64,000 nucleotides of DNA from Moniliophthora roreri (taxonomy: Eukaryota; Basidiomycota; Agaricomycetes; Agaricales; Marasmiaceae): assembly GCA_001466705.2 (NCBI GenBank), contig LATX02000216.1, forward strand, positions 124,001-188,000. Reading direction: 5' to 3'. Below are positions 1 to 64,000 of the stretch, one piece after another (the first letter of the stretch is position 1; each line of letters opens with the position of its first letter). The notes below the pieces were generated by a model that saw only the letters and a list, made by a program, of their open reading frames with translations, ran no database searches and was not told the origin of the DNA. A program made the position numbers and the translations under genes.

Positions 1-79
1 GTGCCTGCTCGTTTTGACTGTATTCGAGATAAGTATCAAATTGGGTTATTTCTAGGTGAGCAGAATGGTTAGAAGGATA

Positions 80-783
80 TCAGGAAGATTTGAAGATACG
101 GTACCTTTGAATCTCCCTGAGATGGCTCTTTATAGCTCGAAAATCGACTTGGAGGGGTACTAGAGTGTCTTCCCCTATGGCGTAAAAACGAACGATGCTG
201 GTGTGGTCAATCATCACGGGAAATGCATGGGTGAGTATTTTGGGTCCGCGATAAAGTAGCGGCATCATGGTCGCATTGAATAGCTCTAGTTGCTTTTGAG
301 ACACTATGCCGGTCTCTGCTACTCTCTCTGCCAATCCGTCTCCGGCTAAACACCACATTGACTTCCCCCAAGGATATCCGTTCGGCAGTAGCAAGTTCTT
401 TCCAGTATTGAACGTTTCCGGATTGCCCCAGATGCGGAGGCGTAAACCACAAGACGACAATGGAGCATGGAGACTGTATCAATGGAAATAGAGAGAATAT
501 CTTGTGGCCAGCGGAAACGGGGAGGCGGAGTGACGAGCGAAATGATAATAATATGACAGAGGTAGCCTCGTAGTGGTCAGGGGAGAGAACCTGAATGACG
601 CTTTATGCATCCAGAGAAGTCTACCATGTCGCTTGCGAGTAGTCTCTCGGGTATGAGTGTCCTAACGAGGGAGACCTTTCGATAAGCTGCAATATTGCTT
701 GCATTGCGACGAGTGCCGTCAAAAGCACTGCAACGACCGACTCGATGAGTTACTCGCAGCGCATAAAAAGGTCTAAAAAGCAT
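80..783 (-). pseudogene. Broken paralog of the 1092-2125 unknown gene
   Basis: Reading leftward from an ATG at 781-783, the first 68 codons match the N-terminus of the plus-strand gene at 1092 (both begin MLFRP and share the ...DF/VDFSG motif). That frame stops near 577. The family similarity resumes in another frame at about 490-80 with shared motifs such as LLPNGYPWGKS (partner: ILPNGRPWEKS) and IGEDTLVPL (partner: IGEDSLIPL). Within the resumed frame a TGA at 479-481 sits where the partner has Arg. I found no intron that repairs both defects, so I read it as a pseudogene. A plausible intron near 107-52 and the window edge leave the 3' end open. Function of the family is unknown to me. Confidence 0.55.
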
Positions 784-1091
784 GATAATAAGTCAAGGGC
801 AACAAATAGACAGCCATTTAAAGTTAGATTATACTCATACCAAGCTTCAGAAGTGCAACATGGAAGTGGAAGGAGAGAGCAATAACCCGGGACCATCAAA
901 ATTGATCCCACGACTCTTTTACTCCGGTCGCGACCACTGGGATCTGCACTCTCCCATTTTGCGTTATTCGATAGCTGCTGGAACATCAGAACTACGTTAA
1001 GCAGGATACTTAGACAGTAAAAGGCCCTTGGTGCGTACCCTAGTGTGACTTTGTCGCTCATAAAATTACCTACTGACTAAATTGCAGCGTT

Positions 1092-2125
1092 ATGCTATTT
1101 AGGCCCTATAGTGCACAAATAGCGCGTCATGTTCTGCATTCTAGTCGTCTCGGTCGTCTCTGTCCCTCGTTAGTTGCTCGAAACGTGTCCAACGCAAATC
1201 TGCGCGGAAAACCATCTCGAATTGTCAGCACACTCTTACCGGGGCAGTTACATCCCAGTGACTTCATGGATCTCTCTGGGCTCGTCAGACCACGATTCAA
1301 CGTCTTGCCAAATACACAAGCGGAACTCAGACTCCATTATATATGCCATGAACCATCCAAACAGCTTGAATTTCCCCAGGGGACAACAGGGTTCCTTTAC
1401 TTCTACCGACCCAGCACCTGCGTCCCTTTACCAGCGTGCACTATGCGTTTTCGCATTTGCGAGAGTCCGGAGAAATTTGATATCGGAAAGGATTTGATAC
1501 TCCCGAACGGACGGCCTTGGGAGAAGTCGATACATTGGATGATTAACAATGGGCTGGCGGATGCGCTTGCAGAGGAGGGCGTAATAACAAGAAAAGAACT
1601 CAGAACATCTAGGACGATATTTCGACCGCTATTCTCCAGCCACTACAAGACCATTGTCCATGCATTGCATCAGACGTTCTCCGTGACGTTGAATCTTACC
1701 ACCGTCAGCGATATTGCCGACATTTATATCATTGGCGAAGACTCGCTGATACCCCTCCACATGACTGGTTTCCGTACATTGAAGACACACCTTCACAAGC
1801 TAGCTCCTTATGATGATAAAAGTATGGCGGTCATTAATCTTACTGGGTAGTTCTGATCGCTTTCTCCTTTCGTTTACTGCCAGACCTCATTCTGAAGCTA
1901 CACCTCGAACACGACCTCGTACGGGACCTGATCATACGAGTATCGGAAACAGCGTCGCCACCGTACGACAAATACCTTCTGGAAGGAATGTCGGCCCCGT
2001 ACATCAAGCTCGCCAGACACAGCAAACGACAAGCTATCGGAAATATTAAACCTCGTGAACATCCTGTTCAAGCTGGGCTCCGCATTCTGCAGCAGCAGGA
2101 AAAGCGTGCAAAGGGTCTTTTGTAA
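1092..2125 (+). CDS. Unknown agaric-type protein, 323 aa, two exons
   Basis: Exons 1092..1821 and 1884..2125 join across a 62-nt GT-AG intron and give an open frame of 324 codons ending in TAA. The N-terminus is Arg-rich and lacks acidic residues, which would fit a mitochondrial presequence, but this is only inference. Conserved blocks shared with the broken paralog on the minus strand are ILPNGRPWEKS (about residues 138-148) and IGEDSLIPLHMTGF (about 216-229). The C-terminal exon is charged and probably helical. The two paralogs diverge from the 308-bp interval 784-1091, so they arose by inverted duplication. I recognise no named domain. The splice model is well supported because the exon 2 frame is open over 80 codons only after splicing. 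Confidence 0.7.
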
Positions 2126-3270
2126 CGACTCTGACCCTACGTGGAATGATGGATCTATGTGAACGGGAATAGAGATGACCCGTCTCTCGCTTCCTCAAAC
2201 TTGTGGCTTACTTGGTGAGGCCTAGTACGGTTGCGGTCGTGGATACGCGCTAGTGCAGTTAACACGACTGCCTTCTACCCTGCATCGTTGACTAGATAAA
2301 GCAATTCGGGCGTCCTGTATATGCACTAGGACAAAAAACACGATACGTTCAGAAATAGCATGGATTCACCCTCAAATAACTTGAAACATTGATCGGCATT
2401 GAAAGCCTAAATGCTTGACTCAACCTTGACTCAACCTATCCCCCTCTTTTTGCACCTGTCCATCCGGATCATCCGCAAGCAACTTCCATGAGGGCTGTCG
2501 CAGTGACGGCCGCAGTTACCGGTTTGAAGAAACAGAGTGCATGGGGTTGTTCTCGATGGAGGTCAGGTTTGCATTAAGGTACTGGGTTGGATGAGTTGTT
2601 TAGCTAACGACTTATCTTTAGAATTACACCCGGATATTCTCTGAATTGTGCCATTTGGCTTTGTGGCACGAAGAGAGATACTCGAGGTTCGGTCAGGGCT
2701 GAATGAGACCGTTGACACGCTTCTATTGGGGCGGGAGAAGCGAATTGAGCGTCTGGATACTCAACCGATGATCTGTACAAGTTGAGCTAGCCCGAAGGGT
2801 CGTATCTTATTACTCACCTCATCCCCCTTCATTCTTCATTCCCTGATCAGCTTTGTTTCGGCCGCCGTACCCATGCACGACCTGGATCGCGATCAGGCGT
2901 TCGAGTGAGACCTACTCTAGACTACTCGTCAACTGCGTCGTCGTCACACCAAACATTGAAACAAAGAAAAACGATACGTCTCCGTGAAAGATCTTGTGGA
3001 CCATGTCAGAAACCTGGAGGGTGCGATTCGACCGACGACGTGTCACAATGAGTCGTCGTCGGGGCGACTTATTTAAATACTGCATAGCTCAGATAATATA
3101 TATTAATGTCGCATTGTATGCTGACAGCTAAAGTAGAGAGAAAACACATGCTCATGTCATGAACAACACTCAAACAGACCGCTCTGCAAACCACCTTGAC
3201 ACGCCTCCATCATAATAGGACCAAGACATAAGCGTGTACATCGCGTCCATGGAGGAGAGCCGCTACTTGA
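2126..3270. other. Intergenic region with gene-fragment repeats
   Basis: No intact gene seen. Two stretches are degenerate copies of sequences found farther right. About 2440-2710 resembles the last two exons of the PDI gene (6659-7027). About 2960-3010 resembles 5330-5400 (shared core gatacgtctccg). The rest shows no convincing coding frame. Confidence 0.5.
2440..2710 (-). pseudogene. Decayed duplicate of the PDI gene 3' end
   Basis: The stretch matches, with many substitutions and small gaps, the final exon (transmembrane tail) and part of the penultimate exon of the PDI-like gene at 6659-8746. Shared words include gtgcatggggttgtt (versus catgcatggggttgtt) and gaattgtgccatttggcttt (versus gagttgtgccaattgacttt). 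The order of the two blocks is the same as in the intact gene. No long open frame remains, so it is a dead fragment roughly 4.2 kb from its source. Confidence 0.6.
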
Positions 3271-3819
3271 CTAATTCCCTCTTTGCTTCCTCTTTGCTTG
3301 CTCTTTCAACTTCTTGATTGAGCCATTCATCATGGAAATCAGCCGGTCGGGTCCTAAGTCAGGGAATATCAGTCAATCTTGAATATTGCAGAAAGGAAAG
3401 AGAAACGTACTGCAGAAAGTCTCTGGCCACTTTACACAATGGATCCATGCTGTGTCAAACGCTGGGCCGTACTTTTTCAAAACCGCCATCAACTTGTCTT
3501 CATCATAGTGAAACTCTGGCGTGGAGCCGGTATACGACGGCATGACACCGCGTACCCAGAGGTAATGCGAGACTTTGTCGTCGGTGAAGAATGGTAAGAA
3601 AGTTTCGCGAATCTTCTACTTCCGGTAGTAGAAAACGAGATGTCTTTGATAGCCGCCATCCTTCTGTGCCATCGTCAGTTCCGTGGTAGGTAGAACTTGC
3701 TCTGCGAAGAGGTGGTTTTGCTCTTCAGTAAAAACGTAACCGCAGACATAACGGATCGGAGATAGAAGGATCTCTGTGATTGCAGGAGGCGTAAGCTCAG
3801 AGGAAATGGTGGTGGACAT
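3271..3819 (-). pseudogene. Unknown protein gene with one internal stop
   Basis: Exons 3411..3819 and 3271..3353 (57-nt intron, donor gtacgt, acceptor cttag) give 164 codons from an ATG to a TAG. One TAG at 3616-3618 interrupts them after the motif HLVFYYRK. The frame on both sides is otherwise open and codes well (…FLPFFTDDKVSHYLWV…, …AFDTAWIHCVKWPETFC…). The C-terminus is Lys-rich. Either this is a young pseudogene or the TAG is a sequencing error. No intron of reasonable length can remove it. I do not recognise the family. Confidence 0.55.
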
Positions 3820-4189
3820 AGTGATGGTTGTGTTAATAGTTGAACGCCGATTCTCGAAGTTGAAGGAGCGAGATAGACGATCTGCCACTGTATAATGGCA
3901 CGTGACCCCGATATAAATTCCCACCAGCCTGAGTCATTGCGGACGCTACTTATCTACTCACAACGACTTGCCTCTCACTATGCCTTGAGTCATTCTTAAA
4001 GAAGATCTCAAGACAATCGTGAAACTCTCAAAGGCGCTCTGAAGATCGTCGCCAAATTGTCGCCAAATACAAAGCCGCCATCCATACTTCAACGATCAGC
4101 AGAACGCCATTTAAATGCCTCGATACATCATGATTGATTAAGAATTCCACAGCAGCCAAAATTCTTGTAACTTACTGAGTGTCAAAACA

Positions 4190-5164
4190 CAAGGAAGACC
4201 ATGAGGATCTCATTGCGTACTTGACGTCCGAAGAGGTAAAGTAAACTACAGAAATGGTATTTCCGCGCCATAGTTGACGCTTTACGCCACTGTCAGGTCT
4301 TCTTACCTGGAGAAATCTCCATACACCTCTCCAGGTTCATCAACTCTCCGACGACGGCGGAACTCGCCTCGCTAAGGGTCACGAATGGCATGTTGATATG
4401 GTGGTCAACAGTCTGTGTCATCATTATATCGGCGCCGCAAATCAACCCCTCGCTCAACCTCAGTGGAGATATAACATGGAAATTCTGGAACCAATGTCTT
4501 AGATTGGTCGCTTCGGGTGGAACATGAAGAGGTACTCGAATAGTCGTTCTCTGGGAACCCCAATTCAAGCCGATATGTGACCCTTTCGAAAGGACCCCGT
4601 CCGTAATCAGCACCCTGCGAACCCAGCGGCAGGCTCGACCTGAAGAATCGCTGACATTCCCTTCATCGTCTTCCAGCAACATTATCCTGCATCACTTTGT
4701 TCCTCCTCAACCAAGACCAGAAGGGCGTAGTGAGTTTTCACATATCGGAGCTGACTTACTTGGCCGCTGAGTCGAGAAACCACTTCCAAATTCTTAAAAG
4801 CAAGATAGCCGACTTTGTTGTCTCAAAGGACGGGAAAGTTTATGCGGTCATCGGAAATAAAAGCTTCGGAAGAAAACTGTGGTCAAGGAACTACATCGCA
4901 ATATGCAAGATCTACGGAGTAGTAACGAGAGTCTTGTTGGCTTTGCATTTGTTCTGGGAGAGAGGCTGGCTTTTGGAGGTCGCCTTGTTTGACTGGGAAG
5001 CCGATGCAAAACGGCCTAGATGGGTTGGTGCTTTGAACGGAGCGCCTATGTGGTACATAGCCTTGGATCCTGAAGTACAAGGAAAGCTTATGGAGATCTC
5101 TAGGCAAGGCATAGAGGACTTGGTGGCTGACCTTCGCACCGTGGCGGCGGACTTGGAAGACTGA
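4190..5164 (+). pseudogene. Degenerate unknown gene
   Basis: A spliced reading joins ...YLTSEE to VFLPGEISIHLSRF across a 61-nt intron (gtaaag...gtcag) ending near 4296. It then stays open with coding-like third positions until a TGA just after ...LVASGGT. It continues in the same frame to about 4690, then shifts to the frame of the open stretch 4697-5164 (ends ...TVAADLED). The reverse strand over 4293-4682 is also open, so strand choice is not certain. The stop and the frame change suggest decay. No named domain seen. Confidence 0.35.
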
Positions 5165-6658
5165 AGCATGGAATTGTGATTGCTGTATGACGTGCTGTAC
5201 TATTCTAATGTAATGTCGGTGCATTGGGTCATCAACGAAGCGTACGCATAGTACTAAACGGTGTCTTTTCTCTCGGGGACACACCCGGTATTCTGGTCCA
5301 TGCCCTCTCGAATACGCCGCTTGTCAGCGTCGTAGTCGCCACGCCAATAAAATGATACGTCTCCGCGATAGATCTTCTCGTGAGCCAAGAACCTACCATG
5401 GGTAAGGCCTCAGCCTGGGAAGGGCGGACGAGTCAGTGGACGCCTTCCCGTAGGGTTTTTTCGCCTAAAATCAAAGCAATTAACCGTCTCAGAAGGATTA
5501 TCCGAGGTTTCCCTGCATGAACCCACGTTCTCCCAAAGCGATTTGAAGCAGAAAGGTCGTCCTAAATATACCCTTATCTGAGATTTAGGGTGGCCTTTGG
5601 ACCCCTCCCAAAATATGCTTTCCTGCAAATTTGACTTTCTCCCTTTACCCGCTCCCTGCCTCTTCCTGGTAATATGACTCCGGAAGCGTGCCAGGCATTC
5701 AACGCCAATACGTCCAAGGCGTTGCGCATTGTACCTCCTCGATGTCATGAAGAAGGCATGACATTTCTGACCACCAACTCTGAAAGTGCACGCCTTACCT
5801 CCAATACATTCGGAGCTTACGGTGTTCTTCGGAACTCCAGCCTAGCCGTTCGTTGAATCAGGCCTCTGACGGCGCCATGGTGAATTAATCGTTCATTAAA
5901 ATAATTTGATATTTCTCTCAGAAAATCGATGGATGAGAATTAAACCTTACGGCAAGTCATCCAGTAATAGCTACATATACAAATTTATCTTCCAGACGGC
6001 TCCCGACACAACTCTTCAAATTTAAACGTCTTGGGAAAGTTCTCCAGGGGCAAACAGACTCGGCTTCCTCGTCCCAGGGCATAAATGTGAACTTGTCGTG
6101 GGATTGATACCCACACGAAGAGATTCCGGAGTATGTACTATTATATATGACATATATGATATGCGCGCCAAAAAAAAAAAGGTACTGCGGCAAAGCGCTT
6201 CTATGGTAGTAGTTACCAGGTCCAAGGTACGTACCATCTTTTTTGCTGAGGGGTGTTACTTAGCTCCGGGCTTCTTGAGAATGAGATTGAGAGACATGAA
6301 AGGAGAAAGAGGTTTCGTGGAAGCATCCGATAAGTTGGGTGCTTGAGTATTTTGTGCGGTATATACAGCAACACAGGAAGAGATAGGAAGTTGGGACCGC
6401 ATGGCGTCCAATACCGTGGGGTGTGCGACGAGTGGCCACTAGATATCGTCGGAGGACGCGTCGAACACGCGATCAAACGACATGTGCAAGTGTTTCTTTT
6501 CAACATCACCTATCCGGCGGATCATCCTATAAATCAATATCGTGGTGTTCCACTAGAGTTTACTAGTACAAAGACATAAATTAGCAATAGCAAGAGTCCA
6601 TCCTCAGATAACCAAAAGCATTAATAGTTACTACAAAAAAAGAGTTCTACGCTAGGAC
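5165..6658. other. Intergenic; no convincing gene
   Basis: Several short open frames overlap here on both strands, but none has supported splice sites or a recognisable protein. The minus strand at about 5400-5290 holds a coding-like fragment (EKIYRGDVSFYWRGDYDADK), which is related to the fragment at 2960-3010. Confidence 0.4.
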
Positions 6659-8746
6659 TTAATCCAATCTGTCCCTCTTCTCATACCTATCCATCGGATC
6701 ATCTGCAAGCAATCTCCTAAGAGCCATCACAACGACAGCCGCAACTGCCATTACGAAGAAGACAGCATGCATGGGGTTGTTGACGACGTATGTCTCAATA
6801 GAGGTCAATTTCGCATTGAGGTACTAATTGAGAATAGTTGGTTAGTTCATGAGGTGAGCAGTAGAGTATGCATATGTACGCACTCTGGCTGTACGTTCAA
6901 CGACGTTCTCCGAGTTGTGCCAATTGACTTTGCCGTTAACGACACCCTCAAGAGCCGAAAAGATGCTCGAAGCATCGGTCAACCTCAATTGCGACCCCTC
7001 GGGATCGGTGTTGGCGTATTGCAAGTTCTGTGATCCAAGTAAGGTTGAGCGGGTGTTCAGCCCCTCGTAGAAATAAAGCATACCTGATGATCCGCAATAA
7101 ATACATCTACATCCTCCAACTCATGACTCTTCTTCGGCTTCACACCATACATACTCTTCATCCAATCCTGCCACTTCTCTACATCCATCCGGGCAAACAC
7201 AACACGTCGTTCCGCTTTTTTCCCAAGAGCCACTCCCGAACCATGCGTCCTGGCTCTCCACCGTCTGCCAATTTCTTCCATCTTGGAGCGGACTTTGTCT
7301 TGATTGTGCGAAGACATGGCAGCCACGACAACGAGTGGTTTGGAAGGTGCGTTCATGACACTTTGGAAGGTGTCGCGGGTTAGTTCAATGGTTGTAGGAA
7401 GGCGGTTGTCGAACAGCCATTCAGAGATAGCTTTAGAGCGTTCTTTGTCGGCGAGGGCGGTGGCGGTCAATGAGGAGGAATAAGCGGCTGCTGGAGTGTT
7501 CATGTCGTGATCTTTTAGAGCGACTAGGTGCCACTGGGAGGTCGTTGGAAGAGAGAGGCGCTCGAGGAGGGGCTGTGGGGGATCTCGGACAGTGACGATC
7601 GTTGGTGAGCCGAGAAGAGGCAGGAACAGAGGAGAGAGAGCGGACTGCAAGGAACATTGAGTGAGCTAGGGTAGTAATAAAATCTCGTTCACATACCACA
7701 AGACCGGTTTCTGAAGATTGGTAGAGTAACGCATAAACAACATCTTCACGTTCCACTTGTTTGTCCAGCTCCTCTGGGGTTACAGATATAGAGGCACTAT
7801 TCGAAAATTAGTAACTAGGGATTTCGACTGCAATTTATGGCACTTACGAGCCACTGGCTTTCTCAGCGAAAGCCTTCAGCTGCTCCAGTTTCCTGCCACC
7901 GTTATACTCTGTCTTGGATCCCGCGGTGTAGTATATAAGGGTAGGATAGCCTTGTACATCCTCTGCTGTGCATAAGGAGCTATGAGCCTCGCAGTTGACC
8001 TCGGCAACGTTCAATTTGTTCTGTAAGCTATGGGCAAGAGACAGCCACGTAGGAGCGAGTTTTTTGCAGTGACCACACCTAAATGATATCCCCGTCAGAC
8101 GAGGTCGCAATGAAAAGATAATGATGTCGTACCATGGGGCATAAAACTTGACGAACGTAGGTCCCAATTCTAGAGTACGATGGAAGTTGCTCGGGTCAAG
8201 GACCAGTACTTCACCGGTCGGGTTCAGAGGTGGACGAACAGGTTGCTTCGGTTCTTCCTCTGCCGGTGGAGTCGTGGTCTCTGGTTCAGGATCAGGGTGT
8301 GCGTGTTTCTTGAGAAATTCTCTGAGTAAATCAGCCTCCCGTCGTCCTTCAAAAGTCTCTACAAATTCCCCATCACGATATAAATTTAACTGGGGATACC
8401 CAGTGACATCATTTTCGTTACAGAGGTCTATGAAGGAAAGTGAATAGTAATTTCACACCGAGCCAGCGTATTGCTCACCACCATGAACTGCGCAATTCAC
8501 TTGCGCCAACCGAACTCCTGGATTACTCTGAGACTCATTCTCCTGCACCAGCATGTCCCATGTCGGCTTGAAACGTTTGCAATGCGAGCAATAGGGTGAA
8601 TAATGTTCAATGAACCATACCCCCTTCTCTATTGTTGTTTTGAAGTTGCCAGGCTCGAGTTCTTTTGTAGAAACTGGTAAAGCCAAACTGGCAAGGAGTG
8701 TAGTAGATGCAGAAAGATAGAGAGAAAGCTTCCAGAGCCAGCCCAT
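6659..8746 (-). CDS. Membrane-anchored protein disulfide isomerase-like protein, 587 aa
   Basis: Seven exons: 8479..8746, 8133..8427, 7848..8078, 7697..7796, 7084..7644, 6884..7027, 6659..6823. All introns are GT-AG and 51-60 nt, and the phases are consistent. The ATG at 8746 was chosen because it starts a signal peptide (residues 1-24, LSLYLSASTTLLASLAL). Two thioredoxin domains follow. The first has active site CSHC at 53-56. The second has CGHC at 189-192, with the codon before it split by an intron. A long redox-inactive region and a C-terminal transmembrane helix at about 553-570 follow (AVFFVMAVAAVVVMAL), ending in a short basic cytosolic tail. This layout fits ER oxidoreductases of the fungal EPS1 / TMX type that form or isomerise disulfides. 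CSHC is a less usual active-site variant. It shares a 60-bp upstream interval with CGI121. Confidence 0.88.
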
Positions 8747-8806
8747 GCTAAATAAAAATGTCCGACTGTCGTCGTCGAGGTCCAAGTATGAATTGATTTG
8801 TCAGAG
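8747..8806. promoter_or_regulatory. 60-bp divergent intergenic interval (PDI / CGI121)
   Basis: The two ATG codons at 8746 (minus) and 8807 (plus) are only 60 bp apart. Transcription starts and 5' UTRs must therefore lie inside this interval or overlap the opposite gene. I see no clear TATA box; tcgtcgtcgagg is a small CpG-rich core. A shared bidirectional promoter is inferred from spacing only. Confidence 0.5.
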
Positions 8807-9573
8807 ATGCAGTCTTTGGCTTTTGACCATGCTGATGCCTCTGACATCGCCTACGTGGCTCTCTTTCATCCAGTCAACAATGCCGCCCAAATAAGAAAAC
8901 GGATTATAGATGCTGCAAAGATGGAGGGAGAAGAAGGAGAAAAGGAGCGGAATGCAGTAAATTTCGCCTTTATCGATGCGACTCTGGTGAGCAACTTGGA
9001 CTTGTGTCCTGCATTTGGAGCTCAATCTCAGCAATTTTTTTTTTTAGATTACTAGTGTCCTTCACCTACAAACCGTTATACATCAAGCTATCCTTGCGGA
9101 ATCTGAGGGCATGTTGAGAACCAAAACTGTGCATTCCGAAGTTATCTTTGCGCTTAACCCAACAAATAATGTATCTATGCTTAGTACTTGTCTTCTCGGG
9201 TTCACGGATATCTGACATGATTTTGTTTTTTACAGATTACTGAATCTATCCGTCGATATGGAGTTTCGGATTCAAGCCGTGCGCTCCTTGTCGTGCACAT
9301 CACGAAACGGTCCCAGACCCATCCGGTATCCGAAATCGAGAAGAACTTATCCGCAGCCATTGATGGGGTAATGGTCCCTCTCAGTGAACTAGACGGTCTC
9401 ACGGATTGGGACAGGGTGAAGAAGGTATGCAGGGCTGATGCTTCATTGATGCCAAAACTCAACAACTTATTGATTTTCAGTATCATAAACTGAATAACCT
9501 CGGTGAAAACCAACTCGCGTATATTGATAACATTGTTGTGAGCTCTGCCGCTATGAAGAGTGTTATGCAATAA
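8807..9573 (+). CDS. CGI121: CGI121 / TPRKB-like subunit of the EKC/KEOPS complex, 194 aa
   Basis: Four exons (8807..8986, 9048..9170, 9236..9424, 9481..9573) splice into 195 codons with GT-AG introns of 56-65 nt. The protein has the Cgi121 family signature. The middle block LRTKTVHSEVIFALNPTNN (residues about 82-100) is followed by ITESIRRYGVSDSSRALLVV, which form the conserved core that contacts the Prpk/Bud32 kinase. Length is usual for the family. The KEOPS complex makes the t6A37 modification of ANN-decoding tRNAs and has a role at telomeres in yeast; this subunit helps bind tRNA. The start was chosen as the first ATG in frame. The gene is divergent from the PDI gene and is the best-supported small gene here. 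Confidence 0.9.
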
Positions 9574-10326
9574 AGATTTATCATGATATGGTTTGGCAAT
9601 CACACGGGTATTGTTTGAGAAGCGGGCCGTACCTGGTGCACCATTCCACCCTCCACAATTCAGTTACAAGGCTTCGATCAGCAAAGGGTACTGCCACAAC
9701 CCCAACGTGTAGCGGCTGAACTCTCGAGCATTGGATAAACGGCGAAACCTTGCAAGAAGGTGCCATTCCCTTATGCGCTTCTGATGACTGTTGGCGCCAT
9801 TATTCATGCTTGAACGGCAATAGTTAGACCGTAACGCAACCGTACAATACCCAGGTGTTAGGATCAACGGATTACCATACGGGGACCACTTGACGCTCGA
9901 GTTCATCTCGATGTCAGCGTTATTAGCATGTCAAACGGGTACATAGCAGGTACAGAGATTGACGCATGCGCACTCTACCCGCTGACTCTAATGATTCTCT
10001 CGCTGCGGAACCTCGTTGCACGGGTCTGACATGACCCGGGGTTAAGCTTCAAGTAACACAAGAGTCCCGGGCTCAAAGCATCTGTCTGTCTTGCTGTTGA
10101 CGACCTTCAAGTCATAGCAAGTCAAAACTGTCTGAATAACACTGTTGGCCGCATTGGCGCACCGTCGAAACGTCAAATTCTCGGCTTTTGACAGGTCGAA
10201 GGCGTCTTGAATTGATATTCAATTTTTACACCCTTTTGGGCGGCGTACCTTGACACGATTTTCGAAAAAAAGGAAAAAAAAAAAAAAGAAAAGAAAAGTC
10301 GAAACATTTTCAGCGCGGAGGATTTA
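9574..10326. other. Intergenic; no gene seen
   Basis: No coding frame with splice support. An A-rich run lies at about 10265-10300. Confidence 0.5.
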
Positions 10327-10572
10327 CTATGTAGCCAATTCACATGTCCCGTCGGTCCGCACCAATACTCTGGCTGACACGGACCTCTCGGTCTGAACGG
10401 CTTGAAGTGAAAAGGGAAACATAATCATGATACATACTTGTTCGCCACATTCTAAATCTGGTTTAATCCGGTTGTCAAAACCGGAATGACCGAGAGAACA
10501 ACCTTCTAAAAACTCGCGCGGCGACGGCGAGTCGACCCAAGATCCATTGCCAAGTGTATAGTGGTAATACAA
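10327..10572 (-). CDS. Possible 3' exons of a small unknown gene
   Basis: The minus strand reads ...GSWVDSPSPREFLEG... to ...LECGEQ. A good 48-nt intron follows (donor gtatgtatc, acceptor cgttcag), and then TERSVSARVLVRTDGTCELA and a TAG at 10327-10329. The splice signals and the frame agree, but no ATG begins the frame and I could not find the 5' exon. It may be a partial or chance model. Confidence 0.3.
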   Translation of the reverse strand: MYYHYTLGNGSWVDSPSPREFLEGCSLGHSGFDNRIKPDLECGEQVCIMIMFPFSLQAVQTERSVSARVLVRTDGTCELAT

Positions 10573-10887
10573 AGATTAAGTGACATTAATCTGACACAAC
10601 TTTATGATAAAGCGGGATGGAAATCAATATTACATGGTATAGTTTTGAACCTGCTACGTACACGAAATGTAGACAACCCTGAGGCCGTCGGCAACGGAGA
10701 GACATGGGAATTCAATGAATGAAATGTAATAACGATAAATTGCAAGAATGAAAACGTGGATAGCAATGAGCAAAGCTGTAGAAAAAAAGGTGTCTGTCAG
10801 TATCGATGGACACAGGCCAACAGCGACGATCCTCCTTACCGACATAAGGAGTCATGAGAAGATGGAATAACATGAGGCCAATACTGG

Positions 10888-11560
10888 TCATGATTCGTCT
10901 ACGGATATTGTATCGCTGTCGTACTCGGTACCGGATGGGGACCGTAATTCCTGCTTCGGATGAGCGGGTAAGGGAGGGTAAGGAAGTGTATCTGGAGTAT
11001 CTGGGGGACAAAGAATCTTGCGTAAAGATTCGGGGGGTTTGTAGCCATCTTCCTTCCATGACCTCTCAGATGATGCACGGCTGCTTTGTAAGTCTGGAGA
11101 TCGTAAGGAGGAGCCATCTGAAGGGTCTGGCGATGGGAAGAATGCGGGCCTTAGAGATGGGGTGGAGGACGTTGAGGCAATAGGGGGCGAAGAATGTTCC
11201 CTTGGTGGCGCGTCAGGGTACGCTAGCTTTTGGAATCTGATCAGAGCCTCGCTCGTTGAGGCCAATCTACCCATTAACTCGGACGAAGCGGCCATCTTGG
11301 AAAGAAGGGTTGTCAGTAGGTAATAGACTAGAACATCGACGAATTATACTTACCAATTGTGGATCTGGGGGCGAGGCAAAGGGGAGGCCTGCTCGAAGAG
11401 ACGACAGCTCTTCACGAAGCGTATCGTTCTCCTCCTGCAGGCGCTGACATCTTGATTCAAGTTCTGCGAGATACTGGGCCTTGCGTGCGCGATAATCCCT
11501 TTGCTGGGTGAGGGCGCGAGAGGGAGGGATAGTGAGGTCTTTTTTTCTCCCTCGAGTCAT
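10888..11560 (-). CDS. bZIP transcription factor, 204 aa
   Basis: Exons 11354..11560 and 10888..11295 join across a 58-nt GT-AG intron. The ATG at 11560 starts MTRGRKKD. A basic region (RALTQQRDYRARKAQY, about residues 15-30) runs into a leucine zipper with Leu at seven-residue spacing (LAELESRCQRLQEENDTLRE). The C-terminal exon is Ser/Pro-rich and acidic at the very end, as expected of an activation or regulatory tail. When the zipper leucines and the basic-region Arg are aligned to the usual bZIP pattern, the normally invariant Asn appears to be Ala. DNA-binding preference may therefore differ. Nuclear localisation is inferred. Target genes are unknown. Confidence 0.85.
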
Positions 11561-12527
11561 GGTGGAAGGATCGGGGATAGGTAGTGGATCGCGTTGGGAA
11601 GTGGCAAAGGACGGGTGATGCGAGATGCATATCACTGCCCATTTATATATTGAGATGACTTTTGCGACGAATGGCGCAACCGGCGTAGGCACCAAGTAGG
11701 CACTCAAGAGTACATAATTATTCAGACTCCGAGTTCCCTTTTTTTGAATATCGATTTGACCGCAATTCGGCATCTCACGAATGTTACGGTATCTCCATTC
11801 GACAGAAGGGGCCCTTTTACGCCAAGAGAACCGATATAGACCAGTTCATGTGAGGGTACCTTTTTCACCCGTCAGCTTGTGGCGGTCCATGTATTGACGT
11901 GTACTTATCAAGTCTTCATCATCGAGTGTCGAAATTTTCGTCGTCCGGAGAGACGGATGTTCGACAATCATATTACATGGGTCCCAACATTCAATAGGAG
12001 AATGGGAAAGCCCGGTTCAATCGCCATGGGATCCGCCCCAAGAACAAGATAGGTGTCAAGAACACCCCAGTGTGAATATTTCAAACAAAACACACGAAAA
12101 TCGGACAGATCTCGCTCATTTCGCACATTTCGGTCGCCGACGGTACACAACTTTATACAACAGCATTCTGTCATCCTGCGTTGAGCGTGAAATTGAATTA
12201 TCGACAGTCGCGAGCGCGGGGCGCTTGGGAATGTCGGGGGACGCCGCTGCAAGCCGTCGTCCCGCATAAGGTACTGTATACCGCACCACTACTTTGGATT
12301 CTACACAATGATATCATATCCGAATTCAGAGCGCTGAATAAGAGATAGAAGGGTTCCCATGTGGAAGGTTCTACAAGGGAAGCCAATGACGCTAATACAC
12401 AAACAGTACATTGATAACACGGCGAAAGCAAAAAGATATTACTTACATAGGAGCATAATAAAATAAGCAAAGTGTGCGAATCGATAGCGATAAAGCAATA
12501 ATAAATAAAGGCCTAGCCACAACCTGA
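11561..12527. other. Intergenic between bZIP gene and next gene's 3' end
   Basis: Contains the bZIP upstream region and the 3' flank of the 12528-15757 gene. Short open frames occur but none is supported. Confidence 0.5.
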
Positions 12528-15500
12528 TTACATTGCACCGCTAGGTCGGGACCCTGACCAAACAGAGTGGGATGTATTAGGTTGAGTGTCCAGTGCGAAA
12601 TACGCGGGATCTCTATAGCTTTCTGGGTCAAAGTGGGAGTAGCCAGATCGAACGGACATGTTTGATGGTACACGTCGCAATGCGGCACCATTCTCTGATG
12701 CATTTCCGTGAGGACGAGGGCTCCCCGGCGGAAGCGGCTGATTTACTGCGTAAGGACTCGAACCAGCAACACCTACACTTGCTGGCACCGGATGGCGGTT
12801 ACCAATAGCGCTCGGAGGCCTGCTGGTAACAGGCGCTTGCTGACTGACTGCTTGCTGAGAGGTCCGTGATGGAGAACGTGAGTGCATGTGTGGGGACTGG
12901 AAGTCATTGTTTCTAAACGGGGGTTCTGAGCCTCCAGAGCGGGAGAGTCGAGGATCCGCTGATGTGTTGGCTCCATATGGAGTACGAGGGGGGTCGGATG
13001 GCCATCTCAACTGTACATTTCTGCTCTCAGGAGTGTTAGGCTCGGTCGGCACCCAGTCATCAGGCAGCGGTTGCCCTGAGCCCACTGCTGGTGAATAGCG
13101 CCCTATGCTCTGTGTTCTTTCGGTGCTTGACATATGGCCATTCGAAGGCACCGGACTGGTATAGCCTGCGGGTTTAGATAGCGTCAAGGACACTCGAGAC
13201 GTACCACCGCTGGGTGATACAGTCGGCCGATCTGAAGGCGACTGTGACTGAATATATGTAAGCATATTGAGCAAACGAAATTGAATGAATGAATCAGCAT
13301 GTCGTTGTTACACCAATTGATAGAGACGAACCGGAGGCTCTACGGTAATTCCTACAGGAGGACTGCTTACTGAAGCACTTCGTCTTCCTGGATCCGCATT
13401 TCCGCGAGAGAGTGTGCCTTGTATGGAAGGTATAGGACCATTAGAATTCTGTGGCATAGAACCCTGGTAAAACCTAGAGCCCATCGACCCTGCCGACATG
13501 GTTCTCACCCGCGGTTGGTTCTCGGGTGACAGAGGGGCTGGGAAAATCAGGCGGGCTGGGGCGCGGACATTCCGAGGTGGCCGGTCGGGACGAATCTAAA
13601 GAGTAGTATATACCTCAGTTTCAGTGTTTAGCCAGGTCAGAGTACTACATACCTCGTTCGGGGGCTGGTTTCGCCATTCGCTGGACGAATTTGATGTAGC
13701 GGAGTTAGCTATGGGAGGATAACGCAAGTTTTGCGCGAAACTACGCTTCTCCTCTTCGGCAGTCATCAGTGGAGCAGATTGTTGTATATTGCTGGGTCCT
13801 GGGTCATATCGAAGGGGGTCTAGCTCCGTGACATACTGCGACTGCACATTCAGGCTGCCTTGGCGACTAAGTGGATCCTCGTTGACGACACTCAAACGCC
13901 GAGCTTTGCCTTTGCCTTTGCTTCTGAACATATTTCGCAGCGCAGAGCCCACTCCGGTACCCCGTTTTCCGTCATCGGGTTTGGAGGACTCTTCGGGACC
14001 TCTAAGCAGATCCATATTTGAAAAATGTGAGGACCCAGTTCGATTAGAGTCAAAAGAAGCTCGGCGATTATGAATCGGATTCGGGTATGCATAATCTTTT
14101 GATTGAACTGACGGAGTCCTTGTGCCCGGTTTGGCCTGATACCAAGATGAGCTAGAGTTCTTGTGATGCAGCACGGGTGCTTCCGTGCTTGGCCCTGTAT
14201 TCTCCAGCGGCTGAGCACGGGGATCGCGACCACGACCATACCATGATTCTGGTCGCTGTCCATCAACCGTGGGATTGCCTGTGGGTCGTCTAAGCCCTCC
14301 GTCATCAAGGCTCATGCTTCTCTTATGGCGAGGACCGGTGGTTGGGGGTAAATCAGTGGCATTCGAGCGAGGCGTGGGCGCGTAATCTGTCATCTCGTGA
14401 GGTGGTGGTAAAGAGATTACGCCTTCCTCCGACACCGCCGGAATGTAATTGTCCGGGGGTCGAGGCGAAGGCGACCTTTGCCGGGCTATATTTGTAGGGG
14501 GGCGCCATGTTTTTGGGACGAATTTCTTTGAATTGGATCGGGCAGGCTGCGGCGGATTAATATTCTGATTAACGACCTGGGAATCAGCTGGAGGTATGTC
14601 TATAGTGAATCTCTCTAGACCCGGCGTACAATTGCCCACTGTAGAAGGTGCTTGGGGAGTAGGAGTGGAGTGGTGAAGTGGTGAAACATAATGTGATGGT
14701 GATAGTGGAGGAGGGACTGCAGGTTCTGGCATCGCAATCGGTATTTCATGAGGCACTGAAGAAGCACGACGATGCGAATAGGGTGTTTGGTTAGCAGGTG
14801 GCAAAGGTTGGGGCGGCGAATTGTTATGTACGGGTGGTTGAGAGTCCGTAGCTTGAGAAGGCATCGGCAAGTTGGGAACACCCAGCTCGATGGGAGGTTG
14901 TGTTTCAGTGTGTACAGCACTGAATGATATGTCGTCGTCGAGAACCTCTTCGTCTATTTCAGGCGTTGTGCGCGCTGGTTGGGGCGTGTGGTCCTCTTCA
15001 ACGTATTGCAATGCACGACGACCGGTTGAGAGACCAAATTCTTCGCGCGCTCTCCGCCAACCAGCTTCAAAACCCTGTCTTCTACCCTCCTCTTTAGCCT
15101 TCCAGACCTCCATAGCTTCTCTGACCCTTCGGGCATCGCTCCTTGCTCTGCGTGCCGTGCTCTCCGCATTATCTCTTTGGATTCTTAGCGTAGTGAGTAC
15201 CTCCTGGGCTCTTGCAATCTGGTTTTGTGCCATCTCATAGTTGATCCTGTACAGGCTCATCTCGTCCCTCGATGCTCGCGCTTCAGCTTCGGCGCTTAAC
15301 ATCCGCTCGTTCAGAATGCGAAAGCGAGCCACAGTCGAGTCCATCTGTTTCTGTAGGTCCTCCGAGTCCTGGCTTTTCTTCTCTGCTTCCGATATGAGCA
15401 TGAAGATACACCGTTGCATCTTCTTTGCTTCGTATTCATGGTGAACAAGAAGCTTCACTAGGTCCGCGGCCGGTTTATGCCGGAGTTCCTGTTCCCGCCG

Positions 15501-15757
15501 ACGGGCAAACGCTTTGAAGTAGCTGCTCGAATGACCATAAGATCTGTGAAATTCCTCTGCGTCTTGTCCGAGATTTGATGCAGACGATAATAGTTCTGTC
15601 CTCAGAGAACGATTGCTGTGATCATGTTCGTGTGCGATAGTTTCGTCTACAAAGTCACGTAGTACTTGCCTGAAAAGATATTAGTATTTTGAGGCATGAA
15701 TTGCAATAAAACTGACCCCTCGCTCTCGTCCGACGGTGAGTAGACACCTTCCTCCAT
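12528..15757 (-). CDS. Large coiled-coil / disordered protein, 1013 aa, unknown function
   Basis: Four exons: 15717..15757, 13653..15669, 13332..13595 and 12528..13247. The introns are 47, 57 and 84 nt, all GT-AG, and phases sum to 1014 codons. The ATG at 15757 starts MEEGVYSPSDESEG. Residues about 70-230 are strongly charged and predicted coiled coil (e.g. SAEAEARASRDEMSLYRINY, RRARSDARRVREAME). From about 240 to the end the chain is rich in Pro, Ser, Asn and Arg with no fold apparent, including basic patches such as RSKGKGKARRLS. This resembles scaffold or cytoskeleton-associated proteins, but no named domain is visible. The start lies 185 bp from the divergent coiled-coil gene at 15942. 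Confidence 0.75.
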
Positions 15758-15941
15758 CGTCGTTCCCCGGGCCGCTGACGTCTCGGACAATGAACAGATG
15801 TTTACGGCTGTTTGGCTGGTTTCGTCAGAAATAACGTGATCGCGTGCCTTTTTCCCACATCATCGTCTCGTCTATCGCGCTGTCATTGTCGTCGGCAATA
15901 CCGACATTTTCTTAGAAATCTTGGATAAATTGACGGCTAGA

Positions 15942-18900
15942 ATGGACCCAGACGTGTATCAGCGCTCGAATCCGTCGAAATCCCAGAAACCTTCACATAA
16001 AATCTTCTCTTTTTCTTCAAATTCTACACGTCCCAATGCGGCAACTTCAAAGCTAGAGACCAATAATCCTTCATTTTTTTCCAACATCTCCCATCGGAAT
16101 ACATCAAATCAGAAGAACATGACAGGGAACAGCCAGCCTCAACTACTTCGGATCTTTCCTCCTTCGGACAGGTTCTCAACACCTCAGCGAACAGTTCCAA
16201 AAGTAGAACCATCTTCCCGTTCGTGTAATTCAATTTGAATTGTTTGAAAATTGCTGACAGACGATTGAATAGCCGCCGGTTTTAGTGGCGAGTTTCAATC
16301 TTTGACATCCCCGAATGTCCATTCAAACGGGCAAGCCAAGGCCGCTCAGGTTGTAGAGTCGCACATCACCGTTCAAAGCCACCCTTATCTTCCAACACCA
16401 TCGGAGATTCACCGAACACGTTCCCGTGCGGTCTCCCAAACGCCGTCTCTGTCTCAGGAGTGGGAGCTCGGAGACGCTGATGATGATTTATCCAATTTTG
16501 TGAATCGGATGAAGGAAGCCAAGTTGGTGAAATCGCAGTTAGCAGAAGAAGCGAGTCATCATTTCATCTTTTTGAAGTCGATATTCATCACGCATATATC
16601 TCTTTTTTAGCGTGTTTTATGTGCAAATTTGCGCTCCCAACTGGCTTCGGCCCAAGCAATAAATTCTGAACTGCAGAAACGCATCTCCGATCTAGAAGCT
16701 GTACATCGAAGCCATCTCAAATCCAAGGATGAGGAATTGTCGAAGACCCGTCAACTTTTAGACGAGACTCAGGCCAACCAACAGTCACAGCAAAACATCA
16801 TTGCCGAAAAGGATCAACAGCTTCACCACAGTGCCGAGCAATTGGCGCTCGTTCAGAAGAAGCTACAGGAAAGCGATGAGAGAATCACAAAAGTTCGAGA
16901 TACTGCAAAAAAGGGTATTGAGAACTTGAGTGGGAAGTAGGTGTGGATTCTTCCTTGGTATATTTTTATGGCTGATACGTTCCAGTTACGAATCCATGAA
17001 GGCCGCATTCGAACAGCTCAAAGGTCGGCATGACAAGTCACAGCAGAACGTGCAGCGTATCCGTGACGAGATACTTGACGCCAAAATTGCCGCCAGCGAC
17101 AAGTTTAAAGGTGACCTCCTCTCCCTTATTCAACGTCACCTTCACGAACGCGTGCGTCTTCAGAAATTGAACCTTATCTTGATTCCACGGGACGGCATTT
17201 CCTCAAAACCGCTGAAACCAGAGGATTGGTTCAAGAGCTTCAGAATGACCGTAATGATGGTAAATATCTGCCAAGTTCCAGATTCTGAGCAAGCGGTAAA
17301 TAATATATCTCCTTAGCGCAACAAGTGATCGATATGCTGCGCGATAAGCTGCATTTTCTCGGGGCTCAGGTCGTGGAGTACAAGGAGAAGATCGAAGTTT
17401 TAGAGAATGCGCGGAAAGAAGAAGGCCTTAATATGACGAAAAGTGCTGGCATCTTAGAGAGCGCCAGTAAGCTGTTCTTGCTTTCCCCTTTGCGTGAATC
17501 TCATGTGGTACTTTCAGGTGAAAAAGTCGGGGAGATCGCTGATAAACTGTACAAGAGAGAGAAGGAAGACGCCGAGTTGGCCGCCGAGGGACTTAAGTTG
17601 GAGATCTTTGTCACAGAGGCAAACGAAAGGTAGGACTTTCATCGGTCACAATATCTTTAGGAATTGGTATTAACCCTTCCCGTTCTAGGATTGAGTGCCT
17701 TAAAAAGGATCTGGCAGCGAAGGAAAAGGAAGTCGAGAGTCTCGTGGTCGAGTTCGTGAATTCCCTGCTTCTTGCCGATACCTGCCTGATATGTCCCGGT
17801 ATGACAGAAATCGTAAACTGAAGTTCGACATGGATATCAAATCCACCAAGCTTGATGACGCCTTGCAGTTGAATGGCGTGTATGTTTCCTTTACGTCGTC
17901 ATTTGACGTACAAGTCTATTGATACCGTTTTTTCTTTTAGCAATGTCGAGAGGTTGGACACTTGTCAGGCCCAGGTACGCTCGCAAGAAAAAGAGATTGG
18001 AGCTCTCAAAGAGAGACTCGATAACTCCGAGAAAGCTGGGCAAGTCCTACAAGCAAAGTACGCGGTCTTCCTTCGTTCGCTTAGGCCATTAAAAATAACC
18101 AACATGTGCTGTAGCGTCGGCAAAACCGAAAGCCAGGTTGTTGAACTTGAAAGCGAACTCCGTTCATCAAAAGCTGTGGAGCTTGCCACGCGAACAAAGC
18201 TTGAGCATACGTTAGAAAAGGTGAAAAGTGCTGAGCTTGAGGGTGCCAAGATGAAAAAGGAGTACGAAGAGAAGATTCGACAATCTCAGGGCAAGGTCGA
18301 TAAGCTACACAAGGATTGTGAAGACGGCGAAGTGGAGTAAGTTTGTTCCCTATTGCTGTGATTACTGTGAAAAGTATTCATGAGATCCGACTTGAAGGTT
18401 ACGCCACGCTACCAGTCGACTTGCGGTATTTTACCCCAGGTGCTGTCTACCAATGTGGACACGTCGCTGATTACTCGTTTCAGGTTCTTCAAGAGAGATT
18501 TGATTCTCAATCTATGATGTTGAAACTCGCTAAAGAGCATGGCGGTGACTTGCAGGTATTGTGGCGCTGTTGCGCTGAACCTGGCTCGAACTGAAAACCA
18601 TGCAGGAACGGCTACTCTTGTCTGAAAAGGCTAACGCGGTAAGGATCTCGATCTGTAGCATATGGGCACATCACGAAATTTTCATTACAGACGAAACTTG
18701 AAGCAACCGAGGGCAAGTACAAGGCGGTCATCGCGGTCACGGCGGAGCAAAAATCTGTTCTTCAGGCTCAACTGGATCAGTTACACACCGTCTTCGTAAG
18801 CACTGCTCTGGTCTACATTTCATTCATATTTGGACTCGACAATTTTAGGAACGGCTGCAGTCATCCGAAAAGGCAAAAGCGGTCAGAACATGATGTTGAT

Positions 18901-20678
18901 ACTTAGCTCAATCTTGAATATGCTGACTGATTCCTCAGATGGAACTCGCGGTCATGGCGGAACAAAAGTCAGCCCTGCAAGAGGAGTTGAATAAACTGCG
19001 TCCTAACCTTGTATGTGCCGACCTTTTCTCAAGGTTTCAGCCCCACATGACTGCCGCAGGTGAAACTGGAAGCCACGGAAAACAAATACAAGACCGAGAT
19101 CACCGCCGTAATGGCAGAGAAGGCAGCGCTCAAGAATCAGCTTGAGAAACTAGGGTTAAATCTCGTGGGTCTGGCGCCATTCTTTACCCGACTTAATCGA
19201 ATTCTTTCCACAGTCCACCCTCGAAACGACCGCTAGCAAGCACAAGACGGAGATAGCACTACTCGAACAACAGAAAGCTAGTATACAGACTACTCTCGAC
19301 CAACAGACAGCTGACCTCAACCGACTCAAAACTCAATCCGTGCACAATGATCTATTCTCCTAGTGTGTCTTCACTAATGAATATCTGGCTCTCTTAGATT
19401 GCTCTATCGAATTCTGAAGCTGAGAAGGCAGTACTCGCAGAACAGAACCTCGCTTTGCGCACTAGTCTCGATCAACTGAAACAAGATTATCGCAAGTTGG
19501 AATCTCAGAACGTGTTGACCGAGAAGATCGAGGAACTACTTGTCAAACAGCTTGATGATATCAACACTCAAAGAGCCAAGGCTGCGGAGCGCGGACTGGA
19601 ATGCGCATCCGCACAAGTCAAGGAGCTAAAGGAGGAACTTGGGAACATGAAGGCGATGATCAAGGATTCGGCGGATGCTCAAGCTGAACTGGCTCGACTT
19701 CAGGAACGGGAGGCGATAGCCGAGGAAGCGCTAGCGAAGGTCTCGGGGCTGGAGAATGAGATTGAACGAGCAAGGCAGAGGGAGGTAACCCTGCAGGAGC
19801 GTTACAAGGAAGGCCAATTGGTGAGCTTCCCTCAGTGTTGGTTAAGAATGTCTTCTAATGGACTATTTCCAGAGCGATCCAGAGAAGGAGCTAGTCGACT
19901 ACATCATCAGAACTAACCAAGCAATGAATGAATATGATATGGTCGAGAAGGAGAATGAGCTCCGGCGTGTACGCGTTCCCGTTCTGAACCTGGCACTCAT
20001 ACTCAGTTCACTCTCAATAGCGCGACAACCAGAACAACGCCTTGCAAGCCAAGATCGATAACTTGGAATCAACATTGGCCAAGTTACTGAAGAAGTACAA
20101 TGGTCAACAAGGACAGTCCATGGTCGACCTGAACATATGGATGACCAGTCCCCTTTCCTCAGCCTCGGTCAGTCTCAAAGGGTGCTTCATTTCACTGTTT
20201 CTAATAATAAGCTTTTATTAGGATACTCAACCACAGGCCGGACCTGCACTCATTGTCAGCACGAGTACGAAACCGAAACCGAAGCTCATCACCTGGTCAT
20301 CAACAACTCCGCCTCCGAATGCCCAGCCACGCTCTTTTGCCGAGTTGGATGAGGAAGACGACGACGACGACGACGACGACGAGGAAGAACGTCCACTCGT
20401 TACAATATCCAGGCTTGGGAAGAGGAGTCGGCCGTCCTCACCTACGCCAGTTCCAGTGAAGGTGGAAGAGAGGGAGCGTGAGCCGGTTCGTCCGACGAGG
20501 AAGGCGGTAAGCAAGTATTTTTCTAATATTGTTCATCACCGACGGTCTCCGCAGAAAGGTACCGCACGCAAGGCCGATCATGGGAAAGACAGCGATCAGA
20601 AGGTTCGTGTTTGCGCTATCCCTGTGGCTTGAGACTGATCACTCCGTCGTAAAGCCGAAGACGAAGAAACGTCGTTGA
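15942..20678 (+). CDS. Long multi-exon coiled-coil protein with acidic and basic tail
   Basis: About twenty short exons. Clear ones are 15942..16222, 16286..16550, 16611..16936, 16986..17110, 17164..17259, 17317..17466, 17518..17629, then 17941..18057 and 18115..18336. The last exon ends at TGA 20676-20678. The splice around 17760-17820 and 18337-18483 is not resolved. The N-terminus is Ser/Asn-rich and disordered. Most of the rest is heptad coiled coil (e.g. LRSQLASAQAINSELQKRIS). The C-terminus has an acidic run of eight Asp (GAC repeats), a Pro-rich basic segment and a final PKTKKRR that looks like a nuclear localisation signal. It could be a chromosome-axis or other nuclear filament protein; that is inference. 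The intron after 16550 seems to use a GC donor. Confidence 0.7.
20357..20380 (+). repeat. (GAC)8 trinucleotide microsatellite in coding sequence
   Basis: Eight uninterrupted GAC codons encode Asp8 in the acidic tail of the coiled-coil protein. Length variation would keep the frame. Confidence 0.95.
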
Positions 20679-20907
20679 ATGAACCCCATTTGTCCCCGTT
20701 ATTCATTGCATCTCGTTCGCTGTTGTGTTCTGTGTGTTTTGCAGCTCTGTCGTGTTAATATTGAGCAAGTCAAACAGTGTATATCGTTTGTATCACTATG
20801 ACTCATGGATGGAAAAGAGTATAACCTTGTAGTGTAGAGTATCAACGTGTTTTATGTAAAACGTCGAAATCGCAAATGTATTCGCATGTGTTCAAATAAA
20901 AATAGGT

Positions 20908-21670
20908 TTACATCAAAGCGAGCATGATACTAACGAGAGCGAAGAACATGGTATTCTGACCATTCAATTTCGAAGCTGAATTGTTACCGCTACCGGCTGA
21001 TTGAGAAGTAGCTGCAGGTGAACTAGCAGTTGTGCCACTGGTGGTACTTTGGGTGCTCGGTGAGGAAGGGGGTAGTGATGGAGTTGGGGATCCAGTCGAG
21101 GACGATGGTGGTGCGGTCGAAGTTGGTGCGGTCGAAGTTGGCCGAGTACTGGTCCTAGTTCCCGAGCTTGTTTGCGAAGGGGACGATTGTGCAGGAGCTG
21201 TGGCCAACGGTCTGTTCGGATCTTGCCCCGGGAGTGTAATCTTCTCCATCGTGAAACCCAACATGACACATTCGGTCACGAGTCCTGCACACGATGTTAT
21301 TGAGATTCAAGAACTGGAACGCATATTGTGTAACAACGCACCGTCAATGTTTTGCTGTGGCTGCCTAAAGTCTGATGAGTTGATAGACTGGGCAAGGCAC
21401 CTGTAGCATTGCGCCATGGACTGCTCAAAAGCAGGGGTGCAGCACTGTTGCACCGAGCCACCTGGACAATTACTCGGGTTCTAGGAATTAGCAAGTAAAT
21501 GCCAAATTGAAAGAAAAAGTGAATAGGTGAATTAGACGTACACTATTTTGTATGAATGGGAGAACTGTACTACAAGTTGATTCGCATTCCACGGGAACTT
21601 GTCTTGGGAGAATGAAGGCGTTTGTTGGGCAGATCGCCCAAGCGAACAAAACTGCTGCCCAAGGCCTCAT
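20908..21670 (-). CDS. GPI-anchored Ser/Thr-rich cell-surface protein, 214 aa
   Basis: Exons 21542..21670, 21342..21480 and 20908..21284 splice with correct phases to 215 codons. A signal peptide (MRPWAAVLFAWAICPTNA) precedes a small Cys-rich domain of eight or more Cys with spacing CESTC, NC, QCCTP and CYRC. A long Ser/Thr/Pro/Ala stretch with runs of TSTAP follows, the usual O-glycosylated stalk. The C-terminus has a small-residue region and a hydrophobic tail (MFFALVSIMLALM) typical of a GPI attachment signal. This is the standard plan of basidiomycete wall/surface proteins. The exact ligand or function cannot be told. It is divergent from SEC63. Confidence 0.85.
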
Positions 21671-22472
21671 GGAAGACACTTGCAGGGGGGGGGAGGATGG
21701 GAATTGAGAGCAAACAGCACTCTTGCGCCCAATAGCTGCGGTCAGCGGCCTGTCACATTGTAGATGACATGGGGTTCTTGACGTCCTGCATGTACTATCA
21801 CGGCGATTGGTCGGAAAGTTTTGATGTTTTGAAGAGTTCTTCCTCGGTTGGTCATGAGGTATGAAGTAACGGCTGAAGATGACCGGTGACCTGGAATCCT
21901 TGGACTCTTGGTCGATGAGTTGGTTAATCGAGAGGAAAACAGAAGGGAATCTGGATCATATGTAGAAGGAAATTCCGAGTTGAGTGTGAGAGAGAATCAT
22001 TTTTTCGGCTTCCCTTCTAGGCGCCTATGAGACGCCCAAAGTCTCTCCGAGTTTCGATACTGTCCAGTTCTCAACTGTCGGTACAATTCGAGAAATCGGA
22101 CAAGTTTGGTCTACAGAATCGATACCAACAAGGAGCGCATGTTCAAAGTATAAGTATACTCACTACCCTTACACTGTAAAAGTTTAGCCTGATTTCTTCA
22201 GAAACGACGATTGATACGTCCATGGGCTATGCAGAGAAGTTAGTCCAGAGGTTTAGAGGTACCGCGCTACTACAGTTTCGTACTCAGTACGGAATGAGCC
22301 TTGTACGGTATACTACGCGTCTGAACTTGGTAGTTGAAGGAAAGTGCCAACGGACGTAACGGGCCGTTCATGCCGTTAGCCTCATTGAGACACGAAATTG
22401 CCACGTACTGAGTAAACTCTTACACATCGACCGCGACGTTCTCTTCGCTGTGGGCGACAACGACGAGTCGCC
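21671..22472. other. Divergent intergenic region GPI protein / SEC63
   Basis: About 800 bp with no supported gene. It must hold both promoters. No strong motif recognised. Confidence 0.5.
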
Positions 22473-25058
22473 ATGGCCAACTACAACTACGATGAGTCCG
22501 GCAACATGTCGGCGTACTTTGTTATAACTTTCCTTGTCTTTATCCTCGTCCCTCTCACTTTCTCGATTTCACCATCCAGTGAGTTTTTTTTCTTACTCTA
22601 TTTCCGTCTCCGTCTGACATCTTTTATCATCAGAAAAAGTTAATCTTAGCGGATGTCAATGCCAGCCGTGTGTGGAGCAGCGGAAACGTATCGAGAAGCG
22701 TGAGGGGGGTTCATTGCTGAACCCAAAATTCAGCAAAAAGTGCGTGCGCTTCCGGTCATCACTGTGAGCTACATCACTGATTTCTCAACAGGACGTTATT
22801 TGTTGTATCAGGATGGACGCTTGTCGCATACATGTGCTACAAGGTAGCCGGTGCTAAACTCGACAACAAAATCTACAATCCTTTTGAAATTTTGGGCATC
22901 AAAACGGTATGCTACGTTGAAGCCCATATCTTATTGTCGCAATGCTGAGAAATCCTCGAATCCAGGACGCAACGGAAAAGGAGATCAAATCACACTTTAA
23001 GAAGCTTTCAAAGCAATAGTGCGTCTAGTCCTTTAGTCTCAGCGCGGAATCTTTGTGTTGACGCCTCATCTCAGTCATCCTGACAAAGTGAAGGCTACTG
23101 TTAATCAGACAATAGAGGACATTTCGAATCGATTCGTCGAGCTCACCAAGGCATACAAAGCGTGGGTGACACGTACACACAAGCCTGCTCATTGCTGACG
23201 TATTCGTTTAGTTTGACGGACGAAACCATCCGAAGGAACTGGGAGCAATACGGCAATCCAGATGGTCGACAAGAGACGTCAATGGGTATTGCGCTTCCTC
23301 GGTGGGTAGTTGAGGCTCAGAATAACATTTGGGTACTTGGATTCTATGGCCTGGTTTTCGGAGGCGCACTACCTGCTGTAGTGGTACGTCTTCGCTCTCT
23401 CATGATACCACTTGACCAGAGGCCTAAATGTGTAATTTAGGGGCGATGGTGGTTCGGCTCACGACAAAAGACCAAGGACGGAATAAGCGCTCGCGCCGCT
23501 GCCGCTTTCTTCAAGACTATCAAGGAGGATTCAAGGATGGATGAAGTCATTGGCGCACTTGGAAAGTCGTTCCAACATGAGAAGCCTGGTGTTTCGCTCA
23601 AAGCAGAGGAGAAGGCAGAGCTGGACCGTCTTGAGAAGCTGATCTCTGAGCAAGTAGGTAAACCATGGGAGATAGTCAAGTCTATCGTTGGTGTAGATGA
23701 GAACGCAAAGGACAGCAGAAGACGGTCCATGATTCTGCTGTATGCTCACCTCTTAAGGTTGGATATCAACCGGCCCAGCCTGAAGGATGGTAAGCAGTCT
23801 GCGCATCTCTATGCGAAGATTCTTTAGATGCTCATGACATTCCGTAGAGCAAACTCAGATCCTCTTGCAAACCCCCGTCCTCCTCAACGCTCTTCTCAGC
23901 ATCTCTGTCTCCCGCAACTGGCTCGTCCCGACCATTTTCACCATGCGCTTCCACAGCTTCGTCACGCAAGCCCTTCTCCCTCACAACTCCCCCATCAAGC
24001 AGCGTTTGGCTCAGCTCCCAGGCATTAAAACCAGCGAGGTCTCATCCGAGAATACTTTCAAAGCAGATGATCTCAGTGACCTTGTCGCCGAACTGGAGCA
24101 GAAGGGCGACGGCAGGGCAACTGATGTCAAGAAGGCGGTTGAGAAATGGGGTCGTCTTGAGATTGTCGATGCTTCATTCAAGGGTAGGTACCCATTCTTA
24201 CCATTCGTCTGCCCTCCAACTGACATGATCGTGTTCCCCTAGTCATCGGTGAACGTATTGTCACCCCTTCGTCAATCGTCTACCTCATGCTCAAACTCCG
24301 CATCTCACCTCCTGGTGCCAACGGTAGCTCACAAAGGAAGGAACCCGACGCCGACACTGTCAAGAAGTACATCAAGATCAACGAAGAAAAGGATAACGAG
24401 TTCTTACTTAGTCGGAAGGACGCCGAAGACGTTGAGGAAGAGAACTCTCCTGGATGGGCACATGCACCGTATTGGCCTGGTGTGAGTACTCTTTCCCTGT
24501 CATGCACTTATCCGGAGCTCAGCCGACTAATGACGACCAACGAATAGAACCGTCGACCTGGCTGGTGGCTCGTCCTAGCCGATGACAAGACTGCTCGTGT
24601 TGTCGTTCCGCCAATGAAGATCACACAGGTTCCATACTCGAATCCCAATGCAGAGTATGATAGAGACTACCGGACCTACAAGCTGCAATTCCAGGCACCC
24701 AACGGACCGGGTTTGTTCACTTGGAAGATATACTTGGTCTCTGATACGTTTGTTGGAGAGGAAGTTTCAAGGGCGTTGACTGTATGTTTTTCTTCCCGGT
24801 CCTCTGTAGAATCCCTTAGATATTGATGATCTTTGCCCTCTTCAGCTCAAGATCGACGACGCCTCCGCCCTCAACGCTGACGAGCAAGGCGACGAGGATG
24901 AAATTTCGGATCCGGAAGAAGACTCGCTTGCTGGTCAGATGGCTGCAATGAGAGGAGGTTCTGTAAAGAAAACGCAAAGAGACGAAGAGAGTGATGAGGA
25001 GAGTAGTACTGATGATGACCAGGAGAGTGATGATAGTAGTGATAGTGATGATGATTAG
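22473..25058 (+). CDS. SEC63: SEC63-like ER translocation protein, 669 aa
   Basis: Eleven exons: 22473..22578, 22634..22739, 22792..22906, 22966..23018, 23075..23161, 23212..23383, 23441..23789, 23848..24183, 24243..24481, 24548..24781, 24846..25058. They sum to 670 codons. Three transmembrane segments are seen at about 14-33, 73-90 and 194-213. A luminal J domain sits between TM2 and TM3 with the HPD motif at 128-130, split from Tyr127 by an intron. The cytosolic Sec63/Brl-type region follows, and the chain ends in a long acidic tail (ESDDSSDSDDD), which in yeast is a binding and phosphorylation site. Sec63 recruits BiP/Kar2 to the Sec61 channel for post-translational import. Length is close to yeast Sec63. 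The gene is convergent with the DUF1593 gene. Confidence 0.95.
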
Positions 25059-25316
25059 CTTTAGGGAATACGCTTTCCTCACTGTCATTGGAGGTGCAGT
25101 GTCTAGTGTAGTGTATTTATCTCCCATCTATTTGGATGGGTGCTAGTACGAGGGATACCACTTGGGACTGCATGTAGCGCTTCCGTTTCATTTCGCACAT
25201 TTTGTTGTTCTTTGGAATAGATTCCCTACTCAAATGCAGCGTCAAGTGGCTCGTGCCTCGGACTATTGTTACATATATAATATATACACGTTCAAATAGA
25301 GGTTATTCGTCCACTT

Positions 25317-27147
25317 TTATGCCGCTGTAATTAGAACGCGCCTGTATCGGAAAAGCTTTGGGGTTCCCGAGTCAGAAACCTCCAAAATGATATGGTACGT
25401 TCCTTGTTTGATCCCTTCTGGAATCGTCACTTGCAAGGAAGTCGAATTCTGAGTGCTGTGGAAATCAAAATCCGGGGCGGCGGGGCCCCCATCCCCGGAA
25501 GCCCTTTTGGACGACGGCTCCTTGTATTGGAACCAGTTGAAGCTTAGTTCATCGCCAGCATCGGGATCATGACTCTCAGACGCATCCACTGTGATCGTTT
25601 CTCCGCCCTTCGCCGAGATTTCGACAGGCAGAGTGCCGTCTTGACCGTTCACGATGACTATAGGTTGGTGATTGCATGCGCTAAAGTTGGATGATAGGGT
25701 CCATCTAGAGAAGTATGATAAACATGACTTCAAAATAGAGATAAAAAAAAGCCAACGTACTGCATCCTCGCTGCGAAATCATTTTGAAATGCTTCTCTCC
25801 ATCGCCAGATTGTTGCTCTGTTGGTGGTGTACGTATTCCCATCAACCTTGCTGACTACCGTGTCCGCGACGTCACTAAAGATACTGCTAATGCCGTCTAT
25901 TGACTCATAACGGCCACCCCAGGTTCCGTATGATGGTTGCTCTGGGACGCCCAGTCCGTTCGGGATAAGGTACAGGAACGAGGGAGTATCGCCTTCCATG
26001 ATGAACTTTGTGGAGCCGTATAAATGAGTGATAGTGGACAGCATATATCAATAGTGTCAGGTAAAACGTACAGCAATATCCGGGTACATCTTGCCATAGG
26101 GCCCAATTTGGATGTTTGTCTTCAACCATTCTGGACTGACGATGAATTGATCGGCGCCAGGCGTGGGCGTAGAGATTCCTCCCCAAGTCGCTACGCCCCC
26201 AGTAAGTTAAAATCTTTTTCAGTGTAGAAGGACTTCTACATACCTCCGTCATATGCACTGAACGCATGAATACTAACAATATAGAAAAGGTCAGGATAGT
26301 TGCGTCGGATCCACACCCCCGAGTCATCCTGAACAAGGTAATGAGAAACAACACTTCATCGCTCGTAATATTCCGCGAACCTGATCACTAATAGTATATA
26401 CCCGAAGCTTTGAAACAAACTTCTTCACCTCTTCGGGAGAACGGGTGTTTGAAACCTTCCACAAGGCTTGGGCGCTAACGTAGGCGAATCAAGTTATCGT
26501 CTGGGGCGCCTGGAAGATTGGCACGTACAGGACATTGGCACCACCCCATGTGGGCACCCATAGAGGTCGACCTTCTGGATCTTCCTTGTCGGCAACCTCG
26601 ATGAGTAGATCAGAGCCCTCAGAGTCTTTTCCCTCTCCAACGCCTTGCAGACCATATACTGGTAATCCCGATCGAACTTTGGACAATTGATTTTCCAGAG
26701 AGGGATAACCAGCAGCATGGACGTTGAGGTTGGAAAGTACTTCGCCGTAAGCATTCATGACAGCCTTTATCTGGTCAGGAGCAGTGGTATTTCTAGGAAA
26801 AGTATTAATATTATCACGAGCCTCTAGTACAGAGAACACCCTCACCGAAGCCAAGTAGATGTCGTCGCAACTATACCCTCAACGTCGAATTCATTTGAAT
26901 ATAACAAAAATCGAACCAGAGACATCGTGTCGCTGTGGGAATGAAGGTGTCATTTGTTGTCGTTGAGTTTGCAAGTATGACACGTACTCTGGCTCATTGC
27001 TCTATAGTTAATTCGCGGTCAGATAACACACTCAAGTTCCGAGATGGAAGGACCTACGATGTCTGTCAGCACGAATACTCTTTGGGCTGAGCCAACGATA
27101 GCCAACGTAAAGCTCAACGCGAAGCAAATGAGAGTAGCGAGTCCCAT
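25317..27147 (-). CDS. Secreted DUF1593 (Sde182-type, nucleoside-hydrolase-like) protein, 461 aa
   Basis: Nine exons: 27058..27147, 26988..27001, 26846..26932, 26529..26792, 26381..26474, 26244..26328, 26072..26190, 25761..26005, 25317..25704. Phases are consistent to 462 codons. A signal peptide (about residues 1-21) is followed by [20 protein letters not shown], the start of the nucleoside-hydrolase-like fold with its Asp cluster. [16 protein letters not shown] and a WGGRYE motif occur later. The C-terminal 120 residues form a beta-rich domain with [18 protein letters not shown], like a PKD/Sde182 C-terminal domain. Bacterial members are cellulose-binding proteins; the enzymatic activity is not established. 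The second exon is only 14 nt and encodes the metal/catalytic-site motif. Confidence 0.88.
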
Positions 27148-27909
27148 GATCGCTGGAGGACCTGACGTTGCCCATTACCAATGGGCTTTTATAGCAGCTT
27201 TGACGGATATTGTTATCCGGCTGAATGACTGGTATTCGGATATATGATATCCATGTGCCAAGGGAGCAATGGGGGGTGGGGTGGTGAAGCTTCATCATGA
27301 GACCAGATGGGGATTCCGAGTCAGGAATCAGAGACTTCTCATTGCAGAGCATCCACGAGGATTCTATTCTGAGGAATGCATGCGTGTTAGCAGATGACGA
27401 GCATGACCCATGGAAGGTGAAGGGTGATTCCGTCCTTGCGTCTTCTGTCTCCCAACAATTGGAGTGTCCGGAAATTCGGAAATTGAGAAGTTCAGGCTGA
27501 GGATTTCGGCCTCAAGTCCGAAGTTTCAAATTTCACCATGTTGATGAGGGCCAGGAACCTTTGAAGATGGTGGTCACGAGTGTAGGCGGCGCCTACGACG
27601 AGTCGGCCCCCGTGACGCCGGATCGTTTTTTTTTTTTTGGTTGGTCGGGGGATCGAATCCACTCTGTACGTGCCGCCACGACTAGCCTAATTCGACTACT
27701 CTCAAATGTCTTTTCCTGGGTTAAAACGTTCTTATCTATCTGAAGGCTCATCATCGAGACCTCCCCAGCGCAGGAAGATTGAGACTGGGCGAGAAGAGAA
27801 TCACGGAACGAACGGCAGAAAAAGCCAGAATCACAATGTATGCCAGCATCCGCCTCTGGCTATCCACGTTCCTCACTAAACACTACTGATGTAGCTGGCA
27901 GATCTTAAT
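27148..27909. other. Upstream region; possible 5' exon of the next gene
   Basis: An open stretch at about 27740-27838 reads in frame into the 27910 gene across a possible intron (gtatgcc...gatgtag). No ATG was found in it, so it is not included. The rest shows no gene. Confidence 0.4.
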
Positions 27910-29493
27910 ATGAGCCCTCAAATGTCTGATTTGTCTTCTCAGACTCGCAGTTGGTCTGAGGTACGGATTTGTGCACATTTTCTTCGCAGTTAAATCGACT
28001 TTCGTCTGTGACCATGCTTTCCCGTTATTTAGGATACATCTTCCACCATTGCTCATAAGAATGAAGGCCCCTTACCGGATGCCAGTCCTACACCTAATAA
28101 GCCGTCATCGCGTCAACCCGGTGCCAACAGCCTGGCAGAGCTCGCCCAACTAGGCTCCCAGCTCATAAGAAACGAGAGTGAAAACGAGCGACGGCGCAAC
28201 GATTTTATTGGTAGTGCCCAAAACCTCATCCAATCTCTTGCCTCTGAAAACGAAGCGCTATCATCCAAGGTGAAGAAGCTGGAACGCGAACTCAGGGTGG
28301 TACGCTCGGAAAAAGACGCGGAGATAGCAGCGTTAAAGGCGGACCGCGCGCGAATGGAAAACGAGCTGACGAGTCTCAGACATGTCAACGAGGACCTCCG
28401 CGAAGAGATGAATGTTATGGAGGCAGCAACACCATTGGCCGCTCTCCCTCGGCCGCTCTCTTCTCCGTCTTTGCCCCTTCCTGGTGACTCGAGTTCATGC
28501 CAGAGAGTGACTATCGATCGAGGTGGGGAGACACACGGTGGTAGCAACAGTCTTGGTGCCACTCTACCACGATCAAGTACATCATCGCCCATTGAAATCA
28601 ATGAACTTGACAAGGAGATTATCCTCGAAGTGGACGATTCCAGTTCGGACTTGAAGACGACAAAGACACAGAAATCAACTTTGCATAGAGGACCAGCTGT
28701 TAAAGGCAAGGAGAAAGCCAAGACACCGGATTCCCGAGAAAGCTCAGAGCTTAGTTCCCTATACGATAATAACTCCGATGAAGAATCTCTGTCAAGTCGA
28801 ACCGTATGTAACCCATTCGGCTTATTTAACCTAATCCTCACTTTTTGCATTCAGCCACCTCCCCAGGCTTCAAAAGAATTTCCCGTTGAACCGAGATTGA
28901 CGAGGAGCGCGCGTCGCAAGCGGCGCGTCAAAGTCCATGGCCGTTTACCAAAAGTTATCGGGTTTGCCAACTACTTTGTCCAAAAAGGGGAGGACACTGT
29001 GAAAATCCCGCGAGAAAGGTTTACCGAGATCCAAAATTCGGCAATGCTTGATATCGAGAAAAAGTTCAACTGCGAAAGAGTGGTCAAACATGAATGGTAC
29101 TGGGATGAATCCACGGAGGACTGGGTCCCTGGATACCAGCCCCCACATGACCTCTCTCTCGGTGAAATCTGGAAGGAGTACACCATAGGCCGCGACGGTA
29201 GCCTATCTATCAAGGAGCTGAATGAAAGATGGGGCAACAGCTGGCAGTGGGAAAGTCCAGAGCAGACCCAGGTAATCAAACAGCGGAAGGTCTTTATAGA
29301 TGTGGTTGAAAACGTGGTAGCGAAACCGGGATGGGATGCAGATCGCGCTTTGGCGTTCTTTTATGATCATTATTGCTTGTCTGTCGCTACAGAGGAGGAT
29401 CATCTTCGGGACGTGTCCAAATTCCTAAGGTGGTTGTCGAAGGAAGAAAATGTCAATCGTGTTTTACGGGACGTGAACTCATGTAGTACATAG
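27910..29493 (+). CDS. Putative GCR1_C-type DNA-binding protein with coiled coil, about 486 aa
   Basis: Exons 27910..27960, 28033..28803 and 28855..29493 give 487 codons. Residues about 55-150 form a coiled coil (NEALSSKVKKLERELRVVRS). A Ser-rich acidic region and a basic patch (RLTRSARRKRRVKVHGR) follow. The C-terminal block has the pattern of GCR1_C domains: a DLSLGEIWKEYTIGRDGSLS segment, then LNERWGNSWQW and a basic helix. GCR1_C is a Myb-like DNA-binding region of fungal regulators such as yeast Gcr1 (glycolytic genes). The assignment is by pattern recall, so moderate. The 51-nt third-exon intron is a multiple of three with no stop, so retention would only add 17 residues. The true start may be upstream. 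Confidence 0.6.
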
Positions 29494-29938
29494 CCTCTGC
29501 TCAGTGTATCTTGCACAAGCGCTTCGTCTCTATGAAGCTGCAGCTTGTTTTTCTTGACTCGTTTTCTTACTCGCGATACTGTATCTGTGCCACTCCCATT
29601 GCTCCGACTTGTACTTTTGTGTACCTACTGTATTACTTATACAGAGACTTTGAGTCGGTACTGGTATAGACCCATTCACCAACTTTCTCTAATAGATGCT
29701 GATGTACTCTGGGAATTGGTCACCAAGGCGTCCGTAGCCCGAAACGGTGAGAGGACATGGACGTGCTCATACCAAACGGAACAGCATACGAATGCAACGC
29801 CAAAGCAACACTAACACAGAATGCAGATACCATTATGTCGAAACCATGAAAAGTGATATACTTCAACGAGGGATGTCAGCGTGATATGGAAATGTGTAGC
29901 CGGTTAGTGCTCACCGGAAATTGAACTGGAAAGCTACC
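29494..29938. other. Intergenic; no gene seen
   Basis: 3' flank region of two converging genes. Open frames here have no support. Confidence 0.5.
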
Positions 29939-30457
29939 TCAGACACGATATATCTTCTTTAAGGATCTTCCGCGATCCAAATCGTTTGATTTCCCCGTCC
30001 GTGCAGCACTCGTCAAGAAAGGTCTATCTTCATCCATCCTGCACTGTCCTTCAAGTTCTGCGACCATTGCCCTCAGTGCTTCTGCTTGCTCGGCGAGAAC
30101 CTCCCTCACTGGATCCTTTCGAAAATCTTCATGTTCAAGATCTTTGAGCCTTGATTGTTCGGCGCAGAAAGTTAACTTGAGCCTATTAATTCCTGGTTTT
30201 TCTTCGATAGGCGGGGTCTTGACACTAACAACGCTCAGCACCCCAGACCACACTGAAGAGAACACTTGTTTCAGGCGCCCTCTGATCATTCGAGCCACAG
30301 CCTCATCTATCTCCATTTCCGATACCATTAAAATCTGACATCCGTCGTTGACTACCTTGAGAGAACCAAAGTATCCGCGATAGCTGAAAGCCGGACCTCG
30401 CTTGATCTGCATTTGGCGTGCGCAGTGGAAAAATGTCGCAGCCCACGACAGGCACAT
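29939..30457 (-). CDS. Small unknown protein, 172 aa
   Basis: A single open frame runs from an ATG at 30457 to a stop at 29939. The C-terminal half is charged and probably helical (EDFRKDPVREVLAEQAEALR), ending in a basic tail (RGRSLKKIYRV). No named domain is seen. Its ATG lies about 60 bp from the hAT-like element at 30518, so the element may sit in its 5' region. A single-exon model could be part of a longer gene. Confidence 0.4.
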   Translation of the reverse strand: MCLSWAATFFHCARQMQIKRGPAFSYRGYFGSLKVVNDGCQILMVSEMEIDEAVARMIRGRLKQVFSSVWSGVLSVVSVKTPPIEEKPGINRLKLTFCAEQSRLKDLEHEDFRKDPVREVLAEQAEALRAMVAELEGQCRMDEDRPFLTSAARTGKSNDLDRGRSLKKIYRV

Positions 30458-30517
30458 CTATGGTTGACAACTGTAGCCTTGAGACGTGCGGGTGATGGAA
30501 TGAGTAAGAGATATACA

Positions 30518-31045
30518 CAAGGGGGCAGCGGCCCGTGGTTCCGGCACAGGCGGTCGGTCGGTCGGTTGCCTTGGACAGGCTCTTAAAAAAAATTTTTGGG
30601 CCAATTTTTTTTAGGGTTTCTAGAGCTTTATTTGGTGTACTTACAGTAGATAACAGACGAGGAGGCTGGAGTGGCCGAAAACAATATCATCACCTGCAGA
30701 AATCAGGGATGTGAAGGGAGATACGTGAGTGTAAGGAATTTCAATGTCTGGCTATAATGCTCACCACTTGAAATGGCAGTTCCACATGGCTTGCGTGTAT
30801 GAGCCATATCCTCAACGTAACTGGACCTGCGACGCATGCACGGCGATGAAACGTCAAAAGGATTGAGGAGCGTTGCCACGTCGCTCGCTCGCTAGACTCT
30901 CGGAATAGCCCGTATGTTTTCTTGACATGTGATAATTGCCTAATATGGTAATCTTACATAATCTACGGTCGGTCGGTTGCCTCCAGCTCGCCTTAAAAAA
31001 AAATTCGACCCTATGTCTTAAAAAAAAATTTCTGCTGCCCCCTTG
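30518..31045 (+). mobile_element. hAT-like non-autonomous element carrying a PHD-finger fragment
   Basis: The element is 528 bp. It starts CAAGGGGGCAGC (30518-30529) and ends with the exact reverse complement (31034-31045). Both ends are flanked by GATATACA (30510-30517 and 31046-31053), an 8-bp target-site duplication. TIRs beginning CA(A/G)GG and 8-bp duplications are the hAT superfamily mark. Subterminal repeats of cggtcggtcggttgcc followed by cttaaaaaaaatt occur near both ends, as expected for transposase binding. There is no transposase, so it must be mobilised in trans. Confidence 0.85.
30654..30865 (+). pseudogene. Captured C-terminal half of a PHD finger, with intron
   Basis: Inside the hAT-like element the plus strand reads EEAGVAENNIITCRNQGCEG, then RY. 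A 55-nt GT-AG intron follows (gtgagt...tggcag), then FHMACVYEPYPQRNW and TCDACTAMKRQKD with TGA at about 30863. The pattern C-x4-C-x3-FH-x2-C ... W-x-C-x2-C is the second half of a PHD zinc finger, which reads histone H3 tails. An acceptor-like site precedes it, so it looks like two exons of a host or transposon gene captured with their intron. Confidence 0.6.
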
Positions 31046-31195
31046 GATATACATTGAAGGACGTTGAAAGATCCTTCCGAGTGGGTGAATGATTGGATGA
31101 GGGAATGACGCCGTTTCAGGGGCGGATGGGTCCTGCAGATGACAAGTAGTCTATAACTCTGAACAGAGTAAGTATCTACCCCGCAGAAAAACAAA

Positions 31196-31777
31196 TCAAA
31201 TGACGCACCCGTCTTCATAAGATTCCTCACGCCAAATCTGTTGGAGTTGAATTGACTTCTCATCCTTCCCAGATACCAAATACACCATGATCATCTCGTG
31301 GGTGTCGTACAGGGACCTGCAGTGATCTAAGCGTATCAATCTGCAGCCTGGTAAGTCGTCCAAGTGACCGAGCGGAACAGGAGAGATCCATCCAAGATCG
31401 TAATGGCCCGGGAGAGTTGATCCAAGAACTCTGATTGAGATGGTGTTGGGCCGAGAATCCAGGTTGAGGAAGTCATGCATTCATGGCCAGTTCAGATGTG
31501 TCAATGACGCCTTGGATTTGCTTCGTTGCAGAAAGATCAAAGCCAATTCGACGGCGACTATCTGAGTCGCACATTTGCATATTCGTAGAGTGGCATGGTT
31601 GAAAGTAAGCTGATAGGTCACAGTTCGAAGGTGGTCTCTAGGAGCGCTTATACTATAAGCGCTCGATGTGGACGCAATTTCCAATCTGTCGGTTGCCCCT
31701 AACGGCCTAACCCATGGCCTCTGGGCTCTCGCATGAAGGACGTGATTGGAGGTGTTGAACGCAGTGGTCATTGGCAT
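31196..31777 (-). pseudogene. Degenerate minus-strand gene of the tandem unit (copy A)
   Basis: Frames covering CDLSAYFQPCHS, FDLSATKQIQGVIDTS and HYDLGWISPVPLGHLDD appear in order on the minus strand but lie in different frames. Copies B (35029-35508) and C (38873-39293) keep the same blocks with different stops and indels. No copy has one open frame across the whole stretch. The protein family is not recognised. Confidence 0.55.
31642..31664. repeat. Palindrome in unit A
   Basis: GAGCGCTTATA and TATAAGCGCTC flank one central base, giving a 23-bp inverted repeat. Unit B has an 18-bp perfect version at 35537-35554. Confidence 0.8.
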
Positions 31778-32012
31778 ATGGCTTAGAGTCGAAGCAACGA
31801 GGGTTTCCGGGTGGGCGCTTCAATAAGACGGCGATGGCCTCCGAATCGGGATTGCACCAGGTATGCCTGGTCCACCCACCTGGTTTCCCGCCAGGGATGC
31901 CTTTCCTTCCTCCTCCTGGCTTCAGCGGACTTTCACCTGGGTGCGGATTTGAGTTTTTTTTTCTCCATGGACAAGGTCTGACTTAATTTCTCTAGCTTCC
32001 AACCATCTCAAT

Positions 32013-32271
32013 AAACTTTAAAAGCATGCGATGACACGGGGTACCTCCAGGCATCTGTTACGACCTCCTTGTCATATTAAAACCTTGCGTTTTGTCTCTC
32101 GTCAGGATTTTCCATCATCAATGTGCCGTCTAACTCGATTGGGAGAGGGCTCGTTGCGGCAAAGTCGAGACGGCTGTACATTGCATCCTTTGTGCATCGT
32201 ACCGTAACTATGTACGCCTTGCGAGTAGCGTACCAGATCTTACAATGCAGGTTCTTTTTTTCTTTCTTCAT
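32013..32271 (-). pseudogene. Minus-strand conserved ORF of unit A, interrupted by TAA
   Basis: It is homologous to the 100-codon open frame 35880-36182 of unit B. Here the frame starts at an ATG (MKKEKKNLHC...) and meets a TAA at 32077-32079, where unit B has CAA (Gln). The remainder (YDKEVVTDAWRYPV...) is still in frame. It lies divergent from the eight-exon gene. Confidence 0.55.
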
Positions 32272-32470
32272 TAATTACACGCACTGACACGCTTATCACC
32301 CTTGTATCGCCCACAAAAAGGTGCCCGTTGAATCCAATTCATCGAACCTCATGTTGACCCCATGCTGACTACCATCTAAGATGTAAAATGCTGTAGCACT
32401 CATATATTCATATTCCCCAGGACGCCCCTTGCCTTCTTACCACCACCACCATCTCACTCACCCGCTGGAA

Positions 32471-34532
32471 ATGAGTTTCACCGATGTGTCGCACACCGTC
32501 ATCACGGGTGAAAACACTATCAACCATGTTCAAGGGAATCAAGTCAACGGCACGATCAATGCGGGTATCGTTAATTTCATCGCTGATCAGGAAGTAGTGA
32601 ACCGTACTGTCAACGATGAGGTGAGCATAGTAGTCATTCTACTGATCGTTTGGTGCACTAGCTGGAATTTTTCAAAGTTTCAATACGTGAGACGTGGAGA
32701 CATGATCATCGTGAAGCAGCTGAGCTCTGAGGAGATCAGGGATTGGGACTGGAGATGGAAATATGGGAAGGTAACCGGTAAGCACAAAGCTCGGAGAACG
32801 ACATGTATTGTCGAGGTATACCCCGACCGGCAATCCAAGTTTACTGCCCTGATGTACGAGGGCGAAGACGCAGAGTGGCTTTGGAAGAAAGAGTTTAAGA
32901 AATTCTCATGTACCAAGTATGCTTCGCTACATCGTCCTCTGGTCATAATTTATCACTGACAGTAATTTGAAGAAATCTATTTGCTGCTCAACTCTTTGGC
33001 ATTAACCGGTCGGAGATCCCGATGTTGATCTTTCATGACGGTACGACTCACCTTATGCAATCCCTCGACGGCACATCCTGATAGTACCCATAGAGCTGAT
33101 CCCCCTGGCTCACTTTTTTAATAAAGAATCAATCTGGATGGATATCTACATTCGATATCTGAAGGTCAGTCCGGATTCCCACTCCCGTCTCAACTTGTTG
33201 AACTAACGCCGTTTGGCTCTTCCAGGCTAACCTGAGATGCAGCCTGACTAATATATGGATGAGCACGAGCAGTGGTGTACTTTTCAGTGGGCCTGATGGT
33301 CCTCCTACTCCGGGTCCTTGGTCATATGCAGTCGACTCTATCATTGTCCCTACCACTGTTGATATGTTGAAGGACAACACTTGCATCAGGTTCTTCATCA
33401 ATTCGGGGTCGATTGTGGATAAGAACATTCTGGAATATGCAGTACGGTGTTGGAAGCCCATCCATCTCAACGATTTGGTTTCAGCAACGGCAGAAGACCA
33501 CCAATCCAAGGATTCCGACCATCCCAACTGGAGTTCAGAGACGCATCCCTATCTTATCTTCCTTTCACCCGATCACTTCCCGATGAACGTCATAGGCGGG
33601 CTTCGGTTCGACACTGTCTACTCACCGTCAATGGAGGTTGTTGCGAGGTGGCCACGAGGAGTTGGTCCGTTATGGGAGTGGCGGAAGGATAATAGGACGG
33701 GACTAGTGGAGGAAACAATACTGGATGACGGGTTGACACGGTGAGTAATCTTGTAGTTCTTGTGATTTGGGCTCAGCGATCCACAGCTTCCAGCTGGATC
33801 TGACTAGAGGGGAAGATGTTTGTCTTGTGACAAGGTTTTGTTGGCGGAGATTCCGGAAAGGGTGGCTATCACAATCCTCCTGGGTTTTTGATGCTATTGA
33901 GGTTGCAGAGGGGAAGGAAAACTTTTGTACATTCCCTCCACCGTTGGATATATTACGAAAACTGACCTTTTCTTTCTCCCACCAGTTACTGTTTGGCCAC
34001 CTGTCCTGCTGCTGATACAGTCCACCCGATGCCCTGCAGCTTCTCGCACCCTCCGCAATGGTGAATACCCCGTCAAAACAACCCCACCTACACCCATCTA
34101 CCTTTTCCTTCATCCCCTCCCCATGTCAGTATCAGAGTATGTGTTGTGGATGGATGGACACTTTTATTTCTGGTCCTTTGACGAGACTGGTCAATCTCGG
34201 ATGTCGGAGGAAGAATGTGAGAGGTGGGGGCTACCGGTGCTTACGGTGTCCACATATGGCTCTGTTTGGCTGCGCTCATGGTTCACCCATGTCTACACTG
34301 GACTCCGAGACTGGCAAAAGGCTCGAGGCTTTGACCCCACCACCTCTGATTGGGCACGACACATGGATTATCCAGAGTTTGAGATTGTCGGTGCGAGGAA
34401 GGTTCAAGGTCAGTTCATATTGGCTACTCTGATTCACGCATTGACCAATTGTGATTATCAGAAGAGAAGATAGCTAGTAACTCATGGTGGGAAGCATTCG
34501 TGGGATCAGAGATCAGCGCGTTTGGGATCTAG
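32471..34532 (+). CDS. Agaric-type family protein with degenerate kinase-like lobe, 558 aa (copy A)
   Basis: Eight exons: 32471..32620, 32678..32916, 32973..33040, 33094..33164, 33226..33740, 33787..33926, 33986..34408, 34462..34532. They give 559 codons with phases that match copy B exactly. Residues about 12-38 hold a Gly/Asn-rich motif (INHVQGNQVNGTINAG). Residues about 50-170 look like a protein-kinase N-lobe: a Tyr/Gly-Lys strand, VEVYPDRQSKFTALMYEG with an acidic helix, then LFAAQLFGINRSEIPMLIFH. No HRD or DFG motif follows, so catalysis is unlikely. The C-terminal half has conserved Trp-rich blocks (FYFWSFDETGQSRMSEEECE). Such families are expanded in agarics with unknown roles. The last exon was chosen over reading through because only splicing gives the same end in all copies. 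Confidence 0.75.
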
Positions 34533-34675
34533 TTGCATATACTATTTATTTTGATGTTACTCTACGTACGGACATGTAACAAGTCTATTTTGTATTTTTA
34601 TGTTATTAGGGTAATAGGTTGTATGGGTACAGTGCGGTGTTGTATGAATAGATTGCGATAGCATTACAAGGAAGA

Positions 34676-34957
34676 CTACTCGCGGGAGGACGCTTCAAGC
34701 AAAGGCGTAAGCGACGTCTTCTCGTCCAGGAGCTGCATCGGCAGTGGCTCGACATCTTGAGAGCTCGTGGAGACAGGGCTCTTAGAATATTCCATAGCGT
34801 CCATGAAAGTGTTGGGCTGAGAAGATTTCCATTTCGTTGACTTCTTGTTGGAGGAGTGAGGAAGGCTCTGAATGAAGGACTTTCCGTGTGATGAGGCTCC
34901 ATGGACGTGGATGGGCATGACGTCGGCCGTCGGGACATTCGCCTTGTGTATATGCAT
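34676..34957 (-). CDS. Small unknown ORF of the tandem unit, 93 aa (copy A)
   Basis: An open frame with ATG at 34957 (MHIHKANVPTADVMP...), tail-to-tail with the eight-exon gene. Copy B (38626-38817) keeps the first 55 codons and then frameshifts. The last part (LLDEKTSLTPLLEAS) also recurs on the plus strand near 45030 and 46140. Possibly a real small protein or the 3' exon of a larger gene. Confidence 0.35.
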   Translation of the reverse strand: MHIHKANVPTADVMPIHVHGASSHGKSFIQSLPHSSNKKSTKWKSSQPNTFMDAMEYSKSPVSTSSQDVEPLPMQLLDEKTSLTPLLEASSRE

Positions 34958-35028
34958 ATTTGTATATCAGCGAGGGAAGGGATTGATAAAAGTTGTGTAG
35001 GGCTGGCCAGTTTCAGCGGTGGATGGGT

Positions 35029-35508
35029 CTAAAACTCTGAACAGAGTAAATGTAAGTATCTACCCGGCAGAGAAACGAAACAAATGTCGCACCCTTCTTC
35101 ATCTGATTCTTCACGCCAAACCCGTCGGAGTTGAATTGACCTCTCATCCTTCTCAGATACCAAATACACTGTGATCATCTTGTGGGTGTCGTACAGGGAC
35201 CTGTGGTGATCCACACGTATCGCTCTACAACCTAGTAAGTCATCCAAGTGACTGGGTGGAACAGGCGAGATCCATCCAAGATCTTAATGGCCCGGGAGTT
35301 GATTCAAGAACTCTGGTTGAGATGGTGTTGTTGGGCCGAGAATCCTGTCCGCCCAGGTAGAGGAAGTCATGGCTAGTTTAGATGTGTCAATGACGCCTTG
35401 GATTTGCTTTGTTGCAGAAAGATCGAAGTCAATTAGACGGCGACTATCTGAGTCGCATACTTCGCGAATCGCAGAGTGACATGGTTGAAAGTAAGCTGAT
35501 AGGGTCAC
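35029..35508 (-). pseudogene. Degenerate minus-strand gene of unit B
   Basis: Two frames, 35284-35508 (...LSAYFQPCHSAIREVCDSD...) and 35029-35247 (...DDLLGCRAIRVDHHRSLYD...), are separated by a stop at about 35285 where copies A and C read through in another frame. Same family as 31196-31777. Confidence 0.5.
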
Positions 35509-35879
35509 AGACTCACAGTTTGAAGGTGGTCTCTAGGAGCGCTTATAAGCGCTCGATGTGGACGCAATTTCCAATCTGTCGGTTGCCGGTGGCCATGGGT
35601 TAGGCCGTTAGGGCTTGTCTCTGGGCTCTTGCATGAGGGACATGATTGGAGGTGTTGAACGCAGTGGTCATTGTTAGAATCGAAACCAGGGTTTCCGGGT
35701 GGGCGCTTCAATAAGATGGCGACTCCGAATCGGGATTGCACCAGGCATGGTTTCCTGCCAGGGACGCCTTTCCTTCCTCCTCCTGGCTTCAGCAGACTTC
35801 CACCTGGGTGCGGATTTGAGTTTTTTTTTTCCTTCTTCATGGACAAGGTCTGACTTAATTTCCCTAGCTTCCAACCATC

Positions 35880-36182
35880 TCAATAAACTTTAAAAGCATG
35901 CGATGACACAGGGTACCTCCAGGCATCTGTTACGACCTCCTTGTCATATTGAAACCTTGCGTTTTGTCTCTTGTCAAGACTTTCCATTGTCAACGTGCCG
36001 TCTAATTCGGTTGGAAGAGGGTTCGTTGCGGCAAAGTCGAGACGGCTGTACATTGCATCCTTTGTGCATCGTACCGTAACTATGTACGCCTTGCGAGTAG
36101 TGTACCAGACCTTACAATGCAGGTTCTCTTTTTCTTCATGAATTACACGCGCTGACACCCTTATCACCCTCGTATCGCTCAC
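35880..36182 (-). CDS. Minus-strand conserved ORF of unit B, about 100 codons
   Basis: The frame is open from 36182 (GTG; no ATG begins it) to a stop at 35880 (…YPVSSHAFKVY). It carries Gln where unit A has TAA. It is separated from the ATG of the divergent eight-exon gene by 155 bp. Lack of an ATG suggests an unseen 5' exon or decay. Function unknown. Confidence 0.35.
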   Translation of the reverse strand: MSDTRVIRVSARVIHEEKENLHCKVWYTTRKAYIVTVRCTKDAMYSRLDFAATNPLPTELDGTLTMESLDKRQNARFQYDKEVVTDAWRYPVSSHAFKVY

Positions 36183-36337
36183 AAAAAGGTGCCCGTCGAA
36201 TCCAATTCGTCGAACGTTATGTTGACCTCATGTTGATTGACATCTAAAATGTAAAATGCTGTAGCACTCATATTCTCCAGGACGCTCCTTGCCTTCCTAC
36301 CACCATCACCATCTCACTCACCCGCAAACCGCTGCAA

Positions 36338-38399
36338 ATGAGTATCACCAATTCGTCGCAAATCCACATCACGGGTGAAAACACTTTCAACCATGTTCAA
36401 GGGAATCAAGTCAACGGCACAATCAACGCGGGTACCGTCAATTTCATCGCTGATCAGGAAGTAGTGAACCGTACTGTCAACGACGAGGTGAGTATAGTAG
36501 TCATTCTACTGATCGTTTGGTGCACTAACTGGAATTTTTCAAAGTTTCAATATGTGAGACGTGGAGACATGATCATCGTGAAAGAGCTGAGCTCTGAGGA
36601 GATCACAGACTCGGAATGGAGATGGAGCTATGGGAAGGTGACAGGCAAGCACAAAGCCCGGAGAATGACATGTACTGTCGAGGTATATCCCGACCGGCAA
36701 TCCAAGTTCACGGCTGTGATGTACGAAGGCGAAGATGCAGAGTGTGTTTGGGAGAAAGAGTTTGAGAAATTTTCACGTACCAAGTATACTTCGCTACATC
36801 GTCCTCTGGTCATAATTTATGACTGACAGTGATTTGAAGAAATCTACTTGCTGCTCAACTGTTTGGCATCAACCGGTCGGAGATCCCGATGTTGATCTTT
36901 CATGACGGTACGACTCACCTTATGCAATCCCTCGACGGCACATCCTGATAGTACTATAGAACTGATCCCCTGCGCAAACTTTTTCAACAACGAATCAATC
37001 TGGATGCATATCTACATTCGGCATCTGACGGTCAGTCTGGATCCCCACTCCTGTCTCAACTTGTTGAACTAACGCCGTTTGGTTCTTCCAGACTAACATG
37101 AGATGCAGCGAGGATAATTTATGGATGAGCACGAGCAGCGGTGTACTTTTCAGTGGGCCTGATGGTCCTCCTGCTCCGAGTCTTTGGTGGTATACATTCG
37201 AGTCTATCATTGTCCCTACCACTGTTGATATGTTGAAGGACGACACTTGCATCAGGTTCTTCATCAATTTCGGGTCGATTATGGATAAGAACGTTCTGCG
37301 ATCTGCAGTAGGGCATTGGGAACTCACCTATCTCGACGATTTGGTTCCAGCAACGGCAGAAGACCACCAATCCAAGGATTCCGACCATCCCAACTGGAGT
37401 TCAAAGACGCATCCCTACCTCATCTACCTTTCACCCGATCACTTCCCGATGAACGTCATAGGCGGGCTTCGGTTCGACACCGTCTACTCACCGTCAATGG
37501 AGGCTGTTGCAAGGTGGCCACGAGGAGTTGGTTCGTTATGGGAGTGGCAGAACTATAATAGGACGGGACTAGTGGAGGAAACAGTACTGGATGACGGGTT
37601 GACACGGTGAGTGATCTTCTAGTTCTTGTGTCTGATTTTGGCTCAGGTGTCCACAGCTTCAAATTGGATCCGACTCGAGGGGAAGGGGTTTACCTTGATA
37701 CAATGTATCATTGCGGGAGGTTCTGGAAAGGGTGGTTATCACAATCCTCTCAGGTTTTTGATGCTATCGAGGTTGCAGGGGGGATGGAAAACTTTTGTAA
37801 GTTCCCTCCGCTGTTTGTTGGACATCTTACGAAAAGTGACCTTTTCTCTCCCCAGTTACTGTTATACCACCCGACCTGAGGATACAATTCAGCCGACGCC
37901 CCACAGCTTCTCGCACCCTCCGCAATGGTGAATACCCCGTCAAAATAACCCCACCTACACCCATCTACCTTTTCCTTCATCCCCTCCCCATGTCAGTATC
38001 AGAATGTGTGTCGTGGATTGAGGGACACTTTTGTTTCTGGTCCTTTGACGAAATCGGTCAATCTCGGATGTCGGAGGAAGAATGTGAGAGGTGGGGGCTA
38101 CCGGTGCTTACGGCGTCCACATATGACACTGTTTGTCCGCGTTCATGGTTCACCTATGTCTACACTACCCTCCAAGACTGGCAAAAGGCTCGAGGCTTCG
38201 ACCCCGCTACCTCTGATTGGGCACGACACATGGGTGATCCAGAATTGGAGATTGTCGGTGCGAGGAAGGTTCAAGGTCGGTTCGTATTGGCTACTCTGAT
38301 TCATGCGTTGACCAATTGTGATTATCAGAAGAAAAGAAAGCTAGCAGCTCGTGGTGGGAAGCAATTGCGGGGTCAGGTATTAGTGCGTTTGCGATCTAG
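36338..38399 (+). CDS. Agaric-type family protein with degenerate kinase-like lobe, 557 aa (copy B)
   Basis: Eight exons: 36338..36487, 36545..36783, 36840..36907, 36960..37030, 37092..37606, 37657..37796, 37856..38275, 38329..38399. The intron count, phases and most exon lengths equal copy A (only exon 7 differs, by 3 nt). The frame is intact, so both tandem copies appear functional. Differences are mostly amino-acid replacements, for example in the segment after the sixth intron (TVIPPDLRIQFSRRPT versus TVWPPVLLLIQSTRCPA). The N-terminal motif is FNHVQGNQVNGTINAG. As in copy A, no catalytic kinase loop is seen. Confidence 0.75.
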
Positions 38400-38625
38400 T
38401 TACATGTATTGTTCATCTTGATGTTACTCTACATATGGACATCTAGCGAGTCTTATTAGGATAATGGTTTGTATGAGTACAGCATGGTGTTGTATGAATG
38501 GATTGCGATAGCATTACAAGGAGGACTACCTGCGGAAGGATGCTTCAGGCAAAGGCGTAAGCGATGTTTTCTCATCCAAGAGCCGCAGTGGCTCGACATC
38601 TTGAGAGCTCGCGGAGACAGGGCTC

Positions 38626-38817
38626 TTAGAATATTCCATAGCGAGTCCGCTGAATAGCGTTGGTAAAAGCGTTGGGCTGAGAAGATTTCGTTTTCGTAGA
38701 CTTCTTATCGGAGGAGTGAAGAAGGCTCTGAATGAAGACCTTTCCGTGCGACAAGGCTCCATGGATGTTGATGGGCATGACGTCGGCCGTCGGGACATTC
38801 GTCTTCTGTATATGCAT
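38626..38817 (-). pseudogene. Small unknown ORF of unit B, frameshifted
   Basis: Starts as copy A (MHIQKTNVPTADVMP...). It shifts frame at about 38650 owing to extra bases (gcgagtccgctgaatagcg), so the conserved tail is lost. Confidence 0.45.
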
Positions 38818-38872
38818 ATTCGCACATTAGCGAGGGAAGGGACTGATAAAAAATGTGTAGAGCTGGCCGGTT

Positions 38873-39306
38873 TCAGGGGCGGATGGGTCCTGTAGATGAC
38901 AACGTAGTGTAAAGCTTCACACGGAATAAATGTAAGTATCTACTCTGCAGGAAAACGAAGCAAATGACGCACCCATCTTCATAAGACTCCTCACGACAAA
39001 CCCGTTGGAGTTGAATTGACCTCTCGTCCTTCCCAGATATCAAATACACCATGATCACCGTGTGGGTGTCGTACAGGGACCTGTGGTGATCTACACGTAT
39101 CGCTCTACAACCTAGTAAGTCGTCCAAGTGACTGGGTGGAACAAGAAAGATCCATCCAAGATCGTAATGGCCCGGGTGCTGATTTAAGAACTCTGATTGA
39201 GATGGTGTTGGGCCAAGAATCCAGATTGAGGAAGTCATGGCCAGTGTCAATGACCCCTTGAATTTCCTTCGTTGCAGAAAAATCAAAAGTCAATTCGACG
39301 GCGACT
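38873..39306 (-). pseudogene. Partial third copy (unit C) of the minus-strand gene
   Basis: Homologous to 31124-31560 and 35021-35440. It retains the DHHRSLYDT block and a FDFSATKEIQG block in another frame. The similarity ends abruptly at about 39306. Confidence 0.6.
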
Positions 39307-39595
39307 GTTTCCTATAAACACGCGTGAATTTATTTTTTTTTGCCGCGGCAACCATTCCAAAAAGCATTGACGACAACAGAGGATAAGTAAAGGTAATTTT
39401 CTTCTTGAAATAGAATCCGCGTGTCTTTTTTCAAAACATTTTACAGGAAGCGCTGTAATAGGGGTCGCGGTTCGAAAAGTAAGACGCCTATATCTCTCGG
39501 TCGTGCCTTGCCCTCTCACAGAAACTGCAAATCAAGATGTGGTTATTCGCAACGTAGGAGAGATCCAGTACCACAAATCTCTACGATAAGGAGCA
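39307..39595. other. Short intergenic region; nothing recognised
   Basis: Unrelated to the tandem unit. No coding frame supported; 3' flank of the L1-domain gene. Confidence 0.5.
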
Positions 39596-41404
39596 TTACT
39601 GTGCGACCTTCTTCCCCAAAACGCCATCCTTTGCACTCTTGCCGCCCTTGGCCTTTATTACCTTTTCCTTCTTCTTTTCACCAGCACCACCAGCTTTCTT
39701 CTGCTTCAACTCTTCCTTGGTGAGCGTGCCGGCGGGGGTGGTCTCCTCCTGAGCATTATCCTCATTGATTTCCCCGAGCTTCTTCGCCTTCTTTCGTTTC
39801 TTCTTCTCTCCAGGTGTTTCGGAAGGCGTCTCCGGGGTGTCTACCGTCGTCTTCGCATCCTCCTTAGGTGTCTGTTTGGGGCCAAGTGACTCTGCATCTG
39901 CACTCGCAAGCGATTTTCTCTTCTCCTTTTTCTTCGCGTTCTTCGTCAAGGTAGGCGCTGAGTCCTCGGCAGGTGCACCTGCAACGGTTTTCGGCGTTTC
40001 GGAAACGGATTCAACCCCTTCGGCCGAAACAGATTTGCGGCTCTTCCTCTGCTTTGGTGTCTCTGAGTTGGCAGCAGCAGTAGCGACCGCCTCAGCGACA
40101 AACTTCTCAGCCTCCGTCTCTGCTGGATTCAGGGATTTACGTTTCTTCTTCTTTTCCTTTGGTGTCTCTGTACTGGCAGCAACATCTTCCTCGGATTCTA
40201 CCGATAAAAGAGCGCGTCCCTTTTTCTTTGATTTCGCATTGGCAGCCGCAGGAGTATTGGCAGGGGTAGGTGCTACTTCGACTGCGGTTGCCTTCTTGGT
40301 CTTCACGACGCTAGGAGTAGCATCTCCTTCCATAGCGGTAGATACTGCGGTGGATATCGATACAACGGTAGCGTCTTTCTTCTTGGATTTTTTGTTGGCG
40401 GATTCTGAGGAGGTATCGGGAGTGGAAACAACAATAGATAGTGGTTTTTTGGGAGTGGCAGAAGTAGTGGCAAGCTCGCCGGGGACGTCAGACTTTCTCC
40501 GCTTCTTCTTTGAAGAGGCGTCGTCGACTTTGGATTCGGGAGCAGGAGCAGGAGGTTCTGCCTCTTTGCGTTTCTTCGCTTTTGATTTGTCGCTAACGAG
40601 CTGAGCCTTGGCGGTGGCTGGCGTCTTGGGTTCGGATTCCTGAGCCTTGGCCTTTTTCTTGGGCTTCTCCTTCTCCGCCTCATCTTCATCCTCGTCCTCT
40701 GCCGCACGCTTCTTCTTGCCTTTCTTCACTGTCTGCACTGGTGCCGGCACTTCGACCTCTGCTTCTGCGTCCACCTCTGCCTCCGATTCATCATCGCTAC
40801 CACCTTCCATTTCAACATTGTCAACTGCTGTCAGTCCATCATATCGACCGCCTTCATCGCCATCTAATGAACAGCTCCATATAGGCAGATGCATGCTGTT
40901 GCTGGTTTTAATACCCAGCGACTGAATATTGTCCCAGCCACCGCCTCCTCCTTTGATGTTACTGGCAATAGCAGGGATAGCTTCTTTGAGATTGTCGAGG
41001 ATTTGAGAAGGTTTTTGGGAGATCGTTCCGATTTTGATCGAGCTAAAAACTTGTCAGTCGAGTGTAGAGTCAAGGGCGTACAGAGAGTACCCACACTGCT
41101 GTTCCCTTGTTTTGATTCATGTATGTAGACGAGATTGCTCGCTCCAACTCGGCCTTGAGATCTTTTCTTGTTAGACAGACGGGTATGGGCTGCCTGTTAT
41201 CATTCAGGTCAGTAACAAACCTCGTAAAAATGATGAAGGATACATACTTCTTCGCTTCAAACCACTTGGTACCCAGTAATTTCGGCAAAAGAGGAAGAAT
41301 ACGATCGTCTGCGAGGAACAGTCCGTTCTCCTTCAGAAGAGCACGTCTAGCTTCATAAGCGTTGAATTTCCCCTTCAACTTCTCTAACCCAACTACTCTA
41401 GACA
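39596..41404 (-). CDS. Ribosomal L1-domain protein (Utp30/Cic1-like), 5' end cut by contig gap
   Basis: Exons 41248..41404 (open at the gap), 41095..41193 and 39596..41042. The first exons carry an L1-domain core: LFLADDRILPLLPKLLGTKW, then QPIPVCLTRKDLKAELERAI, and SIKIGTISQKPSQILDNLKE after the third splice. The long C-terminus is a Lys/Ala/Glu-rich tail with repeated KKKRK-type patches and 'ETPK' repeats. This is typical of nucleolar ribosome-biogenesis factors of the Cic1/Utp30/RSL1D1 group, which bind pre-ribosomal RNA. The N-terminus is missing at the N at 41405. Confidence 0.8.
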
Positions 41405-41405
41405 N
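41405..41405. other. Contig junction (single N)
   Basis: A single N separates the truncated L1-domain gene (minus) from the truncated POL1 gene (plus). Both genes lose their 5' ends here. Confidence 0.9.
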
Positions 41406-43370
41406 GAGAACCGATACGGTCGATATGACTCCGGCAACCCGGAAGATGGAGCAGATGGACATGGAGAGCATTCCGGTGGACGACTTCGATTATGATGCAT
41501 CTTTCGATGATATAGATGCCAGTCTAATTCCCGATGATGATGAGATCAAGCCCGCCATTAAGGTCGAGCCGATGGTTGTCGACAAACCTCTGGTCAAGCC
41601 AAGAGCTGAAGAAAACGCTGCTCCGTCATGGTTATCGGTCTACGACTCGTTGACACTGTCGTCTGTGGAAACTTTAGGTTCTCTGGCACCCTCTACAGCC
41701 GGAGCTGGGACTCCCAACATCGATGCTCTAGAAGAAGATGGTTCCCTCCGCTTCTACTGGCTGGATTACCTTGAACACGAGGGGAACCTTTACTTTATCG
41801 GAAAGCTAAAGGACAAGACAACAGGCGGTTGGGTCTCATGTTGCGTCACAGTCGAGGGTCTAGAACGCAACCTGTTTGTGTTACCTCGCCAGAAGCGGGC
41901 TGAAGAAGGCGAAGATGGTCAGTTCTACGACACAGATGAAGTTCCTTCCCAGACCAATGTGTATCGTGACTTTGACGCCATTCGACAGAAAGCGAGTATC
42001 GGCAAATTCAAAGGCAAATTCGTTCAATGAAAATATGCATTTGGAGAACCAGACGTACCTAGGGAAGAAACGACGTGGATGAAGGTCGCTTATCCGTTCA
42101 CCGGCACGTATATTTCTTGTTTTGAGTCGCTCTTCTGTCTAATTAATAGTCGCGTAGAGCCCCAGCTCCTGAGTATGGCTCAAAGCCCGAACATTGCGTG
42201 AATATTTGGCACCAACACGAGCGCTTTCGAGTTGCTCGTTCTCAAGCGGAAGATCATGGGCCCTTGTTGGATCAAGGTCAAAGAGCCAGAGGACTTCAAT
42301 CCAAGGATATGCCTCCATTGACAATTCTAAGTCTTAGTGTGCGAACGATCATCAATCATCGAGAGAACAAGCGAGAGGTTGTCTGCAGCACAGCGAGGAT
42401 TTGGTATAACAGTAGGTACTTCGGTTTATAGGCATTGTGTATCCGACTAAAAAGTCCTTCAGTGGCCATTGATGACCCAACACCTCCGGAACGCCTACCA
42501 TGCACTGTACAGACATTTGTGCGCCCTCTCGATCGCTTCCCCAAAGACTTTGAAGCCCGGGCCAAGGCAAATGGTAAAGGTGCTATATCGCCAATGATCA
42601 ACGAAACCATGCTGCTGAATAGCCTCCTCGGTATGTTTCAGTCCTCAATACACCTTACTCTGAGTACTGACCTAGTCTACTCGATAGCGGCAATCCACAA
42701 AGCTGATCCAGATATTATCGTTGGCCACGACTTCCTAGGAGTTTCCCTGGATGTCCTACTCCACCGAATGCGAGACCTGAAGATTAAGCATTGGTCAAGA
42801 ATAGGTCGTTTCCGTCGCGCAAAGTGGCCCGGTATAGGAAAACAAGGAACGAATCTGAAATTCCTAAATGGAAGACTTATGTGTGATTTGACCAGCGACG
42901 GTGCCAAGGTGCGTCTATACACCTTTCTTAGCGCTATCTGTCTCGTGCTGACAGCTCTACAAATAGAGTATGATCGCCTCAACTACCTGGTCGCTCACTG
43001 AGATGTGCAAGACTCATCTGAAGAGTGATCGACAGGATATCGACCCCGACGATACGGCCAACTACTTCGATGGAAGCCTCGGCACTCCCGAAAAGTTGAT
43101 GACCTTTGTTCGCCATTGTGAACTGGATGCACACTATCAAATGGCCATTGCCGCCAAAGTACAGATTGTCCCCTTGACCAAACAACTGACTAACTTGGCC
43201 GGTAACTCATGGTACGCACGTTATACTCGATGACAGGCACTTGCTAAACCCCCTGTATAGGAACAAGACTCTCAATGGAGGACGCGCGGAAAGAAACGAG
43301 TACATTCTCCTGCACGAATTTCATCGGTTGAAGTATATCTGTCCGGACAAGTCATGGGGAAAGAAGACAC
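41406..43370 (+). pseudogene. POL1: DNA polymerase alpha catalytic subunit, 5' part, with two in-frame TGAs
   Basis: Exons about 41406..42107, 42150..42411, 42463..42630, 42688..42908, 42967..43211 and 43261..43370. The protein is clearly Pol alpha: GSLRFYWLDYLEHEGNLYFI, VSCCVTVEGLERNLFVLPRQ, IFGTNTSAFELLVLKRKIMG and the inactive exonuclease-like region (IVGHDFLGVSLDVLLHRMRD). Three defects occur. TGA at 42028-42030 and TGA at 42199-42201 both lie where fungal Pol alpha has Arg. A deletion near 42297 removes about 30 residues and shifts frame. The first intron would be only 42 nt. The N-terminal part and the polymerase palm are lost in the gaps. Either this contig is a decayed copy or it has base errors. 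Confidence 0.75.
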
Positions 43371-43371
43371 N
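43371..43371. other. Contig junction (single N) inside POL1
   Basis: The sequence jumps from the region upstream of the Pol alpha palm to the region beyond it. The stretch holding the catalytic Asp motifs is absent from the assembly. Confidence 0.9.
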
Positions 43372-44760
43372 CAGATTCTGTCCGGCGAGGCAACCGAAAT
43401 TATCATTGAACAAATCCATGAGTACCTTACTTCCGTCGGGCAAAATGTTCGCGCTGGCCAGATCAAGTTGGACGACTTCATCATTCACAAGGTCAGTATC
43501 GACGTCCTTTGTACGCTACTCGACGCTCAAAAAGTTGGGATAGCGTCTCGGCAAAAACCCTGAGGATTACCCGAAAAGTGATAGTCAACCTCACGTCCAA
43601 GTTGCCCTTAAACTAAAGGCCAGAGGTGGCAATGCTCGTGCCGGGGACGTCATTCCATACGTTTTCTGTCTACCCGAGGGAGAGGAAACTGCGAAAACAG
43701 CTCAAGCTGATAGGGCAAGACATCGAGACGAGCTTCGCAAAGCAGACTCCGATCTCAAGATAGGTATGTAACGACCTTGGTATCTCGTTGCTGAGGGCTT
43801 ATGACGCGGTATTCAGACTACGAGTACTATCTCTCGCAGCAGATCCTTCCTCCGATAGAGCGTTTGTGTGAACCTATTGAAGGTACAGACCGTCCGCGTT
43901 TAGCGGAGTGCCTTGGTATGTTTTGCATAACTCGTCGTATGCGTACAACTGACCATTTTCCTAGGCCTTGACCCTAACCGTTACCGGAGTACAACATCTA
44001 CATCGGCAGAGGAGAGAGCATTCTTCAGTATGGACTCTCGACTCTCTGACGCTCAACGATACAAGGATGCCGACCCATTCCTGGTTCGATGTCGTTCTTG
44101 CAATGGACAGTGGTCCTTTGCTCCCATCATCGACCGCGAAGTATGTCTTCTTGTACATTCTGAGCGGATATCGTGCTGACCAAGTTATGCAGGCTTGCTG
44201 TCTCCATCCTAGCGGTCGCTTGTGTCCTTCGTGCGAGAAGCCTCTCAGTATAGGAAGTCTACAGATGCAACTTGAGTCTCAAATCAGAAAACATATCTCA
44301 CAGCTCTACGAGGGCTGGACGGTTTGCAGTGATCAAACTTGCGGGTTCCGTACGCGTATGATGGGTGTGTACGGTCGAAGATGTTTACGTCCGGGCTGTA
44401 AAGCGACAGTTGCGTTTGAGGCATGTTTTTGAATCCGGACCGTCCTACATTTCCGCTGATTGTCCCTTGAATTCCAGTACACCGATGAAAAGCTCTACAA
44501 CCAGCTCAGATGCTTTGCATATCTATTCGATGCAGATCGAGCTGTTAAGAATGCTACTGGCTCAGCATCCCTTGGTATGTTCAGGTCTTTATGAAAGCTG
44601 ACGTCGCTCATTAATTCTCGCAACAGAAACCGTCTGTGCATTAGTCAACACTCATTCAGAATTCTTAACGATCATGTCTGGTTGTGTCGAGAAGTATCTC
44701 GATCAGTGTGGCCGTCGCTGGGTAGAAATGAGTAGCTTATTTTCTTTTATGAAGGTATAA
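43372..44760 (+). CDS. POL1: DNA polymerase alpha catalytic subunit, 3' part
   Basis: Exons 43372..43491, 43544..43763, 43817..43915, 43965..44140, 44193..44420, 44478..44574 and 44627..44760 keep one open frame to TAA. Features are the thumb region ([29 protein letters not shown]), [11 protein letters not shown], and the C-terminal zinc-binding module that contacts the B subunit. Its Cys pairs are [20 protein letters not shown] and CLRPGC. The protein ends [12 protein letters not shown]. Pol alpha-primase starts each Okazaki fragment in the nucleus. The intron 44421-44477 has a GC donor (GAG/GCATGT), the only way to keep frame into [10 protein letters not shown]. Confidence 0.88.
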
Positions 44761-44880
44761 GACATGCCTACATCTAGACCTGCATGTTGTTTATGTTTTC
44801 GCCTGTTGTATCACCACTGTATCTGGAATTCACTATCTGTAGTGATCTAAATGTCTCCTGTTTTACTATAGGATTTAGGA

Positions 44881-45203
44881 CACATGAGGTCGCGCGAAAT
44901 TGAGCACCGAGTGGGCGGGTCAACGCGTCGCGTGTATACCGCCAAGTTGAACGGCCTTGAACACTCTTTTCACTTCTCTTTCATTCATTCACATTCTAAG
45001 AGTCACTGCCGATGCGACTTTTGGATGAGAAGACGTCCTTTACGCCTTTGCCTAAAGCATCTTTCCGTGAGTAGTCTTCCTAGTAATGCTGTCACAATCT
45101 ATTCATACAACGCACAACTTATTACCCTGATGACGCAGAATACAGAATAGACCCACTACATGTCCATATGTAGAGTTAACGTGACAATGAACAGTACATG
45201 TAA
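44881..45203. repeat. Intergenic tail shared with tandem-unit 3' flank and with 45994-46320
   Basis: Plus-strand words such as cttttggatgagaagacgtc and gtagtcttcctagtaatgct match, inverted, the 3' flank of the eight-exon genes (34676-34760). A second diverged copy lies at 45994-46320. Confidence 0.7.
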
Positions 45204-45727
45204 CTAGATCCCGACCGCGCTGATCCCTGAACCCACAATTGCTTCCCACCACGAGCTGCTAGCTTTCTTCTCTCCTGATAATCACAATTGGTCAACGCGT
45301 GAATCAGAGTAGCTAACACGAACCGACCTTGAACCTTCCTCGCACCGACAATCTCCAACTCTGGATAACCCATCTGTCGTGCCCAATCAGAGGTAGCGGG
45401 GTCGAAACCTCGAGCCTTTTGCCAGTCTCGGAGGGCAGTGTAGACATGGGCAGGCCATGAGTGCAGCCAAACAGGGTCATATGTGGACACCGTAAGCACC
45501 GGTAGCCCCCACTTCTCACATTCCTCCTTCAACATCCGGGATTGACCGGTCTCATCAAAGGACCAGAAATAAAAGTCTCCGTCCATCCATGACACCAGCT
45601 CTGATATTGACATGGGGAGGGGATGAAGGAAGAGGTAGATGGGTGTGGGTGGATTTTTTTTGACGGGGTATTCACCATTGCAGAGGGTACGAGAAGCTGT
45701 GAGGCGTCGGATGGATCGTATCCTCAG
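45204..45727 (-). CDS. 3' fragment of a third family member (inverted), cut by contig gap
   Basis: The minus strand encodes the last two exons of the eight-exon family: exon 7 from the gap (…ASRTLCNGEYPVK…, FYFWSFDETGQSRMLKEECE) and, after an intron gtcggttcg...tatcag, the end GSGISAVGI with TAG at 45204-45206. The reading frame is open. It lies tail-to-tail with POL1, in inverse orientation to the array at 31-38 kb. The 5' part is missing at the N at 45728. Confidence 0.7.
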
Positions 45728-45728
45728 N
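45728..45728. other. Contig junction (single N)
   Basis: Right of it the sequence restarts 8 nt before the last POL1 exon, already present at 44627. Confidence 0.9.
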
Positions 45729-46330
45729 CGCAACAGAAACCGTCTGTGCATTAGTCAACACTCATTCAGAATTCTTAACGATCATGTCTGGTTGTGTCGA
45801 GAAGTATCTCGATCAGTGTGGCCGTCGCTGGGTAGAAATGAGTAGCTTATTTTCTTTTATGAAGGTATAAGACATGCCTACATCTAGACCTGCATGTTGT
45901 TTATGTTTTCGCCTGTTGTATCACCACTGTATCTGGAATTCACTATCTGTAATGGTCCAAATGTCTCCTGCTTTACTTTAGGATTAATTAGGACACATGA
46001 GGTCGCGCGAAATTGAGCACCGAGCGGGCGGGTCAACGCGTCGCGTGTATACCGTCAAGTCGAACGACCCTGAACACTCTTTTCGCTTCTCATTCGTTCA
46101 TTTACATTCTAAGAGTCACTGCCGATGCGGCTTTTGGATGAGAAGACGTCGTTTACGCCTTTGCCTAAAGCATCTTTCCGTGAGCAGTCTTCCTAGTAAT
46201 GCTATCACAATCTATTCATACAACACACAACTTATTACCCTAATGACGCAGAATACAAAATTGACTTGTTTTACATGTCCATATGTAGAGTAACGCGGCA
46301 ATGAACAGTACATGTAACTAGATCGGAAAC
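45729..46330 (+). repeat. Second copy of the POL1 last exon and 3' flank
   Basis: 45737..45870 is identical to the POL1 last exon 44627..44760 (offset 1110). The 3' flank stays identical for about 75 bp and then differs by scattered substitutions and indels up to about 46325, where the two sequences part. This fits an unmerged second haplotype of a dikaryon better than a true duplication. Confidence 0.8.
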
Positions 46331-46387
46331 GCGCTGATCCCACTCGCTGGTCCCGGCCGACTTCCATTACTCACCCCTCACTTACCT

Positions 46388-46699
46388 TCATATCGGCTGA
46401 ATACCCACTAAAACCCCAGACTCCCTGATCCAGTCCTTCGGGAGATTTTGCTCATTGTGAAGAGAGCCACGCCAGGTGTCTAGAACTAGGTCCTTTGGGA
46501 GCGCCTTTCGGTCCCATTTCGCTGGGTTACATTGAAGTCGGTCGAAGGTCAGGCGCATATTTATGGTTGATATGAAGCGGTTGTGGATTTCTGCCCCGGT
46601 GTGTTCATAGTCCCCTCCCTCTTGAATAACTCTTTCATTCCTTAGCTTCCAGATCAGATAGGCCGCTTCAGAGACCATTATACGATAGAACCGCGACAA
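46388..46699 (-). mobile_element. LINE (Tad1-like) ORF2 C-terminal fragment
   Basis: The frame reads FYRIMVSEAAYLIWKLRNER ... INMRLTFDRLQCNPAKW ... LVLDTWRGSLHNEQNLPKDW and ends GVLVGI-type. This is the familiar tail of reverse-transcriptase/RNase H proteins of agaric non-LTR retrotransposons. Only the last 103 codons are open. Upstream (46700-46760) similarity fades. Confidence 0.65.
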
Positions 46700-48180
46700 T
46701 CCTTTGTCCGTCTTTCCTTCAAGAACCCTGTATTGCCGAGGCCTCTTCGTGCTCAGAAATCACTAAAAAATCCGGATTCAATCTAACTCTAGATCTAGAG
46801 GGCCCAGCCAGCGTATTCTTTCGTATTATTTAAATCATTGGTTTCGGTCTAAAAGGTGCTCGTCTACGAGTTGCATGGCCCCTTTGATTTGTTGTTGGTC
46901 TTTTGAGAACACATTCTGGATCCTGTTAGCAGGAAGAAGGATGGATGCAATACCTTTTGTTAAGGCCTTATATAGTTGGAGGGCATCATACACTTGCAGT
47001 ACTAGAAGGGATTGTGACATGTTCGGTGGACAAAGGGACTTCAGATAGATGCAATACGTTATGCTGACATTATGCATGTACATAGGTATCAAGAAATAGG
47101 GTATCAAAGATCAAGATTGTACTAAGCTGCCAATATGAAATCTTGCTCATTTAAAAGAGTGACCACCGCTTCGATAACTGGAAGAATATCATTGTGCCAG
47201 GCTGTTTCAGATGCAAATTCGAAGATTTCTTGGTGTACTTGACCGCCTGGCAAAAATAGACAGATCAGATTGGTTTCAGATAGACAGGATTTTGCTTACA
47301 CTTGATGATTGTACAGGTTTCTCTTGGCCTCTGAGTTGCTAAAGCTTCAAGAAGTAGGTGGACGAGTTCTTCTGTGAATCAACTTAGATTAGCAACAGGA
47401 CAGAAGTCTCGACGTCACTTACCTGTTCGTCAATAGTACTTAGCCTCCACTTTACCCTGGAGCTCAACCTCCATCAGCCCACCATGCTGCACACACCATT
47501 GTTGCAGCCTCTTTTCTACGTCTACTACTCTCCTGATTTTGAAGAGTATCTGATCGTCGCCTGGTACTCGAACTCGGGCACAGTAAATATCGCTGGTGGA
47601 CTCTGAGGAAGATCAAGCTTCGGTCAAACGCTGCAGAAACTTGACCAGCAACACAACTGGTTGAGGTTGAAGTGCCTCGTGGAGGGGATATGGGAAGAGA
47701 AGCTGCTTGAAAAGTTGAGCAGCAGACAGCATGAAGTCCAGAGGAAAGACTGGTTGTAGGTCCAGATGTTGTTCAAGAGGCTAGCACAAGAATATATATG
47801 GAACTCACCAATGTGCACTCTCTTCGAAGAGTCTTGACGAGATTTTGGTCGGAAGGAGTTGATGCGCTGCTTAGACACACAGAGTGTGTAACCCCAACAG
47901 ATATGAAGTGGCCTGAAAGACAGAATGAGAATTCAGAGGTCATCCATGGAGCTGAACAAAATGTGGAGTACCATTGCTTGAGTAGTTTTGATGAGGATTG
48001 GTTGGGATGAGAAGTCGATGCATTGCTTAGATGCCCACAAGAACTTACTGTTGTGCATGCTCTCTGAGCAGTCTTGACAAGGATGGGTTGGGAAGGAGAT
48101 GCTCGTGACAGCACCTTCGACAGTATGTTTAGCAGCAGAGATATCATTGGAATACTCTGTCTTGGCCGCATGTGTCCTCA
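46700..48180. other. AT-richer region without a recognised gene
   Basis: The minus strand at 46835-47107 has an open helical stretch (YDALQLYKALTKGIASILLP). Between about 47800 and 48110 three related short blocks recur on the minus strand (S/AST-P/H-xx-Q..VKT.R..CT.VSS), suggesting degenerate internal repeats. No gene model. Confidence 0.35.
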
Positions 48181-48439
48181 GTGAACCGCTTTGCACCAAA
48201 GAACTGAACCTGGACAACAATGAGAGGAGGATGCTTTTGTTGACAAGCAAAACTGTATAGCCAGGGTGAATAGGCAGAACTTGCTGGGAAACCCCATCTT
48301 TACTGCATGGACGATGTGGCGTTTCCTCCATTCTTGAAGAGTCTTGAAGGTTTGTAGGTATCTATGATGTGCCTGCATAACAGTCAGTGTGCTTGAACAC
48401 ATAAGACAATGGAACGAAACCATTTACCTTGAGATTAAA

Positions 48440-49215
48440 GTCGACATCGGCTAGTGTTCGTGTCATCTGGGGTCAGAACGACATGATCTCCTAATAAATC
48501 TTGAGACTGCATGACAGATCTAGGAGTGGCCGCACAGAAAGCGGCCAAGTCTTCCCAAGGAATGAACCGCTCCATCACTTCCAGTGCTGCCAAGAACATG
48601 AGGATGACGATGAGATAAGGGGGTTGACACGAGATCTCAGGTACTGCGAGGCTCTACTAGTCGGTTGTTTCAGTACGTGTGAAAGCATGGCAAAGATCAG
48701 CTCCAACGACAGTTTAAATGCCACTGGAACCCCAACAACATCTTGCTCTGCATCTGATACCGGAGGTGTTATCTGGGCTCTGGCCTTTGAGTCTTTGTCC
48801 ATGTCCATGCAGTCTCCATCCTTCTCCTTCTTGGCAATAACCCAAGTAGCTGCATCTTGAGGGGCAACACCACTGCATTGTTTGAGAACACTATTTGGCT
48901 TGTTGTACTTGATAATGGTGCTAATATTGATAATGGCCATTGTAGCCCATTCCCGTTCTTCGGCGCCTTCCAGGGCAAGGAAGTGTCAGGTGGAAATCAT
49001 TGAGTGATTGAGATGGCCTATCTTATCCTGCAAGAATTCTAACAAGGCAATACCACATCTGTGTACATGCTCCGAATGGCAGCGGGTGCTTCCCAGCATG
49101 TCACTCATGGTCCCCACCATATGGCACAAGGCATGCTGTTTGTATATCAGGTTGGCAGGTGCTTGTTGAGTTGTCGGACAAATTCTAGCAACCAGGCGAA
49201 ACCCAAGTCCCAATT
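48440..49215 (-). pseudogene. EST1/SMG7-like gene fragment
   Basis: Minus-strand blocks in order are EGAEEREWATMAIINISTII (about 48975-48910), a charged linker (KKEKDGDCMDMDKDSKARAQ), then LSLELIFAMLSHVLKQP and, after a one-base frameshift near 48605, PYLIVILMFLAALEVMERFI with PWEDLAAF. This resembles the TPR/EST1 region of fungal Est1/SMG7-type proteins (telomerase regulation or mRNA decay), by recall of the pattern. A TGA precedes the first block and the frame breaks, so it is a decayed copy. Assignment moderate. Confidence 0.45.
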
Positions 49216-51483
49216 CATGCAGTCTGCTTCAATTGCAGAAAGGATGTTGCTGGGCCTGACTGCACATGGCATGCCAAATGTCAGTGTTGATGGATGAAGT
49301 TGTGGTATGTAGGGGATAATTTATTCACAGTGCTATCAGACAACGTCTTGTAGAGATCTTGGCTAAGTGTAGAGCTCACCCTGATTAAAGGCAGGTTTTG
49401 GGCCTGTGGTGCACTTGTCACACTCAGGTCAAGCACAGGCTCTTGACAGAGCACTGAGCCCTGGGTAGAAACAGGGAGATTGGTGCTTGAACCTGTCAGC
49501 ATCAGTATAGACATCCTTTGCTGCTGAGCCGCACTGGCACCAATCGAATTGGTGCTGACCCTTGAAGCCAAGCCCAATATAGAAAAGTAGAACCTTTCTT
49601 TGAGACTTTTAGTGTACAAACCACTGGTAGAACTGTCAGTTGCAGCTGTGGGTCAAATGGCAAAGGCATATATAACACACAGAAGATGCAGAATTCTAGC
49701 CCCAATGACTGCAAAACCTTTGTGAACAAAAGTCAGCAAGTCATTGAGACCACAGAATCAGCACCACTCGCCCATTAACGAATGCATATCATTGATGCCA
49801 TACATACTCTGCCAGACTGATCGGGAAAGATCCAGGTCCCAGCAGGATATATTGATCACTGGCTCAGGCTACAAGAATACCAGGCCTAACTGGCAAGATC
49901 AAGATACCCATGACAATCTCATTCAGACCATTTGAGTATTCACAATCACCAGAATCACCAGACTGAACCGGCAGGATTGAGGCCAACAGCAAACAAACCG
50001 TAGGCCTAGATGAGGAGCCAGCAGACACCGATTCCTAAGTTCTTGATTGCTATGAGAGCTGGCTAAAGCTTCCAAGAACACCAGACTGAACTGGCAAGTC
50101 CATGGTGCCTAATCCAACCTCACAGGCAGGACACATATTCAGACGCTGTGCTCTGAAGAAGCATGTTGAGTCATTGACCATCGCTCTTCCAGCTGGTTCA
50201 GGTTGTCCACTCAGTGGGATATTCAAAAAAGCCGCACTGGTACCAATCAAATCGGTGCTGACTCTTGAAGCCAAGCCCAAATAGAAAAGTAGAACCCTTC
50301 TTTAGGACTTTCAGTGTACAAACCACTGGTAGAACCATCAGTTGCAGTCATGGGTCAAATTGCAAAGGTATACAGCATGCAGAAGATGTGGAATTTTAGC
50401 CCCATTGGCTGCAAAACCTTCGTGAGCAAAAGTCAGCAAGTCGTTTAGACCACAGAATCAGCACCACTCATCTATTAACAAATGCATATCATTGATGCCA
50501 TACATACTCTGCCAGACTGATCGGGCAAGGTCCAGAGCAGGACATATCGATCACTGGCTCAGGCTACCAAGAACACCAGACCTAACCAGCAAGATCAAGA
50601 TACCTGTGACAATCTCGTTCAGACCGTTCAAGTATTCACAATTGCCAGGATCACCAGACTGAACTGGCAGGATCGAGGCCAACAGCAAACAAACCATAGG
50701 TCTAGATGAGAAGCCAGCAGACACTGATTCCTGAGTTCTTGATTGCTATGAGAGCTGGCTAAAGCTTCCAAGAACACCAGACTTAACTGGCAAGTCTATG
50801 GTGCCTAATCCAACCTCGCAGGCAGGACACGTATTCGGACGCTGTGCTCTGAAGAAGCACGTTGAGCTATTGACCATCGCTCTTCCAACTGCTTCCATGC
50901 TGAAGTCAAGAATCAACCTTCTTGGTGGAGAGAGTCAAGAAATAGTAGCTCACCTGGGCCATAATTCTAGTCAAGGTGAATGCCACAAACATCCACATGA
51001 TATCAACAGAACTGCCCGTCTCAGAAATAATGCAAAACATAGGATAAAGCTTCAAAAGCCTGAAAAAAACCCTTTTTTCATCGATCCAGGAATAAATATA
51101 AGAGATATTTGCTCACAACTGTCAGTAGAACTGTCAGTTGCATGGAGGGAAAGGGCAAGGTGTGTTAGCGCCCAATAGTTATATAACCTGTTCTTCATGG
51201 CTTTCACAACTTCGATCATTTTCCTCTAAGTTCTCTTCTTGAGCTCCTTGCAAATGAAAGGTTCTACCTCTCATTTGCATCTACATCTTCTTGACAAAAT
51301 CTCCTCTCCTCCCTGATTTATCGCTTGGTGAGCTCAGGCTTTCCTCTTCGTCAGTCAAGACCTCCCATTATTGGATATTCTGGGAACATCAAGGTTCTAC
51401 CTTCGTGTTCTCTTTCATTTCCACCTCTCTAGGTCTTCAACCTTGCCTCCATCAATTCAACGCGCTAGCAGTTGGAATCCAAA
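49216..51483. other. AT-richer region with a 0.7-kb tandem duplication
   Basis: Contains the repeat 49530-50895. The remainder shows only short unsupported frames. It lies upstream of the chromodomain gene. Confidence 0.4.
49530..50895. repeat. Two-copy direct repeat, about 0.7 kb
   Basis: 49530-50226 and 50227-50895 align end to end with about 697 bp period. Shared words include tgcatatcattgatgccata and gctctgaagaagcatgttga (one change in copy 2). Substitutions are frequent, so it is not a recent assembly error. Confidence 0.8.
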
Positions 51484-53018
51484 ATGCCCCAGGCCAGATA
51501 TTGGGAAGTGGGTCAGTGTTTATTATATATATCAAGACCTTTGATCATTTGGTTTTCCCAGAGTATATCCTGTGAGCAAAAACTAGCCCTGATGATGGTT
51601 GGGTATGTATTGGTTGATGCTATGACTTGTGGCAACTCAGTAACCAGTTGTAATCTTCTCAGAACTATTTAGTCAAGGTCAGTTCCTCTTGCCGATCAAT
51701 CCTGTTGTTGTACTCATCTCTCCCAGTGGGTTGGCTGGCCCTACCACATCAATATGTTAGTTTCACCTCTTCTAGATCTGCTTGCTGTACCTAACATGTC
51801 TGCAATATCCAGCTGGGAGCCTCCCTCAAGTCTTCAAAGTTGTGGATTTCTCGTGTCAGGGTTTTGGCAGAATGCTGAGCAGCTCAGTGATGGGTCCTTC
51901 CAAGCAAACCAGGACTGGGTTGAGAGGATGTGTTAGTCCCTATTTCCATATTCTCAATGTTCTTCTCATTTCAGCACCAAGTAGCTCATCCTACAGAGCA
52001 AGGTGTGCAACGCTCGGTAAGCAGACATTGGTATGGACTATTGTCAATTATTGTTTCTAATTGCGTACTCTAAGGTCAAACCACCTGGTGTTGTTATGGA
52101 CATGAATGCTGAGGTTTATGATTCCAGTATGCTTTGGGTAACCCCGGAGCACAGTAGTGTGGACCTGGATGACCAAGAAAACAAGTTCAAGGTATGTTTT
52201 CCAGGCAAAATATTCTATAAGACCTAGTCCCACCATTACTGTAGGTTGTTTGTGCATCTGTAAATGATATCAATGTCGATGGACTGGCAATATTTCAGTG
52301 TGTCAAGTGCGATGAAAAAGAAAGAAAGAAGGTACCCAAAGCAAATTCCTACCAAGTACCATAGTAATGTGTGATTTCTAGCAGGAGCGACAAGAAGGAA
52401 GAAAACAGCATCTGGAATGTCCTGTAAGTCATCGCCTGCTGTCATACATTAGGAACCAAGCCTCACACTTTCAATATGAAGATTTGCTTTGACCACTTAT
52501 CTGAAAATGCATACGTGTTGGGCTGTGGCTGCCAGCAACTGTACTGTGGAAGCTGCACAGGAGAGGTTATCCAAAGACAGGGTGATGCAGAAGGGAGAAT
52601 GAAATGTGAGTTCATGACCTTCCTCAGATCAGGGGCTTGATTTTTAATCCCAGATCAGGCCTTCTCTGCCATGTGAACGTCCCCGTCTTGTCTTTGGCGT
52701 GGTTCAAACTCCATAGCAAGGAAAATCATAAAGAAAAAATAAAGGCAAGCAGGTGCGGATATCAGGCATGGAAGAAGAAAGCCAAAAAGGCTGTCCAACA
52801 GGCTGCCTGGCTTCAGCATCAAGAAGTGGGTGGCAACGTCTCTGATGAAAGTAAGTTACCACCATTTCTACTTAGGTTCTATTTGAACACTAACATGCTG
52901 TCATCAAGGCTTGCCACCTGCTACTCCAAGGTCAAAGAAGAGCAGGAAGCACAAGCCTCAGCAACAGATGCACCAGTCTCATGCTCACTCTCTGTCTCTG
53001 GAGTCTCCACAGCCTTAG
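51484..53018 (+). CDS. Chromodomain plus RING-like zinc-finger protein, one in-frame TGA
   Basis: Exons 51484..51511, 51562..51602, 51663..51677 (15 nt), 51727..51755, 51813..about 51918, 51976..52017, 52075..52191, 52245..52331, 52382..52423, 52482..52605, 52659..52850, 52909..53018. The first five encode a chromodomain (ARYWEV ... NYLVKWVGWPYHINIWEPPS), which in other proteins binds methyl-lysine histone tails. Exons 8-11 encode a RING-like finger: CPICFDHL, then GCGCQQLYCGSC, then KCLLC. A basic C-terminus follows (ATPRSKKSRKHKPQQQ). TGA at 51573-51575 breaks the chromodomain after EYIL. The splice after exon 5 has two options. Apart from that stop, all phases agree. A Ty3 chromovirus origin of the chromodomain is possible, but the RING module argues for a host gene. 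Confidence 0.65.
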
Positions 53019-53846
53019 CCTGATTCTGTACAGGGATCCAGCCGAGGGCCCTTGGGTAGCACCCAATCGAGACCAATAGGTATGCATGTGAATCAAAGTA
53101 TGCCCAGTTATTAATTGCAAAGGCAGACTTAACTGAGTCCCTGAGGCCTCAGCCCAACTTCGTTCAGGGATCCAGTCAAGGGCCCTTGGGTAGCATCCAA
53201 TTGAGACCAATAGGTGTGTGCACAAATCATACTAGACACCTAGTTGTTAATCGCAGAAATAGACTTGACCGAGGATGATTGATTTCTTGTGGCTGGAGGT
53301 TTTTGGTTTCCTTAATTTTGATGCATGGAGTGCAGGCTACTCTGCTCAGATTTCTTGGGGTTCGAGGTTGAAGGTGTCCCAAACAATTCAATCCCAGTCA
53401 TATGCAGACAGATTTGGGTACTAGTAGAAAATGGTTTTGGAGTACTACTACAGAGCTTGTCAGGGAAAATAAAGCACATGCAACCAGATCCCAAATCTCA
53501 TGATAGTTATGCTGCCCAGAAGAACCAGCTCTGATGCTTGCTCTTTCCTTGCATCATTGGGAGCTCCAGAGCATTCTCTGGAATTGGCATCACAACTTGA
53601 GTCCTAGATCTTGGCATGTTCTGTTTAATGAGGTGTTCTGAACTGTTCCATATACAGAACATCTTCGTATTTCTTCATGTTTCAGATGCTTGGCTGGAGG
53701 CACCTTGAGTAGGCACCTTGATTTCTCTCTGGTCAGAAAGCAACGTTGCATTTACATCATGATATGATAAACAGATAGCATAGTTCTTTGACCATATAGA
53801 TCCACACGTGTTCTTCCTTGATAATATCACTGTTACTCATTAATAT
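53019..53846. other. Intergenic; holds a short tandem repeat
   Basis: Apart from the repeat at 53031-53275 no structure was recognised. Confidence 0.4.
53031..53275. repeat. Two-copy tandem repeat, about 130 bp
   Basis: Each copy contains agggatccag, then gggcccttgggtagca, then gagaccaatagg. Copy starts are near 53033 and 53163. Confidence 0.75.
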
Positions 53847-54718
53847 GGATTATTCTATTGGGCAACCCCCCTTTTGCGAGAAACCCCAGGGTTTCTGTTC
53901 GGTTGATTGGCTGGCCCATCAAGCACCCAAGTCCAAATACCCAGAAGAATGATGTGTGTTGTGCAAATATTGGGTAGACAGGACATGTCACTGTAAGGGT
54001 TTATTCACAGTTTGAGAGCTGGCAAAGCATGTTGAAGGATGATGGTATGCAAGATCTTAAAAATGATTTAAGTATAGAGTGGTAGGCACATAGACTGTGC
54101 AATGTGTAAACACCCTATCAATATTGTTAATGCTTGACTACACCACTCTACACATGCCTACAGTGTCTTTGACAAAATAAGGAATCAAAGATATTCATAT
54201 TGCTGAGCTAGTGAGAATATTCTGCAAGGTTTCATGTTCATACAATTTGCCTCCTACTATATGTCAAAATACAAGTTCCAGATAAATGTAGAACTGAAAA
54301 GCAAAAACATACTAGCTGCACCTACTACTTCATCCACATGGACCTCAATGTGACTTCACTTCATCTGCCAAATGACTTTGAATATCTAGAGACTTGGTGC
54401 TTTTAGGTTTGACATGATTATATTTGCAAAGCTGACATGGAAAACTTCTCATCTGGATTTCTCCAGCTCTCTGATGTTGCAACACATCAATATGTCATCC
54501 AAATAGCTCCTGTAGATACAATATTTCAAGAAGACCAAACTAGCTGTTACAGGGAAAATCATAGAGGACAGTTATAGGACAAGTAGTTGATGTGGTCAAA
54601 ATTAGGCGCTTGCTGGCCCTCTGGCTGAATGCAGAAATCCTCTTAGTGGCATTTTGTATGGGTTCCCCAGAAACCCTGGGGTTTCTTGCAGAAAGGGGGT
54701 TTTCCAATAGAATAATCC
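53847..54718. mobile_element. Mutator-like (MULE) non-autonomous element, 872 bp
   Basis: Terminal inverted repeats of about 50 bp start GGATTATTCTATTGG, continue through a C-run and AGAAACCCCAGGGTTTCTG, and are imperfect. They are flanked by CATTAATAT on both sides (53838-53846 and 54719-54727). A 9-bp target duplication with long TIRs fits the MULE superfamily. No transposase frame is inside. Confidence 0.7.
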
Positions 54719-55424
54719 CATTAATATATATGAGTACTGCTCTCAATATATTAGACTATAATTAGACTAGAGCTCAATTTAGGAGTAACATCAAACCTTA
54801 TTGATGGTACACCACAATTTAGTTGGATGTCAAAGTGTGATCTACGTTGGCAAGGATTCCCTCTCCCCATTAGACGCTCATTTTCTGCAGCATACTGTCA
54901 TTGATAACACAATTCAATTATTATGCTCAGTTCATCTCATCTGGAACTTGATTTTAGTGAAATAGTAGCCCCCCCTGCTATATAGAATGGATAGTCAGAT
55001 AGTACCAGATAGAGCTCATTACTATACCCATACATTGCTGTCTATACTGGGTTGTATATATGGTTACAGACCCATACTGTAGCCCAGTGGAGAGAAGGAA
55101 GGTACTGTACCTTTCTTCCTGTGACAGTATGGTTTACAGGTCAGTTGTAAACCATACAGACATACCATCAGATGGGTTTATGGCTGTAATATGGTCTGGG
55201 TGGGTGCTTAATGCGGCAATGGCTTCCAAATTGGGAAAAATGCTGTTGCTTGACTTTTTAGCACTACCTTGGTTCCTTTCACATCGTCAAAACCTGGTTA
55301 CTGCTTTCTTCAACACCATCAGCAGTGGTCAAGAGAAGTCAGGCTCACCTCCTTGGGCCTTCATTGAACTTAGATTGGGCTGATGGCAATTTTGAGCAGT
55401 GGAGGAATGGATTATTGGAGTGAT
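54217..55424. repeat. First copy of a 1.2-kb duplicated contig end
   Basis: The sequence from attctgcaaggtttcatg to attattggagtgat reappears at 55426-56632 with offset 1207 and no difference that I can see. Confidence 0.9.
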
Positions 55425-55425
55425 N
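55425..55425. other. Contig junction (single N)
   Basis: Separates the two identical copies of the 1.2-kb sequence. Confidence 0.9.
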
Positions 55426-56632
55426 ATTCTGCAAGGTTTCATGTTCATACAATTTGCCTCCTACTATATGTCAAAATACAAGTTCCAGATAAATGTAGAA
55501 CTGAAAAGCAAAAACATACTAGCTGCACCTACTACTTCATCCACATGGACCTCAATGTGACTTCACTTCATCTGCCAAATGACTTTGAATATCTAGAGAC
55601 TTGGTGCTTTTAGGTTTGACATGATTATATTTGCAAAGCTGACATGGAAAACTTCTCATCTGGATTTCTCCAGCTCTCTGATGTTGCAACACATCAATAT
55701 GTCATCCAAATAGCTCCTGTAGATACAATATTTCAAGAAGACCAAACTAGCTGTTACAGGGAAAATCATAGAGGACAGTTATAGGACAAGTAGTTGATGT
55801 GGTCAAAATTAGGCGCTTGCTGGCCCTCTGGCTGAATGCAGAAATCCTCTTAGTGGCATTTTGTATGGGTTCCCCAGAAACCCTGGGGTTTCTTGCAGAA
55901 AGGGGGTTTTCCAATAGAATAATCCCATTAATATATATGAGTACTGCTCTCAATATATTAGACTATAATTAGACTAGAGCTCAATTTAGGAGTAACATCA
56001 AACCTTATTGATGGTACACCACAATTTAGTTGGATGTCAAAGTGTGATCTACGTTGGCAAGGATTCCCTCTCCCCATTAGACGCTCATTTTCTGCAGCAT
56101 ACTGTCATTGATAACACAATTCAATTATTATGCTCAGTTCATCTCATCTGGAACTTGATTTTAGTGAAATAGTAGCCCCCCCTGCTATATAGAATGGATA
56201 GTCAGATAGTACCAGATAGAGCTCATTACTATACCCATACATTGCTGTCTATACTGGGTTGTATATATGGTTACAGACCCATACTGTAGCCCAGTGGAGA
56301 GAAGGAAGGTACTGTACCTTTCTTCCTGTGACAGTATGGTTTACAGGTCAGTTGTAAACCATACAGACATACCATCAGATGGGTTTATGGCTGTAATATG
56401 GTCTGGGTGGGTGCTTAATGCGGCAATGGCTTCCAAATTGGGAAAAATGCTGTTGCTTGACTTTTTAGCACTACCTTGGTTCCTTTCACATCGTCAAAAC
56501 CTGGTTACTGCTTTCTTCAACACCATCAGCAGTGGTCAAGAGAAGTCAGGCTCACCTCCTTGGGCCTTCATTGAACTTAGATTGGGCTGATGGCAATTTT
56601 GAGCAGTGGAGGAATGGATTATTGGAGTGATG
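55426..56632. repeat. Second copy of the 1.2-kb duplicated contig end
   Basis: Identical to 54217-55424 and continuing beyond it (tgaaggtgagcc). It includes the right end of the MULE-like element again, without its left end. Best read as unmerged overlapping contigs. Confidence 0.9.
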
Positions 56633-57685
56633 AAGGTGAGCCACTGCTTTTTTCACATATGTACCCATACTAATAACTCTTAGTAATCTTTAATGTCAGC
56701 CATGGTCAGTGGGGGGGCTCTCCAGACACAATTGAACTGTGTTCCATCGTTTGAAGTTAAAATAAAGTATATTTCCTTGGCAATATTCGATAACTGACCC
56801 TTTAGAGGCTCACAAACACTCGATGCAGACTTGGCAGAGCTGCATATGGCCATAATGAGGCTTCTTAAGATAACACTGTATATACAGTTGATGGTATGGT
56901 TATGACCCCGTACCTGTAACGCTATGGTTCTCAGGTAATCCAGCATATTAGACAGCGGGGAGGAGTTTGATGTGTTGTCTAAGGTGTGTCATTTGCTCAA
57001 TAGAATCCTGTATGCTAATATCTTTGAGATACAAAACAGAATATGCCGATATCTCTGTCCCTCTCTCTCTCTCAAAATCTTCAAGTCTTCACTGTGAGTC
57101 TGTCCACATTCCCATTTCATTTTCAAGCGATAATTTCAACCAAAATCATGCCATCCTTTCTCCGCCATCATCTCCCTCAACATCAATGGACCCAATCATA
57201 GAGAACAATGAGAGGAATGAGAAGAATGAGACTCAGGTGTGTTCCAAATTCCCTGTCTGATTGCCTTTTTCACTCATCCTGCCTCATAGTATTGAAAATA
57301 CCAGGTCTCACACATGCAAGTTCATTCACCTCATTGACACCCTCAACAACGACAAGTCCCATACCAACTAAATCCTTCTTCCATAGCTCAAATCTGTATA
57401 CTATCCAGTTTTCAATATATCCAATTTCCTTCTATTCCATATGTGTTGAAATATCTACACAATCTAAATACAGAAGATCACAGTACTTTAAGAAGACATG
57501 GCATTGTGATAGGCAGATCTAGGTTTGTGGCAGGCATTTGATGCTGCACCATCACGCTTTTCAGCATTCTTATTTCCACCACCACAACCCCTCTTACCAG
57601 GCTTGCTCTGCTTTGTAACTTTTGCCGGCAGGTCAAGCAAGGGATTCAAAGGTGCAGGCAGGAGTCAGTTTTGCTGCAGTCGTCT
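56633..57685. other. AT-rich intergenic; no gene seen
   Basis: No supported coding frame. A short ctctctctct run is near 57060. Confidence 0.4.
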
Positions 57686-58809
57686 CACTACGTATGAGGT
57701 GTTCTTTTAACATGGTTTTCTGATTGAGAAAACACTTAATCTTCTTGCAAAGAGAATTTTTATAAAACTATATATAAATTCTAAATTTCAATTGTGTCCT
57801 CTCAACAAGAATATGCCTGGAGAATACTAAATTTTCAGCAGCAAAAGATCTGGAATTTTCAAATTCTGAAAATTAATAGATAATACAATATATTAGAATA
57901 ATTTTCATACTGAGAAAACATTAAATTTTCTCTGGTTGAAAATGCTCAGAAAATGCTGATAAGATAAGATAAAGATTCCACATTTTCTATTGTGGGAAAA
58001 TCAGAGAAAACACTAGGAAAACACTAGGAAAACACTAGAAAGATAGTAGGAAAATCATGTGAAAACACTGTATTTTAAAGCAGTTCTTAGATAGTTTTCA
58101 TATAGTTTTCCTTTTGTATTTAACATGGTTTTCTGATTGAGAAAACACTTAATCTTCTTGCAAAGAGAATTTTTATAAAACTATATATAAATTCTAAATT
58201 TCAATTGTGTCCTCTCAACAAGAATATGCCTGGAGAATACTAAATTTTCAGCAGCAAAAGATATGGAATTTTCAAATTCTGAGAATTAATAGATAATACA
58301 ATATATTAGAATAATTTCCATACTGAGAAAACATTAAATTTTCTCTGGTTGAAAATGCTCAGAAAATGCTGATAAGATAAGATAAAAATTCCACATTTTC
58401 TATTGTGGGAAAGTCAGAGAAAACACTAGGAAAACACTAGGAAAATAGTAGGAAAATCATGTGAAAACACTATATTTCAAAGCAGTTCTTAGATAGTTTT
58501 CATATGGTTTTCCTTTTGTATTTAACATGTTTCCTTTGATATAAAATTCAAAATCTTATATTTGCTTTTTAAATGTTTTTTCACTATTTTATAAGGCAGA
58601 AAATTTGGTATATTTGTAATTAGAAAATTAAAGGATAATTCTATAATTTCATTATTATAAAATAATCAAAAAACACAGGCTCTTCTGGAAATTAAAATCC
58701 AGAGTATGCTTGCTGTTTTCAATATGTGATGATAACTTGAAACTAATAGAATTTTCTGAGTGTATTTCCTTTGTATTAATAGCATAAAAAGAACACCTCG
58801 TATGTAGTG
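57686..58809. mobile_element. AT-rich TIR element with CACTA ends, copy 1
   Basis: Starts CACTACGTATGAGGTGTTCT and ends with the near reverse complement (agaacacctcgtatgtagtg). An internal block of about 410 bp (57710-58118) is tandemly duplicated (58124-58530). No protein coding. CACTA termini suggest the CMC/EnSpm group, but I found no 2-3 bp target duplication. Confidence 0.6.
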
Positions 58810-59250
58810 GTTACTGTTCCTATCTCCTTTGACAATGCATGCTTGGTCTTATTTAGGACTTCTTATGCATTAGATATTCTTCTTACATCTTGTTGTATCT
58901 GTCTGTAGGTAGTGGATGTCCTTCAGAAGTGATTTCCTTCTTTCTGAGATGACTTTGTACCTCTTTAGTTTATTTCCCATGTTTTGCCGCTGGTGAACTC
59001 TTTATTAAGAGATCACCTGCTTTGACTTTGATCTGTATATTGACTTTGGAGGAGGATCGTTCAGTGATTGTTCCTGTTCTATGTCATCTTTTTGTTTTGA
59101 TGTCTCCTCTAAATACCTCTGNCCTGTAGGGAATCTAACTATGGCCCAATGAACACATTGGCTAGTTAATCAAGCTCTCAAAAGTGCTATCAATGGGATT
59201 TTAATTTCTACTTTACCTTTCTATGACATCTGCAAAGTGCAACATGCAGT
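58810..59250. other. Spacer between TIR elements, with contig junction at 59122
   Basis: A single N at 59122. No gene seen. Confidence 0.5.
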
Positions 59251-59685
59251 CACTACATACAAGGTGTTCTTTTAATGCTATAAATACACTCAGAATACTT
59301 CTATATATTTGCTTCCAGACAACACTCAGAAAATTCTATTAGTTTCAAGCTATCATCACATAGCAAAAACAGCAAGCATTACAAATATACTAAATTTTCT
59401 GCCTTATAAAATAGTGAGAAAAAATTTAGAAAATAAATATAAGATTTTGAATTTTATATTAAAGGAAACATATTAAATACAAAAGGAAAACTAAATGAAA
59501 ACTATCTAAGAACTGCTTTAAAATATAGTGTTTTCATATAATTTTCCTACTATTTTCCTAGTGTTTTCCTAGTGTTTTCTCTGACTTTCCCACAATAGAA
59601 AATGTGGAATTTTTATCTTATCTTATCAGCATTTTCTGAGCATTTTCAACCAGAGAAAATTTAATGTTTTCTCAGTATGGAAATT
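59251..59685. mobile_element. TIR element, copy 2 (inverted, truncated at gap 59686)
   Basis: Begins CACTACATACAAGGTGTTCT followed by taatgctataaatacactca, i.e. the reverse of the right end of copy 1. Runs to the N at 59686. Confidence 0.6.
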
Positions 59686-59686
59686 N

Positions 59687-60912
59687 TCACACAGAAGATT
59701 TGGAGACACTACGTACAAGGTGTTCTTTTAACATGGTTTTCTGATTGAGAAAACACTTAATCTTCTTGCAAAGAGAATTTTTATAAAACCATATATAAAT
59801 TCTAAATTTCAATTGTGTCCTCTCAACAAGAATATGCCTGGAGAATACTAAATTTTCAGCAGCAAAAGATATGGAATTTTCAAATTCTGAGAATTAATAG
59901 ATAATACAATATATTAGAATAATTTCCATACTGAGAAAACATTAAATTTTCTCTGGTTGAAAATGCTCAGAAAATGCTGATAAGATAAGATAAAAATTCC
60001 ACATTTTCTATTGTGGGAAAGTCAGAGAAAACACTAGGAAAACACTAGGAAAATAGTAGGAAAATTATATAAAAACACTATATTTCAAAGCAGTTCTTAG
60101 ATAGTTTTCATTTAGTTTTTCTTTTGTATTTAACATGTTTCCTTTAATATAAAATTCAAAATCTTATATCTGTTTTCTAAATGTTTTCTCACTATTTTAT
60201 AAGGCAGAAAATTTAGTATATTTGTAATTAGAAAATTAAAGGATAATTCTATAACTTCATTATTATAAAATAATCAAAAAACACTGACTCTTCCGGAAAT
60301 CAAAATCCAGAGTATGCTTGCTGTTTTCACTATGTGATAATAACTTGAAACTAATAGAATTTTCTGAGTGTTGTCTGGAAGCAAATATATAGCAGTATTC
60401 TGAGTGTATTTCCTTTGTATTAATAGCATTAAAAGAACACCTCATACGTAGTGAAAGGAAACATGTTAAATACAAAAGGAAAACTATATAAAAACTATCT
60501 AAAAACTGCTTTAAAATATAATGTTTTCACATGATTTTCCTACCATTTTTCTAGTGTTTTCCTAGTGTTTTCTCTGACTTTCCCACAATAGAAAATGTGG
60601 AATTTTTATCTTATCTTATCAGCATTTTCTGAGCATTTTCAACCAGAGAAAATTTAATGTTTTCTCAGTATGGAAATTATTCTAATATATTGTATTATCT
60701 ATTAATTCTCAGAATTTGAAAATTCCATATCTTTTGCTGCTGAAAATTTAGTATTCTCCAGGCATATTCTTGTTGAGAGGACACAATTGAAATTTAGAAT
60801 TTATATATGGTTTTATAAAAATTCTCTTTGCAAGAAGATTAAGTGTTTTCTCAATCAGAAAACCATGTTAAAAGAACACCTTGTACGTAGTGTCTCCAAA
60901 TCTTCTGTGTGA
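59687..60912. repeat. Hairpin contig: ~455-bp inverted arms of the TIR family
   Basis: Between Ns at 59686 and 60913. The contig starts tcacacagaagatttggaga and ends with its exact reverse complement. Arms 59687-60145 and 60455-60912 are near-identical inverted copies around a loop of about 310 bp. A full element (59707-60453) lies inside the left part. Confidence 0.8.
59707..60453. mobile_element. TIR element, copy 3 (747 bp)
   Basis: Left end CACTACGTACAAGGTGTTCT, right end agaacacctcatacgtagtg. Lacks the internal duplication of copy 1, so this is probably the basic form. Confidence 0.65.
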
Positions 60913-60913
60913 N

Positions 60914-61639
60914 TTCAGTGGTGAAGGCCAAGTAGTAATAGCCTCCATCTTATCATGGGTAGGTTTGAGTCCCACATAGGTACACCTGTGTCCTACTACA
61001 ATTGTTTCATTGCAGCATACAAAAGACTTTTTCCCCATGAATGTTCCACCACAGTATTTAACACGTTGTAAAGTTCAATTTATGCTCTGCATATGTTCCC
61101 ATACAAAGCATCTTATGCCTGGATTTTCTGGTATCATTTCATACCCTCCACCTTCTAGTTTGTATCTTGTCTTTGGCATCATCAATATACAGCTGCATAA
61201 CCTGAGGTATTTCATCCTTCAGGATTTCACAGACATCCTCATGGAATATAGGAACCAAATTAGTCTATCCCATAGGTAATTTGACTAGTATGTACATGCC
61301 AAAAGGTGTTTGAAATGTGGTCAAGTCCCACGATGAAGAATGTATTTTCCTTTCATTGTATTCTATGAACAAATCCAGAGTCCCTCTACAAGCTCTTCCT
61401 GCAAAATGATTTGCTAGCTCATATGTCACTGGGAGAATCCCTGAATATTGTATCGTCACAGCATTCAACAGTTCTAAACTGTGCACTATATGCAGTCTTC
61501 CATCTTTCTTAGCAACACAGAACCATCGGGAACAATATGAACTGTTTGATGGTTCATAAGTCTTGCTCATAATCTTTCCTTTAATTATGTTACACACTTT
61601 GTCAAAGATTCCTGGTGGAATTGGTGCATTTTTGAACAC
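60914..61639 (-). mobile_element. Ty3/Gypsy reverse transcriptase remnant
   Basis: The minus strand reads SSYCSRWFCVAKKDGRLHIV, ANHFAGRACRGTLDLF, LTTFQTPFGMYILVKLPMG, then FHEDVCEILKDEIPQ and LYIDDAKDK (the YIDD active-site motif), followed by frames broken by stops. This is the RT core of a fungal Ty3/Gypsy element. It is degenerate and cut by the N at 60913. Confidence 0.8.
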
Positions 61640-61660
61640 CCACTTTTACATTTCTTTTCT

Positions 61661-61661
61661 N
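61661..61661. other. Contig junction (single N)
   Basis: Lies just upstream of the RT remnant (minus strand). Confidence 0.85.
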
Positions 61662-62756
61662 TCATTGCTCTTGCTTACTTTTTTACTTAGATGCTCAATC
61701 ACTAACACACATAGCATCAGATTGCAATATACTTGGAAAAGGCCTTGCTAACACAGATTAGTCTCTACTATCTTACACTATCATAATCTAAATCTGTTTC
61801 ATTAGCAGCAGACCTGATAGAAGCCAATGCTACCGGAATATACCCAAACACATTCCTTCTCCAACTCAACTCACTGCTCTTAGCACATTTTTCATTCTAA
61901 TTCCTCCACCAACTCCTTGATTGTCTTTCAACTTCCATTACTGTCACTACTTCAACCTTTACATCTGCAACAAGATGCCATATCCTTCATTATCACCATT
62001 CTTGCAGTCATCAGACATAGGCCTTAAGGTGGGCAGAGACAGCTCACACCTTATAATATTGCAGATCACTTTCCAAGTACCAACTGATCAGTGTACCAGG
62101 TTCTGAGAATAATGCCTGTGTTGTGCTGACAAGAATTTTGTCTTTGGAGGCCAAGAGCAGCCAGACCATCATACACATATGAGCACACATTAGAATTCCC
62201 ATATCAGAAGTCTATAGACACTATAGATCCTCATTTAGCTGCACAAGATATGTTCTGGCCCAAAACCTTTCCTGTAGACAAGGAGAACAATATGACTGTA
62301 ATATCAAACTTGTCAGTGAATGGGTTGGTGTAAACTACCAACAGGAACAAGTTCAGTTTTTTTGAATATTTTTATAGTTTTTGCAACAATAATACAACCA
62401 GAAGAGCATTGACAAAGTGTGAGAAAGTGCACCATACTTACTCACAGTCACCTTCTGCTGTACCTATCTATTACAAGAGGAGCTCAATTGAAGACTAATC
62501 AGCATATCTTGCAGCGTAGAGGGCAGAAATAAGCTTTGGCCTCAAGGCAAACAGAGGACAAATGTTAAGACTGCAGGACAGAGCTGTAACAATCACCAAG
62601 GACTTACTCTTTTTTTCTTCTTACATAGTTACCATTACCTATGCCTTCTTCTTACTTAACTTGTATTACACATGCAAACTTCTTTCTTACTCAGTTTCCT
62701 ACTCAGACTGCTGTGGCACAGTCATTTATTTATAATAACCAATAGGCTCTCTAGCA
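61662..62756. other. AT-rich repeat-derived spacer; no gene seen
   Basis: No supported frame. Confidence 0.4.
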
Positions 62757-63093
62757 CTTTTTAGATAGTTTTCATATAGTTTTCCTTTTGTATTTAACAT
62801 GTTTCCTTTGATATAAAATTCAAAATCTTATATTTATTTTCTAAATGTTTTCTCACTATTTTATAAGGCAGAAAATTAAAGGATAATTCTATAATTTCAT
62901 TATCATAAAATAATAAAAAAACACAGACTCTTCTGGAAATTAAAATCCAGAGTATGCTTGCTGTTTTCAATATGTGATGACAACTTGAAACTAATAGAAT
63001 TTTCTGAGTGTTGTCTAGAAGCAAATATATAGCAGTATTCTGGGTGTATTTCCTTTGTATTAATAGCATAAAAAGAACACCTCATACGTAGTG
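62757..63093. mobile_element. TIR element, copy 4 (right part only)
   Basis: Matches the right 330 bp of copies 1 and 3, ending agaacacctcatacgtagtg. The left part is missing. Confidence 0.65.
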
Positions 63094-63289
63094 CAAGGAG
63101 TTTCCATGAGTCCACAAGTATCCCTTATACTCTAACTGAGACACAACAGTTTCCATTTGGGATATCGGATCTTCCCCCAGATATTATTGGAACCCAGAAC
63201 ATGCATTCATACCAGAACTCACCAACAGAAACCAACAATCTGGAAACCAATCCCTTAACTCCTCACCTTTACCAATAACCTCTAAAGAA

Positions 63290-64000
63290 ATGACAACTCA
63301 GCTGACCAGAACATCACTAGAGGATTTGATTTCAGCACTCCGGAATCTCAGGAGCAAACAAGGAGAAGAGAAGAAGAAAGAGAACAAGGTCACTGTTCCT
63401 AAGGAATTTGATGGCCAATCTGATAATCCCCTTTCTTTCATCACGGAAGTACAGCTCTATCTCTGAGCTAATCTGAACATATATCCAAAAGATGAAGATA
63501 AGATCACATTCATGCTGTCATACATGAAAAAGAGTGCTGCTAACAAATGGATGCAGGCAAAGAATGCCGAGATAGAAAGGCTTATGGAAGAAAAGGCACT
63601 AGAACCAACAGATACAAAACCAGAAGAACAAGTCCATCTTCCCACCTGGAAGGACTTCTTACCAGTGGATCTGGCAACCAGTGCACGGATCAAGATGAAG
63701 TCTCTCAAACAGAACAAACAGCCAATTGATGAGTACATCAACAATTTCAAACTCCTTGCAGCAGATACTACTTATGATGATGCTGCTCTTATTGATCATT
63801 TCTTGAATGGCCTTAATGAGAGACTTTTGGGCATGTGCCTCTCTACTCCCGATCAACTGGATAATATAGAAGAATGGTACGACTGAGCTAGAAAATACAA
63901 TAACAATTGGCTCACCAAACTGGCAATCACTGGAGCTAGAAGCAAATCAGAGAAAGCTTCTAAACCAAACCTAAAGGTGAATTGCCTTTCTGATGCAGAA
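63290..64000 (+). mobile_element. Ty3/Gypsy Gag remnant, runs off the window
   Basis: From an ATG at 63290 (MTTQLTRTSLEDLISAL) the frame contains the retrotransposon Gag core: VPKEFDGQSDNPLSFITEVQ, then DEDKITFMLSYMKKSAANKW, then ATSARIKMKSLKQNKQPIDE. Stops interrupt it at 63463-63465 (TGA) and 63884-63886 (TGA). Beyond the second stop the frame is still Gag-like (ARKYNNNWLTK). The order of Gag (plus) and RT (minus) shows that these are two different elements. Confidence 0.75.

Follow-up and report, generated by a model that had tools for sequence, protein, structure and literature searches.

How did two spliceable exons of a PHD finger come to lie inside a half-kilobase mobile element of the cacao-pathogen fungus Moniliophthora roreri? 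We analysed a window of 64,000 nucleotides (contig LATX02000216.1, positions 124,001 to 188,000, forward strand), in which the initial annotation had described a hAT-type MITE carrying a captured part of a PHD-finger gene. Its description of the sequence holds: an element at 30510..31053 has perfect 12-bp terminal inverted repeats (TIRs), a perfect 8-bp GATATACA target-site duplication (TSD) and subterminal repeats, and two blocks inside it splice into the C-terminal part of a PHD finger with a stop codon. Of the interpretation, a TIR/TSD element containing PHD exons stands, while the hAT label, the MITE assignment and the gene capture do not. We consider it highly probable that the element is a solitary copy derived by internal deletion from a DNA transposon family of Agaricomycetes whose long members measure 5.8-7 kb, and that its PHD exons come from the parent's own transposase.

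The element is 528 bases long between its duplications (Table 1). Its first ~95 bp are 70-78% identical to the 5' ends of two short element types of the same genome (the CAGGGGGG and 1240-bp types), its last ~135 bp are 73-77% identical to the 1240-bp type, and its subterminal repeat is direct (78% over 40 nt). Pairs of perfect 12-bp TIRs and perfect 8-bp TSDs spaced 100-3000 bp apart did not occur in any of 200 Markov-1 simulations of the 64-kb window. Applied to the real window, the same rule returned four further pairs. These all fall at 58-63 kb, at the AT-rich end where inverted repeats abound, and the rule by itself is therefore no proof of a transposon. The region around those pairs (53000-64000) has a GC content down to 29% in 2-kb steps, dense direct and inverted repeats, many of them 91-100% identical, and decayed frames, and resembles nested transposons. 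Adjoining the element, a 172-aa frame lies on the minus strand (29939-30457); a search with this frame and another flanking frame combined had as its sole match a 157-aa protein encoded by the window itself.

Table 1. Features of the element, in window coordinates.
Feature	Position	Strand	Remarks
Left TSD (8 bp) GATATACA	30510..30517	.	Perfect duplication and simulation
Left TIR CAAGGGGGCAGC	30518..30529	+	Shares 10 of 12 bases with the TIR CAAGGGGGTGGC of the long element C63
5' terminal region	30530..30648	+	Contains subterminal repeat copy 30555-30594
Candidate deletion junction, 5' terminal sequence to interior of penultimate exon	30635..30650	+	Inferred; set by eye, uncertainty about 15 bp
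Penultimate-exon remnant, ITDEEAGVAENNIITCRNQGCEGRY	30650..30724	+	Preceded by in-frame TAG
Intron, 55 nt, GTGAGT..TGGCAG	30725..30779	+	Position identical in relatives
Last exon including stop, FHMACVYEPYPQRNWTCDACTAMKRQKD*, C-terminal part of transposase PHD finger	30780..30866	+	
3' terminal region	30867..31033	+	Contains second subterminal repeat 30966-31005
Right TIR GCTGCCCCCTTG	31034..31045	+	Shares 11 of 12 bases with the C63 TIR GCTACCCCCTTG
Right TSD (8 bp) GATATACA	31046..31053	.	Perfect duplication and simulation

The spliced product, ITDEEAGVAENNIITCRNQGCEGRY joined to FHMACVYEPYPQRNWTCDACTAMKRQKD, has 53 residues and matches Pfam PHD models only below their curated cut-offs (PHD_NSD, 0.0011; PHD, 0.003), with no match under a limit of 0.001. 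The first zinc ligand pair, C-x-C, is absent from it, and it can therefore be no working reader. Exon 1 has no ATG ahead of the PHD part, identity to related tails is just 38-52%, and the interior of the element (30615-30965) has no other match in the genome as DNA at E≤10. We see this remnant best as a passenger, retained through the adjoining 3' terminal sequences and probably not translated.

Other copies with the same TIR, anticipated in the initial annotation, are present in the 59.4-Mb genome. When the entire element was searched as DNA, 49 matches were returned (of 51 candidates, 40 were scored); apart from the element's own match, every one was confined to the ends. The 14-bp TIR pattern occurs 39 times with at most one mismatch, compared with nine times for the reversed control. 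Allowing at most one TSD mismatch, the fetched loci yielded 41 elements, or 36 after removal of five artefacts and composites; the 8-bp TSD is perfect in 28 of these and has one mismatch in eight. They comprise the CAGGGGGG type (542-688 bp), the CAAGGGGG type (498-535 bp), a 1200-1240-bp type, a 902-1049-bp type (CAAGGGGGGGGC) and single elements. A MITE in the strict sense would have many near-identical copies with the same interior; here the interior is single copy and only the ends are repeated, which led us to drop that term. Three loci show further events. On contig C105 (402800-411700), an LTR retrotransposon with gag/pol-like frames on the plus strand and 300-nt direct repeats 6,851 bp apart splits a 1240-type element. 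A 1,612-bp CAGGGGGG-type element on C77 (28900-31300; TSD GATCCTGA) has a counterpart of the same length on C78 (820100-824600) with the same TSD in reverse, and the two probably represent a duplicated region.

The PHD tail is likewise found in other family members. A protein search of the genome with the window tail produced 28 matches at E≤1, two of them the window tail itself; all 18 other loci fetched bear at least one family TIR, and eight further matches were not fetched. In both the 1200-1240-bp and the 902-1049-bp types, the PHD directly precedes the 3' terminus and its intron falls at the identical codon. Ten distinct tails with this intron were collected (window, C66, C105, C115, C72, C90, C104, C12, C153 and C100) using a pattern that required the intron at that site, and which thus demonstrates the existence of such tails rather than the absence of others. 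The 1240-bp type also retains an N-terminal finger (DGKVHCPNC..H..C), and a 564-bp element on C23 retains that finger alone. That the short elements retain different parts of one gene points to a larger parent that underwent internal deletion.

Long elements with these ends exist in the same genome. Starting from related N-terminal fingers, we reached long, decayed copies on contigs C12 and C90. The C90 copy (219456-226481; 7,026 bp), read except for 223701-225198, is nested inside a 1240-type element (loci L091, L092 and L059) and contains an insert whose inverted arms are about 440 nt long. It ends in a CPNC finger, a PLVISEAH motif and a PHD with an in-frame stop in the first PHD exon, and its flanking 8-mers match at only 6/8 positions. 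The long element C63 (2728-8494; 5,767 bp) has TIRs CAAGGGGGTGGC and GCTACCCCCTTG and the TSD GTTGCAAT/GTTGCAAT. Its core match (5048-5974) lies within a stop-free 704-aa frame, the C-terminal finger and PHD exon are in stop-free frames, and the tail reads CKRLGCETEW, intron, MHLSCL..FICDSC; base-by-base reading covered three small stretches of C63. C63 is not intact, having in-frame stops in the 401 core bases directly upstream of the open stretch, and no N-terminal finger of C63 was among the finger-search matches. A 1339-bp element on C100 (E40; TSD CTTGCATG) matches C63 at 93% over the initial 351 bp and at 95.6% over the final 341 bp, the 5' match ending ahead of the E40 finger. In the same search, E40 bases 352-500 had no match in C63, which makes C63 a near relative of E40's parent, not the parent itself. 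For the window copy, no close parent was found in the assembly, and past the TIR its 3' end has no DNA alignment to C63. The window element nevertheless has TIRs and a gene part in common with the long elements, terminal regions in common with other derivatives, and no transposase core, the composition of a derivative.

The family extends well beyond M. roreri. Using the core of the broken C12 copy as query (read through, with X at stops), we retrieved 190 homologous proteins, of which 120 were listed, from Hymenopellis, Mycena, Collybia, Armillaria, Psilocybe, Pleurotus, Lactarius, Coniophora and other genera. None of the 120 has a precomputed Pfam domain, and the names given are 'hypothetical' or 'uncharacterized' save for three zinc-finger labels (P0005 of Collybia nuda, P0102 of Lyophyllum shimeji, and P0039); UniRef names two homologues PHD-type zinc finger proteins. 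Protein models reach 1,648 aa. A CxxC..H..C finger occurs within the first 250 residues in 22 of the 32 models that are 1250 aa or longer, and a strict full-PHD motif within the last 200 in three of them. A PHD-tail profile, built partly from three of the proteins it was run against, matches 9 of 121 homologous proteins, other genera included. Four of these nine stop at the intron residue, and three of the four run on like unspliced intron (VS.., VS.. and VR..). The other 112 show no PHD, many being partial or short models, and in some the absence is possibly real.

The predicted structure of the homologues is of P-element type. A predicted model of one of them has the P-type transposase fold, an RNase H core with an insertion domain; this evidence comes from homologues, P0002 being 47% identical to the query region, and a Foldseek search with a second model had no P-element entry among its best 50. 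As set out in a section of PMC8230255, the P-type catalytic signature consists of D, D, a [C/D](2)H motif after beta-5 and E in the next helix. Across 44 aligned proteins, D288 and D406 of P0002 are conserved in at least 90%, and D454, H457 and E629 are invariant. D288 lies in strand 281-291, D406 just past strand 398-405, D454 just past strand 450-453 and E629 in helix 626-639, so that the putative signature is recognized by conservation and by strand and helix placement. Among sequence profiles, Pfam TNP-like_RNaseH_N falls below its cut-off in four of five homologues (E 0.0079-0.097), Pfam THAP has no match in the five (N-termini not all complete), and a profile search of PDB sequences returned no P-element chain at E≤1. 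The 8-bp TSD is as expected of the P superfamily, being perfect in C63 and in most of the short elements. No hAT-type transposase was found in an autonomous partner; in place of an autonomous hAT there is C63, a long TIR relative that is decayed and, judged from homologues, P-type rather than hAT. The hAT assignment fails on these grounds, the 8-bp TSD fitting P elements too. On C115 (31354-32244), a distant P-like core match with 30% identity lies in a 540-aa frame broken by four TGA stops; it may represent a second lineage.

The family PHD finger resembles that of ING proteins. Six tails taken singly each match at least one Pfam PHD model, all below curated cut-offs, and some also match other zinc-binding models. 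An eight-tail profile that includes the window tail matches the ING1-5, Yng1, Yng2, Png2 and Pho23 chains (best 8.5e-7), and 20 of its 21 matches at E≤0.01 bear ING/Yng/Png/Pho23-type names, the remaining one being PHF21A. With C4HC3 ligands and this similarity, the family tails belong to the ING class. The tryptophan of the ING H3K4me3 cage corresponds to the W of CETEW in the tails (Y in the window copy); the cage tyrosine is not evident in them. The PHD of the family transposase may bind histone H3 tails and influence insertion site or the timing of activity.

We propose that the family gene encodes one long multi-exon transposase: a CxxC..H..C finger at the N-terminus, then an RNase H core of P-element type that contains an insertion domain, and at the C-terminus an ING-like PHD, whose last intron comes after the CExxW/Y motif. 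The parent of the window copy would have lost about 5 kb or more, from the end of its ~130-bp 5' part to the penultimate exon; the remainder would then have been moved in trans by the family transposase, leaving the 8-bp duplication.

Spliceable PHD exons within a short TIR element are also what one would see if a hAT or other transposon had acquired an exon pair from a chromosomal PHD gene unrelated to it, in the manner of Pack-type elements. We give this very little credence: the same tail and intron arrangement stands at the 3' end of a long TIR transposon with a perfect TSD and of homologues from other genera, and family TIRs accompany every fetched window-tail locus, the eight unfetched matches being outside that count. 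The matching intron expected of a parental PHD gene does exist, but the tails that have it belong to transposons. That the element's RNA silences the parent transposon through the common 3' end and PHD exon is the least probable reading; the termini are indeed common to dozens of copies, yet the DNA of the window PHD region has diverged so far that no other locus matches it.

The short derivatives might instead encode a KP-like repressor, a truncated protein with N-terminal finger and PHD that dampens transposition. The 1240-bp copies retain a 167-189-aa N-terminal frame and the PHD tail, UniRef has a 187-aa predicted M. roreri protein of that frame, and raw dN/dS among five such copies is 0.25-0.62. 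However, a 172-codon simulation with the observed mutation spectrum (two of ten pairs) fits no constraint, with synonymous changes of 8/23 against 7.0 expected (P 0.39) and 7/20 against 6.1 (P 0.40), and in 43-49% of simulations the frame stays free of stops. Two of four 1240-type tails have an ATGAGT donor, and missing from the window copy are the N-terminal finger, an ATG ahead of the PHD part and half of the PHD. A repressor is thus highly unlikely. Within the derivation by internal deletion, it is conceivable, and we hold it tentatively, that a mushroom P-superfamily lineage uses its built-in C-terminal ING-type PHD, perhaps with a Tudor/PWWP-like barrel ahead of it, to steer integration or excision to H3K4-methylated chromatin, the window element being a fossil of that tail.

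Internal-deletion derivatives are ordinary; the parent, a mushroom P-superfamily lineage with a C-terminal ING-like PHD, is uncommon. Our literature search, with Repbase and most subscription journals outside its scope, found no description of a P-type transposase with an ING-like PHD. According to an excerpt of PMC3164196, P-superfamily elements were termed previously unknown in Dikarya in 2011 and were found in rusts. The locus thus loses a supposed gene capture and gains a transposon lineage unlabelled by current domain libraries. Recognizing the family would allow annotators to name many unnamed mushroom proteins transposases, and chromatin-guided transposition would have a direct test case in a P-type transposase that carries an ING-like PHD.

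Among the closest known systems is the P superfamily (Drosophila P, THAP9, and rust P-1_MLP and relatives); the mushroom family adds the PHD and differs at the N-terminus, with the CxxC..H..C finger in most of the long models and no Pfam THAP match in the five homologues scanned. KDZ and Plavaka are, like this family, large mushroom transposon families of basidiomycetes; by visual comparison, none of the 67 KDZ matches of this genome lies within 8 kb of an element. According to a passage of PMC12730594, TSDs of 8 bp are produced by Zisupton as well, and TSDs of 2-3 bp by PlavakaA/B. The window family resembles hAT transposons and hAT MITEs in its 8-bp TSD and in short TIRs starting CA(A/G)GG. 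That start is typical of hAT TIRs. Pack-MULEs and gene-capturing Helitrons are short mobile elements with exon-like sequence, as is the window element, whose exons, in contrast, are from the transposon's own gene. KP elements, short derivatives of the Drosophila P family with an internal deletion and both ends kept, parallel E40 in its relation to C63, as do other internally deleted P elements; unlike KP, the window copy retains no N-terminal DNA-binding domain, and the longer derivatives show no sign of selection in the simulation test made on family copies. RAG2 has a PHD that reads H3K4me3, and RAG1/RAG2, like the mushroom family, pairs a DDE recombinase with a PHD finger, on two polypeptides in RAG and on one in the mushroom transposase.
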